From Eubacteriaceae bacterium (GTDB lineage: Bacteria; Bacillota; Clostridia; Eubacteriales; Eubacteriaceae): a DNA stretch of 53,456 nucleotides. The stretch spans positions 1-53,456 of the forward strand of contig JASGLP010000017.1 of NCBI GenBank assembly GCA_030156895.1, in the 5' to 3' direction. Under the pieces are notes generated by a model, which had not been told where the DNA came from, searched no databases, and worked only from the letters and a program-made list of their open reading frames with translations. Both the position numbers and the translations under genes were made by a program. This document shows positions 1-53,456 of this stretch, one piece after another. Numbering within the stretch: position 1 is the stretch's first letter; every line of letters begins with the position of its first letter.

Positions 1-68
1 GAAAACAGGGGGTCATTGTTTTTTTATTTGAAAAAACTTCGAAAACCCTGTAAATATAGGTTTTATAA

Positions 69-1049
69 AAAAATAGGGGTGTTTTACTTGACACTACCGG
101 CGAATATAGTGCTGAGCGTGGAAATCTAAACTATGTTCTGGTAGATGGATCAGGTAATCCTATTGGCTCAGTTCAATCTATTTCAGGATACAATCTCGGA
201 GAATCTGATCCAATTGTCAGTGGAAATACCGCTACCTGGTGTACCCATGAAAATGGAGAAATTCATTTTTATTCCCTTCCTGTATCAGGTTCAATAAATA
301 CCGACGTAACGTCTTTTGCAACTGATCTCGCATCTGGTCAAAGTATAAATACACCGATCACATTATCAGCAAGTGCTTCAGGTACTGGTGTGCTAAGATT
401 TGAGTTTACTTATACTCAGGATGATTCAACAATAGTTATTCAGGACTATTCAGAATTAAATACAGTAACGTTTATTCCGAGTCAGCCGGGTAACTACACG
501 CTGGGTGTAAATGTGATGGATGGAAATGGAAATATTGCAACCAAAACAATAGAAGATTTCTTGATTATTGGTGATACGAGTAATTTACCGTCCCTTAATT
601 ATCGAACTCACGTTGAAAATGTCGGGTGGCAGGATTTTGTCACTAGCGGTCAAATGTCTGGGACATCAGGTCGCGGTTTGCGTTTAGAAGGTATCGAAAT
701 AAAAATTGATAATTCCCAAAATGCTCTCGGTATTAAATACACTACTCATGTTCAAAATATCGGTTGGCAGGATATGGTTGAAAATGGAAACTTAAGCGGG
801 ACATCGGGACTTGGCCTGAGGCTTGAAGCTATTCAGATTCAATTAACTGGCTTGGATGCTGACCAATTTGATATTTATTATCGAGTCCATGCCCAGAACG
901 TTGGTTGGATGGGATGGGCTAAAAATGGTGCACAAGCCGGAACTGCTGGTTACGGATATCGACTGGAAGGGATTGAAATACAAATTGTAGAGAAGGGCAC
1001 CGAGGCGCCTGGTAATACTACAAATGCATTTATTGAAAAGGTTAATTGA
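69..1049 (+). pseudogene. 5'-truncated ChW-repeat surface protein
   Basis: The frame is open from just after a TAA at 66-68 to TGA at 1047-1049. No start codon with a ribosome binding site is visible; the only in-frame candidate, GTG at 390, lies inside an evident domain. From about 100 the translation reads as extracellular beta-sandwich sequence resembling Y_Y_Y (triple-tyrosine) modules. It ends with three ChW repeats, each with a GW core and a G-x-RLE signature (about 595-705, 725-845 and 865-990). The last repeat matches the third repeat of the protease at 5918-7642 almost word for word. The family is secreted and wall-associated, so a signal peptide and further N-terminal domains would be expected. 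Bases 1-66 in other frames do not continue the protein. I read it as the 3' remnant of a deleted or recombined gene; a frameshift near the A-run at 68-74 is the alternative. Confidence 0.75.
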
Positions 1050-1150
1050 ATGATTAAAAAAACGGTCTGGATATTGATCTTTAGATAGATGGTTTTAACT
1101 CATTAAGATAGCTTATTGAGTCTATGACAAACTAAACCCAAAAATATAAA

Positions 1151-1187
1151 GGCGATTCGAGCTTAGAAAGGTTCGGATCGCCTTTTA
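1151..1187 (+). terminator. Rho-independent terminator
   Basis: A hairpin with arms GGCGATTCGAGC and GGTTCGGATCGCC (with G-U pairs) is followed by TTTTATT. It ends the ChW remnant about 100 bases downstream of its stop codon. Confidence 0.75.
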
Positions 1188-1256
1188 TTGCCATTCGGCT
1201 TATGAATTGTCACATTATTTGTAGCAGTTTGTTGTGTTGTTTAATACCCTATTTAC

Positions 1257-1285
1257 TTGTTAGAATTTAACAGCCATGATAAAAT
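1257..1285 (+). promoter_or_regulatory. Sigma-A-type promoter for the HD-GYP gene
   Basis: TTGTTA and TAAAAT are separated by 17 bases, and the -10 ends 47 bases before the ATG at 1333. Assigned by pattern only. Confidence 0.5.
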
Positions 1286-1332
1286 ACAAAATTAAATAGA
1301 GCTTGACTTTAATTAGAAAGAGATGTGAAGAA

Positions 1333-2627
1333 ATGGTCGAATTGTTTGAGCTGATGTTTGAACTGTCAAAAGCGACAGATCTAGTCAGCCCCAGACTGAA
1401 TCGTCACCAGCATCAGGTCGGATTTATTGCTTATTGTCTCGGTGAGCAGCTGGGATACTCAAAGCAACAATTAAGTAATCTGGGGATGGCTGGAATACTG
1501 CATGATATTGGTGGTCTTAGCCTGCAGGAGCGTATTAATGTACTAAAATTTGACGCGATTCATCCTCATCGGCATGCCCGTATTGGCTGGCACTTGCTAA
1601 AAGAGAATACCTATCTCACAGAAATTGCAGAAATTATCAAATTTCATCATGTCGACTGGCAAAACGGCGACGGCCTTGTATTTAATGGTGAAGCGGTGCC
1701 CCTGGACAGTCACTTGCTTCATCTGGCTGATCGAATTTCCACGTCGCTTAATTCAAACGAAAATCTACTCAATCAGGCTGATAAAATCGCGAAAAAAATA
1801 GCTGCGACTTCTGGTCAGAAATTTAATCCCGATTTTGTGGAAGCATTTATGGAGATGGTGAAATATGATTGCTTTTGGTTTGACCTTGAATCGATCATGA
1901 AAGGGAAAAATCTTTACCGAAAGTTTACGGATTTAACGAAAATTGAAATTGATCTGGATGGTTTGCTTGATATTTCTCGACTTTTTCAAGAGTTATCGAC
2001 TTTAGAAGTCCTTTTACCGCGGTTCACAGTGTTGGGGTTGCGGTTGTCGGATCGGAAATCGGGAAAATGTGGGGTCTGGATCAAGAAACCTGTCAGAAAA
2101 TTAAAATTGCCGGCTATCTGCATGACCTGGGAAAACTGGCGATCCCCAATGATTTATTGGAAAAACCTGCTCAGTTGTCAGATCGGGAGTTTGCCATGGT
2201 CAAGTCGCATGTTTATGAAACCTTTATCCTTCTGGATCAGGTGTCAGGGATGGAAGAAATAAATGCGATCGCTTCCCTCCATCATGAAAAATTGGATGGC
2301 AGCGGCTATCCCTTTAAACTGACAGCCTGCCAGTTAAATACGGAAGCAAGGATTCTGGCGATTGCGGATATTTTTACTGCTTTAACCGAAAATCGCCCTT
2401 ATCGCAAAGGCATGGACAGAGAAGCTGTTAAAGCGATTTTTCGAGAATTAAAGAAGGATAATAAACTGGATCCTGAGATCTTAAGCCTGGTTGACCAAAA
2501 CTACCTGGAACTGGAAGGGGTGCGGATTTCGGGACAAACCACAGCGCGGGAACACTATCAGCAGCTCAAAATTAAAATGGCTGAATTCAGCCAACATACT
2601 GAACCTGATTTCGGCCGTTCTCTTTAG
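1333..2627 (+). pseudogene. HD-GYP c-di-GMP phosphodiesterase-like protein, frameshifted
   Basis: The ATG at 1333 follows AGATGTGAAG; a TTG at 1303 is in frame but lacks a binding site. The N-terminal half carries a degenerate HD domain (ILHDIGG, then HH near residue 113). A second HD-GYP domain follows with HDLGKLAIP and HHEKLDGSGYP, the signature of c-di-GMP hydrolases. The two halves are in different frames. The conserved stretch DFRSPFTAVHS begins at 1998 in frame 3, whereas the upstream half is in frame 1, so a single-base indel lies near 1995-1998. Without correction the first frame runs on to 2262 with unrelated residues. The 3' end overlaps the convergent diguanylate cyclase by 41 bases. 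If the lesion is real, only the N-terminal half is made and the catalytic HD-GYP domain is lost; a sequencing error cannot be excluded. Confidence 0.85.
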
Positions 2628-4479
2628 CCTGATATAAGGCAGTGTCGGCATCCTGGATAAGCTGATCAGCACTTGTTTCCGGCGATGGTATTGTACAGGA
2701 CACGCCCATACTGACTGTGACACAGTTTTTTACAAGTGACTGGCAATGAGGAATGGCTTCCGCTTCAATTTCTAACAGCAGCATATTAGCGGTTTTAAGA
2801 GCCTCTTCTTTGGCGCTTTCGGGCAGCAGGATTACAAATTCTTCACCACCATAACGAAAGGCCATATCGGTGGAACGCCCCAGAGAACCATCAAGAATCT
2901 GGGCAATAAGATAGAGACATCGGTCACCGGCCAGATGACCATAGCTATCATTGTAGTTTTTAAAATAATCAACATCGATAAAAATAAGTGAAATTGGATG
3001 ACGGTGCCTTAAGCAGCGCTGCCATTCAGTCTGGATGCTTTCATTATATTGTCGGCGGTTCCACAGGCCGGTCAATGGGTCGCGCAGTGACAGTTTTTCC
3101 AGTGCCAGCTTTTGCTCTTCAATCTTTTGTTTTGATAGCCACAAATCACGTGTGCGCTCATTGACCAGCTCATCCAGATTGCTGTTGATGCGGGAAAGCT
3201 CTGTTGCCATTTCGGTTTTTTTGGTCAGCGAGTCAGAATATTTTTTGGCCAAGACCAGCGAATAACTGAGCACAAAAACCAGCTGCCCCATGGAACTGTT
3301 GGTTTCATTTTGAAAAATAACTTTAAGAATTGGCGGCCACCAGGGACTGTTAGCCACGACACTTAAGGAAACAATATCTAAGAAACTGGTGAAAAGAAAC
3401 ATGGAACCGCCAAAAATAATCAGCAGATTATCATTTGTGTCAGAATTTTTTAGAACAATGATAAAACGTGTCAGCATATATAGAATCAGAAAGAAGCAGT
3501 AAAGCTGAAAAATGGTGTTAACGGCGGTAAAGATTTGCGGCGGAATGACTAAAATGACCAGAGCGTAAATAACCCCCATAGCTTTAGTTAAATGAATGAT
3601 CTTCTGATGGAAATGGACCGGCAGGACGCGTTCAAGAAACAGCAGGATGAGTGGCGGACTGAGATAAAATAGCAGTGACTGGAACTTTCGGGCGATCATA
3701 AAATCGATATTTTGGAAGAGACTGTAAAAATAGGAAGCCCCCACCATGGAGGTGCGCAGCGCAATCATGACACAAAAAAGACCGAAGTAGAGAGCTGCCA
3801 GGTCTTTTTTGCGAAAGAAAAAAAGTGCCAAATGATAAAATCCCATGATTAAGAGGGCGCCAAAAAGAAAGAGTGAAAAAGCCAGTTCTTTTTCACGGGC
3901 TTGGAGGATCAGGTTGGAATTGCCAATTTCTATGGGGCTGAGCATGCCGCCGCTGGACATGTAAAAATTGGCGACCTGTAGCGTAATCTGATTTTGGCCC
4001 TGGTGAACATCAAAAAAGGCGATTTGGGGCAGATACTGGGGAACCATGCTGTCACGGCTTGTGCCCAGTTGACCGGCGGATGCCACCAGTGTTTCGTTGA
4101 TATACAGGTTGTAAGCGGTTCTAACCTTGGGGATTTTAATTCCTAAAACGCCACTTTCAGGACTTGAAAAAATTAAGTGATAGGTCGCAACGCCAGAACC
4201 GGGGAGTTGACGCCCATCCACCACATACTTATTCCAGGAAGAGGGAAAATAAAAACTGCCACTTTGCTGTCCCTGGCTGATTTCGTCTGGTTTCAAGAGC
4301 TGATCCCAATAAAAATCCCACTCTCCAGAAAAGGCAACGACTGAGGAAAACAGGTCGCTCTCGGAAAGATCAAGCATTCCTTGTTGGGCTTCGGCAGGAT
4401 CCGCTGCGCCAACGTAGTAACAGAGCGGTCCAAGCAAAGCAGTGCTTAGGATTAATAAAATTAATAGTAGTTTTTTCAT
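2587..4479 (-). CDS. Membrane diguanylate cyclase (7TMR-DISM extracellular and 7TM, GGDEF)
   Basis: Predicted to make c-di-GMP from two GTP in response to an extracellular ligand. I chose the ATG at 4479 because GAAGG lies five bases upstream; the in-frame ATG at 4494 has no such site. In order: a signal peptide, a jelly-roll sensor resembling 7TMR-DISMED2 (about 30-180, with a GEWDFYWDQLL motif near its start), about seven membrane helices (about 200-390), a coiled-coil linker, and a C-terminal GGDEF domain. The active-site loop is GGEEF at residues 544-548. Five residues before it RSTD matches the inhibitory I-site RxxD, so product feedback is expected. The gene converges on the frameshifted HD-GYP phosphodiesterase, suggesting they were once an antagonistic pair. 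The exact ligand is unknown. Confidence 0.88.
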   Translation of the reverse strand: MKKLLLILLILSTALLGPLCYYVGAADPAEAQQGMLDLSESDLFSSVVAFSGEWDFYWDQLLKPDEISQGQQSGSFYFPSSWNKYVVDGRQLPGSGVATYHLIFSSPESGVLGIKIPKVRTAYNLYINETLVASAGQLGTSRDSMVPQYLPQIAFFDVHQGQNQITLQVANFYMSSGGMLSPIEIGNSNLILQAREKELAFSLFLFGALLIMGFYHLALFFFRKKDLAALYFGLFCVMIALRTSMVGASYFYSLFQNIDFMIARKFQSLLFYLSPPLILLFLERVLPVHFHQKIIHLTKAMGVIYALVILVIPPQIFTAVNTIFQLYCFFLILYMLTRFIIVLKNSDTNDNLLIIFGGSMFLFTSFLDIVSLSVVANSPWWPPILKVIFQNETNSSMGQLVFVLSYSLVLAKKYSDSLTKKTEMATELSRINSNLDELVNERTRDLWLSKQKIEEQKLALEKLSLRDPLTGLWNRRQYNESIQTEWQRCLRHRHPISLIFIDVDYFKNYNDSYGHLAGDRCLYLIAQILDGSLGRSTDMAFRYGGEEFVILLPESAKEEALKTANMLLLEIEAEAIPHCQSLVKNCVTVSMGVSCTIPSPETSADQLIQDADTALYQAKENGRNQVQYVG

Positions 4480-4642
4480 AGTGACCTTCAACATTTGTAA
4501 AAAATGAATAACAAATCAAGACAATGAATAAATAAACTTGAACGCAATTAAATCACTATTAATGTAACCGATATCTTAAAAAAAATCAAGGATTATCTAT
4601 GAAAAATTTTTCCAAAAATGAATGAACTTTAAAGCGTTAAAG

Positions 4643-5590
4643 TTATATATCCCAGTTAATGGAATCGTCCTTAACATCTTTATTAGGTTTTCCACCGGAG
4701 AAATGCAGTTCCATATTTTTGATACTGACTTTGGTGTCTTCGGGAACTGATTTGGTGATAAAAACATTACTGCCAATTACGACACCTTTACCGATGACTG
4801 TTTCACCGCCCAGAATTGATGCGCCGGAATAAACGGTCACTTCATCCTCCAAACAGGGATGGCGTCTGACACCCCGCAGTTTTTGTCCGCCACGGGTGGA
4901 TAAAGCGCCCAGAGTAACGCCCTGATAAATTTTTACGTGCTCACCGATCACAGCTGTCTCGCCAATTACCACCCCGGTTCCATGGTCGATGAAAAAATAT
5001 TTGCCAATCGTGGCGCCGGGATGAATATCGATGCCGGTAATATTATGGGCATATTCACTCATGATTCGGGGAATCATTGGAACCGACAGCTTATAGAGTT
5101 CATGGGCCAGGCGGTGAATGGAGACGGCAAAGACCCCGGGATAGCAGAAAATGACTTCATCCTTACTTTGGGCAGCGGGATCACCGTCAAAGGCGGCCTG
5201 GACATCAGTTGCCAGATACGATCTGATTTCCGGAATCTTTTTCATAAAGGCACAGCAGAGACCTTCGGCAACAGACTGGCAGTCAGAGTTGTTGCCGTTT
5301 TTATTAATACAGGCATTATGTTTAAGTGTCAGGGTAATCTGCTCGGTCATTTTTTCAGTAATTGAAACCGTCAGTTCACTGATATGATAGTCCTGAATTT
5401 CTTTTCTGAAATGCGTATCTGAAAAATAGCTGGGGAAAACCAGCTGACGCAAAAGTTTTGTGGTTTCTATAATAACAGAACGATTGGGAATATAGCCTTG
5501 TTCATAGGGGGCGATTCGTTCTTCCTTATCATAGCTTTTGGATATTAGTGAAACCAGATTATCAATTTTGTTTTTAAATTCATTTGTCAT
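4643..5590 (-). CDS. cysE: Serine O-acetyltransferase (CysE/EpsC type)
   Basis: Transfers acetyl from acetyl-CoA to L-serine, giving O-acetylserine for cysteine synthesis in the cytoplasm. The C-terminal half is a left-handed beta-helix of hexapeptide repeats, starting near GIDIHPGATIGKYFFIDHG and running through VVIGETAVIG and GGQKLRG. These include the conserved catalytic-region His and Asp residues of the family. At 315 residues it is longer than enterobacterial CysE (about 270), as is usual for the clostridial EpsC-like branch, with an all-helical N-terminal domain. AAAGGA precedes the ATG at 5590. No cysK lies beside it and I see no T-box in its leader. It could equally be named epsC. 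Confidence 0.9.
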   Translation of the reverse strand: MTNEFKNKIDNLVSLISKSYDKEERIAPYEQGYIPNRSVIIETTKLLRQLVFPSYFSDTHFRKEIQDYHISELTVSITEKMTEQITLTLKHNACINKNGNNSDCQSVAEGLCCAFMKKIPEIRSYLATDVQAAFDGDPAAQSKDEVIFCYPGVFAVSIHRLAHELYKLSVPMIPRIMSEYAHNITGIDIHPGATIGKYFFIDHGTGVVIGETAVIGEHVKIYQGVTLGALSTRGGQKLRGVRRHPCLEDEVTVYSGASILGGETVIGKGVVIGSNVFITKSVPEDTKVSIKNMELHFSGGKPNKDVKDDSINWDI

Positions 5591-5618
5591 GGTAGTTTTC
5601 CTTTTCGTTTTTCTTCCT

Positions 5619-5647
5619 ATTATAGCTTATCCATTTATTGAAAACAA
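5619..5647 (-). promoter_or_regulatory. Sigma-A-type promoter for serine acetyltransferase
   Basis: On the minus strand, TTGTTT and TATAAT are separated by 17 bases, upstream of the start at 5590. Pattern match only. Confidence 0.5.
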
Positions 5648-5917
5648 GAAAGGTAAGTGCCACACTTGGCAGGCAATTGAAGCAGCTCTTTTCAGCGGGT
5701 TATTTCACAACTGAATAATTGTCTAAAGGTTTCTTAAAATAAGGATCAGCGTCGACACTTCTAAAAAAAGCGATGCTTTTAAAAGCTAAATCGTTCAGGA
5801 AGACGGGGATGTTGCTTTTAAACGCAGTAGCAAGTATAATTATTTTGTAGATTTGCAATAAATTATATTTTCTGAGCGTTAAGCTATAAAGTGCTAAGGT
5901 ATAAAAGGAGAACAATT
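5648..5917. other. Intergenic region between divergent cysE and protease genes
   Basis: No credible gene is present; a minus-strand frame at 5700-5915 has no binding site and low-complexity content. The sequence TGAGCGTTAA at 5873-5882 recurs upstream of the next ChW gene (7787-7796). AAGGAG at 5905-5910 serves the GTG at 5918. Confidence 0.5.
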
Positions 5918-7642
5918 GTGATTAAAAAATATTTTGCGGTAACGCTGGTAATGCTGCTGTTACTGATGTCAGTGCCGGTATCGGCAATGGCTCAGGAGAC
6001 GCTGCAGGTTAACAGTTTGAACGAAATGGCAACTCTTGATGTTTTATCCGGCAGTGATCGTCAGGTGGTGGTTGTCTATAACGACAAAAAGGATAATAAC
6101 ATCCAGACCCTTGCGTTATCATCCGAGGAAATTATTGGCGGGCAATCGATTTCCAGTCGGGTGGATGTTATTGAAGTAGCGGCTGATGTCGATATTGAGG
6201 CGTTTTTAAATGAGTTGAGAAACCAGCCAAATGTTCTGGCGGCAGACATTAATCAAACTTATGAAAAATCATCATTGTCGAATGATACTTACATACAAAG
6301 TGGAGAAGCCTGGCAGTTTACCGGTATTGGACAAGATGAGACCTGGGATCAGGTTGATAACGCTGAAGCGGTAGTCGTTGCGGTTCTTGATACAGGCCTC
6401 AATACAGGTCATCCGGATTTAATTGGCAGAACTGTGTTGGGCTATGATTATATAGTCGGCAGTAATCATGTAATCGACCGAGACAGAGATGAAGGTCATG
6501 GTACCATGGTCAGCGGTTGCATTGTGGCGACGGCCAATAATGGAATCGGGATTGCGGGGGTTGCGGGAACGGCAAATATTAAGGTCGCGCCATTTTGTAT
6601 CGGTGATGGCGATTTTTCCGATGCGACGATTGTGGCTGCTCTGATGGATGCGGCGGATCGTCCTGATATCGATGTGATCAACATGAGTTATGGTGGCTAT
6701 TATACTTCCAGGACCGAACAAACTGCTATCAATTACGCTCTGGCAAAGGGGAAAATTTTAGTGGCGTCTTCCGGCAACGAAGGCAGCGATAAAGAGGCAG
6801 GACAGTATTCCTATCCGGCCTCCTATGATGGCGTGATCTCTGTTGGGGCAACTGATCAAAATCAGGAGCTAGCCTACTTTTCTCAATACAATGACCGGGT
6901 TGATCTGGTGGCTCCGGGCGAAAATATTGTTACAACTGAAAAATCTGGTGGCTATACTTATACTGACGGGACATCTTTTTCGGCACCAATCGTTGCAGGA
7001 GCCTGTGCGGTGCTTTTGGCTGAGAATGATCGCTTAACTGCGATAGAAGCCGAGAATGTTTTAAAAGAAACTGCCCTTGATCTGGGTCAGTCTGGCAAGG
7101 ATAACGATTACGGTTACGGCTTGCTGCAGCTTGATCAGGCGCTTGAAAAGGTAAAAAACGGCGGAACGGATATGCCAGATGACCTTCTCGATGTCAATTA
7201 TCGAACCCACGTTCAAAATGTGGGTTGGCAGGAATATGTCTCCAATGGAAAAATGAGCGGTACCGCAAATCAGGGGCTGCGTCTTGAAGGACTTGAAATT
7301 CAACTTGGCGATTCCGATTACGATTTAGGTATTGCCTACACCACCCATGTAGAAAATATCGGTTGGCAGGATTATGTCTATAATGGCGCATTGAGCGGGA
7401 CACAAGACCAGGGTTTGCGGCTGGAAGCCGTGAGGATTAAGCTGGTTGGAGCGGATGCGGATTTATTTGATGTCTATTATCGGGTTCATGCCCAGAATGT
7501 CGGTTGGATGGGCTGGGCGAAAAATGGTGCAGATTCAGGAACATCGGGTTTGGGTTACCGTCTGGAAGGAATCGAAATTATGGTTGTCCCGGCGGGTAGC
7601 TGGGTTCCGGATAACACTGATAGCGCGTTTTTGGAAAGTTAA
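5918..7642 (+). CDS. Secreted subtilisin-like serine protease with three C-terminal ChW repeats
   Basis: An exported S8-family endopeptidase. The GTG start follows AAGGAG by seven bases and gives a normal signal peptide ending near AMAQ; starting upstream at 5891 would spoil it. A propeptide-like segment (about 30-120) precedes the catalytic domain. The triad is visible as D158 (VLDTG), H194 (GHGTMVSG) and S353 (GTSFSAP), with the oxyanion Asn in SSGNEG. Residues about 430-570 are three ChW repeats (VGW/IGW cores with GLRLEGLEI-type tails) that probably attach the enzyme to the wall or to partner proteins. The gene is monocistronic between its own terminator and a divergent neighbour. Its substrate is unknown; processing of the neighbouring surface proteins is a reasonable guess. 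Confidence 0.92.
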   Translation: MIKKYFAVTLVMLLLLMSVPVSAMAQETLQVNSLNEMATLDVLSGSDRQVVVVYNDKKDNNIQTLALSSEEIIGGQSISSRVDVIEVAADVDIEAFLNELRNQPNVLAADINQTYEKSSLSNDTYIQSGEAWQFTGIGQDETWDQVDNAEAVVVAVLDTGLNTGHPDLIGRTVLGYDYIVGSNHVIDRDRDEGHGTMVSGCIVATANNGIGIAGVAGTANIKVAPFCIGDGDFSDATIVAALMDAADRPDIDVINMSYGGYYTSRTEQTAINYALAKGKILVASSGNEGSDKEAGQYSYPASYDGVISVGATDQNQELAYFSQYNDRVDLVAPGENIVTTEKSGGYTYTDGTSFSAPIVAGACAVLLAENDRLTAIEAENVLKETALDLGQSGKDNDYGYGLLQLDQALEKVKNGGTDMPDDLLDVNYRTHVQNVGWQEYVSNGKMSGTANQGLRLEGLEIQLGDSDYDLGIAYTTHVENIGWQDYVYNGALSGTQDQGLRLEAVRIKLVGADADLFDVYYRVHAQNVGWMGWAKNGADSGTSGLGYRLEGIEIMVVPAGSWVPDNTDSAFLES

Positions 7643-7645
7643 CAA

Positions 7646-7674
7646 AAGAGCCATCGCTTTGATGGCTCTTTTTT
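7646..7674 (+). terminator. Rho-independent terminator of the protease gene
   Basis: AAGAGCCATC pairs with GATGGCTCTT around a five-base loop and is followed by a T-run, immediately after the stop codon. Confidence 0.92.
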
Positions 7675-7785
7675 AGTCAAATGGCTAAAGATTTCCACCA
7701 AAATGCCGATAGCATCAAATGAAGAGTCGATTAGATTATGATAAAAATTGCGAATTTGTCTAAGTGATGCAATAAAACAGGACCT

Positions 7786-7813
7786 TTGAGCGTTAAATTT
7801 TTAAGAGTATAGT
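7786..7813 (+). promoter_or_regulatory. Probable promoter of the ChW/Big2 protein gene
   Basis: TTGAGC and TATAGT are spaced by 16 bases, upstream of the ATG at 7842. The -35 overlaps TGAGCGTTAA, which also occurs before the protease gene. Confidence 0.4.
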
Positions 7814-7841
7814 AGAAAAGTTGTTGGGAAGAGAGGAATCA

Positions 7842-10409
7842 ATGAAAAAAGCGGCTATTTTAACAGGAATTCTGTTGGGGATAATGATATTGGCGACACC
7901 TGTCATGGCGGAGGAAAATGAACAGGCGGTGACAAGTAGCACAGGTGATATCCAGGTCACTTATCATACTCATATTCAGAATATTGGATGGGAATGGAAT
8001 TGGGCCAGCGACGGTAATACATCTGGAACCTTTGGCCGGGGACTGCGATTGGAAGGTATTCAGATTCAACTGACCGGGGATCTGCCGGAAGGTGCCAAGA
8101 TCTTATATCGCACTCAGATCCAGAATGTTGGTTGGGAAAAGACCTGGACGGAAACAGGTCGGACATCTGGAACGGTTGGCCAGGGTCTAAGGCTTGAAGG
8201 AATTCAGATCAAACTGGAAAACCTGCCAGGTTATACAATTGAATACCGTACCCATGTTCAAAATGTGGGTTGGGAAGAAAACTGGGCGCAAGATGGCGAA
8301 ACGGCCGGAACAGTAGGCCAGGGTCTCAGACTGGAAGGAATCCAGATCCGGCTGGTTAAGGATGAAGTAGCTAACTTGACTGCTTATAACACTTTGATAA
8401 AAAAAGTCGACAGTCTCAAATCCAGCCAGTACTCAGATTATTCCTGGGATCGTCTGCAAAGTGTTGTTACGGCCTATGGTGTATCGCCGAAAAGTTCTCC
8501 TTCTGATGTTGCCAAAGCCATCGAAAAAATTCAGGATGCGATTGATGAACTGGAAAAGCTGAGTTCAGCAGTTACATATAAAACTGCCGGCTCATATGGA
8601 TCAGAATCTGAATCAGCGCCTTTAGTGATTAATAACAATGTGATTATTAATACTAAAAATGTCATCTTGCAAAATGTAGAGATTAACGGTGATCTGATTA
8701 TCGGTGAAGGCGTTGGTGCAGGTGATTGCACATTAACCAATGTGACCGTGACTGGAACAACGTATGTTCGTGGCGGTGGTGATAATAGTATTCTCATCGA
8801 TGGCGGTGAGTACAATGAGATTATCATTCAAAAAACGTCTTCTGGAAGCGTTCGGATTGTAACCAATGTTGATGGTATGGAAGTGGTTATTGCCGAAGAT
8901 GCAGATGATGATTCAGTTATTCTTGAAGGCAACTTCTTAAGCGTTACTGTTCAGGCGCTGGGAGTTCATCTCTTTATTAACGAAGATTCCTATGTTGATG
9001 AGCTGACAGTTGAGCGCGGTGCATTGGGATCAAGTATATATCTTGGTTATGATGCAATTATTGATGAGGTTTATATTAACGGTTTGGAAGTTGCTATGAA
9101 AGGACTTGGCATTATTAACCGGGCAGAAGTTACCACGGATAATGTAACCTTTGAAAGAGCGCCAGATATTTTAATTGTTGACGATGAAGTGCAGATTACC
9201 CCTTCTGTTCCGGTGATGGTTGATAAAATTACAGTTAGTGGTGAATATGATGTTGATGTCATTACTACTGACAAGGGAACCCTGCAGTTGGAAGCAGCCG
9301 TTGAACCTGAGGACGCCAGTAACCAAGCTGTGACTTGGTCGATTTCTGGGGGAACCGGTAGTGGTACGATCAGCAGCGCTGGGGTTTTGACGGCGACTGG
9401 AAACGGAACGGTAACTGTTCGAGCAACGGCCAAAGATGGTTCAAGAATTTACGGTGAAACAACGATAACATTATCAAATCAGTCTGAACCAACGATTGCT
9501 TCATCAAGCGAGATTATTGCGGGTACAGCTAATCAAACAGCAGTAGTATCACTATCAGGTGACCGTTTCACAACTGCAGCGAATCTTTCGACAAATTGGA
9601 TAGTAGATTTTGGTACTACAGGTCTAACTCAATATACAATTACTCGGAATTTAAATACACAGGTCACATTTACTTTCCCTGGTAGTCCAAATCCTGGTAC
9701 GATTTCGATCAGTGCTAAGGCTGGGGCCCTTGAGAGTGGCAAAATTTCTAATACGATGGGATTGGTTATAGATCCTATTGAGGTGACAAAAGTTACGATT
9801 ACGCCCGGGGAAGCAATAGTTATGGATATTGACGACGCTCCGATTAATCTGTCATATACAACGCTGCCGGCAAATGCTTCTGATCCGTCAGTAACATGGT
9901 CTTCGTCAAATGAAGCGGTAGTAACAGTCTCTGAGACTGGTGAAGTCACTCCTGTTGGTGAAGGGACAGCCTTTATTATTGCTAAATCAACAAACAATAT
10001 ATCTGATTCAGTAACGGTAACAGTAAATGAGAATCCTTATATAACAGAATTGTCCGCAATTCTTGATGATGGAAATAGTACTGAAGTTTCTGCAACAGGT
10101 GATCCTTTAACGCTAACACTTGCACAGAATAGTGTAACAAACCAAATTAAAGTTGTGATGAATGAGGCTGTCCAATTGATTGGCGCTCCACTTGTTTATA
10201 TGGAAGTGAGCGGTACTGATGTGGAATACGGAACAATTACTTTAGATAGCACTGATACATCCGGAAAAACATTGATTGTAACGCCTACTGGGTCTAACGG
10301 GACTGCAGCTTTACTTGGAGATTTTACATTCAAAGTGACGGCAGGTGCAGTTAAAGATCAACTTAATAATGAAAATGTGGCAGTAAGTTTTATCTTAAAA
10401 GTTGAATAA
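7842..10409 (+). CDS. Secreted ChW protein with beta-helix-like and Big2 Ig-like domains
   Basis: Start ATG follows GAGAGG; an upstream in-frame start at 7821 would extend the signal peptide implausibly. A signal peptide ends near VMAEE. Three ChW repeats follow (about residues 38-175; cores NIGWEW, NVGWEK, NVGWEE). A single FIVAR-like helical unit comes next (about 180-245, WDRLQSVV...IDELEKL). Residues about 260-440 are rich in short beta-strands with N/D-G turns, resembling a right-handed beta-helix. Two bacterial Ig-like Big2-type modules (tails GNGTVTVRATAKDG and GEGTAFIIAKSTN) flank an unassigned beta-domain, and a final beta-domain closes the protein. No catalytic motif is recognised, so I infer a structural or adhesive surface protein. 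No transmembrane anchor or LPXTG is visible; attachment may be through the ChW repeats. Confidence 0.88.
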   Translation: MKKAAILTGILLGIMILATPVMAEENEQAVTSSTGDIQVTYHTHIQNIGWEWNWASDGNTSGTFGRGLRLEGIQIQLTGDLPEGAKILYRTQIQNVGWEKTWTETGRTSGTVGQGLRLEGIQIKLENLPGYTIEYRTHVQNVGWEENWAQDGETAGTVGQGLRLEGIQIRLVKDEVANLTAYNTLIKKVDSLKSSQYSDYSWDRLQSVVTAYGVSPKSSPSDVAKAIEKIQDAIDELEKLSSAVTYKTAGSYGSESESAPLVINNNVIINTKNVILQNVEINGDLIIGEGVGAGDCTLTNVTVTGTTYVRGGGDNSILIDGGEYNEIIIQKTSSGSVRIVTNVDGMEVVIAEDADDDSVILEGNFLSVTVQALGVHLFINEDSYVDELTVERGALGSSIYLGYDAIIDEVYINGLEVAMKGLGIINRAEVTTDNVTFERAPDILIVDDEVQITPSVPVMVDKITVSGEYDVDVITTDKGTLQLEAAVEPEDASNQAVTWSISGGTGSGTISSAGVLTATGNGTVTVRATAKDGSRIYGETTITLSNQSEPTIASSSEIIAGTANQTAVVSLSGDRFTTAANLSTNWIVDFGTTGLTQYTITRNLNTQVTFTFPGSPNPGTISISAKAGALESGKISNTMGLVIDPIEVTKVTITPGEAIVMDIDDAPINLSYTTLPANASDPSVTWSSSNEAVVTVSETGEVTPVGEGTAFIIAKSTNNISDSVTVTVNENPYITELSAILDDGNSTEVSATGDPLTLTLAQNSVTNQIKVVMNEAVQLIGAPLVYMEVSGTDVEYGTITLDSTDTSGKTLIVTPTGSNGTAALLGDFTFKVTAGAVKDQLNNENVAVSFILKVE

Positions 10410-10444
10410 ACTGTCAAATTTCTCTTTATTTAATGAGAGGTATT

Positions 10445-10472
10445 TTGAAAAAGTTGAAGTATAGGATACAAT
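10445..10472 (+). promoter_or_regulatory. Probable promoter of the long ChW/FIVAR protein gene
   Basis: TTGAAA and TACAAT are separated by 16 bases, 55 bases before the GTG start at 10527. Confidence 0.45.
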
Positions 10473-10526
10473 ATAAAGGTATGCTGATTTTGAAAACAAA
10501 GTAGTATGATGAAAAGGAGAGAGAAT

Positions 10527-13500
10527 GTGAAGAAGAAAATTGCGCTAATAATGTCAGCTGTAATGATGTTATCGACGCTTTTGTCCACGGGTGTTTTTGC
10601 AGCCGACGAAACGTTGGAAACTTCCGCGGCGATTGGGATTAAATATAAAACCCATATTCAGGATAAAGGTTGGGAGTCTGCCTGGAAACAGGATGGCGAG
10701 CTTTCCGGAACAGTTGGTGAGTGGAAGCGGCTGGAAGCTGTTAATATTGAACTGACTGGCTCATATCCATCAGATGCCACCATTGAGACCTATGTACACG
10801 TTCAGAACTATGGAGATCGTGGACCTTTTGATATGGGGCAGGATGCCGGAACATCTGGTGAAGGGCTACGTCTTGAAAGTATCGAAATCGTAATGGACAA
10901 TGTCCCGGGTTATACCTTGGCCTATAATGTACAGGTTCAAAACATTGGTTGGCTGAGAGACGAAAATGATACTTCAACTTGGTTTACAAGTGGTCAATTT
11001 GCCGGGACTACTGGCTTAGGTCTAAGGCTTGAAGGCATTAGAATTGAGCTGCTTAAAGTAAATGAAGCCTATGCAGCCTATTTGGATGTTTTGGATGATG
11101 TAGAAGAGGATGACTATACCATTGATTCATGGAGTGTCTACCAGCGTTTGGTTAAGGCTTATGCGGTTACTGAAGATGACAGCGAAGAACTGATCGTACT
11201 GGCTACAGAAACAATTCAGGATGCTCAGAAAAAACTGGTCAAAGGTATGAACCTGAAGAAATACAAAGAGGCTTTAGCAAAAGCATCTGAGGAAAATTAT
11301 ACTCCTGAATCATGGGATGTTTATGCGGCTATTGTAGCCGAAAATATTGTTAGTCAAGTTAATACTCAGGAAGAGATTGATCAGGCTACGAAAAATATAC
11401 TCGAGGGTCAAAAGCTGTTAGAGCCCAAGGTGAATTTAACGGAATATCTGGAGCTGTTGGGATCCGTTCGAGAAAGCGATTATACAGCGCTATCCTGGTT
11501 TTTCTATCAGCAGACAGTCAACGGCAATCAGGTTGGCGTGAAAAATACACAGACTGAAGTTAATACGGCAGTGGCGAATATTGAAGCAGCTAAAAAGAAG
11601 TTGGTGCGCAAGTTTGACTTTACAGCATATAATGCTTTGCTGGATGCAGTAAAGGAAGCTGACTATAAAACCATTTCATGGGGGAAATACCAGACAGTTG
11701 TTAATAACAATTTAGTCGATGAAAATGATACCCAAAGCAAAATTGAAGAAGCCATCCTGGCAATTGAAGAGGCTCAGAAAGCGCTGGAAAAAGGCAGCGA
11801 TTTAACCGGTTATAATGCGGTTCTCAATAAAGTTGATAAATACGCCTGTACAACTGCCTCTTGGGCAACTTATCAGAAGGTTGTTGATGCAAATGTTGTT
11901 TCTAAAGACTCAACCCAGGCGGATGTGGATGCGGCAACTGAGAAAATTCTTGCAGCTCAGCTGAAATTGGTGGGACTGGGAGATTTAACAGATTATAAAG
12001 CAGCACTTGCTAAAGTGAAGGAAGAAGATTATACGACAAAATCTTGGGAAACCTATCAAAAAGTTGTTTTAGCGAATGTTGTAACGGAAGCAAGTGGACA
12101 AACAGCTATTGATGCTGCAACCAAAAAGATTTTGGATGCTCAACTGAAGCTTTTACCATCAGGCGATTTAACTGAATACACGGCTTTAGTGACTAAAAAT
12201 GCGGCAACCCAGGGTCAATGGAGCGTTTCTTCCTGGACGGCTTATATGAAGGTGGTTAATGCCAACATAATGACCACAGATAATAGTCAATCTCAGATCA
12301 ATTCAGCAATTTACAAGATAAAAATTGCCTACGCGAAACTGATTGAAGCAGGAAATATTGATGCATTTACAGCTCTTCTGGCCAAGGTCAATAAAGCGGA
12401 TTATACCGAAGCATCCTGGACCACCTATCAGAAAGTGGTAATGGCTAATTATATGACAACTGATAATTCGCAGGCGGAAATTGATGCGGCCGTTAAAAAA
12501 ATTACGGTGGCCCAACTGGCATTAGTGCCAAAAGGAAACCTGGCCGATTATCTGGATCTGGTTTATAACGGCTTAGGCGGAAAAGGTGAGGCGGACTATA
12601 CAACCGCTTCCTGGGCGGAATATCAGAAAGTTTTAGCTGCCAATGCCATGTCGACTAACAATTCGCAGGACCAAATTGATGCTGCCATGATTATTATTAA
12701 GGCGGCTCAGGGAAGACTGGTAGCGGCTGCAGATTTGTACGACTATAACTATATTATAAATTATTATAATAATAAGAGAGCGCAGTATACGGAAGAATCC
12801 TGGGCGGAATATCAGACGATTGTACTTGACAACTTAATGACTAAAGATAACACACAAACAGAAGTCGATAACGCAACGATAGCGATTAGAAATGCCGCAG
12901 AAACGCTTCTTAAAAATGCGACCGATTTGGCTGAATTTAAAGCTGTTATCGCCCTTTATGAGAGTGAGCTGGCAAGTCCAGGATCTGTTTCAGGTTTAGT
13001 TGCTACTACTATTCCGTCTACACAAATGATTCTTGATCAGGATGATTATTATGACTTCACAATTCAGGGAACGACCTGGAACGATTATAAAAATGCGGTT
13101 ACAAAATATGCTAACTTTGTAGGCGGGGTCTATGATGAAGCAACAAGCCCGATAAGATCAGGTGTAACCCAGGCGGATATTGATAATGCGACAGCGATTA
13201 TTAAGGAAGCCAGAGATAATCTGTATCCAGCTGATGCAGCCAAGGCAACTGCATTCGAAAACTATAAAAAGGCCAGAAACCAGAAGGATCTTGACAGGAC
13301 ACTCTACACTATACCGGGTCTTAAACTCTATGACTCAGCACTGGAATCGAATGTGTTGGCATTACCAGTCATTCAATTACCGGCTGACAGAATTGCGTCT
13401 TATGCAACGCCAATCCAGAATGCTAAAGATGATCTTGCTTTAAAATATTTAAAAGCAAGCGATGATGAATGGGCGGCATTTACCCAGGAAGGTTCAGGCG

Positions 13501-14030
13501 CTGGTAATTTCTATTCAACGCTAAGTACAGATGGCAATACTTATTCAGGTTGGGATGATTATTTCAAATATCATGAGGAATATTATGTCAGCCCATTGAC
13601 AAAATATACACAGGCTTCGACACCACGATCTGATGTATTAATAGCGACAAAAAATATGATAAGAAGTCGTGTTGCTTTAGTGCTGTCGACACCGACAGTG
13701 CCAACGCCGGCAAATGTTTCCGTTCAGTTATCATCGATGCCAGGCGTCCTTGAGCAAACGCACACTGATGGTGCGACGACGGTTCCGATAACCACAAATC
13801 TGGTGCTGCTGACGACGGCCTGGTTGAACAGTCATAATTATGGTACAGCTGCAGGTGGTGCAGGGATAACTGCTGCTTTGTCCGCTGATACAACAGGAAA
13901 TATTAATGTCAATAATGATAGCGGTGTGATTACGGTAAGTGATGCGACTAAAAAATATGCGACAGTTAAATTAATACTTACAAAAGGTGAAACTTCAGTT
14001 GAAACGTTAGTCACGGTTCAGATTCCATAA
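10527..14030 (+). CDS. Giant secreted ChW protein with at least ten FIVAR-like repeats
   Basis: GTG at 10527 is preferred because AAAGGAGA lies seven bases upstream and the signal peptide then begins with Lys residues; the ATG at 10506 is an alternative. After the signal peptide come three divergent ChW repeats (about 35-180; cores DKGWES, NYGDRG, NIGWLR). Ten regular units of roughly 70 residues follow, each carrying an SW-xx-Y-xx-VV motif, a TQ-x-x-(I/V)D-x-A motif and an AQ-x-x-L end. These resemble FIVAR-type helical bundles. About three degenerate units (about 800-1050) and a C-terminal Ig-like beta-domain complete 1167 residues. The likely role is a long rod presenting domains from the wall. 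It is a paralogue of the protein at 15674-17482. No enzymatic motif is seen. Confidence 0.88.
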   Translation: MKKKIALIMSAVMMLSTLLSTGVFAADETLETSAAIGIKYKTHIQDKGWESAWKQDGELSGTVGEWKRLEAVNIELTGSYPSDATIETYVHVQNYGDRGPFDMGQDAGTSGEGLRLESIEIVMDNVPGYTLAYNVQVQNIGWLRDENDTSTWFTSGQFAGTTGLGLRLEGIRIELLKVNEAYAAYLDVLDDVEEDDYTIDSWSVYQRLVKAYAVTEDDSEELIVLATETIQDAQKKLVKGMNLKKYKEALAKASEENYTPESWDVYAAIVAENIVSQVNTQEEIDQATKNILEGQKLLEPKVNLTEYLELLGSVRESDYTALSWFFYQQTVNGNQVGVKNTQTEVNTAVANIEAAKKKLVRKFDFTAYNALLDAVKEADYKTISWGKYQTVVNNNLVDENDTQSKIEEAILAIEEAQKALEKGSDLTGYNAVLNKVDKYACTTASWATYQKVVDANVVSKDSTQADVDAATEKILAAQLKLVGLGDLTDYKAALAKVKEEDYTTKSWETYQKVVLANVVTEASGQTAIDAATKKILDAQLKLLPSGDLTEYTALVTKNAATQGQWSVSSWTAYMKVVNANIMTTDNSQSQINSAIYKIKIAYAKLIEAGNIDAFTALLAKVNKADYTEASWTTYQKVVMANYMTTDNSQAEIDAAVKKITVAQLALVPKGNLADYLDLVYNGLGGKGEADYTTASWAEYQKVLAANAMSTNNSQDQIDAAMIIIKAAQGRLVAAADLYDYNYIINYYNNKRAQYTEESWAEYQTIVLDNLMTKDNTQTEVDNATIAIRNAAETLLKNATDLAEFKAVIALYESELASPGSVSGLVATTIPSTQMILDQDDYYDFTIQGTTWNDYKNAVTKYANFVGGVYDEATSPIRSGVTQADIDNATAIIKEARDNLYPADAAKATAFENYKKARNQKDLDRTLYTIPGLKLYDSALESNVLALPVIQLPADRIASYATPIQNAKDDLALKYLKASDDEWAAFTQEGSGAGNFYSTLSTDGNTYSGWDDYFKYHEEYYVSPLTKYTQASTPRSDVLIATKNMIRSRVALVLSTPTVPTPANVSVQLSSMPGVLEQTHTDGATTVPITTNLVLLTTAWLNSHNYGTAAGGAGITAALSADTTGNINVNNDSGVITVSDATKKYATVKLILTKGETSVETLVTVQIP

Positions 14031-14071
14031 AAAATGATCACTAATTAATTAGCTTAAAGAAAAATTAACCA

Positions 14072-14104
14072 ACCCGCTCCCAAAATTCAAGGGAGCGGGT
14101 TTTT
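14072..14104 (+). terminator. Strong Rho-independent terminator
   Basis: CCCGCTCCC and GGGAGCGGG form a perfect hairpin followed by six Ts, 42 bases after the stop codon. Confidence 0.95.
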
Positions 14105-14206
14105 ACATGCCTTTAAATTTCGCCTATTATCGAGGTTTATCAGATTACGAAAAAGTTAGCCATAAAATCCTTTATCTAAACTTAAGAGGTTATTATTTTT
14201 AAGAAC

Positions 14207-14255
14207 TTGCAAAGAATTCGTTTTTATTGTAAAATTCCTATTGCTGAATTGTAAC
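14207..14255 (+). promoter_or_regulatory. Promoter and phased TGTAA boxes for the CHAP gene
   Basis: TTGCAA (14207-14212) and TAAAAT (14230-14235) are spaced by 17 bases. TGTAAA at 14228 overlaps the -10 and TGTAAC lies exactly 22 bases downstream at 14250. The half-sites resemble the WalR (YycF) TGTWAH motif. Similar pairs precede the other two wall-hydrolase genes in this window. Confidence 0.55.
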
Positions 14256-14300
14256 AAATGTATCGACGGCGCTAGATGCCGAAATTCAGCAGGAGGAAAG

Positions 14301-15251
14301 ATGAAAACAAATGCTTTAAAAGGTCTGTGTCTTGGGACGGCACTGACTCTATTAATGGGGATCAGCCCCTTATCAGTATTGGCGGCAGAAGTGGACGGCG
14401 TAGAAACGGTAACGGAAACGCTTGATGCCACAAATCTTTATAGCCCTCGGCTAACCCAGCCGACGGCAGGTAATGCCTATTTCTACGCGAACAATGCCTA
14501 TTATCAGGGCGGCTATGGCCTGCCAAACTGTACCGCTTATGCTTTTGGTCGCGCTTATGAATTGCTGGGCACTGAACCTAACTTGCCCATGGATGATGCC
14601 GGTAACTGGTGGGCTGATAATCTGGCTTCAGGTGCTTATCCAACCGGACAGACGCCTAAACTGGGAGCCATTATCTGCTGGAACGGCTCTTATTCCGGTC
14701 ATGTGGCAGTAGTTGAAGCCATCAATGGCGATCAGGTAACCTTATCAGAATCGGCCTGGAGCGGACCGATCTTTAACAGCTACACTTACACGATTGGTAT
14801 GGAAGATGCGACATCAGTAGGCGGTTTTCAGGGTTATATTTACATCGGAGACTTTGCCGATGCCAACACCGAAACGGTGGCTCCAACCCTTGAAAATGTT
14901 AGAATTTCGGAAGTGGATGACCATGGCTTTACAGTGACTGCTACAGTATCAGATGCGGATTCAGGCATCAAAAAGGTACGGGTTCCGGTCTGGACAAAAG
15001 CGGATGAACAGGATGATGTTATCTGGTATGATGCAACGGTTGAAGGTGATCAAGTCAGCTGCCAGGTCTTGTACTCAGAACATAATGATGAACAAGGTGA
15101 ATATGTGGTTCAGGTTTACGCTTATGACAATGCCGGTAACAAAACCATCGCTAAAACCGGGACCTTGATTAACACAGTTTATCCAACCATCACTGATGCA
15201 GATGAACTGATTTCAGGTTCAGAAAACACAAATAGTCTCCCAGAGATTTGA
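14301..15251 (+). CDS. Secreted CHAP-domain wall hydrolase with a GBS-Bsp-like repeat
   Basis: Predicted peptidoglycan amidase/endopeptidase. The ATG follows AGGAGG and starts a signal peptide ending near VLAAE. The CHAP catalytic Cys lies in PNCTAYAFGRAYELLG and the His in SGHVAVVEA; GAIICWNG between them is typical of the fold. The C-terminal part (about 200-295) is one GBS-Bsp-like beta-sandwich with the VWT...QDDVIWY motif found five times in the autolysin at 30959-33796. The protein ends soon after, without ChW repeats. Its closest relative here, at 28322-29761, has the same CHAP and Bsp modules and then three ChW repeats, so this copy may have lost that tail. Monocistronic. Confidence 0.9.
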   Translation: MKTNALKGLCLGTALTLLMGISPLSVLAAEVDGVETVTETLDATNLYSPRLTQPTAGNAYFYANNAYYQGGYGLPNCTAYAFGRAYELLGTEPNLPMDDAGNWWADNLASGAYPTGQTPKLGAIICWNGSYSGHVAVVEAINGDQVTLSESAWSGPIFNSYTYTIGMEDATSVGGFQGYIYIGDFADANTETVAPTLENVRISEVDDHGFTVTATVSDADSGIKKVRVPVWTKADEQDDVIWYDATVEGDQVSCQVLYSEHNDEQGEYVVQVYAYDNAGNKTIAKTGTLINTVYPTITDADELISGSENTNSLPEI

Positions 15252-15407
15252 GAATGATTTTTAATTGCATGGGTCATTAAAAGGTAATCTGATGTTTGAA
15301 CATTGAAAATATTGTTATGATCGAAGAATTGCAGAATTGTAACGGTTATGGTAAAAAACAACAATATTGTCCATGTCATTGGCATATGAATAACAGACAA
15401 AGACTGA

Positions 15408-15455
15408 AAAAGTTCATCTGAATGAAATAAAAATTCATCAAATGAACTTTTTTTA
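15408..15455 (+). terminator. Probable terminator
   Basis: AAAGTTCAT and ATGAACTTT, with further internal ATGAA/TTCAT pairing, form a hairpin followed by seven Ts. It lies about 160 bases downstream of the CHAP gene. Confidence 0.7.
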
Positions 15456-15582
15456 TTGAACGAATTGATAGTTGAAATTTACAAAGATGATTTTTGGGGT
15501 GAGTGCCTCAAAAGATGACGTAAAGACTAGCGAAAGCATTTGTGTCTACAGTCTGAAATAAGCGATTCCACGCGATTATTTC

Positions 15583-15611
15583 TTGCAAAATAGCTGGTTT
15601 AAGTGTAAAAT
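15583..15611 (+). promoter_or_regulatory. Promoter of the second ChW/FIVAR gene
   Basis: TTGCAA and TAAAAT with a 17-base spacer, identical in both hexamers and spacing to the promoters at 14207 and 28214. The second downstream TGTAAC box found at those genes is absent here. Confidence 0.55.
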
Positions 15612-15673
15612 TCATTTAGCATAAATCTTTATGAAACCGGATATTAAATTGAGTGTACAGGGAGGAAATTGAA

Positions 15674-17482
15674 TTGAAAAAAAAGATAAGCAGTTTGCTG
15701 ATAAGTGTGGTTCTGGCGACATTATTGATCCCGGGAGCGGCATTTGCGGAAAATGTTGAAACACAGGCAGAAAGCGTAGGGGTTCAATATAAAACCCATA
15801 TTCAGGACAAGGGCTGGGAAACTGAATGGAAAGCTGATGGCGCCTTGTCCGGCACGGTTGGAGAGTGGAAACGGTTAGAAGCGATCAAGGTTGAATTAAC
15901 CGGGGATGTTCCCGAAAACGCCAACATTGAAACCTGGGTGCATGTGCAGAATGAAGGTGACCTGGGTCCTTTTGTGATGGGCGAAGCGGCCGGAACTGAA
16001 GGTAAGGGACTACGCCTGGAAAGAATAACTTTTGTACTCAATAATCTGCCTGGATATACTTTGCGTTACAATGTCCAAGTTCAAAATAAAGGCTGGTTAA
16101 TGGACGAAGAAGATACCACAAGCTGGTTTGTCGGTGGTCAATCGGCTGGTACTGAAGGTGAAGGCCTGCGGCTGGAAGGCATTAAGATGGTCATCACCAA
16201 GGATGCCGACCTGACCGATTATCAGGAAGCCTTGGATAGCGTCAGTGAGACCAACTACACCACTGAATCATGGGCTGTTTATCAGGCAGTGGTAGAAGCG
16301 AATGTGGTAACTGCGCAGAATACCCAGGAAGAAGTCTATCAGGCGACCATTAATATCTTAAAAGCGCAGAAGAGTCTGGTCACAATGTCTGATTTAACTG
16401 CCTATGAAGCTGCTCTGGCAGCGGTGACGCAAGAACAGGTTAAAGAAGGCTGGACGGCTTACCAGGCGGTTGTTACAGCCAATGTGGTAACTGCGCAGAA
16501 TACCCAGCTGGAAGTGGATACTGCAACGGCCAATATTTTGGCTGCCCAGAAAAATCTGGTTTATTATTCCGACATGACAGCTTTTAATGAGGCGATCACT
16601 TTATATGTAGCGCTTGGTGCTGACAGTAATTATACCCCTTACACAACTGAAAGCTGGGATGCTTATGGAGCAAAATGCGAAGAATATGGCAGCCTTGTTG
16701 ATGGCGTATGGGACTATGATGTCATCTCTAAAGACAATTCCCAGAGTGTCGTTGATGCTGCGGTAGCTAATATCAATACGCTTTTAGCTGTACTGGAGGA
16801 TGCCGCTGACCTTTCGACTTTTTTAGCAAGCAGAGATATTGAACAGGGGTCATACACGACTGTCTCTTATGAAGCCTATCAGGCTGATGCCAGAGTCGTT
16901 GCAGTTGCTGAAATTCCCACTGAAACCTTAAAAGGCTATTCTCAAGGGGTCGTTGATGCCTATACCGCAACTCTGTTAGCCCTGCAAAATGAAATTCTGG
17001 TAATGGGTGCAGATTTGACGAATTATAATGAAGCCCTGGCTGCCGTTGATAAAGATGATTATACGCAGATTTCATGGACAACTTATCAGGATGTGGTAGC
17101 TGCCAATCAGGTTAATGGTGACAACACCCAGACTCAGGTGGATGCGGCAACCGCTCGGATTATTGCCGCGCAAAAGCTGTTAATTTTCAGTGCTCAGTAT
17201 GTTGTCGATCATGCCGGCATGACAGGTTCAGAATTCGGCCAGTTGACAGTAGGGGATAATATCTTAACCATTGCCAATGAATTTATCGAAGCAGCAGACA
17301 TCGATTCCGATGACTACACCGTGACTTTTACCCGGGTCGACGCTGGCTCCACGGTCATCAATGAAGAAACTGGTGAAATTACAAGCGTCGGTGATTTAGG
17401 CACGACGGTTTATTTCACCATCACCCCAATTGATGGTTCAGATTCAGCCAATACAATTAATATCGGTCTGACAATCGCCTAA
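15674..17482 (+). CDS. Secreted ChW protein with about five FIVAR-like repeats
   Basis: A TTG start follows GGGAGG by eight bases; GTG at 15653 is in frame but lies upstream of this site. The signal peptide ends near AAFAEN. Three ChW repeats (about 35-180) are close paralogues of those in the protein at 10527-14030, including the same odd first tail (GTVGEWKRLEA) and a second repeat lacking the usual GW. Five FIVAR-like units follow (SW-x-x-Y motifs near YTTESWAVYQAVV and YTQISWTTYQDVV), the third carrying an insertion. A short C-terminal beta-domain closes the 602 residues. Probably a shorter, related rod for surface display. No catalytic residues are recognisable. Confidence 0.87.
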   Translation: MKKKISSLLISVVLATLLIPGAAFAENVETQAESVGVQYKTHIQDKGWETEWKADGALSGTVGEWKRLEAIKVELTGDVPENANIETWVHVQNEGDLGPFVMGEAAGTEGKGLRLERITFVLNNLPGYTLRYNVQVQNKGWLMDEEDTTSWFVGGQSAGTEGEGLRLEGIKMVITKDADLTDYQEALDSVSETNYTTESWAVYQAVVEANVVTAQNTQEEVYQATINILKAQKSLVTMSDLTAYEAALAAVTQEQVKEGWTAYQAVVTANVVTAQNTQLEVDTATANILAAQKNLVYYSDMTAFNEAITLYVALGADSNYTPYTTESWDAYGAKCEEYGSLVDGVWDYDVISKDNSQSVVDAAVANINTLLAVLEDAADLSTFLASRDIEQGSYTTVSYEAYQADARVVAVAEIPTETLKGYSQGVVDAYTATLLALQNEILVMGADLTNYNEALAAVDKDDYTQISWTTYQDVVAANQVNGDNTQTQVDAATARIIAAQKLLIFSAQYVVDHAGMTGSEFGQLTVGDNILTIANEFIEAADIDSDDYTVTFTRVDAGSTVINEETGEITSVGDLGTTVYFTITPIDGSDSANTINIGLTIA

Positions 17483-17603
17483 CACACAAGGTGTTTAATG
17501 CTTTAAGTTTGCATGATAATGTTTGTTTTTAAATTTTTTTGAATAGCGTAAATGGATTTGGGTAAATAGAAAGTGATCAAATTTTATTAATGAGAGCGAA
17601 CTT

Positions 17604-18131
17604 ATGATAGATACACATATTCATTTATTACCAGCTGTTGACGATGGCGCCGACGATCTTGACACATCTCGGCAGATGGCATTGCAGGCACTGGCTGAGG
17701 GCGTTAACGAAATGATCGTTACGCCCCATTTTGTTAATAAAAGAGAATACCAGGATCATGCAAGAACTCAATTTGAACTTTTAACCAGGACTTTAGAGCA
17801 GGAGAATATCAATCTCAACATAACACTTGGCAATGAGATTCATTTATCAGAAGAAAATATGGAGGCCATTTTTTCAGGACTGGCTAATACCATGGGGGAC
17901 AGCGATTACCTCCTGATCGAACTGCCTACCAATCATTTTTATGATTTTCATGAGTCCTTTTTATACAGCTTGCAGGATCGTGGTTATAAAATAATTTTGG
18001 CGCATATAGAACGCTACCGGATTTTTAAAGAACAGCCGCAAAAGCTGGGGGAACTGGTTGAGCAGGGCATGTTTGCCCAGATAACCTCAAAATACTTATC
18101 GGAACGCAAAAACAGGAAAAAAGGTCTGTAA
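17604..18131 (+). pseudogene. CpsB/YwqE-like tyrosine phosphatase (PHP domain), 3'-truncated
   Basis: Begins MIDTHIHLLPAVDDGADDL, the metal-binding start of the PHP-family phosphatases that dephosphorylate the tyrosine kinase of capsule or EPS export. Further motifs are TPHF near residue 40, GNEIHL, LIELP and HIERYR. The family is about 250 residues; this copy stops after 175, missing the C-terminal metal-ligand motif usually seen as SDAHN. The reading frame runs directly into a fragment of an unrelated gene (next entry), so the end is a deletion junction rather than a simple nonsense change. There is no clear ribosome binding site and no kinase gene nearby. Probably inactive. Confidence 0.8.
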
Positions 18132-18372
18132 AGCATTGAAGGCGGACTATTACTTAAATGCTATTGGTGGGACAAAAATGTATTCAGACTCAGCTTTTAA
18201 GGAAGAAAATATAAAATTAAGATTTGTTAAAACAAGAGAATCCTTAATCTACCAGCAATTTAAAAATGCTTTTGTAGCAAATCTTTCTATTATAGATGTT
18301 ATGATGTTTAATTCGCAGGCGGAAATAAAAGTCTTATTGTCACAATATGATTTGATCGAAGGTGAGAATTAA
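18124..18372 (+). pseudogene. 3' fragment of a WbqC-like protein
   Basis: In the frame +1 relative to the cpsB-like remnant, the translation VCKALKADYYLNAIGG then YSDSAF and FVANLSIIDVMMFNS matches my recollection of the C-terminal end of WbqC-family proteins. Those are encoded in surface-polysaccharide clusters and are normally over 200 residues. Only about 80 residues remain and there is no start codon of its own with a binding site. After it, a binding site (AAGGAGT) and a 14-codon frame (18410-18454) may be the broken start of a third gene of the same lost cluster. Confidence 0.6.
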
Positions 18373-18552
18373 TGCTTTTGTGTGTTTGGGATAAGGAGTA
18401 ATTTTATTGATGTTGCCAGCATTTAAAAACGGCAGAAAGAAGAATATAAGTTAAAATGAATGTTCAAAACATTAAGGTCAGGCACTGATGAGAAGCATCT
18501 TAGTTCATTTAAGAAAATAAAAACCTGTTGACCTTTGCAGCGAGAGTATGTT

Positions 18553-19116
18553 ATGATTTCTACGATGAAAAGTAAATTTGATACATTTCAGATCATACCG
18601 TCGATTCGCAGGCTCAGCGATCTTGAAGCTGCGCTTAACAGTCAATCGGAAATTGTTCTTTTAACCGAGGCACATATTGCCAACTTAAAGGATCTGGTTA
18701 AACTGGCACATCAGAAAAATAAGCTGGTACTCGTTAATCTGGAACTGGTTGGTGGTTTTGGTAAAGATCAGACGGGCATCAAACTGATGAAAAACTATTA
18801 TCAGGTGGATGGGGTCATGTCGACAGATCAGTCGAAGCTTAATTTGGCTCGTCACAATGGTTTGTTTACGATTCAGCGGTTTTTTTTGCATGATTCAAGA
18901 GCCCTGGATACCAGCATGCGCCTCCTCCAGTCAAGTAGTGTCGACGCGGCGGAGTTGCTGCCGGCAAAAATCAGTATTGATTTTATCGAGACAATCAGAC
19001 AAGTTACTGCCATACCTTTGTTTGCGGGGGGCTTTATTCATGATACAAAAATGATTGAAGTCATTCAGGCAGCAGGCTTTAATGGCATGACAGTCAGTGA
19101 CAAAGCATTATGGTAA
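18553..19116 (+). CDS. glpP: Glycerol-3-phosphate-responsive antiterminator GlpP
   Basis: GlpP-family proteins bind glycerol 3-phosphate and leader mRNA and prevent termination ahead of glycerol genes. The sequence shows the family pattern: IIPSIRRLSDLEAAL at the start, TEAHIANLKDLVKLAH, then a TIM-barrel-like layout ending AGGFIHDTKMIEVIQ. Length is about 188 residues, normal for the family. The start is uncertain: ATG at 18553 has a weak GCGAGAG upstream, ATG at 18565 has none, and TTG at 18535 is also in frame. TTGACC...TATGAT (18528-18557) looks like a promoter but overlaps these starts. A 21-bp terminator hairpin separates it from the kinase operon, the expected target. Confidence 0.85.
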   Translation: MISTMKSKFDTFQIIPSIRRLSDLEAALNSQSEIVLLTEAHIANLKDLVKLAHQKNKLVLVNLELVGGFGKDQTGIKLMKNYYQVDGVMSTDQSKLNLARHNGLFTIQRFFLHDSRALDTSMRLLQSSSVDAAELLPAKISIDFIETIRQVTAIPLFAGGFIHDTKMIEVIQAAGFNGMTVSDKALW

Positions 19117-19150
19117 CAACAAAATAAATTAGCCGGACGGTGAATTGGTG

Positions 19151-19204
19151 AGTCCTGCTTAAGAGACGCAAAATACTTGCGTCTCTTAAGCAGGACTTTT
19201 TTTT
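19151..19204 (+). terminator. Perfect 21-bp leader terminator, likely GlpP-controlled
   Basis: Two perfectly complementary 21-base arms (19151-19171 and 19177-19197) enclose a five-base loop and are followed by seven Ts. It lies between glpP and the kinase gene. In Bacillus subtilis GlpP relieves termination at such a leader; the same role here is inferred. A weak promoter-like TTTTCA...TTATCT at about 19236-19263 lies downstream and, if used, would bypass it. Confidence 0.92.
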
Positions 19205-19301
19205 GCAGCAATAAAAATGCAGCATAGAAAAATAGTTTTCAAAATGAAGTGGCTTTGTTATCTTTGGCGATAAGCTAAAAAAATAAATGGAGGTGTATGT
19301 G

Positions 19302-20801
19302 ATGGCGAAATACTTAATGGGATTGGATAATGGGGGAACCATGATCAAAGCGGCCTTGTATGATATGAAGGGCAACGAGGTGGCCATTTCCAGCAGCAAA
19401 ACAGCCATGTTTCAGCCCCAACCAGGCTTTACTGAGCGAGATCTGGAAGAGATGTGGCAGGCTAATGTCAAGGCGATTAAAGGGGTGCTTCAAAAGGCTG
19501 GTGTTAAAGGGGAAGAAGTGGCCGGGCTTTCAGTTACCGGCCATGGTAATGGCATGTATCTGGTTAAGGAAGATGGCAGTCAGGCCTACAATGGCATGAT
19601 TTCGACCGATGTGCGGGGCAAGGATTATGTGATCGAATGGCAAAATGACGGCACCTTTGAAAAGATTCTGCCAAAAACCATGCAATCGGTTTGGGCGGGT
19701 CAGCCAACTACGTTGTTGAAGTGGTTTCTTGAACATCGACCAGATGTAATTGAGGAAACCCGTTGGGTCTTTATGTGTAAAGATTATGTGCGGTATCGCA
19801 TGACTGGGGAGGCCTATGGCGAAATCGCCGATATGTCCGGTTCCAGTCTGATGAATGTCCGGGATGTAAAATATGATAAAGAACTGCTTGCTGATATGGG
19901 GCTGGAAATGATCTATGATAAATTGCCGCCGCTGCGTTACTCGGGCGAAGTCTGCGGAAGGATTACCAAAGAAGTGGCTGATTTGACAGGCTTAAAAGAG
20001 GGGACACCGATAGCTGGTGGTTGCATGGATATCCACGCTTCGGCCATGGCCGTGGGCATAACGGATGAAGAAAAAATGTGTGTGGTAGCCGGCACCTGGT
20101 CCATTAATGAATATATCAGCAATAAGCCGGTGGTCGATAAAGATCTTTTTATGACTTCCATTTATACCATACCGGGCTATTGGATGATTTTAGAAGGCAG
20201 TCCTACCTCGGCCAGCAATCTTGAGTGGTTCCTGACCGAAATCCTCAAGGATGTGGATTTGCATGATCAGGATGTCTATGATTTTTCCAATCAATGCGTG
20301 AACTGTGTGGCCGATGAAGATTGCGGAATTGTATTTCTGCCCTTTCTCTATGCCTCAAATGTTAATATCAACGCCAAAGCCTGCTTTGTCGGCCTGAGCG
20401 CCCATCATAATCGTGATAATATGCTCAGAGCCGTTTATGAAGGGATTGTTTTTAGTCATAAATACCATATTGAAAAGCTGCTGAAGTATCGTCAGCCACC
20501 AAAAAGTATCAGGATCGCCGGCGGCGTAGCCAAATCAAAAGTCTGGGTGCAAATGTTTGCCAATATCCTGCAGCTGCCCATTGAAGTCACTGACTGTAAG
20601 GAACTGGGCGCTTTAGGTGCAGCAATTTGTGCCGGTGTGGCAACACAAGCATTTTCCGGTTTTAAAGAAGCCTCAGATGAAATGGTGAAAATCGCTTATA
20701 CGGCACAGCCTGATCCGGAAAAATTTGCCATGTATGATAAAAAGTACAAGCGTTATCTGAAGGTTATCGATGCTTTGGATGGCATTTGGGATGAGTATTG
20801 A
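19302..20801 (+). CDS. FGGY-family carbohydrate/polyol kinase
   Basis: Phosphorylates a sugar or polyol with ATP in the cytoplasm. GGAGG precedes the ATG at 19302. The N-terminal phosphate loop is GLDNGGTMIKA; TGHGNG, GCMDIH, AGTWSINEY and the C-terminal IRIAGGVAKS and ELGALGAA motifs complete the actin-like ATPase core. Length (499) is normal for FGGY kinases. The sequence looks closer to L-xylulose/erythritol-type kinases than to classical glycerol kinase, although GlpP and a G3P-dehydrogenase-like gene flank it. It heads an operon with SDR, flavoprotein and aldolase genes at spacings of 78 bases or less. Substrate not certain: glycerol, a tetritol or a pentulose are all possible. Confidence 0.87.
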   Translation: MAKYLMGLDNGGTMIKAALYDMKGNEVAISSSKTAMFQPQPGFTERDLEEMWQANVKAIKGVLQKAGVKGEEVAGLSVTGHGNGMYLVKEDGSQAYNGMISTDVRGKDYVIEWQNDGTFEKILPKTMQSVWAGQPTTLLKWFLEHRPDVIEETRWVFMCKDYVRYRMTGEAYGEIADMSGSSLMNVRDVKYDKELLADMGLEMIYDKLPPLRYSGEVCGRITKEVADLTGLKEGTPIAGGCMDIHASAMAVGITDEEKMCVVAGTWSINEYISNKPVVDKDLFMTSIYTIPGYWMILEGSPTSASNLEWFLTEILKDVDLHDQDVYDFSNQCVNCVADEDCGIVFLPFLYASNVNINAKACFVGLSAHHNRDNMLRAVYEGIVFSHKYHIEKLLKYRQPPKSIRIAGGVAKSKVWVQMFANILQLPIEVTDCKELGALGAAICAGVATQAFSGFKEASDEMVKIAYTAQPDPEKFAMYDKKYKRYLKVIDALDGIWDEY

Positions 20802-20879
20802 AAAGAGGTTTTGAAAGAAAGAACTTGATTCGAGAATTTGTAATGGTTGGGGGAAGCTTTGGATTTAGAAAGGAATCAA

Positions 20880-21638
20880 ATGGACTTACACTTAAAAGGA
20901 AAAAATGCATTGATCACCGGCGGCTCTCGTGGTGTTGGCAGGGCCATAGCTTTTGGCCTGGCTCAGGAAGGCGTTAACATTGTTTTCACAGCCACCCGCC
21001 TGAGCCCCGAGGTGGAGGAAACCCTGGAACAAATAAAAAGCTACGGCGTTAAGGCCACCGCCTTGGCCGTCAACTTAAAAGATGGCAAAGCGGCGCTGGA
21101 AATGATTAAGAAGGCTGAGGCTTTTCTGGGCAGTCTTGATATTCTCATCAACAACGCTGGAATCTGGCTACAGGGCTGGATTGAGGATATTGCAGTTGAA
21201 GACTGGGATTTGTCGATGGACGTAAATCTTAAAGCGCCCTTCATTTTATCTCAGTATTTTGCCAAAGCCAACCTTTCTCAGGGACGGCAAGGGCGGATTA
21301 TTAATATCAATTCTCAGGCGGCTTTTAACGGGTCGACCACTGGACATGCCCACTACGCCGCTTCTAAGGCAGGTATGACTGCCCTGACTGTCTCGATGGC
21401 CAGAGAGTTGTCTAAAAAGGGGATTACTGTTAATGCCATCGCCCTGGGAGTAGTGGAGACGGATATGATCAGATCACAGATTGAAGAAAATCCCGGTTAT
21501 TATGAAAGTCGTATTCCCATGGGCAGGGTAGCGCAAGCGCAAGAAATAGCCGATATTGTAGTCTTTCTGGCATCACCCCGATCAGGTTACTTAACCGGTG
21601 CGACCATCGATGCAACGGGTGGAATGCTGATGCGGTAA
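20880..21638 (+). CDS. Short-chain dehydrogenase/reductase
   Basis: NAD(P)-dependent alcohol/ketone oxidoreductase. Classical SDR motifs are seen: TGGSRGVG (cofactor binding), NNAG, a Ser in INSQAAF and the YxxxK pair in HYAASKAG, then AIALGVVETDM. 252 residues, normal. AAAGGA lies six bases before the ATG at 20880; the longer in-frame start at 20847 lacks this site. In the operon it probably interconverts the polyol and the ketose that the kinase uses, but SDR sequence alone does not give the substrate. Confidence 0.88.
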   Translation: MDLHLKGKNALITGGSRGVGRAIAFGLAQEGVNIVFTATRLSPEVEETLEQIKSYGVKATALAVNLKDGKAALEMIKKAEAFLGSLDILINNAGIWLQGWIEDIAVEDWDLSMDVNLKAPFILSQYFAKANLSQGRQGRIININSQAAFNGSTTGHAHYAASKAGMTALTVSMARELSKKGITVNAIALGVVETDMIRSQIEENPGYYESRIPMGRVAQAQEIADIVVFLASPRSGYLTGATIDATGGMLMR

Positions 21639-21686
21639 CACGATTATAAAATTTTACACACCTGTTAAATTAAGAAAGGAAATAAA

Positions 21687-23132
21687 ATGACGAAATATGA
21701 CGTAATCATCATTGGCGGTGGCATCACCGGATCGGCCATTGCCCGGGAACTGTCCCGTTATAAAATTAAAACAGCACTATTAGAAAAAGGACTGGATATT
21801 GGTCTTGGCGCGACGAAAGGGAATGGTGGTGTGGTTCATCAGGGCTATGATCCGGTTCCCGGTTCGGTAAAGGCTAAAATTAATGCGCAAGGCGCTAAAC
21901 AGTATCCGCAGTTATCAAAAGAATTAGGCTTTGAAATCAGCAATCCGGGACTGTTTGTGCTAGGCTTTGGGGAGGCTGATTTAAAGGTGCTTGAACATAA
22001 GTTGGACTATGGCATCAGAAATGGCATTAAAGAAATTCGGATTGTTGATAAAGATACGGTTAAAGACCGGGAGCCCCATATCAATCCTAATGTGACCCAT
22101 GCTTTAGCGGTGCCGTCAACCACTGTTGTCGATCCCTTTGAAGTGGCCTTGGCCTTTGCTGAAAATGCGGTGGATAACGGGGTCACAGTTTTTTTAGGTC
22201 AAGCAGTTAAAAAAATCGAAAAACAGGGTCAGGATTTTTTAGTCTCTACCGAAACAAAGTCCTATCTGACCCGTTATATTGTTAATGCCGCCGGAAATCA
22301 TGCTGATGATGTGGCAAAATTAGCCGGTATTGAGGAATACCAAATGCAGCCCCGCCATGGCGATTTACTGGTTTTTGACCGGGAGATGGACATTAAGCCT
22401 CAAACTGTGATGTTCCCCTGTCCTGGACCTGATACCAAGGGGATTGCCTGTATTCCTACCATTCACGGTAATACCATCGTTGGATCAACAGCGACCATGA
22501 TGGATGACAAAGACGATGTTGCCAATTACAAAAATGGCATTGATGCGCTGATTGACGGCGTTCACCATATATTGCCGGAACTGGATGATAAAAAAATCAT
22601 TCGCAGCTTTGCTGGATTACGGCCGGTGGTATTGGATCATGATAATGACTTTTATATTGAAATTTCTAAAACTGACAGCCATTTTATCCATGCCGCCGGT
22701 ATTCAGTCGCCGGGGGTAGCTTCAGCTCCGGCAATTGCCGAACGGGTGAGAGATCTTTTAAACGATGCAGGGCTTGATTTGCCCAGGAATTTAAATTTCA
22801 ATCCCTTCCGTCCAGCCCCAACTATCTTTAATGTGCTTTCGGAGCTTGAAAAAAATATGCTGATAAAAAACAATCAAGCTTACGGCCATGTGGTATGTCG
22901 TTGTGAAACGGTCACCGAAGGGGAAATTCTGGCGGCGATCAAGGGGAAAATTCCGGCCACGACTGTCGATGGCGTCAAACGGCGAACCCGGGCGGGAATG
23001 GGCCGGTGTCAGAGCGGCTTTTGTCAGTACAAGGTCTTATCGATTCTGGCTCGGGAGCAGCAGGTGGCAATTGAAGAAATTTTGCTGGAAGACTCCGGTT
23101 CACAGTTGATTTTCGGAAAGGTCAAGGGATAA
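21687..23132 (+). CDS. GlpA-like FAD-dependent glycerol-3-phosphate dehydrogenase with BFD-type Fe-S domain
   Basis: Begins with an FAD-binding Rossmann motif (VIIIGGGITGSAIARELS) followed by GNGGVVHQG, typical of the DAO/G3P dehydrogenase fold. The C-terminal 90 residues carry a BFD-like [2Fe-2S] domain with CRCETV and GRCQSGFCQ. This is the usual form of the clostridial GlpA/GlpO-like protein, which oxidises glycerol 3-phosphate (or a related polyol phosphate) to the keto compound. AAAGGA precedes the ATG. The stop codon abuts the next gene, and the two flavoproteins probably form one complex passing electrons to NAD or another carrier. Confidence 0.88.
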   Translation: MTKYDVIIIGGGITGSAIARELSRYKIKTALLEKGLDIGLGATKGNGGVVHQGYDPVPGSVKAKINAQGAKQYPQLSKELGFEISNPGLFVLGFGEADLKVLEHKLDYGIRNGIKEIRIVDKDTVKDREPHINPNVTHALAVPSTTVVDPFEVALAFAENAVDNGVTVFLGQAVKKIEKQGQDFLVSTETKSYLTRYIVNAAGNHADDVAKLAGIEEYQMQPRHGDLLVFDREMDIKPQTVMFPCPGPDTKGIACIPTIHGNTIVGSTATMMDDKDDVANYKNGIDALIDGVHHILPELDDKKIIRSFAGLRPVVLDHDNDFYIEISKTDSHFIHAAGIQSPGVASAPAIAERVRDLLNDAGLDLPRNLNFNPFRPAPTIFNVLSELEKNMLIKNNQAYGHVVCRCETVTEGEILAAIKGKIPATTVDGVKRRTRAGMGRCQSGFCQYKVLSILAREQQVAIEEILLEDSGSQLIFGKVKG

Positions 23133-24386
23133 ATGATGGAGAATTTTGATGTTGTTATCATTGGCGGTGGACCGGCGGGAATGGCGGCAGCGGTGGAAGC
23201 CGCCCGCAAAGGAGTCAGTGTTGCCATTGTAGAAAGAAATGACGAGCTGGGCGGCATTTTAAATCAGTGTATCCACAGTGGTTTTGGCCTGCAGTATTTT
23301 AAAGAAGAATTAACTGGGCCGGAGTATGCCGAAAATTTTAAGAACCTGGTTGAGCAAGCGGCCATTAAGGTGTTTTTAAAGACCATGGTGACGGATATCA
23401 GTCCGGATAAAAAAGTGACAGCGGTAAATGAAGACGGCCTTGTGACTTTATTGGCCAAAGCCATTGTCCTGGCCATGGGTTGCCGGGAGCGTACCCGGGG
23501 TGCTATAAAGATTCCGGGAACCAGACCGGCGGGTGTCTTGACAGCGGGACTGGCTCAGCGCTATGTGAATATGGAAAACTTAAAACCCGGTAACCGGGTA
23601 GTGATCCTGGGTTCCGGTGATATCGGTCTGATCATGGCCAGAAGGCTGGCCCTTGAAGGGATGGAAGTCCTTGGGGTTTATGAACTGATGCCCTATGCCA
23701 ATGGCCTCTTTCGTAATGTCAAGAATTGCCTGGATGACTTTGGGATTCCCCTGCACTTATCGACAACGGTTTCCCGGGTGATCGGTTATCCGCGGGTGGA
23801 AGCAGTGGAAGTTTGTCAGGTGGATGATAAAGGCTGTGCCATTGCCGGCAAAGAAAAAATTATTCCCTGCGACACTCTGCTTTTGTCGGTGGGACTGATT
23901 CCGGAGAATGAGCTATCGCTTAAGCTTGGGCTTAAGCTAAATGGCGCAAGCAATGGTCCGGTGGTTAATCAGGATCTGGAAAGCTCGGTAAAGGGGGTTT
24001 TTGCCTGCGGCAATGTTCTCCATGTTCATGATCTGGTCGACAAAGTAACGGTGGAAGCTATTCAGGCTGGTAAAAATGCGGCAGAGTTTGCCCTTTTTAA
24101 TACAGTCAGGAGGGATGAGCAAAGCCAGTTTATTAAATACAGTAACAATATTGCTTATACCGTCCCGTCAATTTTTAATACGAGCAAAGATCTGTTGGTG
24201 AAATTCCGGGTTAGAAAGCCCATCACAGGAGGCCAAATTAAAATTTTTAGTGGGGATCAGCTGATTAGCGAGAGTCGGATCAGAGACTTTAAACCCAGTT
24301 CCATGGAAGAAATTTCGCTTAAAAAAGATGATCTTTGCGACCAGGCCAAAGGGTTAAGTATTATCCTCGAGGAGGCAAGTGCATGA
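23133..24386 (+). CDS. NAD(P)/FAD-dependent oxidoreductase, partner of the GlpA-like enzyme
   Basis: A pyridine-nucleotide-disulfide-type flavoprotein: FAD site VVIIGGGPAGMAAAVEAARKG near the N-terminus, second nucleotide site VVILGSGDIGLIMARRLALEG near residue 155, and the C-terminal FAD motif GVFACGNVLHVHDLVD. It lacks a redox-active CxxC. Members of this family sit between the GlpA-like and DUF1667 genes in many clostridia. ATG at 23133 directly follows the previous stop; a second ATG at 23136 is equally possible. The end overlaps the next start (ATGA). Confidence 0.87.
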   Translation: MMENFDVVIIGGGPAGMAAAVEAARKGVSVAIVERNDELGGILNQCIHSGFGLQYFKEELTGPEYAENFKNLVEQAAIKVFLKTMVTDISPDKKVTAVNEDGLVTLLAKAIVLAMGCRERTRGAIKIPGTRPAGVLTAGLAQRYVNMENLKPGNRVVILGSGDIGLIMARRLALEGMEVLGVYELMPYANGLFRNVKNCLDDFGIPLHLSTTVSRVIGYPRVEAVEVCQVDDKGCAIAGKEKIIPCDTLLLSVGLIPENELSLKLGLKLNGASNGPVVNQDLESSVKGVFACGNVLHVHDLVDKVTVEAIQAGKNAAEFALFNTVRRDEQSQFIKYSNNIAYTVPSIFNTSKDLLVKFRVRKPITGGQIKIFSGDQLISESRIRDFKPSSMEEISLKKDDLCDQAKGLSIILEEASA

Positions 24387-24748
24387 AATGTGATTTAATC
24401 TGTTGTACCACCTGCCCGTCCGAGTGTCAGATATCGGTCTGGCAGAATGATCATGAGATTGTTAAAATAGAAGGCAACAAGTGTAAGCGCGGCATTCGAT
24501 TTGCTCAAAAGGAAATGACCGATCCGGTCAGGACTTTAACCACCACCCTTATTTTTCGGTGTGGTGCCAAAGAGATTTCAGTACCGGTAAAAACCAGCAG
24601 TCCCATTGAATTAAGGAATATGAAGGCGGCCATGCAGCAAATAAAGACAAGCAGACTGGATCGACCCTGCAAACTGGGGGATGTTATCATAAGAAATCTT
24701 GCTGGTTCGGGCGTGGATCTGGTGGCCTGCAAGACGGTGAAAGGATAA
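24383..24748 (+). CDS. DUF1667 small cysteine-rich protein
   Basis: 121 residues with an N-terminal cysteine cluster (CDLICCTTCPSECQISV, then NKCKRGI) suited to an Fe-S centre, and a conserved TTTLIFRCGAKEI segment. DUF1667 proteins accompany the two flavoproteins above and are thought to be a third subunit, analogous in position to GlpC. GGAGG precedes the ATG, which overlaps the upstream stop codon by four bases, indicating translational coupling. Function inferred from context only. Confidence 0.85.
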   Translation: MKCDLICCTTCPSECQISVWQNDHEIVKIEGNKCKRGIRFAQKEMTDPVRTLTTTLIFRCGAKEISVPVKTSSPIELRNMKAAMQQIKTSRLDRPCKLGDVIIRNLAGSGVDLVACKTVKG

Positions 24749-24751
24749 GGC

Positions 24752-25618
24752 ATGTTAGTTAATTTAAAACAAATTCTAAAAGAAGCAAAGGCCGGTAATT
24801 ATGCCATCGGTGCTTTTAACACCCCTAATCTGGAGATTTTGCAGGCCGTGATTGCGGCTGCGGAAGAAACGCAATCGCCGCTCATTTTAAATCACGCCCA
24901 GATCCACGAGAAAATTGCCCCACTTGATCTGATCGGGCCGCTGATGCTTAAGCTGGCACATGAAAGCTCGGCGGAGATTTGTCTGCATCTGGATCACGGC
25001 GAGGACCAGGAATACATCAGCAGGGCGATTAAAATAGGCTTTACATCGGTGATGTTTGATGGTTCAAAACTGCCTTATCAGGAAAATCTAGATCAGAGCA
25101 AAAAGATCGTTGAAATGGCTCATACCCAAAATGTTAGCGTGGAAGCGGAACTGGGCAGAGTCTTAAGACCGGAAGGCGGGGGGGTTGACCCGGCTGAAGA
25201 GGATCTTAAAGCCGAAGATTACTATACCGATCCTCAAAAGGCGCATGACTTTTGTCAGGCGACAGGGATTGATGCCCTGGCAATATCATTCGGAACTGCC
25301 CATGGGGTTTATGACATTGAGCCCAAGCTTGATTTTAATCGGATTAGCCTGATTCGCCAAGAAACAGACATTCCTCTGGTGATGCATGGCGGTTCTGGCC
25401 TTTCTGATGATGATTTCTTAAAAGCCATTGCGGCTGGTATTAATAAGGTTAATTACTTTACCTATTTATCGCTGGCGGGTGGTGATGCCGTCAAGGCCAT
25501 GTTTAAACAAAAAGCTACTCTTCGCTTTGATGAAATTTCAGAATGCGCACAGCTGGCCATGCAAAAACATGCCCGGGAAAAGATGCTCTTGTTTAAAAAT
25601 AATGTTGCTGGACACTAA
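24752..25618 (+). CDS. Class II (zinc) ketose-bisphosphate aldolase
   Basis: Fructose/tagatose-bisphosphate aldolase family; cleaves or forms ketose bisphosphates with DHAP as one partner, which links it to the DHAP-type product of the upstream dehydrogenase. Zinc ligand regions are visible as LHLDHGED, SFGTAHGVY and VMHGGSGLSD, and VEAELG is the usual active-site strand. 288 residues, normal. It starts four bases after the DUF1667 stop and ends the operon. The stop codon touches the first copy of a hairpin that flanks the interspersed repeat. Which ketose it prefers cannot be told. Confidence 0.87.
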   Translation: MLVNLKQILKEAKAGNYAIGAFNTPNLEILQAVIAAAEETQSPLILNHAQIHEKIAPLDLIGPLMLKLAHESSAEICLHLDHGEDQEYISRAIKIGFTSVMFDGSKLPYQENLDQSKKIVEMAHTQNVSVEAELGRVLRPEGGGVDPAEEDLKAEDYYTDPQKAHDFCQATGIDALAISFGTAHGVYDIEPKLDFNRISLIRQETDIPLVMHGGSGLSDDDFLKAIAAGINKVNYFTYLSLAGGDAVKAMFKQKATLRFDEISECAQLAMQKHAREKMLLFKNNVAGH

Positions 25619-25847
25619 CGCTTGAAAAATTCAAGCGTTCAAACTGAAGACAAAGTTAATATTACAAATCTGAGCACCGACAATTGGCTTTTCAGTTGTC
25701 TGCCTCGGGGCGAACAGTTGGCTTACAAACCCTGAATATTACAGCTTTCAAATTGGGCAACTGTACGAATCTGCGCGCAGACTACGAAATCCAATTGGTC
25801 GGTGCGGTGTTTATCTACGAACTGGACGCTTGAAAAATTTGAGCGTT
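25618..25847 (+). repeat. Interspersed repeat copy A (full length) between duplicated hairpins
   Basis: The 186-base element (25640-25825) begins CAAACTGAAGACAAAG and ends GTTTATCTACGAACTGG. It is flanked by two 22-base copies of one hairpin (25618-25639 and 25826-25847) that match at 20 of 22 positions. Only the right copy keeps a T-run. Internal inverted repeats are GCACCGACAATTGG with CCAATTGGTCGGTGC (one-base bulge), and ACAGTTG with CAACTGT. Its termini are imperfectly complementary. No open frame; probably a MITE-like non-autonomous element or structured RNA. Other copies at about 35110, 47127 and 53380. Confidence 0.85.
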
Positions 25848-25858
25848 TCTTTTTTTTT
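25826..25858 (+). terminator. Terminator of the kinase-aldolase operon (right-hand hairpin copy)
   Basis: ACGCTTGAA/TTTGAGCGT hairpin followed by a long T-run. It was presumably the original operon terminator before the repeat entered. Confidence 0.8.
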
Positions 25859-25967
25859 GCAAAAAAAAGAAATGTTATTTTGATCCCACATAAGATTCGC
25901 ATTTATAAACGTTATCAGCTATAATAAAATAGTAAAACGCAATTAAACAACAAAAGGGGGATTTGAA

Positions 25968-28175
25968 TTGGATGCGCAGGTGTTAAAAGTTTGGTTGGTT
26001 GCGGTGCTTTTTTATATTGTGGTGACGGTGCTTATTTTCATATCGGGATTAAGCTTGCCGGCGGCTCTGATTATCGTTGTTTTTTCAAGTGTGATTATCT
26101 CCTGTCTGGGGCTGTTTTATGTCAGCCATCAATCAGACAAAAAACAATCGGGAATGACTGTTAAAGAAAAGTCGGATGATATCCAAAAACTTGATGCAAA
26201 ACTTTCCGACTTGCAGGAAGTTATAAAAGGATCCCAAGAACAGGCGAAAGTTGAAGACGGCTTAGAGGAAACGCGCCTGTGGCAGCAGGAAAGCCTTTTA
26301 AGGGATGAAACGATTTGTGGAAAAATTGCGATTGTTGATCAGGAGGCACAATCCCTTCAGGAGGGCTTATCACGGCTTGAAAAAAACGCGCTTGAAAGTG
26401 CGGGGCTGATCATTGAGGGGCAGAAAACCCTGGCGGCAATTTATCAGCTGATCTCTGCTTCGCAGACTAAAGAAACTGAGCAAACGGAGGACAGTCAGGC
26501 CAACTTTAACAGCGAGCTCTTTGCCTTGCTGGAAACCATGGATTTTGATATTAAGAAATTGAGCTGGCATTCTGAAGAGAATGTGCGGATCTTTGAGCGA
26601 ATTGTTACAGGCACCGATGAAATCGCCCAGCTTAGTGAGCGTAACGCGGCCAGCACAGAAGAGATTAATGCAGAAATTGCCCAGTTTTCGGAAGTTTCAA
26701 ATAAATTGATGCATAACATAGAAACCATCGAAGCCCAGTCGGGTGAATCGGTGGAAATGCTTAATGACAACAAGCAGACAATTCATAGTATCTCGGATTT
26801 ATTAATGGGCTTGGTTGATGGGATTAAACGGGCCAAAGCAACCAATGATGAACTGGGAAAATCCTCCGAGGATATCAATGAATTTGTGGATCTGATCAAA
26901 AATATTGCCCGCAATACCAATCTTCTTGCTCTTAATGCCAGTATCGAAGCAGCTCGGGCAGGAGCCGCCGGTAAGGGCTTTTCGGTAGTGGCGGAAGAAA
27001 TTAAAAGACTGTCGGAAAATACGGATCGCTTTGTTAAAGAAATTGAGCAGATTGTGGCGACCATTATCGAAGAGGTTGATCATTCCAATGAAGCGATTGA
27101 TATATGTGTTAAACAATCGGAAGAAATTGAAGGTGCCGCCCAAAAATCGACAGCGGTTATCGGTGCCATACAAGATGGCTTAGTGGGGCTCAATACGGCG
27201 ATCAATGAAATCAAGGAAGTGTCAGTCTTTCAGGTCTCTGCGACCCGGGAGATTCAGGATGCCGTTTCGCAGGTTGCAAATGCTGTTGAAGGAACCCATC
27301 GGGTAACGGATGAAACCATTCATACGATCCTTACTCAAAAGGATAAGAATAATGAAATTCTTGGTTATTGTAACCGCTTGTCGGATATGGCCAGCAATGT
27401 CCAGAAACTGACGGCCAGATATAAGAATAAAAATGAATTAATTTTTGGCGTGAATCCTTTTACGTCACCGGAAAATATCAAAAATATGTATGTCCCGATT
27501 TTGAATGCGGTCTTTGAATCCATCGGCTTTAGGGTTCGGACTATGATTGTTAAGGATTATGATGCACTGAGTGACGGGATTAAAGAAGGCATTATTGATG
27601 CCGCCTGGTTTTCGCCTTTTGCCTATGTGACAGCTCATGATAAAATTGGTCTTAATCCCATTGCCACCCCTATTGTAAAAGGAAAGGTTTCTTACAATGG
27701 TTATATTGTGACCCGCTCTGATACGGGTATCAAGAGCCTGGCTGATTTAAAAGGCTGCAAATTTGCCTATGTGGATGAGGGCAGCGCTTCGGGTTATCTT
27801 TATGCCCGCTATAGCCTGAAAAAGGAAGGCTTGAATCCGGATCATCTTTTTTCAGAAAGTGGATTTGTAGGCAGTCATGATAGCGTGATCAAGGCGGTGC
27901 TATCTGGTGAATATGATGCGGGTGCGACCTATAACGAAGCGATGGAAATTGCAGAAAAAGAAGGGGTTCGGGTTTCTGCCTTAAGAATTTTATCGCAAAC
28001 ACCCGATATTCCCAAAGATGCCATTGCTTTAAATCCCAATATTTCAAAAGATCTGAGTGACCAGATCAAAGCGGCATTTGTGGCCTACAAGACCCCAGCT
28101 GCCATTAATTCACCAGTGGAAGGTTTCACTGAAAGCGACGATTTTCGTTACAATGTCATTAGAGAAGTAATGTAA
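25968..28175 (+). CDS. Methyl-accepting chemotaxis protein fused to a PhnD-like binding domain
   Basis: TTG start eight bases after AAAGGGGGA. Two adjacent membrane helices (about 8-28 and 31-52) with almost no external loop are followed by a long coiled coil and the MCP signalling domain. Its tip is [21 protein letters not shown] near residue 312, the CheA/CheW contact region. From about 490 to the end lies a domain like the phosphate/phosphonate ABC-transporter binding proteins ([54 protein letters not shown]). Topology places this domain in the cytoplasm, which is unusual because such proteins normally bind ligand outside. It may sense an internal anion or metabolite. The gene stands alone. 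Confidence 0.87.
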
Positions 28176-28213
28176 AAAAACTTTTATCTGAAAACTTACA
28201 CTTCATAAAAAGT

Positions 28214-28261
28214 TTGCAAAATTTAATAAGTTGTTGTAAAATAAAGTAAACAAATTGTAAC
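28214..28261 (+). promoter_or_regulatory. Promoter and phased TGTAA boxes for the CHAP/ChW gene
   Basis: TTGCAA (28214) and TAAAAT (28237) have a 17-base spacer. TGTAAA at 28235, AGTAAA at 28245 and TGTAAC at 28256 are phased by 10-11 bases. The last two match the WalR pattern TGTWAH-N5-TGTWAH with one mismatch. Confidence 0.55.
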
Positions 28262-28321
28262 GATTCAGTTGGCTTGTGAACTGATTAATATAAGCAGATA
28301 TTTTTACAACAGGAGCGTAAA

Positions 28322-29761
28322 ATGGGATTAAAAACTTTAAAGAAATCATGTATCGGACTGACCCTGATTCTTAGTCTGGGAATTTTTCCCGCTAATGTAT
28401 TGGCCCAGGAAGTGATCGTGGTCAATGACTCATATCAGGCGGTGATTGAAGCCCAGGAGATGATGCCGGGAGATGTGGCGACTGAATATAATGTGGCTGA
28501 CCCGGAAGTAATCAGAACAAATGATCTGTTTACACCGCGTTTAACATCGCCGGATTCCTCTAATCCCTATTATTTTGAGAATAATTCTTATTACCTGTCT
28601 GGTTATGGGATGCCAAATTGTACGGCATATGCTTATGGCCGAGCCTATGAGATACTGGGAACAAAACCCAATCTTTGTATGGGCAACGCCAATCAGTGGT
28701 GGGACTATAACCTGTCAAACGGCTATTACGCCTCCGGCAGCACACCGAAGATCGGGGCTGTAATCTGCTGGGGCGGCTGGGACTGCGGCCATGTGGCAGT
28801 CGTTGAAAAAATTGAAGGTGATACAGTAACTTACTCCGAATCGACCTGGTCTGGTGTCTATTTCCAGACGCGAACCTATACCATTGGTAATGAAGACAAT
28901 ACCTCAGTTGGTGACTTTCAGGGTTATATCTATTTAGGGGATTTTTCAGCAGATGATTCCGATAATAACGGTGGCAATGATGTTGTGGAAGATACCACCC
29001 CACCGGTTGTTTCTGGTCTGACCATTTCTAATGTCGATGAATCAGGTTTTACGGTCAGCTGTAATGTAACTGATGATGAATCAGGCATTGACCGCGTCCT
29101 CTTTCCTACCTGGACTGAGAGCAATGGACAGGATGATCTGGTTTGGTACGTGGCCAATGTAGTTAATGGGATTGCTTCAAAACGCGTCTCTTTTAGTGAG
29201 CATAACGGCGAACGTGGCACCTATATTGTCCATGCCTATACTTATAATACCCAAGAGCTTCTGACAGTTCAGGGAACTTCGATTACCTTGCCGGATAAAG
29301 CCGTAGATGTATCCTATCGCACCCATGTTGAGAATGTTGGTTGGCAGGACTGGAAAAGCAACGGTGACTTAAGTGGAACTCTAAATGAGGGAAAACGGCT
29401 TGAAGGAATTGAAATCACGCTGGATGATCAGGGCTACGATTTGGGAATTGCCTATTCGACCCATATCCAAAATATTGGCTGACAGGATTATCGGACAGAC
29501 GGGCTGATGAGTGGAACCGAAGGCCGTGGTCTTCGACTGGAAGCTATTCGTATCGAATTAACCGGAGCTGATGCTAATCTCTTTGATGTTTATTACCGGG
29601 TTCATGCCCAAAATGTTGGTTGGCTTGATTGGGCCAGCAATGGTGCAGATGCCGGAACAGCCGGATTTGGTTATCGGTTGGAAGCCATCGAAGTCAGAGT
29701 GGTGCCAAAAGGGTCAGCGGCTCCCGGAGAGACCGCCAAAGCCTATATTCAAAGTCTTTAA
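28322..29761 (+). pseudogene. Secreted CHAP/Bsp/ChW wall hydrolase interrupted by an in-frame TGA
   Basis: ATG follows CAGGAG; a signal peptide ends near VLAQE. The CHAP domain has Cys in PNCTAYAYGRAYEILG and His in CGHVAVVEK. A GBS-Bsp-like module (QDDLVWYVANV) and three ChW repeats follow. The second repeat reads NIG then TGA at 29480-29482 where all relatives have NIGW, so TGG changed to TGA. The frame then continues cleanly through the rest of the repeat and a third ChW repeat to 29761. The CHAP, Bsp and first ChW units (386 residues) would still be made, so a truncated enzyme may remain active but less well anchored. Paralogue of 14301-15251. Confidence 0.88.
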
Positions 29762-29783
29762 TAATAAAGTGTCACAATCATTT

Positions 29784-29820
29784 AAAACCTTCTATCTATT
29801 AACGGATAGGAGGTTTTTTT
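29784..29820 (+). terminator. Terminator overlapping the holin ribosome binding site
   Basis: Thirteen-base arms (29784-29796 and 29805-29817) pair fully, with one G-U, and a seven-T run reaches base 29820. The ATG of the next gene is at 29821. The 3' arm contains AGGAGG, the only binding site for that gene, so any read-through transcript would carry it hidden in the stem. Confidence 0.85.
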
Positions 29821-30231
29821 ATGCGTTTTAATCAGATCTTTGAGGCTGTTAAAGGGCTTGTTGCCCTTTGTGGATCAGTGCTGGCCATTTTTTTCGGTGG
29901 CTGGGACAAAGCCCTTTACACCTTAATGATTTTAATTCTTTTTGATTATGTGACCGGTGTGATCAGGGCGGTTTATGCCAGAAAGATTTCAAGCAGCATT
30001 GGTTTTCGGGGAATTTTAAAGAAGCTTTTAATTTTGATGACGGTTGGCTTCTCACATCTATTGGATCTGAATTTATTGGGTGGCGGTGAGGTGCTAAGAA
30101 CTGGGGTAATATTTTTTTATTCGGCTAATGAGGGGATTTCAATTACAGAAAATCTTGCAGCAATCGGTTTTCCGATCCCGGAAAAATTAAAAAGCGTTTT
30201 GCTGCAGATGAAGGAGGAAGAAAATGGATGA
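29821..30231 (+). CDS. Phage-type holin (toxin secretion/lysis holin family)
   Basis: 136 residues with three or four hydrophobic segments (GLVALCGSVLAIFFGGWDKAL, LYTLMILILFDYVTGVIRAVY, and a pair near residues 65-100). FDYVTGVIRA and the SSIGFRGILKK segment are typical of the clostridial phage holin family that also contains TcdE. It would make pores for release of an endolysin or other exported protein. The next gene, an endolysin, overlaps it by eight bases. No other phage gene is present, so it looks like a domesticated lysis cassette. Its binding site lies inside the preceding terminator. Confidence 0.88.
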   Translation: MRFNQIFEAVKGLVALCGSVLAIFFGGWDKALYTLMILILFDYVTGVIRAVYARKISSSIGFRGILKKLLILMTVGFSHLLDLNLLGGGEVLRTGVIFFYSANEGISITENLAAIGFPIPEKLKSVLLQMKEEENG

Positions 30232-30769
30232 TTTTATTAAACAGTGTCAGACGGCACTGATAGAAAAAGGATTTGAACCGGGACCGGTGGATGGCATTTG
30301 CGGGCCCCAGACAAGACAGGCGATTATAGCCTTTCAAACCCGCTCGGGACTTGAAGCAGATGGAATGGTAGGGCCTTTGACCATGAAGGTCCTGTTCGGA
30401 AATGAGCTGCCCATCGAAATTTTTGATCAAGGCCAGCTTAGCCCGCATTTTAAGCGCGAGGAATTTCGCTGCTGCTGTCAGGGACGCTATTGTACCGGCT
30501 TTCCCGCTGAAATGAATCAGCTGCTGATAGCGAAATTGGAAAATATTCGTTGCCAACTGGATTCGGCGATTATTGTAACATCGGGGGTGCGTTGTGTGAT
30601 CAGAAACCGTGAAGTTGGCGGAATTGAAAATTCCCGCCATTTAAGCGGCGGAGCGGTGGATTGTTACGCGCCGGGATTTTCAGTTTATCAGCTCAAGCAG
30701 GCGGCAGAAAATCAAGGTTTATGCGTCATTCTCTATGAAGAACAGGGGTTCTGTCATTTGCAATTGTAA
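30224..30769 (+). CDS. Endolysin: peptidoglycan-binding domain plus M15-type D,D-peptidase
   Basis: 181 residues. The N-terminal part (about 1-65) is a PG_binding_1 fold (ALIEKGFEPGPVDGICGPQT, GLEADGMVGPLT). The C-terminal part is an M15_3-type zinc peptidase with the metal motif SRHLSGGAVDCY (H and D ligands) and a final CHLQL His; SGVRC lies upstream as usual. It cuts peptidoglycan peptide cross-bridges. There is no signal peptide, so export depends on the holin, whose gene overlaps it by eight bases with AAGGAGGAAG as binding site. Confidence 0.88.
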   Translation: MDDFIKQCQTALIEKGFEPGPVDGICGPQTRQAIIAFQTRSGLEADGMVGPLTMKVLFGNELPIEIFDQGQLSPHFKREEFRCCCQGRYCTGFPAEMNQLLIAKLENIRCQLDSAIIVTSGVRCVIRNREVGGIENSRHLSGGAVDCYAPGFSVYQLKQAAENQGLCVILYEEQGFCHLQL

Positions 30770-30871
30770 TGATTAAAGTTATAAAAGGTGTAGAGTAGAT
30801 TCGGACAATTATTTGATAGTTGCGCTTATAATTGAAATTCTTTTAGTATATAAGTAGCTAGAGCTAAGCAT

Positions 30872-30921
30872 GAAAAATCCCCCTTAAGTAGATTTTGGTG
30901 ATTTTATCTACGTGAGGGGGG
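30872..30921 (-). terminator. Terminator of the autolysin gene
   Basis: Read on the minus strand, two stem blocks (CCCCC with GGGGG, GTAGAT with ATCTAC) separated by a small internal loop are followed by ATTTTTC. It lies about 40 bases past the stop of the minus-strand autolysin and between convergent genes. Confidence 0.75.
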
Positions 30922-30958
30922 GTTATAGCATTTATGAGTGTCTTTTTATTTGCTTTAG

Positions 30959-33796
30959 TTAGAATTTGTTCATAATGGTTTTAACTTTTGGGGCATAGGT
31001 CAAATCGGCGGCCCAAGTGCCGGCCAGTTCTTCTACCGACAGGGCTTTTGTGCGAAGCTTATCGTTCCAGCGTGGATCAACTGTAGGGTTGTTAAGGGCC
31101 TGGCTGCTGGCGTAGCATTTTAGGTGCTGAATATGTCCCCGAATACCCATCTGGATGCCGGTGGCATTATTACCATATGCTGTGGCAAAGTTAAAGCCTG
31201 CAACCCCGTTGCCGGTGGCACCCAGTCCAGCGAAATTAAACTGACCAACAGCGACATCCTTGCCAAACTGCAGATGACCGGTTTCCAGCATAGCCTGAGC
31301 AAAAGCGACCTCGGCGCGAACCCCTTCGGCTTTGGCTTCTTTAATATAGAGGTCGCAGAAGGTCTCTAAATTCACGCCTAAATCGTTGTAAGTTTGCGGA
31401 TAGGTTTTGCCGGTGCTTTTATAATAGGCAACCAGTTGAGCAGCGGTGACAGTTGTTGTGCCCATAATAGGGGTTTCCACATAACGGATGCTGGCGGAGG
31501 TACCGCCCAGGCAAACGGCGGTGCCGTCGCTTTCATAACAATAGATATGGAAGTGGTAGGTGCCGCTGGTGCCCTTATGATTTTTGGCATCCACAATTGC
31601 CTGATAAGAACCGTCACTTTGTTTAGAGGCGGTATACCAGACCAGGTCGTCCTGACCGCCGGAGTCGCTCCAGCTGGCTACCAGGATTTTACTGACGCCG
31701 TTTGGTGTTGTTAGATCGCTGATTTTTACTGCCGCCACATTTTCGGTCACCGTAGCGGTAATGCTTTCGGCTGTAGCTGGACTGTAGGTCACTTTGGCAC
31801 TGGTGCTGCCTAAAAACTGATAGCTTTTGGAAGCCTGATCGACGCCATAACAATGAATTTCATACTGGCCTGTTTCACTATTGTGATTACTGGTGTTAAT
31901 GGTGCAAGTGTAGACGGTATCGCTTTTCTTGCTGCCTTTTACCCACTCAATATCATCTTGACCGTTTTTGCTGGTCCATACCGGGAAGTAAATATTTTCA
32001 ATTCCGCCGGGGGCACTGATGCCGCTGACAGTAACGGTGATTTCACGGCCGGATACACTTGCGGATACTTTACTGGCACTCATGGGATCAAGGCTGACAT
32101 CAACACTAGTGTTACCCAAGAAAGTCAGTTTATCGTAGGAATCTTTACCGTAACAGTGAATGGAATATTTACCGACATCATACTGATGATCGGCAACCGA
32201 AATGGTCGCTTTATAGGTGCCATTGCTTTGCTTGGTGGCAGTCACCCATTTGATATCATCCTGGCCGCCGGTATCGCTCCAGACCGGGAAGAGGATTTCT
32301 TTTAAGCCATATGGGGCACTGATGGATTTAGCGGTAATAATAATATTGCCATTGCTATCGCTGCTGGCGCTGATTTCTTTTGCGGACATCGTCGAGACAG
32401 TCATAGAAATCGTGGAGCTGCTCAGATAGGTCAGCTTGCCATAGGAATCTTTTCCATAGCAGTGAACATTATAGCTTCCGCCGTCATAGCGGTGGTTTTT
32501 AATATCGATAGTCGCCTGATAGGAACCATCACTCTGTTTAGTGGCCGTATACCATTTGATATCGTCCTGACCACCGCTTTCGCTCCAGACCGGGAAAGAA
32601 ATTTCGGTTAATCCATCAGGTGCATCGATATCCGAAACGCTGACATTAAAGGTTGACTCGGTTACGATGCTGGTTTCTAATTGACCGGAAGTCATTTTTT
32701 CGACGGTTACGGTGCTAGTTGTATTGCCGAGAAAGTTAAGTTTCCCGTTGCTGTCCGTTCCATAACAGTGAATATTGTAAGTGCCACCCTCTTTGAGATG
32801 ATTGCTGATATCCACCGTTGTTTTGTAGGAACCGTCACTTTGTTTACCGGCGGTATACCATTTGATATCATCCTGACCGTTTTTGTCTGACCAGACGGCA
32901 AAAGAAATGCTTTTAACCGATGTGGTGGTGCTGATACCTGATGCAGTCGCATTTATTTTTTCCCCGGAAGTCGTGGCGGTTACCGATGAAGCAGTAATGG
33001 TTGGTGTATCATTGCCAAAGAAGCTATCTATGCTTTTGACAATCTGATTTGCCATGGCCTGCTGGTTTGTATCATTGGCCAAAAGCAGTGATTCAGCGTT
33101 GTTGGATACAAATCCGGCTTCAATTAGGACTGATGGCATACTGGTTTTCTTGATGATTGAGTCATCCCGTTCCACAATCCGATTGCGGCTGGGGAGATAG
33201 GTCAGGTTGGCTTTGAAATTCGTATTAAAAAGCGTAGCCAGTTCCTTGGAACTGATGGCAATAGCTGGTGGGCTGGCATCAAGCGTCGCGCTTGAGCCGT
33301 CAGACCAGGCATTGGCCTTTTGGTAAAGGCCTTCGTTATCGATGGATGGGTGATAGCTGGACCAATAGAATTCATATCCGCTGGAAGTGGTCCCGCCGGA
33401 ATTATGATGAATGCTGACCAGCAGATCGGCGCCTAGACTGTTAGCGGCATTGCAGACCGCAGTGGATGAATTGACAGTGGTCGATAATAAAGTCGGCAGA
33501 CCGGGATTTCCCGGGATCTGATGACTGAGCGTAGCATTATAGCCGGCATTGCGCAGGGACTGGACGACCTTGATGGCCAGAGCATTGTTTAATGCGACTT
33601 CTGTCACACCGGTAGAAGTGTTGACGGCACCAGTATCTGTTCCGGCTTCATGGCCGGGATTGATAATAATGGTTTGTGTCGTTGCGGCTTGAGCCGGTGG
33701 GCTGTAGTATAGGAAAAAAGTCATTAAAATGAGGGTTAGAGCGATTAACAAACCTATTGACTTTTTTAGTAATCGAAGGTCGAGCTGTGTTTTCAT
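30959..33796 (-). CDS. Bifunctional autolysin: amidase_3, five GBS-Bsp-like repeats, GH73 glucosaminidase
   Basis: A 945-residue secreted wall hydrolase. The ATG at 33796 follows AAAGGA; an upstream ATG at 33823 has no such site. After the signal peptide (ending near AQAAT) comes an N-acetylmuramoyl-L-alanine amidase with zinc motifs NPGHEAG, SIHHNS and VLIEAGFVSN. Five tandem GBS-Bsp-like modules follow, each with a (V/S)W-S...GQDD(I/L)xW motif. The C-terminal part is an N-acetylglucosaminidase (GH73) with catalytic Glu in AMLETGH and a GQFNFAGLGATG motif. It would cleave both the stem peptide and the glycan, as in daughter-cell separation. No ChW repeats. The promoter carries two TTGTAACAA dyads. 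Confidence 0.9.
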   Translation of the reverse strand: MKTQLDLRLLKKSIGLLIALTLILMTFFLYYSPPAQAATTQTIIINPGHEAGTDTGAVNTSTGVTEVALNNALAIKVVQSLRNAGYNATLSHQIPGNPGLPTLLSTTVNSSTAVCNAANSLGADLLVSIHHNSGGTTSSGYEFYWSSYHPSIDNEGLYQKANAWSDGSSATLDASPPAIAISSKELATLFNTNFKANLTYLPSRNRIVERDDSIIKKTSMPSVLIEAGFVSNNAESLLLANDTNQQAMANQIVKSIDSFFGNDTPTITASSVTATTSGEKINATASGISTTTSVKSISFAVWSDKNGQDDIKWYTAGKQSDGSYKTTVDISNHLKEGGTYNIHCYGTDSNGKLNFLGNTTSTVTVEKMTSGQLETSIVTESTFNVSVSDIDAPDGLTEISFPVWSESGGQDDIKWYTATKQSDGSYQATIDIKNHRYDGGSYNVHCYGKDSYGKLTYLSSSTISMTVSTMSAKEISASSDSNGNIIITAKSISAPYGLKEILFPVWSDTGGQDDIKWVTATKQSNGTYKATISVADHQYDVGKYSIHCYGKDSYDKLTFLGNTSVDVSLDPMSASKVSASVSGREITVTVSGISAPGGIENIYFPVWTSKNGQDDIEWVKGSKKSDTVYTCTINTSNHNSETGQYEIHCYGVDQASKSYQFLGSTSAKVTYSPATAESITATVTENVAAVKISDLTTPNGVSKILVASWSDSGGQDDLVWYTASKQSDGSYQAIVDAKNHKGTSGTYHFHIYCYESDGTAVCLGGTSASIRYVETPIMGTTTVTAAQLVAYYKSTGKTYPQTYNDLGVNLETFCDLYIKEAKAEGVRAEVAFAQAMLETGHLQFGKDVAVGQFNFAGLGATGNGVAGFNFATAYGNNATGIQMGIRGHIQHLKCYASSQALNNPTVDPRWNDKLRTKALSVEELAGTWAADLTYAPKVKTIMNKF

Positions 33797-33838
33797 GTGT
33801 TTTCCTTTCAGAATATAGGGCATAAAAACCCCAGTTTG

Positions 33839-33876
33839 TTTGTAACAAAGATATCACTATATTGTAACAATGTCAA
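33839..33876 (-). promoter_or_regulatory. Autolysin promoter with two phased dyads
   Basis: On the minus strand, TTGACA (33876-33871) and TATCTT (33853-33848) are spaced by 17 bases. The dyads TTTGTAACAAA (33839-33849) and ATTGTAACAAT (33861-33871) have centres exactly 22 bases apart and overlap the -10 and -35. They look like sites for one regulator binding on the same helix face. Confidence 0.6.
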
Positions 33877-34082
33877 TGGAAATAATTATTCTTTTGAGGC
33901 CGACAAGGCCATAATTTTTGCGGATATCCCCTGTATTACAATGAAATTTAATTATAGCGAGGGAAATACGGTTTAATTAAAAAGGGATTTGAATCGATCT
34001 TGCAAATATCAACAGGGTAAAAATGTAAATACAATGTAAAATTTCCAATTGTTATTGAGAATAAGAAAAGTCATTTTATATG

Positions 34083-34148
34083 TTGACAGACGACATATGT
34101 CATGCTACAATGTATCAAACAATGATATATCGCATGACGACATATCAT
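34083..34148 (+). promoter_or_regulatory. PadR promoter and operator dyads
   Basis: TTGACA (34083) and TACAAT (34106) have a 17-base spacer that holds the palindrome GACATATGTC (34092-34101). Downstream, ATGATATATCG and CGACATATCAT (34122-34132, 34138-34148) form an 11-base inverted repeat with one mismatch around a five-base centre. CGACATA occurs three times. Likely autorepression sites for the adjacent PadR protein. Confidence 0.65.
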
Positions 34149-34177
34149 ACAACGACATAAAGAAGGTGAGTGTATTG

Positions 34178-34492
34178 ATGTATAGCGAACCCTTAACAGA
34201 GAGTTATTTTTATATTCTGCTATGCCTTAAAGAAGGTGCCAATCACGGTTATGGTATTATGCAGCGGGTTAAAGAGCTTTCTGATGAGCGGGTGAATATT
34301 GGCTCAGGCACCATGTATGGGGCAACCGGGAAAATGATCAAGAAAAAGTGGATTCAGGAAATTAAAAGTCCGGCTGATGACAGAAAACGGATGTATCAGT
34401 TAACGCCGCTTGGCCAGGAGATTTTATCTGGGGAATATGAGCGGCTGCAGGCGCTGATTAAAAGTGCCAAAACGATTTTGAAGGAGGCGTAA
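34178..34492 (+). CDS. PadR-family transcriptional regulator
   Basis: 104-residue winged-helix repressor: LTESYFYILLCLKEGANHGYGIMQ is the family's N-terminal helix region, then GSGTMYGATGKM and the wing with DDRKRMYQLTPLGQEIL. AGAAGGTGAG precedes the ATG; longer in-frame starts would include the operator region and are unlikely. Only three bases separate it from the DUF2812 gene, a common pairing. Strong dyads in its promoter imply autoregulation. Ligand unknown. Confidence 0.9.
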   Translation: MYSEPLTESYFYILLCLKEGANHGYGIMQRVKELSDERVNIGSGTMYGATGKMIKKKWIQEIKSPADDRKRMYQLTPLGQEILSGEYERLQALIKSAKTILKEA

Positions 34493-34495
34493 AGC

Positions 34496-35050
34496 ATGGG
34501 GAAAATGAAAAAAACATCTTATCGAGGATATATGGCCTGGAATTACGATAAAGAAGAAAATGATTTGGATGAACAGTCTAAAAAAGGCTGGCAACTTGAA
34601 AAAGGGGGCTGTTTTCATAGTAAGTTTGTAAAGGATGAGTCGGTTAAATATCGACACCGGATTGATTTTAATCCGGTTATTTTAAAAAACAGCCAAGAAA
34701 AAGAGCGCTATGTTGAATTTTTTGAGGAGCAAGGATGGGAGTATGTCAATAACACCTTTAATGGCTGGGCTTACTTCAGAAAAATAGTGACAGAAAATAG
34801 CTTAGCATCGGAATACGAAATCTATAGTGATCAGGAATCCTATTACGGTATGCTTTCTCGCTGGATTCGACTGGGTTGGGTATGTATTGCTGTGGAAATG
34901 CTGGCCGCAATACTATACGTCATTCAATTCTTCGAAAACGGCGATCCCTTTTATATTGTTGGGGCTGCAATCTTTATGACAGTTGGGGTTTGGATTTTCA
35001 ATGGGATTGGGAAGATGAAGGCTAAAATAAATGAAAGAGTCATCAATTGA
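34496..35050 (+). CDS. DUF2812 membrane protein, partner of PadR
   Basis: 184 residues. The N-terminal half (DEQSKKGWQLEKGG, RIDFNP, FFEEQGWEYV) is the DUF2812 domain, predicted soluble; the C-terminal part has two membrane helices (about 122-145 and 150-170). Probably controlled by the PadR regulator encoded just upstream and cotranscribed with it (GGAGG before the ATG). DUF2812 proteins often follow PadR genes and may act in membrane stress responses; no activity is known. Confidence 0.85.
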   Translation: MGKMKKTSYRGYMAWNYDKEENDLDEQSKKGWQLEKGGCFHSKFVKDESVKYRHRIDFNPVILKNSQEKERYVEFFEEQGWEYVNNTFNGWAYFRKIVTENSLASEYEIYSDQESYYGMLSRWIRLGWVCIAVEMLAAILYVIQFFENGDPFYIVGAAIFMTVGVWIFNGIGKMKAKINERVIN

Positions 35051-35109
35051 GTGTTGATTTGATTATTATGAAATAAAGAGATCAGTGTTTCACTTCGATT
35101 AGGTGCCTT

Positions 35110-35300
35110 CTTTGTAATATTGAATGCCTGAGCACTGACAATTGGCTTTTCAGTTGCACCCAAGGGGGCAGACCCTCTGCATCGGGGCGAACAGCTGCAC
35201 AGAAAAGCTGATATTTAGCCATTCCTAAAATAGCAACTGTACGATACCGCAGTAGACTAGGAAATTCAATTGGTCGGTGCGGGGTTTGTCTACACACTGA
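35110..35300 (+). repeat. Interspersed repeat copy B (left end decayed)
   Basis: TGAGCACTGACAATTGGC, CATCGGGGCGAACAG, GCAACTGTACGA and CAATTGGTCGGTGC follow the same order as in copy A. It carries an extra block of about 20 bases after CAGTTG and ends GTTTGTCTACACACTGA. The left terminus and left hairpin are not recognisable; on the right the element abuts a terminator hairpin. Middle segments between the conserved arms have drifted while the arms remain complementary. Confidence 0.75.
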
Positions 35301-35328
35301 AAGAGACCGCTTTTGCGGTCTCTTTTTT
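35301..35328 (+). terminator. Terminator abutting repeat copy B
   Basis: AAGAGACCGC and GCGGTCTCTT around a four-T loop, followed by a T-run. It serves the padR-DUF2812 transcript and lies before the convergent chemoreceptor gene. Confidence 0.88.
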
Positions 35329-35350
35329 GGAGGAGCTGATTAGCCACCGT

Positions 35351-36409
35351 TTAATAGGCAATGTTCTGTAGATTGGCGATTTCAGATTTCATTTTTGTGG
35401 AAATATCATTTAGCATTTGCAGCTTTTGACTGATTTCCTCCATTGAAGCCTGGTGTTCAACCACAATTTTACCGGCTTTGTTAGCCTGAGATTCAACCCC
35501 GTTCATGCTGGCAACCAGGTTATCAAGAATATTTTCGATTTTTTTGGCAGAATCCACACTCATGACAGCCAGTTTACGGACTTCATCAGCAACCACATTA
35601 AATCCGCGGCCATATTCACCGGCACGGGTTGCTTCGATGGCAGCATTTAGTCCCAGTAAATTTGTCTGGGTAGCTACATCACGGATGAATTTTAAAATAG
35701 AGTCGGTTTCCTTGACTTCGTTTTTTGAATGAGTAGAAGATTTCATTAATTCCCTGGAAGTCTCGTTTAACGATTCGATCTGTTTTGAGAACGTTTCAAC
35801 AACGGTACTGACGGAACGGATGTTTTCAAACATATTCTCCGTCAGGCCCTGGAATTTTTCCGTTTCTTCCACCAGCATACGGTTGTGATGATGACCCATG
35901 CTGGAAATAGAATTGGCAAAAATATAGAGCATATCGGCGGCAGCATCAACCTGATCACGAGGAACAATTTTTACTTTTCGCAAAGCCGCAATATATTCTT
36001 CCTCATCAACTCCGATTTCCCGCGCTACCTTTCTAAAGTAATCTTCATCAGGGGGCTCAGTTAAAACCTGACCACCTAGAATCGCACCGATCTCAACACC
36101 ATCAATGATAATCGGTGCAGCGAAATCAACTAGGCCGGCGTGACAGGCATAAACAGCGGGCTTTCCTGTTTGGGCAGCTTTTTTTCCGCCTTGAACATCA
36201 CAGTTAAGACAGCGTTCATTCCCGATTTTTGAGCCACGGGTAAATTTCATGCAGAAGTCGGTAAAATTGCTGGGCTCGGTGATCGATCCTTTTTCATTGT
36301 CAACGGTGACACTGGCCATTCCCATGGCATTAGCAAAACTATCTTGAAATTTTTGCAAGACGTTTAGATCGATCAGCTCGTCAACGTAATAATGTGATTT
36401 TTTTTCCAT
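35351..36409 (-). CDS. Soluble chemoreceptor with PocR ligand-binding domain
   Basis: 352 residues, no membrane helix. The N-terminal 170 residues form a PocR-type sensory domain with the cysteine cluster [10 protein letters not shown] and YACHAGL and the [13 protein letters not shown] motif. The C-terminal part is an MCP signalling hairpin, tip [26 protein letters not shown], that should contact CheA/CheW in the cytoplasm. PocR domains are thought to bind small hydrocarbon derivatives such as propanediol, and the conserved cysteines could hold a metal. GGAGG precedes the ATG. Alone on its strand, with no other chemotaxis gene in the window. Confidence 0.88.
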
Positions 36410-36645
36410 AAAATCGTTCCTCCAGTATTGGTTTTGTATTGTAATTCATTTTCTGATTCGAGAATTCCTATTTCCTTGTATAATAAGGTATTCTTCCCAG
36501 TTGTGTAACTCTATTTTGGTTAATACCCATAATATGAATTAATTATTCATCGGGAAATCAAAATTTAATAGGAAACAAATTAGTTCATCACATTGTATCA
36601 TTTTATGGAATGGTTGTCAGCAAATACCTCTTAAAATATACGAGG

Positions 36646-36675
36646 TTGGCAAAAAAATGAAGGACATGGTATGAT
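36646..36675 (+). promoter_or_regulatory. Probable promoter of the VanZ-like gene
   Basis: TTGGCA and TATGAT with an 18-base spacer. The rest of the 320-base gap between the chemoreceptor and this gene (36410-36729) is AT-rich and shows no gene. Confidence 0.5.
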
Positions 36676-36729
36676 AAAAGAAAATTGCATGATAAATGTT
36701 TTCAATACAAGAAATAGACGGAGATGAAT

Positions 36730-37176
36730 ATGAAAATGATTAAAAAATATAGATGGTGGATTCTGTCATTTTTTTGGATGGGCATGATATTTCTTTCGTC
36801 CAGTCAGACCGGTGAAGTTTCGGGTAGTTTAAGCTCTGGTCTGAGCAGCATCATTATGAAAGAAGTGGAAGGTTTGTTTGCCATCCACCTGGATTTACAG
36901 GCCTTTGACCATGTGATCCGCAAGAACGCCCATTTTTTTGTCTATATGCTGCTCGGGATTTTCTTTTATTTGGCACTGAGGACTTCAAAGGCCAGCCAAC
37001 CGGAATTAAAAGCAATTCTTTTCAGTCTTATATATGCCCTTAGTGATGAGGGCCATCAGCTTTTTATAAATGGCAGAGCTGGCCGGGCGACAGATGTGCT
37101 GATCGACAGCCTGGGTGCCCTGATCGGAGTGCTTTTGATCAGGGCCTTTAAAAAGCATCAGGATCAGAGGGCGTAA
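36730..37176 (+). CDS. VanZ-like membrane protein
   Basis: About 148 residues with four hydrophobic segments. The family signature is visible: SSSQTGE after the first helix, IRKNAHFFVYMLLG, then SDEGHQLFINGRAGRATDVLIDSLGALIG. VanZ proteins are linked to low-level glycopeptide resistance and envelope functions, but most are uncharacterised. ATG at 36730 is six bases after CGGAG; ATG at 36724 would leave no spacing. Its last 13 bases overlap the convergent repressor gene. Confidence 0.85.
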   Translation: MKMIKKYRWWILSFFWMGMIFLSSSQTGEVSGSLSSGLSSIIMKEVEGLFAIHLDLQAFDHVIRKNAHFFVYMLLGIFFYLALRTSKASQPELKAILFSLIYALSDEGHQLFINGRAGRATDVLIDSLGALIGVLLIRAFKKHQDQRA

Positions 37177-37907
37177 CGACCCAGAACCCGGCCGACGATA
37201 CGCAGGGTATCATATTCGTTGGGAATAATGGAATCATATAAAGGGTTAAAGGAGATAAAGGCATTATCCCGGAATTGTTTAATATAGGCATCCCCATTAA
37301 TGATGATAATACCCACATCACCACGGTTAAGCTGATTAACCGGTTCAACAAAGACGATATCGTCCTGATAGTAGGCCGGTTCCATACTGTCACCGGTGAC
37401 CCGGATGGCGTATTTGGCTTTATCCGGAACCGCTTCGGAAGGGAAGGATTTAAAGTCGTACTGATCTGAATCGAGATAGCTGCCAACACCGGCAGAAGCC
37501 GGCAGCAGGTATAAAGGGAGTTCCCGGAGGGCTTCGGGGTTGGGAAAAGTTATTTCATTTTGTTCGTAGGCGCTAAACTGATCGAGGGTATCGGAAATAA
37601 ACCGTTTTCCCTCATTGGATAAGCCTTGATAACGGGCGATAATATCGCGCTCCATGATGGAGAGGGCCGGACTTTCTTCTTCATAAATGGACTGAATGGT
37701 CAGTTCGTGATCGAGGGCATCGAGAAATGCGGTCAATGTATTGTATTTGGGATTGGTCGTTTCTCCTGATAATAATTTATGAATAGTGGGCAGTGGTATC
37801 CTTGACTTGATTGAAAGCTCCTGAGTCGTCATGGATGACTGCTTTTTTAATTGGCGAAGTTTTTCATTGATCATTAAATCATCTGATATCATTAAGAGGT
37901 ATGACAT
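37164..37907 (-). CDS. XRE-type repressor with S24 (LexA-like) autocleavage domain
   Basis: 247 residues. The N-terminal helix-turn-helix (MTTQELSIKSRIPLPTIHKLLSGET) is followed by a linker and a C-terminal S24 peptidase domain. The catalytic Ser is in VTGDSMEPAYY, the Lys in DAYIKQF, and a candidate cleavage site in PASAGVGSY. Such repressors self-cleave when RecA is activated by DNA damage. It is divergent from a Y-family polymerase, the likely target. AAAGGAAAAG precedes the ATG. Phage-repressor-like, but no prophage surrounds it. Confidence 0.88.
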   Translation of the reverse strand: MSYLLMISDDLMINEKLRQLKKQSSMTTQELSIKSRIPLPTIHKLLSGETTNPKYNTLTAFLDALDHELTIQSIYEEESPALSIMERDIIARYQGLSNEGKRFISDTLDQFSAYEQNEITFPNPEALRELPLYLLPASAGVGSYLDSDQYDFKSFPSEAVPDKAKYAIRVTGDSMEPAYYQDDIVFVEPVNQLNRGDVGIIIINGDAYIKQFRDNAFISFNPLYDSIIPNEYDTLRIVGRVLGRYAL

Positions 37908-38040
37908 CTTTTCCTTTCTGTGATAGTTTTCTGCCTCTAAAAGGATTGTTTAAGCTAGAATCGGGCAGGAATCATCAGCTTTTATTGATATTATAAGGGA
38001 AAATGGATCAAAAATCAAGGGACTTGTCACAAAATAATCA

Positions 38041-38099
38041 ATACAAGAGTATCGTTTAAGAAAAATTCATATTGACAAATTATCCCAAAAGAATATAAT
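38041..38099 (+). promoter_or_regulatory. Strong consensus promoter of the Y-family polymerase gene, with a possible operator
   Basis: TTGACA (38072-38077) and TATAAT (38094-38099), both perfect consensus, with a 16-base spacer. Just upstream, ATAC-AAGA-GTAT (38041-38052) is a small dyad that could bind the divergent S24 repressor. No Bacillus-type LexA box (CGAAC-N4-GTTCG) is present. Confidence 0.65.
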
Positions 38100-38137
38100 G
38101 GACTTATAAAAATCATTTATGATGAAAGAAGGAAGAG

Positions 38138-39391
38138 ATGGAGCGTGTCATTCTGCATTGTGATATGAATAGTTTCTACGCCAGTGTAGAGGCCCTTTAC
38201 CATCCGGAACTGGCGGGAAAACCTTTGGCGGTGGGAGGCAATCCGGAAAAACGGCATGGGATTATATTGGCCAAAAATCAGCCGGCTAAGATCGCTGGGG
38301 TCAAAACCGGTGAAACACTGGCCCAGGCAATTAACAAATGTCCGGGGCTGGTTGTGCTGAAACCCGATTATGGCAAATATCTGCGTTTTTCTAGGCTGGC
38401 CAGAAAAATCTATAATCGTTATTCAGATCAGGTGGAGTCCTTTGGACTGGACGAAGCCTGGATCGATGTGACCAACAGCGACAAGCAGTTTGGTAAAGGG
38501 TTTGAGATCGCCAAAGCCATCAGCAACGCTGTCTATGAAGAGCTGGGGGTAACACTGTCGATAGGGGTTTCCTGGAATAAGATCTTTGCCAAATTTGGGT
38601 CCGATTATAAAAAACCCAATGCCATTACAGAAATTAATAAAAAAAATTATCAGCAGATTATCTGGCGCCAGGAGGCTGGTGATTTATTGTATGTAGGCAG
38701 ATCGACCCAGTGCAAGCTGAATAAGCATGGGATCTTTACAATTGGTGATTTGGCTTTGGCTAATCGGGATTTTCTAAAATTCACGCTGGGGAAAATGGGG
38801 CTTGTTTTATGGGATTTTGCCAATGGTCTGGATCAAAGTCCGGTCAAGCCTTTTGATGAAACTTACAATGGCAATGAAAGGGTCATAAAAAGTATTGGCA
38901 ACAGTGTTACAACCGCCCGAGACCTGGAGAATCGTCGGGATGTCAATTTGATTGTCTGTCTGCTGGCCGAAAGTGTGGCCATGCGTTTAAGGGAAACCGG
39001 TTGCTTTAGTCAAACGGTCGCCATTCATGTGCGGGATACCAGTCTTAAAAGTATTAGCAGGCAACAAAAACTTCAAAAACCCACCGATTTGACCCGGGAA
39101 ATTTATCAGGCGGCAATGGCGATTTTTGATGCGAATTATGTGTTTGGACCGGCCATTCGCTCAATTGGGGTACGGGTGGAAAAGCTACTGCCCAATACCA
39201 TTCCGGTGCAGCTGGATCTCTTTAATCATGAAAAAGACCGGCTTAAACAAGGACAGCTTGATCAGGCGGTTGATGATTTGCGTCGACGGTTTGGCAATCA
39301 CTCGGTACGTCGGGCCATTACCATTGATGATCCATTAGGAGCTCTTGATGCTAAAAAGGATCATGTAATTCATCCAATTGGTTATTTTTAA
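38138..39391 (+). CDS. dinB: Y-family translesion DNA polymerase (DinB/ImuB type)
   Basis: 417 residues. Catalytic carboxylates appear in HCDMNSFYASVE and SFGLDEAWIDV; LSIGVSWNKIFAKFGSDYKKP is the palm/thumb motif. A beta-clamp-binding motif QLDLF lies near residue 360. It copies damaged DNA with low fidelity. The steric-gate region and sequence resemble the clostridial DinB/UmuC-like branch, and I cannot separate pol IV from pol V type. A strong promoter, divergent S24 repressor and a small downstream gene suggest damage-inducible expression. GAAGGAAGAG precedes the ATG. Confidence 0.9.
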   Translation: MERVILHCDMNSFYASVEALYHPELAGKPLAVGGNPEKRHGIILAKNQPAKIAGVKTGETLAQAINKCPGLVVLKPDYGKYLRFSRLARKIYNRYSDQVESFGLDEAWIDVTNSDKQFGKGFEIAKAISNAVYEELGVTLSIGVSWNKIFAKFGSDYKKPNAITEINKKNYQQIIWRQEAGDLLYVGRSTQCKLNKHGIFTIGDLALANRDFLKFTLGKMGLVLWDFANGLDQSPVKPFDETYNGNERVIKSIGNSVTTARDLENRRDVNLIVCLLAESVAMRLRETGCFSQTVAIHVRDTSLKSISRQQKLQKPTDLTREIYQAAMAIFDANYVFGPAIRSIGVRVEKLLPNTIPVQLDLFNHEKDRLKQGQLDQAVDDLRRRFGNHSVRRAITIDDPLGALDAKKDHVIHPIGYF

Positions 39392-39435
39392 AAAGTTTAT
39401 CGCTGCAGATTTATAAAGGCAGAAAAGGTGAAACA

Positions 39436-39690
39436 ATGAACAGTTCAGAAAAGAGAACAAAAAAATATGTGCCAGTGCTGGTGATGTTTGAAGAAAGCGG
39501 ACGCATGACGCCACTGGAAATTTACTGGGAAGACGGGAGGCGTTTTTTAATCGATCGGGTCCTAGATATGCGGCCTGCAGTTTCCAGAAAAGCCGGTGGA
39601 CAGGGGATTCGCTATCTTTGTCGAATTAAAAATCAGGAAGTCCTGCTTTTTTATGAAGAACCTAAGTGGTTTGTGGAAGAAAAAAGATAA
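39436..39690 (+). CDS. Small conserved protein downstream of the Y-family polymerase
   Basis: 84 residues, preceded by AAAAGGTGAAAC, 45 bases after the polymerase stop and probably cotranscribed. Predicted all-beta, with a conserved-looking core (PLEIYWEDGRRFLIDRVLDMRPA, GGQGIRYLCRI, EPKWFVEE). I recall similar short proteins beside Y-family polymerases in Firmicutes (possibly DUF6504-like) but cannot confirm this. No catalytic motif; perhaps an accessory factor. Confidence 0.7.
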   Translation: MNSSEKRTKKYVPVLVMFEESGRMTPLEIYWEDGRRFLIDRVLDMRPAVSRKAGGQGIRYLCRIKNQEVLLFYEEPKWFVEEKR

Positions 39691-39764
39691 TCTGGTCTAT
39701 AATTGATTTGAAATCGGGTAGACAGGATAAGAGAAGGCTATTAATAATTTTAGAGAGGAATTTA

Positions 39765-40139
39765 ATGATGGAAGATTCAAATCAAAAGCAAAGGGAGAAT
39801 CAAGTGATGGAATACCAGGAATTTACCCAGGAAGATATTGAAGATAACAAGGTAATGGCGGCTTTGGCTTATATTCTTTTCTTTTTACCGCTGATTGTTT
39901 GCCCGGAATCAGCCTACGGAAAATTTCATGCCAACCAGGGGCTGGTACTTTTGATTGTCAGTGTGGCGGGGAGCATTGTTTTGGGCATCATTTCTGCCAT
40001 TATTCCCTTTATCGGATGGATTGTCCAGCTTATATTCAGCCTGGCTGTTCTGGCCTTTGCAATCCTTGGGATCGTCAACGCTTTAAACGGTAAAGCCAAT
40101 AAACTGCCGCTGATTGGAGAGATTACAATTTTAAAATGA
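39765..40139 (+). CDS. Small membrane protein, DUF4870/Tic20-like
   Basis: About 124 residues, three hydrophobic segments (VMAALAYILFFLPLIV, LLIVSVAGSIVLGIISAIIPFIGWIV, LIFSLAVLAFAILGIVNAL). The KFHANQGLVLLI motif after the first helix is typical of the DUF4870/Tic20-like family. AGAGAGG precedes two consecutive ATGs (39765, 39768); a further ATG at 39807 is possible but less well placed. Function unknown. Confidence 0.75.
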   Translation: MMEDSNQKQRENQVMEYQEFTQEDIEDNKVMAALAYILFFLPLIVCPESAYGKFHANQGLVLLIVSVAGSIVLGIISAIIPFIGWIVQLIFSLAVLAFAILGIVNALNGKANKLPLIGEITILK

Positions 40140-40261
40140 ATTGAATCTGATTTATTGTCTGTGAAAATTTTGCGGCAGGGCCATTTTGAAATGGTTGATG
40201 ATCGGTATGGTCTGCCTTATATTGCCGGGCGATACCGATTTTTTCAGTAAAGATGGAAATC

Positions 40262-40290
40262 TTGACATGCAAGCTGGTAAGTGATAATAT
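40262..40290 (+). promoter_or_regulatory. Sigma-A promoter of the thiamine operon
   Basis: TTGACA and TAATAT with a 17-base spacer, ending ten bases before the first TPP riboswitch. Confidence 0.8.
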
Positions 40291-40299
40291 TAGTGTATT

Positions 40300-40380
40300 G
40301 CAGGGGGACTCGAAAGAGTTGAGAAGGTAAAACCTGACCCTTTGAACCTGTCAGTTAACACTGACGTAGGGAGACAATTC
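40300..40380 (+). promoter_or_regulatory. TPP (THI-element) riboswitch, first copy
   Basis: The thi-box core is clear: GGGGGACTC, GTTGAGA, ACCTGACCCTTTGAACCTG, and GACGTAGGGAGACAATTC. It is followed by a terminator at 40406-40436, as expected for ligand-induced transcription termination of thiamine genes. The 545 bases between 40140 and 40684 hold this aptamer, its twin, two terminators and the promoter, with no gene. Confidence 0.95.
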
Positions 40381-40405
40381 ATTAAAAGCGGATGATAGCA
40401 TAATG

Positions 40406-40436
40406 AGTGTTCCCTGTTCAGGGGACGCTTTTTTTT
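40406..40436 (+). terminator. Expression-platform terminator of riboswitch 1
   Basis: AGTGTTCCC pairs with GGGGACGCT (two G-U) and is followed by eight Ts. Confidence 0.85.
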
Positions 40437-40456
40437 AGCTAAAAATATAAAACATT

Positions 40457-40537
40457 GCAGGGGGACTCGAAAGAGTTGAGAAGGTAAAACCTGACCCTTT
40501 GAACCTGTCAGTTAACACTGGCGTAGGGAGACAATTC
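40457..40537 (+). promoter_or_regulatory. TPP riboswitch, second tandem copy
   Basis: Starts 157 bases after the first. Over roughly 87 bases it differs at one position only (CACTGGCG versus CACTGACG), so the duplication is recent or kept identical. It has its own downstream terminator of different sequence. Confidence 0.95.
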
Positions 40538-40559
40538 ATTATTATGTGTAATGAATCAA

Positions 40560-40589
40560 AGTATTCTCTATATCAGGGGATATTTTTTT
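40560..40589 (+). terminator. Expression-platform terminator of riboswitch 2
   Basis: AGTATTCTC pairs with GGGGATATT, including G-U pairs, followed by a T-run. Weaker than the first. Confidence 0.65.
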
Positions 40590-40684
40590 ATTTACAAAAA
40601 TTCGGCCTGCAAAGAAAGGGGAGAAAGACACTGCAACAAAATATTTGTGTCATATCGATAGGGTAAAAGAAAGGAATAGTCAAG

Positions 40685-41521
40685 ATGGAGCATAAAAACG
40701 AAATAAAAAAAGAGATAATTGAGGCGGTAGAATTCAGCAGAAAAAATAATCCTATGGTAGGGTCCATTACCAATTCTGTGACGATCAATTTGGTGGCTAA
40801 TACGCAGCTGGCTGTTGGCGGATCAGCGGCCATGGTTTATTTGCCGGATGAAGGAGAATTTTTGGCTAAAGCTGCCGGTGCCAGCTATATCAATGTCGGT
40901 ACGCTGTTGCCGGTATATGAAGAGACTTTACCACATACGGCTCAAGTATTGAATGAACTGCAAAAACCCTGGGTGCTGGATCCGGTTGCCGTCGGGATTG
41001 GTTTATTGAGAACCGATCTTCTGCAGAAGTTTAAGGACTATCAGCCGACTGTTATCAAAGGGAATGCATCAGAAGTGATCGCTTTGGCTGGACTATGGGG
41101 CCTGGAGGGCGGAACGGCAGTATCCAATGTTCGGGGTGTCGATTCCAGTGATTCCGTGATGGCGGCCAATACAGCAGCAATTGCACTGGCTAGATGGACA
41201 GGTGGAGCGGTAATGGTATCGGGCCAGACGGATCTGGTGACAGATGGTAAAGTGTTGGCCATGTCGCAGGGCGGGTCGCATTTTATGGAAAAAATGACCG
41301 GAGCCGGTTGTTCCCTGGGCGGGGTTATCGGGGTCTATTTGGTAGGCGCTTCCCCTTTTATTGCGGCTCTGACGGCAGCGGCGGTTTATAATTTAGCGGC
41401 TAGACGGGCAGAAGCGAAGGTAAGCGGTCCCGGCAGTTTTCAGGTTCAATTTATTGATGAACTGTATCAGGCCAATGCCCGGGATATTGCAGACAATCCC
41501 TTTGAGCTTGTAGAGGTTTGA
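40685..41521 (+). CDS. thiM: Hydroxyethylthiazole kinase
   Basis: Salvages the thiazole moiety by phosphorylating 5-(2-hydroxyethyl)-4-methylthiazole with ATP. SITNSVTINLVANTQLAVGGSAAM is the family N-terminal motif, DPVAVG the substrate region, and GAGCSLGG the anion hole; NASEVIALAG is also typical. 278 residues, normal. AAAGGA precedes the ATG. First gene of the thiamine operon behind two TPP riboswitches. Confidence 0.93.
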   Translation: MEHKNEIKKEIIEAVEFSRKNNPMVGSITNSVTINLVANTQLAVGGSAAMVYLPDEGEFLAKAAGASYINVGTLLPVYEETLPHTAQVLNELQKPWVLDPVAVGIGLLRTDLLQKFKDYQPTVIKGNASEVIALAGLWGLEGGTAVSNVRGVDSSDSVMAANTAAIALARWTGGAVMVSGQTDLVTDGKVLAMSQGGSHFMEKMTGAGCSLGGVIGVYLVGASPFIAALTAAAVYNLAARRAEAKVSGPGSFQVQFIDELYQANARDIADNPFELVEV

Positions 41522-41847
41522 TGATGAATACATTAATTGCGGTCGCGATAGCGCCTTTTGGAGTGGGGGATGAATTGGCAGCTGAAATTGCTGAAGTGAT
41601 CAGGGTTATAAAAGAGTCAGGTTTGCCTTATCGCATGAACTCGATGTTTACCGAGATTGAAGGTGAATGGGATGAGGTGATGAAGGTGGTTAAAGATGCC
41701 AGCTTTGTGCTGGCTCAAAAAGGCTTGCGGACAGAGGTCGTATTAAAGGCTGATGTGCGTCCAGGATTCATCAATACGATGACAACAAAAGTTGATAAAG
41801 TCAATAAAATTTTAGGAGAAGAAAATGAACAGTCGCCAAAATCTTGA
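41521..41847 (+). CDS. MTH1187/YkoF-type thiamine-binding protein
   Basis: About 108 residues of the DUF77 family: NTLIAVAIAPFG, then PYRMNSMFTEIEGEWDEVM, then a C-terminal helix. Known relatives bind thiamine or its pyrimidine part. The ATG overlaps the thiM stop (TGATG), and the 3' end overlaps thiE by 23 bases, so translation is probably coupled. Its place between two salvage enzymes supports a role in holding thiamine precursors. Confidence 0.85.
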   Translation: MMNTLIAVAIAPFGVGDELAAEIAEVIRVIKESGLPYRMNSMFTEIEGEWDEVMKVVKDASFVLAQKGLRTEVVLKADVRPGFINTMTTKVDKVNKILGEENEQSPKS

Positions 41848-42529
41848 CCTTTCGGCCTATCTGGTTGTTGGACCGGAGAATACAAAAGGCCGACCAGTTA
41901 CTCAAATAATTAAAGAGGCGGTAGTCGCCGGATTTACCTGTGTACAGATTCGTTCCAAGTTTGCTTCAGCACGGGAATTAATCACATTAACCGCTCAGGC
42001 TGCGCGGGTAATTGCTGAAGTTGGCAGCCCAGAAGCAGTAACACTCCTGGTGGATGATCGCCTTGATGTGATTCTGGCGGCTCGCAAACAGCAGATAAAA
42101 GTTGACGGAATTCACGTGGGACAGTCAGATATCCCAGTGGAGGTCTGTCGGGAATATTTGGGAAAGAATGCGATTATCGGTCTATCAGCCAGAACAAATG
42201 AATTGTTTGAATATATTAAAACCGTTGATACGGCATTAATTGATTATTTTGGTGCTGGTCCATTGCATGAAACAGCGACAAAACCCGATTGTGGATTGGA
42301 TCGGGACGGCAAAGTGAAAACGAGAAGTTTTGCTGATTTTGAAAAGCTGGCAAAGCTCAGTCCTATTCCGGTGGTAGTTGGCGGTGGGGTTAAGCATAAT
42401 GATATTCCGCAACTGGCTCAAACAGGAGTGGATGGTTTCTTTGTTGTAAGCGCAGTTTCGGAGGCCGAGAACCCTGGACTGGAAGCGACCCGGCTGGTTG
42501 AAAGCTGGAAATCGGCAAAAATATCTTAG
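41825..42529 (+). CDS. thiE: Thiamine phosphate synthase
   Basis: Joins HMP pyrophosphate and thiazole phosphate. TIM-barrel motifs: VQIRSKFAS, LLVDDRLDV, GIHVGQSD, IIGLSARTN, DYFGAGPLHETATKPDCG and VVVGGGVKH. 234 residues. TTAGGAGAAG precedes the ATG, which lies inside the previous gene. The lab-typical KD in VQLR[E/D]K is SK here, a modest variation. Second biosynthetic gene of the operon. Confidence 0.9.
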   Translation: MNSRQNLDLSAYLVVGPENTKGRPVTQIIKEAVVAGFTCVQIRSKFASARELITLTAQAARVIAEVGSPEAVTLLVDDRLDVILAARKQQIKVDGIHVGQSDIPVEVCREYLGKNAIIGLSARTNELFEYIKTVDTALIDYFGAGPLHETATKPDCGLDRDGKVKTRSFADFEKLAKLSPIPVVVGGGVKHNDIPQLAQTGVDGFFVVSAVSEAENPGLEATRLVESWKSAKIS

Positions 42530-42538
42530 CGTGGAGAT

Positions 42539-42577
42539 CGCTTTTGTTTATGTCCATATGGCATAAATAAAAAAGCG
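42539..42577. other. Hairpin between thiE and thiC
   Basis: CGCTTTTGTTTATG and CATAAATAAAAAAGCG can pair around a nine-base loop with small bulges. No T-run follows on the plus strand, so it is probably an RNA processing or stability element rather than a terminator. Confidence 0.4.
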
Positions 42578-42650
42578 GATTTTATTAAGTGGCAGCACAG
42601 ATACTGAAGCGGATAGGATTGAAAATTATCAATCAGTAAGGAGAATCGCA

Positions 42651-43955
42651 ATGAAAACATATAAAACACAGATGGAAGCAGCAAGACAGGGGATTGTCAC
42701 AGAGGAAATAAAAAAAGTGGCGGACAAGGAACTAATGCGGGTTGAGGAGCTGATGCCGTTAGTTGCTGCCGGTAAAGTCGTGATTTGTGCCAATAAGAAT
42801 CATCAGTGTATTGACCCACAGGGGGTTGGTTCAATGCTCAAAACTAAGATTAATGTTAACCTGGGCGTTTCCAGAGATTGCAAAGATCATGATATGGAAA
42901 TGAAAAAAGTTATGGAAGCCGTTAATATGGGGGCCCATGCCATCATGGATCTGTCTTCTCACGGGAATACGGTACCCTTCCGGCGTAAGTTAACAGCAGA
43001 ATGTCCGGCCATGATCGGAACGGTTCCAGTATACGATGCAGTCATTCATTATCAGAGAGATTTAAATACATTAAAGGCAAAAGATTTTATTGATGTTGTC
43101 AGACTTCATGCTGAAGATGGGGTTGATTTTGTGACCCTGCATTGCGGGATTACCAAAAAAACGATTGAGCAGATTAAAAACAATCAAAGAAAAATGGATA
43201 TCGTATCCAGAGGTGGATCACTGGTATTTGCGTGGATGAGTATGACTGGCGAGGAAAACCCTTTTTACGAGTACTATGATGAAATTCTTTCAATCTGCCG
43301 TGAATACGATGTGACCATTTCACTGGGAGATGCCTGTCGGCCAGGGTGTCTGGCAGATGCGTCAGATATCTGCCAGATTGATGAGCTGGTGCGGCTGGGT
43401 GAGCTGACGCAAAGAGCTTGGGAGAAGGATGTGCAAGTCATAGTTGAAGGCCCGGGGCATATGCCAATTGATCAAATTGCGGCTAATATGAAAATACAGC
43501 AGACAATCTGCAAGGGGGCACCTTTTTATGTATTGGGGCCACTGGTTACAGATATTGCACCGGGATATGATCATATTACTGCGGCCATTGGAGGTGCTGT
43601 TGCAGCATCAGCTGGAGCAGCGTTTTTATGCTATGTTACACCGGCAGAACACTTGGCTCTGCCGAATTTAGAGGATGTCAGGCAGGGAATTATTGCTTCA
43701 AAGATTGCCGCTCATGCCGCAGATATCGCCAAGGGGATCAGAGGGGCAAGGGAGCTTGATGACAGAATGGCGGTTGCCAGAAAAGAATTTGACTGGGAAA
43801 CACAATGGCAATGTGCCATTGATCCCGAAACGGCAAAGAAAATCCGGGCTGACAGAAAACCTGAACAGGAAGATTCCTGCTCTATGTGCGGAAAGTTTTG
43901 TGCCATACGAAGTATGAATAAAGCGCTGGCCGGAGAGCAGATTGATATTTTATAA
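42651..43955 (+). CDS. thiC: Phosphomethylpyrimidine synthase
   Basis: Radical-SAM enzyme turning aminoimidazole ribotide into HMP phosphate. The C-terminal [4Fe-4S] motif is [32 protein letters not shown] and [11 protein letters not shown] are characteristic. 434 residues, the short bacterial form. GTAAGGAG precedes the ATG, 121 bases after thiE. No thiD, thiG or thiF lies in the window, so completion of the pathway depends on genes elsewhere. Confidence 0.95.
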
Positions 43956-44091
43956 GTGAAAATCGAAAGAAAAATTCAACAGAAGATGGACGATTATCCG
44001 AATGTGATGATGAAGGCAATAAAACGATGCTTTAACCATTTACTGATGTCGCTAAAAAGGCTTAAAGAATAAGAAATAAAAACGCAAATTT

Positions 44092-44132
44092 AAAAGACCA
44101 GTTAACAGCTTAGCTGAAATAACTGGTCTTTT
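44092..44132. terminator. Bidirectional terminator between thiC and the lipoprotein gene
   Basis: AAAAGACCAGTTA and TAACTGGTCTTTT pair perfectly, with a nested CAGC/GCTG. A- and T-runs on either side suit both convergent transcripts. Confidence 0.88.
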
Positions 44133-44172
44133 GATTGGGCGGATTAAGTTTAATTCGTAAATCTTTTAAATC

Positions 44173-44655
44173 TTAGAAGAGGTTGTTAACTACCACTTGC
44201 ATGACATTTAGGTCAAAGTTTTCAGCAGTATAAACCGAATAATCGTAATCAGTAGTGGAAAAAGTAGCCAAGCCTTCAGCACCGTCATTGTACTGATAAA
44301 AAACGGTATTCCCACGCGAATCAGTGATGGTCTGCCCATGGTTAAACTGGGTATAAACGCCACTGATATCTTCCTCGCTGCGTTTTGCTTTTCTGATGGT
44401 AAAGGCCTTTTCTTCAAAGTTTAAATCAGCCTCAGCAATGGTATCGGCAATCACATAATAGACAGAATCTGTCGCTGGCGCCGGCAGTGAATCGAAGGTA
44501 AAGCCAAGGCGATCATTAATGGCTTCAAGAGAAGTCATTTCGACCATGGGGTTGGGCAGACTTTCCTGTGACGCATCAGAGTCCTGAGACTGTGTGCAGC
44601 CAGATAAAATAAGCATCAGAACGACAACAAGAACAAAGGCAGATTTTTGTTTCAT
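44173..44655 (-). CDS. Exported lipoprotein of unknown function
   Basis: 160 residues with a signal peptide and lipobox LSGC, so it is predicted to be anchored by lipid at the membrane surface. The mature part is acidic; residues about 55-160 (FTFDSLPAPATDSVYYVIAD, AFTIRKAKRSEEDISGVY) look like a small alpha/beta domain that I do not recognise beyond similarity to clostridial putative lipoproteins. GGAGGAAAC precedes the ATG. It lies 17 bases after proA and is probably cotranscribed, though a shared role is not evident. Confidence 0.8.
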   Translation of the reverse strand: MKQKSAFVLVVVLMLILSGCTQSQDSDASQESLPNPMVEMTSLEAINDRLGFTFDSLPAPATDSVYYVIADTIAEADLNFEEKAFTIRKAKRSEEDISGVYTQFNHGQTITDSRGNTVFYQYNDGAEGLATFSTTDYDYSVYTAENFDLNVMQVVVNNLF

Positions 44656-44672
44656 CGTTTCCTCCTTAGTAT

Positions 44673-45962
44673 TTAAACAGGACAGTCGGTATTTTTGGGC
44701 TGATGAGTAAAATGAGATTGGCCGCTGGCATAATCACTAACGCACTGGCCATGGCCTAACAGCTTATATTTGTAGCTTAAGAGACCATCCAGACCAACCG
44801 GACCGCGGGCGTGCAGTTTAGAGGTGCTGATGCCCACTTCGGCACCGAAACCGAAGCGGAATCCATCGCTGAAGCGCGTTGAACAGTTGTGAAAAACGCC
44901 AGCCGAGTCTACCAGTGTCATAAAGGTTTTAACGGCTTCGTTATCATTGGTGATAATAACATCAGTATGGCCAGAGCCGTAGGTATTGATATGGTTAATT
45001 GCTGAGATTAGATCAGGAACAATCTTGATGGATAGAATATAATCCAGATATTCGGTTTTCCAGTCTTCTTCAGTGGCTGCTTCTATATCAATGATTTTTA
45101 ATACTTTGGCATCACCTTTCAGATGAACATTTTTTGCTTCCAGAGCTTTTTTAAGTGGTGGTAAGAGGTCTTTGGCAACGGACTCATGCACCAGCAGAGT
45201 TTCCAGGGTATTGCAGGCGGCGACATACTGGGTTTTAGAATCAACAATCAAATCAATAGCCATGGGGATTTGCGCATCATCGTCAACAAAAACGTGGCAG
45301 ATGCCATCGGCATGACCCATCACCGGGATGTTGGAGTGATTCATAATATACTGAACAAATTCATTAGACCCCCGGGGAATGATCAGATCAATATAGTTAT
45401 CCAGAGCCAGCATGGCGTTAACCTCATCGCGGCTTTCCAGATTTTGAATAAAGCCTTTGGGAATGCCTGCTGAAAGTGTGGCATCTTCAATGACTTTGCA
45501 AAGCATCCGGTTGGTTTCTAAGGCTTCACGACCACCTTTTAGCAGGACGCTGTTGCCGCTTTTTAGACAGAGGGTTGAAATCTGGACAAAGGCATCAGGT
45601 CGGGATTCAAAGATTACCCCAATCACCCCAATCGGACAGGTCACCTTGTAAAGATCAAGACCTTGATCAAGCTCGGTGGCTAATTTTGTTGCTCCCAGAG
45701 GATCATTTAACTCAACCAGGCTGTTAATACCATCAATGACATCATTGATTTTTACTTCATTGAAAACCAGTCGTTTTAAAAGGGGGGCGGCCAGGTTTTC
45801 GGCTTGAGATCGTTTAAGATCGGCCTCGTTAGCAGCAAGAATTTCGGCCTTGTGTGTTTCGAGTCCCTTGGCAATCGCCAAAAGTGCTTGGTTTCGGGTT
45901 TTAGTATCAGTGGCAGCCAGTTTGATACCGGCTTCTCGGGCCAGTTTTCCGCGTTCTTCCAT
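44673..45962 (-). CDS. proA: Gamma-glutamyl phosphate reductase
   Basis: Second step of proline synthesis: reduces glutamyl 5-phosphate to the semialdehyde with NADPH. Catalytic Cys lies in QYVAACNTLETLLVH; GVIGVIFESRPD, SVLLKGGREA, DLIIPRGS and RFGFGAEVGISTSKLHARGPVG are family motifs. 429 residues, normal, with the tail (TDCPV) slightly longer than usual. No proB adjoins it. AGGAGAG precedes the ATG. Followed by a lipoprotein gene on the same strand. Confidence 0.93.
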   Translation of the reverse strand: MEERGKLAREAGIKLAATDTKTRNQALLAIAKGLETHKAEILAANEADLKRSQAENLAAPLLKRLVFNEVKINDVIDGINSLVELNDPLGATKLATELDQGLDLYKVTCPIGVIGVIFESRPDAFVQISTLCLKSGNSVLLKGGREALETNRMLCKVIEDATLSAGIPKGFIQNLESRDEVNAMLALDNYIDLIIPRGSNEFVQYIMNHSNIPVMGHADGICHVFVDDDAQIPMAIDLIVDSKTQYVAACNTLETLLVHESVAKDLLPPLKKALEAKNVHLKGDAKVLKIIDIEAATEEDWKTEYLDYILSIKIVPDLISAINHINTYGSGHTDVIITNDNEAVKTFMTLVDSAGVFHNCSTRFSDGFRFGFGAEVGISTSKLHARGPVGLDGLLSYKYKLLGHGQCVSDYASGQSHFTHQPKNTDCPV

Positions 45963-46055
45963 GAGTCTCTCCTTAAAATTTATTGATAAACTAATTCAAG
46001 TAATTATATCCCAAATAAACGCAATAAGTTGCTGGTTTTGAGATGTGTAGACAGA

Positions 46056-47078
46056 TTACTCAAGCAGGTTGTCCCGGATTTTTTCGAAATCCGTCTGGGT
46101 CAAGTCCGTCTGATCAAGCAGATAGGCTTCAACATGACCATAATTACCATTGATATAATCCATGGAAATTTTCAGCCAATCCGGTTTTACGCCGTAAAAT
46201 TCCCAGAGATGATAATTGTCAACCCCCAGTTCTTCAGACATAATATTGCCTAAGAGCTGATAGCTTTCATCAAAGGTCAGGTTGGTCAGCGTGTAATCGG
46301 ATAGAATTGTTTCATCATTGACACCCAGAATTCCCAAAAGCAGATAGGTCATAAAACCGGTTCGGTCTTTGCCGTTAGTGCAGTGATATAAAAGTGGGGT
46401 TTCGGAAGGAATGGTCAGATATTTTAAGACATCGGCAAAACGCTGAGCCTTGTTTTCGGTCTGCTCATGATAGACATTTCGCATGAAGCTGTCGACGGCA
46501 CCGGGTTTGGTAAAGTCGATACCAGCGGTTTTATCGCCCAGTGTTTCAAAAATCGGGTGCAGATGGTACTGGGTGGAACCGGGCAGGCGATCCACCTGCT
46601 TACGGGCCTTTGCCTCGTTTCTGAAGTCAAAGACGTGTTTAAGTTTTAAATCATGGAAAAATTCCACATCTTTATCGGATAAATGCGCCAATTCCTCACT
46701 TCTGATAACCTTGCGCCATTTAACTTTACCGCCCTGATAACCGGTGTAACCACCAATATCGCGGATATTGATAGAGTTTTCCAGCTGGATCAGTCGTTTA
46801 GACAGCTGGGTTTCTTCGCAAAAGATCAGATTGTGCACATCTTTAAAATCATAAAGTGGCTCACCGCTGGGGGAGACTGGTCTGCTGGTATAAATCGGAG
46901 ATTCTTTTTCCGGAAGTTCAAAAGGGCTTGATGTTTCAAAGGTCTTTGTTGCGGAAGTTTTTGCTGTTATTGGGTCTGGTTGGCCTGTTTGTCTGGTTTT
47001 TCTTTTTTTCACAAACAGAAAAGCCGAAAAACCGGCAAAAGCTCCGGCCATCACTGCCAGAGTGAATTTTTTGTTCAT
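46056..47078 (-). CDS. Membrane-anchored tyrosine/dual-specificity phosphatase (Tyr_phosphatase3)
   Basis: 340 residues. One N-terminal membrane helix (about 5-24) is followed by a linker and the phosphatase domain. The signature is HCTNGKDRTGF (Cys nucleophile, Arg phosphate binder). NIRDIGGY and KWRKVIRSEELAHLSDKD upstream are typical of the tyrosine/serine phosphatase family that includes LipA and mycobacterial PtpB. The domain may face outside because the helix resembles a signal anchor. AAAGGA precedes the ATG. Divergent from hemW, with the repeat copy C between them. Confidence 0.85.
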   Translation of the reverse strand: MNKKFTLAVMAGAFAGFSAFLFVKKRKTRQTGQPDPITAKTSATKTFETSSPFELPEKESPIYTSRPVSPSGEPLYDFKDVHNLIFCEETQLSKRLIQLENSINIRDIGGYTGYQGGKVKWRKVIRSEELAHLSDKDVEFFHDLKLKHVFDFRNEAKARKQVDRLPGSTQYHLHPIFETLGDKTAGIDFTKPGAVDSFMRNVYHEQTENKAQRFADVLKYLTIPSETPLLYHCTNGKDRTGFMTYLLLGILGVNDETILSDYTLTNLTFDESYQLLGNIMSEELGVDNYHLWEFYGVKPDWLKISMDYINGNYGHVEAYLLDQTDLTQTDFEKIRDNLLE

Positions 47079-47102
47079 GTAGGAGTTCCTTTCTGTGAAT
47101 GA

Positions 47103-47236
47103 ATGCTATAATAAATACTATAGCATCAGACTGAAGACAAAGTAAATATACGAACCTGAGCACCGACAATTGGCTTTTCAGTTGTCCGCCTCGGGGTTTG
47201 TCTACGTACTAAATGCTATAAGAAATATTATAGCAT
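47103..47236. repeat. Interspersed repeat copy C (internally deleted) between duplicated hairpins
   Basis: Two 24-base hairpin copies (47103-47126 and 47213-47236) match at 22 of 24 positions and enclose an 86-base element. It starts CAGACTGAAGACAAAG, includes GAGCACCGACAATTGGC, then jumps from CTCGGGG straight to TTTGTCTACG and ends TACGTACTAA. Compared with copies A and B, the region between two CGGGG direct repeats is missing, consistent with slippage. The hairpins lack T-runs and lie between divergent genes, so the target is a hairpin rather than strictly a terminator. Confidence 0.85.
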
Positions 47237-47275
47237 AAAAATAGGGACAATAGTCCTTAAAAAAGTGGAGAAAAA

Positions 47276-48412
47276 ATGGAAGAGAATAAACTGGGAATAT
47301 ATTGTCATATCCCTTTTTGCATAAAAAAATGCCTGTATTGTGATTTCAATTCGCAGGTTTGCATGGATCAGAAGCAGATCGATGCTTATTTTGCCGCGCT
47401 TAAAGAAGAAATCTCTTTAGTAGCGCAAAAAGATCAGATTGTTGATAGCCTTTATATCGGCGGCGGTACACCATCGAGCGTTGAGGGGGAGAAGATTGCC
47501 GATTTGATCAAAGCATTGCGGCAGGCTTTTCTGTTTGACTCAGATTGTGAAATCACCATAGAAGTTAATCCCGGGACGGTGACGGAAGAAAAACTTGTTA
47601 GCTATAAAAAAGCGGGTATTAATCGTGTCAGTGTCGGTCTGCAGGCCTGGCAGGATCAATTGCTGCAAAGCTTGGGCCGGATTCATGATCAGAGTCAGTT
47701 TGTTCAAACGATGACATATCTTAAGAAAACTGGCTTTGAAAATATCAGCGTCGATTTAATGTATGGTCTGCCGGGTCAGACGCTTTTAATGGTGGAAGAA
47801 AGTTTGCGGCAGGTGCTAAGTTTTGAACCCACTCATTTTTCCTGCTACAGTCTGATTTTGGAAGCGGACACACCAATGACTCAAAAAGTGGAAAAGGGTG
47901 AGCTCATCTGTCCTGATGAGGATGATGAGCGGGACATGCACTGGTTGGTTGATGAGCTGCTTGAAAAAAACGGTTATCATCATTACGAGATATCCAGCTA
48001 TGCAAAAGTTGGATTTGAAAGCCGCCACAATTTAAAATACTGGGAATTGAAAGATACCCTTGCATTGGGAGCTGGTGCTCACAGTTTTTACAAGGGTCAA
48101 CGTTTTGCCAACTTGTCAGACCGCGAGCTCTATGTCGAGCATCTTAAAAAAGGTCAGCTGCCCAGGACCGAGCTTCATGAGCTCAGCCAAGAGGAGTGGA
48201 TGGCCGAATGGCTGTTTTTGGGTTTAAGAAAACTTGATGGCGTCAGCCGTCAAGAATTTATAGATCGTTTTGCCGATGACTATATGCTTATCTATAAGGA
48301 AGAGATCGAAAAATTGATTAGCCAAAAGCTCTTGATTAAGGAAGGTGATTATCTGAAACTCACTAAAAAAGGCCAGGATTTTGCCAATCAGGTTTTTATG
48401 GCCTTTATATAA
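47276..48412 (+). CDS. hemW: Radical SAM heme chaperone HemW
   Basis: 378 residues related to coproporphyrinogen III oxidase HemN but lacking its N-terminal extension, as in HemW. The [4Fe-4S]/SAM motif is CIKKCLYC (CxxxCxxC, with HIPFC preceding), then GGGTPS and VDLMYGLPGQT. C-terminal winged-helix region LTKKGQDFANQVF. It delivers heme or acts in related radical chemistry. It lies directly upstream of hrcA, the standard order in Firmicutes. GTGGAG precedes the ATG. Confidence 0.92.
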   Translation: MEENKLGIYCHIPFCIKKCLYCDFNSQVCMDQKQIDAYFAALKEEISLVAQKDQIVDSLYIGGGTPSSVEGEKIADLIKALRQAFLFDSDCEITIEVNPGTVTEEKLVSYKKAGINRVSVGLQAWQDQLLQSLGRIHDQSQFVQTMTYLKKTGFENISVDLMYGLPGQTLLMVEESLRQVLSFEPTHFSCYSLILEADTPMTQKVEKGELICPDEDDERDMHWLVDELLEKNGYHHYEISSYAKVGFESRHNLKYWELKDTLALGAGAHSFYKGQRFANLSDRELYVEHLKKGQLPRTELHELSQEEWMAEWLFLGLRKLDGVSRQEFIDRFADDYMLIYKEEIEKLISQKLLIKEGDYLKLTKKGQDFANQVFMAFI

Positions 48413-48462
48413 ATAAAGCTTAAACCTTCTTTAAAACTTGAACAGGATCTTATAGAATCTTG

Positions 48463-48491
48463 TTGACAAAGTAGGGGACAGATGCTATATT
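48463..48491 (+). promoter_or_regulatory. Sigma-A promoter of the heat-shock operon
   Basis: TTGACA and TATATT with a 17-base spacer, 12 bases before the CIRCE dyad. Confidence 0.88.
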
Positions 48492-48502
48492 TATATCAGA
48501 TG

Positions 48503-48529
48503 TTAGCACTCAATTCTTGTGAGTGCTAA
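48503..48529 (+). promoter_or_regulatory. CIRCE operator (HrcA binding site)
   Basis: A perfect 9-base inverted repeat TTAGCACTC / GAGTGCTAA with a 9-base spacer, in the usual place between promoter and hrcA. HrcA binding represses the operon until heat stress. Confidence 0.97.
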
Positions 48530-48543
48530 TAACGAGGTGAAAC

Positions 48544-49578
48544 ATGGAACTAAGTGAACGAAAAAAGAAAATTCTGGAAGTGATTATTCGGGACTATATT
48601 AACTCGGCTGAACCGGTGGGATCAAGAACCTTATCCAAGCGGTGCAACCTGGGGATCAGCCCGGCAACAATCCGGAATGAAATGGCGGATCTGGAAGAAC
48701 TGGGCTTTTTAGTTCAGCCCCATACTTCATCCGGACGTATTCCCACCCAACAGGCTTATCGTTTTTATGTCGATGAGATCATGGAAATCCGCAAGCTTGA
48801 GAAAATGATCAGAACCGATATCCATCGAGGCTTTCTTGATTATAATAACGAGCTGGGAACGACCATTTCACACACGGCACAGGTTTTATCCAAACTGACC
48901 AATTATACGTCAGTGATCTTGGCGCCTCGGATTACAAATTACAATTGCAAGCACGTACAGATCATACCCCTTATAAAAAATCGGGTACTGATGGTGGCGG
49001 TGACCCATGAAGGCATTGCCAAAAACGTGGAAATGTCACTTTCATCGGAAGTCAGCGAGGTAATGGCACTCAAGCTTTCCAATGTGATCAACGGATTTTT
49101 AAAGAATTCATTTTTAAAAGATATGAATTCGGGTTTTCTTGATCAGATTCAGGAGCTTTCGCAAGAGGAAAGCAATTTGGTTCGGGAGATTATCCCCCAT
49201 CTGAAAAAAGCATTATTTGAAGACGCATCAGAGATTCATTCTACTGGACTGACGAATCTCTTTAATTATCCAGAGTTCAGCGATGTGGAAAAAATCAAAC
49301 AGGTGGTTAACATTGTTCAGGAAAAACAGGTGCTGTCAGAAATTCTTACTGGCAATGAAAGTGGGAAGGTGGTCCATATCCGGATCGGAAATGAGAATGA
49401 CAATGAAAATTTAAAAGATTTCAGTATTATTACGTCGACTTACGAGTTGGATGGTGAAATGATGGGAGCGTTTGGTGTGATTGGTCCGACCAGGATGAAT
49501 TACGACAATGTCTCATCGGTATTAAACTATATCAGAAATGAGTTGAATTTGCATATCTCAAATTTATTAATGAAATAG
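48544..49578 (+). CDS. hrcA: Heat-inducible transcription repressor HrcA
   Basis: 344 residues. The N-terminal winged helix carries EPVGSRTLSKRCNLGISPATIRNEMADLEELGFLVQPHTSSGR; the C-terminal half is the GAF-like dimerisation domain ending with an IGPTRMNYDNVSSVLNYI motif. It binds CIRCE and is itself controlled by it. GAGGTG precedes the ATG. First gene of hrcA-grpE-dnaK. Confidence 0.96.
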   Translation: MELSERKKKILEVIIRDYINSAEPVGSRTLSKRCNLGISPATIRNEMADLEELGFLVQPHTSSGRIPTQQAYRFYVDEIMEIRKLEKMIRTDIHRGFLDYNNELGTTISHTAQVLSKLTNYTSVILAPRITNYNCKHVQIIPLIKNRVLMVAVTHEGIAKNVEMSLSSEVSEVMALKLSNVINGFLKNSFLKDMNSGFLDQIQELSQEESNLVREIIPHLKKALFEDASEIHSTGLTNLFNYPEFSDVEKIKQVVNIVQEKQVLSEILTGNESGKVVHIRIGNENDNENLKDFSIITSTYELDGEMMGAFGVIGPTRMNYDNVSSVLNYIRNELNLHISNLLMK

Positions 49579-49586
49579 GTGGTTAA

Positions 49587-50138
49587 ATGGCTAGCGAAGA
49601 ACAGAAAAATGAAGAAGTAATGGAAGAAGAGGTTCAGAATCAGGAGGAAGAGGCTTTACCGGAAGTGGAAGAAACACAGCCGGAAGAAGAAGTGGTAAAA
49701 GAAACCGCAAAAGAAGATGAGGACGTATTGAATCGTCTAATTCGATTGCAGGCCGATTTTGAAAATTACAAAAAAAGAACGCAGAAGGAAAAAACAGAAA
49801 TTTCCCAGTTTGCAGCTGAACGGTTTGCGACCAAGCTATTGCCGGTGCTTGACAATCTGGAACGGGCGCAGGCATCCTTTGCTGATTCTGGTGATGAGGC
49901 GAAAACCTATGCCGATGGCGTTCAAATGGTGTTTAAGCAGCTGATGACAGTTTTAACCGAAGAAGGTCTGGAAGAAGTAGACTGCGATTGCTCCTTTGAT
50001 CCGAACCTGCATCATGGTGTGGCGACTGAGGATCATCCGGATAAAGAAGATCAGGATATTCTGGAAGTTTTTCAAAAGGGATATTGTTTTAAAGGAAAGC
50101 TCATTCGACCAGCAATGGTTAAAATTTGCAACAAATAG
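49587..50138 (+). CDS. grpE: Nucleotide exchange factor GrpE
   Basis: 183 residues. An acidic N-terminal tail (about 1-45, mostly Glu) leads into a coiled coil (RLQADFENYKKRTQKEK) and the C-terminal beta-domain (LEEVDCDCSFDPNLHHGVA, VFQKGYCFKGKLIRPAMVKI). It releases ADP from DnaK. It begins eight bases after hrcA. Confidence 0.96.
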   Translation: MASEEQKNEEVMEEEVQNQEEEALPEVEETQPEEEVVKETAKEDEDVLNRLIRLQADFENYKKRTQKEKTEISQFAAERFATKLLPVLDNLERAQASFADSGDEAKTYADGVQMVFKQLMTVLTEEGLEEVDCDCSFDPNLHHGVATEDHPDKEDQDILEVFQKGYCFKGKLIRPAMVKICNK

Positions 50139-50191
50139 TAGCAATTAGAAAAATTTTGATAGATAAATTAAATCCTTAGGAGGAATTAGAT

Positions 50192-52021
50192 ATGAGTAAA
50201 GAAAAAATTATCGGTATCGATTTAGGAACGACAAATTCATGTGTGGCCGTACTTGAAGGCGGCGAAGCAGTTGTAATCCCCAATGCAGAAGGAAACCGCA
50301 CCACACCTTCCGTTGTGGCTTTTTCAAAAGATGGTGAACGATTAGTTGGTCAGGTTGCTAAACGTCAAGCTGTTACTAATCCGGATCGTACCATTTCTTC
50401 CATTAAACGTGAAATGGGAACTGATCACAAAGTAGCAGTTGATGACAAGAGCTATACACCACAGGAAATTTCAGCAATGGTACTGCAGAAATTAAAAGCG
50501 GATGCCGAAGCTTACTTGGGGGAAACAGTTAGTAAAGCGGTTATTACCGTACCGGCTTACTTTAGTGATGCTCAGCGTCAGGCAACAAAAGATGCCGGAC
50601 GAATTGCCGGTCTGGAAGTCCTGCGAATTATCAACGAGCCAACCGCGGCTGCTTTGGCTTATGGTCTGGATAAAGGCGACAATCAGAAAATTATGGTTTA
50701 TGACCTTGGTGGTGGTACTTTTGACGTATCGATCCTTGAACTTGGCGATGGCGTTTTCGAAGTAAAATCAACCAACGGTAACAATCACCTTGGTGGGGAT
50801 GACTTTGACCAGAAGATTATCGATTGGATGGCAGATGAATTTAAAAAATCTCACGGCATTGACTTAAGAAACGATAAAATGGCTTTACAGCGATTAAAGG
50901 AAGCGGCAGAAAAAGCTAAAATCGAACTGTCAACGGTTATGAAATCAGACATCAACCTGCCTTTTATTACGGCAACTGCAGATGGACCACAGCATCTTGA
51001 ACTGTCTTTAAGCCGCGCTAAATTTGATGAATTGACTGCAGAATTGGTAAAAAATACTGTTGGCCCGGTTGAAAAAGCTATGGCTGATGCTGGACTTAAG
51101 AAAAATGAACTGGACAAGGTCATTCTGGTTGGTGGTTCAACCCGAATTCCAGCAGTTCAGGAAGCCGTTAAGAACCTAACAGGCGAAGAAGCTTATAAAG
51201 GGATCAATCCTGATGAATGTGTTGCCATTGGTGCTGCTATTCAGGCAGGGGTACTGGCTGGTGAAGTCAACGATGTCCTGCTTCTGGATGTTACACCATT
51301 ATCACTGGGGATTGAAACCCTGGGTGGCGTCTTTACACGATTGATTGATCGTAATACAACTATTCCGACCAAGAAAAGCCAGGTTTTCTCGACTGCCGCT
51401 GATAATCAGACAGCTGTTGATATCCACGTGCTGCAGGGTGAACGTGAAATGTCACGGGATAATAAAACATTGGGTCGTTTCCAGTTAACTGGCATTCCGG
51501 CAGCTCGACGCGGTATTCCACAAATCGAAGTAACCTTCGATATTGATGCTAACGGGATTGTTAATGTATCCGCCAAGGATATGGGAACTGGAAAAACTCA
51601 GAATGTAGTAATCAAATCCAGCACTAATATGAATGAGGAAGAAATCGAAAAAGCGGTCAAGGAAGCAGAACTGCATGCTGAAGAAGATAAAAAACAGAAA
51701 GCTTTAATTGAAGCGAAAAACACTGCAGATTCAACCGCTTACCAAATGGAACAGTCGTTAGCAGAAGCAGGCGATAAAGTTTCGGCTGATGAAAAAGAAA
51801 AAGTGGAAGCAGCCATTGAAAAACTTAAAACAGCAGCAGAAGGTGATGATGTTGAAGCCATTACCAAAGCAACAGAAGAATTAAATGAAGCTTTCTATCC
51901 AATCGCTCAGAAAATGTATGAAGAAGCAGCTGCCCAGCAAGAGGGTGCTGAAGCTCAGGGCGACCAGGGATCAGATGACGACGAAGTAATGGATGCTGAA
52001 TACGAAGAAGTGAATGACTAA
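50192..52021 (+). CDS. dnaK: Hsp70 chaperone DnaK
   Basis: 609 residues. ATPase motifs: [37 protein letters not shown]. The substrate domain begins after [14 protein letters not shown] and contains [14 protein letters not shown]; the C-terminus ends with [18 protein letters not shown] precedes the ATG. Third gene of the CIRCE operon; its own terminator lies at 52041-52072. Confidence 0.97.
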
Positions 52022-52040
52022 GCACTGGGATCAGACAAGA

Positions 52041-52072
52041 AAATAAGTGGCAGCGAAAGCTGCCTTTATTTT
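52041..52072 (+). terminator. Terminator after dnaK
   Basis: GGCAGC and GCTGCC around a GAAA tetraloop, extended by AAATAA/TTATTT pairing. Confidence 0.85.
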
Positions 52073-52132
52073 CGTTAAAGATCTACGCGCAGCAGAAGCA
52101 TTATGAAACCGAATGCTGATTAAAGATAAGGC

Positions 52133-52162
52133 TTGAAAATACTGGTGGATTGAAGGTATAAT
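52133..52162 (+). promoter_or_regulatory. Probable separate promoter for dnaJ
   Basis: TTGAAA and a perfect TATAAT with an 18-base spacer, 49 bases before dnaJ. Together with the terminator after dnaK it suggests dnaJ is also transcribed independently and outside CIRCE control. Confidence 0.6.
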
Positions 52163-52211
52163 AAAGCGTTGTCTTTAGCTGATAACAAGTAAAATGAGGT
52201 GAATTGAATCA

Positions 52212-53357
52212 ATGAGCGAAAAACGTGATTATTACGAGGTGCTGGGCGTAGATAAATCGGCCAGTACAGAAGATATAAAAAAAGCCTACCGAAAAAAGGC
52301 GATGCAATATCATCCGGATAAAAACCCCGGTGACAAAGAAGCAGAACAAAAATTTAAGGAAGCCAATGAAGCCTACGAAGTGCTAAGCGATTCTGAAAAG
52401 AAAGGCATCTATGACCAGTACGGACATGCCGGTATGGACGGTATGGCTGGTGGCGGCGGCTATAGCGGAGGCGGCGGTTTCGGTGGTTTTGAAGATATCT
52501 TCAGCGATATTTTTGGCGCTTTTGGCGGCGGCGGCGGTTTTAGCGGCTTCGGCGGCTCTTCTCGAGGCAGAAGACGATCAAATCGCGGCAGCGATATGAA
52601 GATCAGTATCAATCTGACTTTTAAAGAAGCGGTTTTTGGGACTGAAAAAAAGATCAAAATTAAGCGCAAGGAAACTTGTGAACATTGCGGCGGCAGCGGC
52701 GCTCAGGCTGGATCAGAAACCAAAACCTGTGATAAGTGCGGTGGCTCCGGTCAGGTCGTAAGCAGACAGCAGACACCATTTGGAACCGTTCAGCAGGTTC
52801 ATACCTGTGATAAATGTGGTGGTGAGGGAACCATCATTGAAAAACCATGTACCTATTGTAATGGGTCAGGTCTGGAATTAAAAGAACGTACCATCAGCAT
52901 AAAGATCCCGGCTGGGGTTGATGATGAATCTGTTCTGCCATTGCGGGGCGAAGGAAATGCTGGCCCAAACAATGGTCCTAAGGGTGATCTCTACGTTTAT
53001 ATTTCGGTTGAAGAGGACGAACTCTTTAAACGGGAAGGCGATGATGTTCATTATGAACTGCCGTTGACTTTTGTTCAGGCAGCTTTGGGGGATAATCTGG
53101 TAGTGCCGACTCTGGATGGTAAAATCAAGCTTAAGATTCCTGAGGGAACCCAAAACGGCAAAGTCTTCCGTCTGAAAAACAAAGGAATTCCAAATGTTAA
53201 CGGACGGGGTCGCGGTGATCTATTTATTTTAATAAACATTGAAGTGCCCAAGAAACTCAACCGGGAACAGCGTAAAGCACTGGAAGAATTTGCCAAACTG
53301 ACTGGTGATGATGCCCATCCCGTTGGTAAACACTTCTGGAACCGCTTCTCCAAATAA
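52212..53357 (+). CDS. dnaJ: Hsp40 co-chaperone DnaJ
   Basis: 381 residues. J-domain with the HPD motif (YHPDKNPGD), a Gly/Phe-rich region (about 75-125), and four CxxCxGxG zinc motifs ([32 protein letters not shown]), then the C-terminal substrate domain. It stimulates DnaK ATPase. GAGGTG lies well upstream of the ATG. Its 3' hairpin is followed by repeat copy D rather than a T-run. Confidence 0.97.
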
Positions 53358-53362
53358 ACAAT

Positions 53363-53456
53363 AGCCGATTTTATCGGTTCAGACTGAAGACACAGTATAT
53401 TTTAGTACGTGAGCACCGACAATTGGTTTTTCGGTTGGCTGCATCGGGGCGAACAG
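53363..53456 (+). repeat. Interspersed repeat copy D, cut by the window end
   Basis: A hairpin (AGCCGAT/ATCGGTT, 53363-53379) lacking a T-run is followed directly by CAGACTGAAGACACAG at 53380, then GAGCACCGACAATTGG and GCATCGGGGCGAACAG, matching the first 77 bases of the family. By analogy with copies A and C, a second copy of the hairpin with a T-run should lie about 110 bases beyond the window. Confidence 0.8.

Follow-up and report, generated by a model that had tools for sequence, protein, structure and literature searches.

A MITE-like element of Acetobacterium lies between duplicated target hairpins and is probably mobilised by an IS1182-family transposase

The repeat family found in the window (the whole stretch of DNA analysed here, 53,456 nucleotides, positions 1 to 53,456 of contig JASGLP010000017.1) is a MITE-like non-autonomous transposable element. 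From comparison of its ends and flanks with those of related insertion sequences (IS), the enzymes that move it in trans very probably belong to a subgroup of the IS1182-family DDE transposases, which would choose a palindrome as the target and duplicate it whole.

Copies of the element in the window

The initial annotation had placed four copies in the window, and all of them were found where it had placed them, on the + strand. Copy A (25640..25825) is a full-length element of 186 bp, with no ORF of at least 100 aa. It is flanked by a left target hairpin (25618..25639, ACGCTTGAAAAATTCAAGCGTT) and a right target hairpin (25826..25847, ACGCTTGAAAAATTTGAGCGTT), two versions of a 22-nt hairpin with identity at 20 of 22 positions, and the T-run reported at the right-hand hairpin is present there. 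The structured core of copy A, delimited by GAGCACC and GGTGC, spans 25672..25805 (its structure comes from aligned copies other than A). Copy C (47127..47211), shortened to 85 bp by an internal deletion, lies between AATGCTATAATAAATACTATAGCAT (47102..47126) and AATGCTATAAGAAATATTATAGCAT (47212..47236), two versions of a 25-nt hairpin, and the location between direct-repeat hairpins, as claimed for copies A and C, is confirmed for both.

In copy B (35098..35299, with an approximate left boundary) the left hairpin copy is not recognisable and the right-hand hairpin alone is retained, as a terminator hairpin with a T-run (35300..35325). Copy D (53380..53456) follows its left target hairpin (53360..53379), located 3' of dnaJ, and is truncated by the end of the contig, which likely represents an assembly break due to the repeat. 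The termini of the element were described as imperfect inverted repeats, and 11 of 16 positions, read by eye, do match.

Copy number, distribution, and ends

The assembly that contains the window totals 3.0 Mb in 101 contigs, with a completeness of 85%. When up to 3 mismatches are allowed, a 27-base block taken from the element is matched 117 times in this genome (forward 66, reverse 51), and the reversed 27-base pattern, used as a control, gives no match. With enough flanking sequence, 104 distinct copies were extracted, and both blocks were recognisable in 94 of them. Variants with a core of ~151 nt and ~215 nt are also present in this genome, and several sister genomes contain a short-core subfamily (~99–101 nt, loci L294–L311) in which the apex also differs.

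With a copy from a sister species as the query, the element was detected in 19 of 19 Acetobacterium genomes searched. Copy A as the DNA query gave matches in 16 of these 19 genomes, in none of 42 genomes of other genera, and in neither plasmid nor phage collections. A phage or plasmid origin was also considered by an exact-pattern scan of viral contigs and was rejected (two matches, with surroundings unlike the element).

The element is short, has no transposase gene, and occurs in many dispersed copies. The window-type consensus ends are CAGACTGAAGACAAAG..GTTTGTCTACACACTG, and terminal inverted repeats are present, although imperfect (CAGACTGAAGACAAAG versus CAGTGTGTAGACAAAC). Target site duplications are seen in the own genome, in sister genomes, and at the empty site of copy C. 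Ends in common with an autonomous element are found on the left side, while the right ends correspond more weakly. These features agree with MITEs as described in the available text of PMC10969869 (small size, no coding sequence, high copy number, terminal inverted repeats, duplicated targets, and ends in common with an IS). In contrast to MITEs in general, as far as that text goes, the duplication here is a palindrome of variable length and a conserved structured core occupies the interior. No open-access paper combining Acetobacterium with miniature inverted-repeat was found.

Duplication of the target hairpin

The flanks of the copies, which the initial annotation had proposed to tabulate, were compared by local alignment of the left against the right flank. 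Direct repeats scoring at least 11, specific to the locus, were found in 67 of the 94 own copies, compared with 0.53% of 1880 pairings in a swapped-flank control; at an equal score they were found in 50 of 88 copies from the sister genomes (control 24/1760). The own-genome repeats have a median length of 22 nt and a mean identity of 92.6%, with 16 of the 67 being perfect. They adjoin the element, lying 31–32 nt 5' of GAGCACC in 44/67 copies and, on the right side, 19 nt 3' of GGTGC in 37/67. The right-hand repeats are at least 50% paired, i.e. hairpins, in 60 of 67 copies, a level reached by just 13 of 67 background stretches from positions further upstream. Compared with their own shuffles, 57 of the 67 repeats fold at or above the level of the best 5%, and in 55 both sides are folded. 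In two of the 67 copies (L082 and L096) the left and right hairpins differ by a compensatory double change, with both stems kept.

A T-run (at least 5 T in 8) is located 3' of the right copy of the hairpin in 34/67 and 3' of the left copy in 0/67, and an A-run is located 5' of the left copy in 37/67. The gene context was read for 78 copies that have a nearby ORF on both sides, as given by crude ORF calling; the neighbouring genes are convergent at 29 of them, tandem at 44, and divergent at 5. The flanking hairpins, the T- and A-runs, and the gene context together indicate that the targets are mostly terminators. Within the tandem context the element has the sense of the upstream gene in 28 cases and runs against it in 16, which is not a significant bias (p 0.10).

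The hairpin varies from locus to locus and hence does not belong to the element; the same hairpin at all loci, one of the two outcomes named beforehand as evidence against a hairpin target, was not seen. The other outcome, copies with no clear flanking duplication, does occur (27/94 own and 38/88 sister copies), but these are a minority. Hairpin-targeted insertion with a long target duplication, as initially suggested, is thus supported by the locus-specific hairpin duplications at most copies.

Empty sites were read in G014, a sister genome syntenic with the window. At the position of copy C it has GTGATGAATGCTATAATGGATATTATAGCATAAATATTGGGAC (G014:C1:2418833-2418857), i.e. one hairpin versus hairpin-element-hairpin in the window, which provides the empty orthologous terminator that had been proposed as a test. 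At copy D the dnaJ terminator of G014 is intact and the element is absent. At copy B the element is also absent, and G014 has a single, similar terminator with a hairpin not identical to that of the window. At copy A, G014 has no element, a different downstream region, and no identical hairpin. In the dnaK-dnaJ gap of G013 and G017 a decayed remnant of the element, with the right end GTTTGTCTACAGTTTGA, lies 5' of the terminator hairpin GTGGCAGC..GCTGCCAC; at five other loci a similar dnaK-dnaJ hairpin is present with no remnant of the element.

The partner insertion sequence

The IS at locus L131 of the sister genome G012 is 1488 bp long, with the ends CAGACTGTC..GACAGTCTG and the terminal inverted repeats CAGACTGTCAAA..TTTGACAGTCTG. 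Its 474-aa product is an IS1182-family transposase (NF033551, 362.5 bits, cut-off 270), and the same IS, 100% identical, is present in A. wieringae DSM 1911, an identity from which the genus was assigned. The hairpins GGAGCTGAAGAAATTCAGTTCT and GGAGCTGAAGAAATTCAGCTCT flank the G012 IS. Matches to its left flank were found in 17 other genomes, and at all 9 of these loci that were read the IS is absent. In G007, G002, and G003 a single GAGCTGAAGAAATTCAGCTC hairpin, followed by a T-run, occupies the site, and the remaining six loci have either a single related hairpin (three loci) or a single different hairpin (three loci). Another copy of the IS, in G007, lies between two ACTAATATATATATTAGT hairpins; in the search for its empty site, the left flank gave no match in any other genome. 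The copy in G014 has unlike hairpins at its two sides. Three of the IS copies (L130, L131, and L128) also have a hairpin immediately internal to each end, with a T-run after the left one, and these are possibly terminators shielding the transposase gene.

In 28 copies of the element from sister genomes the left end has the consensus CAGACTGTCAAAAAAG, which is the left end of the G012 IS (16/16 positions). The window-type left end CAGACTGAAGACAAAG matches at 15 of 16 positions CAGACTGAAGACGAAG, the end of a degraded IS1182-like copy in G009 located directly 3' of a hairpin. The right end GGGTTTGTCTAAGTTCTG of a partial IS1182-like copy in G005, located directly 5' of a hairpin, is close to that of the element. 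The window-type left and right ends are therefore matched in two different broken IS copies and in no single intact element; the right ends of the element and the IS in the relatives match weakly (GACAACCTC versus GACAGTCTG). Based on the common ends and the insertion signature, the link between the element and this transposase is likely.

The initial annotation had noted that no transposase was visible, which holds for the own, incomplete assembly as a whole (85% complete, no match to PF13751 or to the 474-aa transposase), but a likely IS1182-family transposase is present in sister species. Relatives of the L131 transposase (E 1e-40) occur in just 5 of the 19 genomes of the genus, although the element occurs in all 19. 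Twelve other PF13751 transposase loci of the genus, with full ORFs, were considered as partners and rejected, with direct-repeat scores of at most 12 within 250 bp; the ends of nine of them were read, and all are unlike CAGACTG. Six of these PF13751 elements (L129, L134, L144, L145, L147, and L149) have ends such as GGGACCTGTGAAAAAG, with no hairpin duplication found. The lack of repeats at these 12 loci suggests that hairpin duplication is the mark of a subgroup.

A scan of named genomes for relatives of the L131 transposase returned 195 stretches, and of the best 80 of these, mostly from Clostridia, 72 had enough flank on both sides. Direct repeats scoring at least 18 flank 44 of the 72 IS loci (swapped control 0/720), and among these 44, still within the best 80 of 195, 43 repeats are at least half paired (hairpins) and 35 are perfect, with lengths of 19–64 bp. 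At the other 28 of the 72 loci no such repeat was present within the 260 bp searched. The loci are not all independent, as Chakrabartyella piscis has nine, each in a different hairpin.

Residues D159, D286, and E413 are invariant over 32 transposases, and we read them as the putative DDE catalytic triad. The predicted structure of the transposase (mean pLDDT 81) has Tn5 transposase as its best match in the PDB, with an E value of 1.7e-5 and a low TM-score of 0.34. The invariant residues and this match are consistent with DDE residues in an RNase H-like fold, a characteristic of the IS1182 family.

The structured core

The core of ~133 nt consists of three stacked helices with conserved internal loops and is a candidate structured RNA. 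In the alignment of 60 core sequences, 97.6% of 1980 cells pair, and 10 pairs are changed on both sides. The column pair 30–111, for example, is CG 26 times, GU 24, AU 5, UA 2, GC 1, and UG 1, with one sequence unpaired. The covariation score is 0.204, compared with 0.094 in shuffles (0/500 reach 0.204) and at most 0.050 in slid versions, to be read with the caveat that the structure was derived from the same alignment and that related sequences can beat such shuffles without structure. Single changes in the stems are G-U in 38 cases and A-C in 15, versus 67 and 71 in the pooled loops (Fisher p 0.0055 for the pooled table; the loop changes are 21 versus 38 in own copies and 46 versus 33 in the sisters). 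The excess of G-U over A-C, seen in the stems but not in the pooled loops, speaks for folding of the strand as given, whether RNA or single-stranded DNA.

No Rfam family is matched by the core above the gathering score (the best sub-threshold match has an E value of 0.89, on the opposite strand). When 245 genomes sampled from the class were searched with an RNA model of the core, three gave a match, all of this genus, under stricter filters by which weak matches are lost. For the window as a whole, the only matches to Rfam 15 at the gathering score are two tandem TPP riboswitches (40292-40390 and 40449-40547), upstream of an ORF at 40685.

The core is also more conserved than the ends of the element. 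In 37 own copies with clean duplications, the difference from the nearest copy is 2.0% in the paired core and 3.0% in the unpaired core, compared with 9.1% in the left end, 10.1% in the right end, 13.0% in the terminal loop, and 16.5% in the spacer; the left and right hairpins of these copies differ by 5.3%. In G009 (21 copies) the contrast is weaker, with 2.7% in the paired core, 4.5% in the left end, 8.8% in the unpaired core, 9.0% in the right end, and 11.5% in the terminal loop. In four orthologous pairs, picked among the flank matches listed, which are mostly chance matches, the core differs at 14/392 sites and the terminal loop at 19/135 (p 1e-4). This count leaves out the short-core pair L295/L305 (core identical at 95/100), the pair L120/L121 (130/131), and the pair L121/L261, whose locus group is shared with L120/L261.

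The contrasts between the core and the loop suggest that the core is constrained in place, beyond the needs of mobility. Gene conversion is an unlikely cause, as by our reasoning it would hardly spare a mid-core loop, while selection on the source copies may contribute to the conservation of the core.

Discussion

We propose that the transposase would select palindromes, in most cases intrinsic-terminator stem-loops, perhaps by recognition of a cruciform or another folded form. The two 3' ends of the element, supplied with the enzyme in trans, would each be joined to a 5' foot of the stem-loop, one per strand. The stagger would then be the palindrome itself, and gap repair would leave one whole hairpin on each side of the element. 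Since the outer A-run and T-run would remain beside an intact hairpin, insertion need not destroy termination, which could survive in both directions. The length of the duplication varies with that of the palindrome (19–64 bp), while a fixed enzyme geometry would predict a fixed length.

The closest known systems are IS1272 and TnSha1 of staphylococci, which share with the element and its probable partner IS an IS1182-family transposase and a hairpin target with no sequence consensus, often a transcription terminator. In the available parts of PMC4923244, insertion of IS1272/TnSha1 in terminator hairpins is accompanied by partial deletion and no duplication, and a review is cited according to which some IS1182 members target palindromes. 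In the available parts of PMC5678879, IS1272 replaces the hairpin, and hairpin duplication is drawn only as the hypothetical pathway b of a cruciform model (Fig 13). The inverted-repeat or terminator target is thus found here as well, but the loss of the hairpin with no duplication is not, since the whole hairpin is duplicated. The suggestion of the initial annotation that the element may be undescribed therefore holds in part: hairpin targeting is already known, and what differs from the accounts in these two sources is duplication instead of deletion. ISCaa15, also of the IS1182 family, is listed with 4-bp direct repeats in PMC3196728, the available text of which mentions no hairpin duplication, and the family thus appears mixed. 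No report of whole-hairpin duplication by an IS1182 element was found among the titles and abstracts listed in searches of open-access literature. In ISfinder the direct repeats of IS1182 range from 0 to 60 bp, and long duplications may be known to curators. Palindromes are also linked to mobile elements in REP/BIME with RAYT, but in that system the palindromes form a family of repeated sequences, whereas the hairpins at the present element are host sequences, each of them unique, and a DDE enzyme is the likely partner.

The constant spacing between the hairpins and the conserved blocks (in 44 and 37 of the 67 copies for the left and right side, respectively) is what an element with hairpin ends of its own would show. 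Such an element is extremely improbable, as the hairpins are alike within a locus and different between loci (0.53% in the swapped-flank control), and it is refuted by the single hairpins at the empty sites. Replacement of the hairpin in the manner of IS1272/TnSha1, with the flanking hairpins being the remains of the target, would agree with the identical transposase family and with the hairpin and terminator targets, but whole hairpins are present on both sides, 35 IS loci (among the best 80 of 195) have perfect direct repeats, and the one hairpin of the empty site becomes two; we consider this explanation very unlikely. The same low probability is given to RNA-mediated insertion at terminators, either group IIC intron-like or via reverse transcription of a terminated transcript. 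Group IIC introns insert beside terminator hairpins, and both the terminator targets and the core as a structured RNA candidate would fit. To our knowledge, however, these introns neither duplicate the hairpin nor have terminal inverted repeats; the window has no group II intron match (Rfam 15), and at the IS loci with a like duplication the two hairpins enclose an IS1182 transposase.

Another explanation would add to, and not compete with, insertion by an IS1182-family transposase, namely that the element was once moved in this way and that the majority of its present-day copies have become fixed as structured RNA units under selection. The covariation in the core, the 2.0% difference of the paired core versus 9.1–10.1% for the ends in the 37 clean copies, and the excess of changes in the terminal loop over the core in the orthologous pairs (19/135 versus 14/392) argue for such an exaptation. 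Constraint on mobile source copies could, however, produce part of the pattern, the orthologous pairs counted are four, the contrast with the left end in G009 is weak (2.7% versus 4.5%), and the orientation to the neighbouring genes (28 to 16) has no significant bias. We give exaptation a somewhat less than even chance.

In our judgement, the structured core poses a more novel question than the mode of insertion of the element. Tentatively, and with more doubt than confidence, the core may be a structured RNA under selection at each locus after insertion, i.e. a functional module spread by a terminator-rebuilding transposon to the 3' ends of dozens to more than 100 genes per genome, so far in Acetobacterium only. 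The conserved core makes the idea of a transposon-spread RNA directly testable.

As to the insertion of the element by an IS1182-family enzyme, the duplication of whole palindromes of 19–64 bp by a DDE transposase points to a choice of the target by the shape of the DNA and not by its sequence. Two outcomes on like targets are now seen within the IS1182 family, the published deletion and the duplication described here, and comparison of the subgroups could reveal how the side of the cut is set. The duplication would also be a safe landing, in which the terminator is rebuilt, and this may explain the presence of more than 100 copies in one genome.
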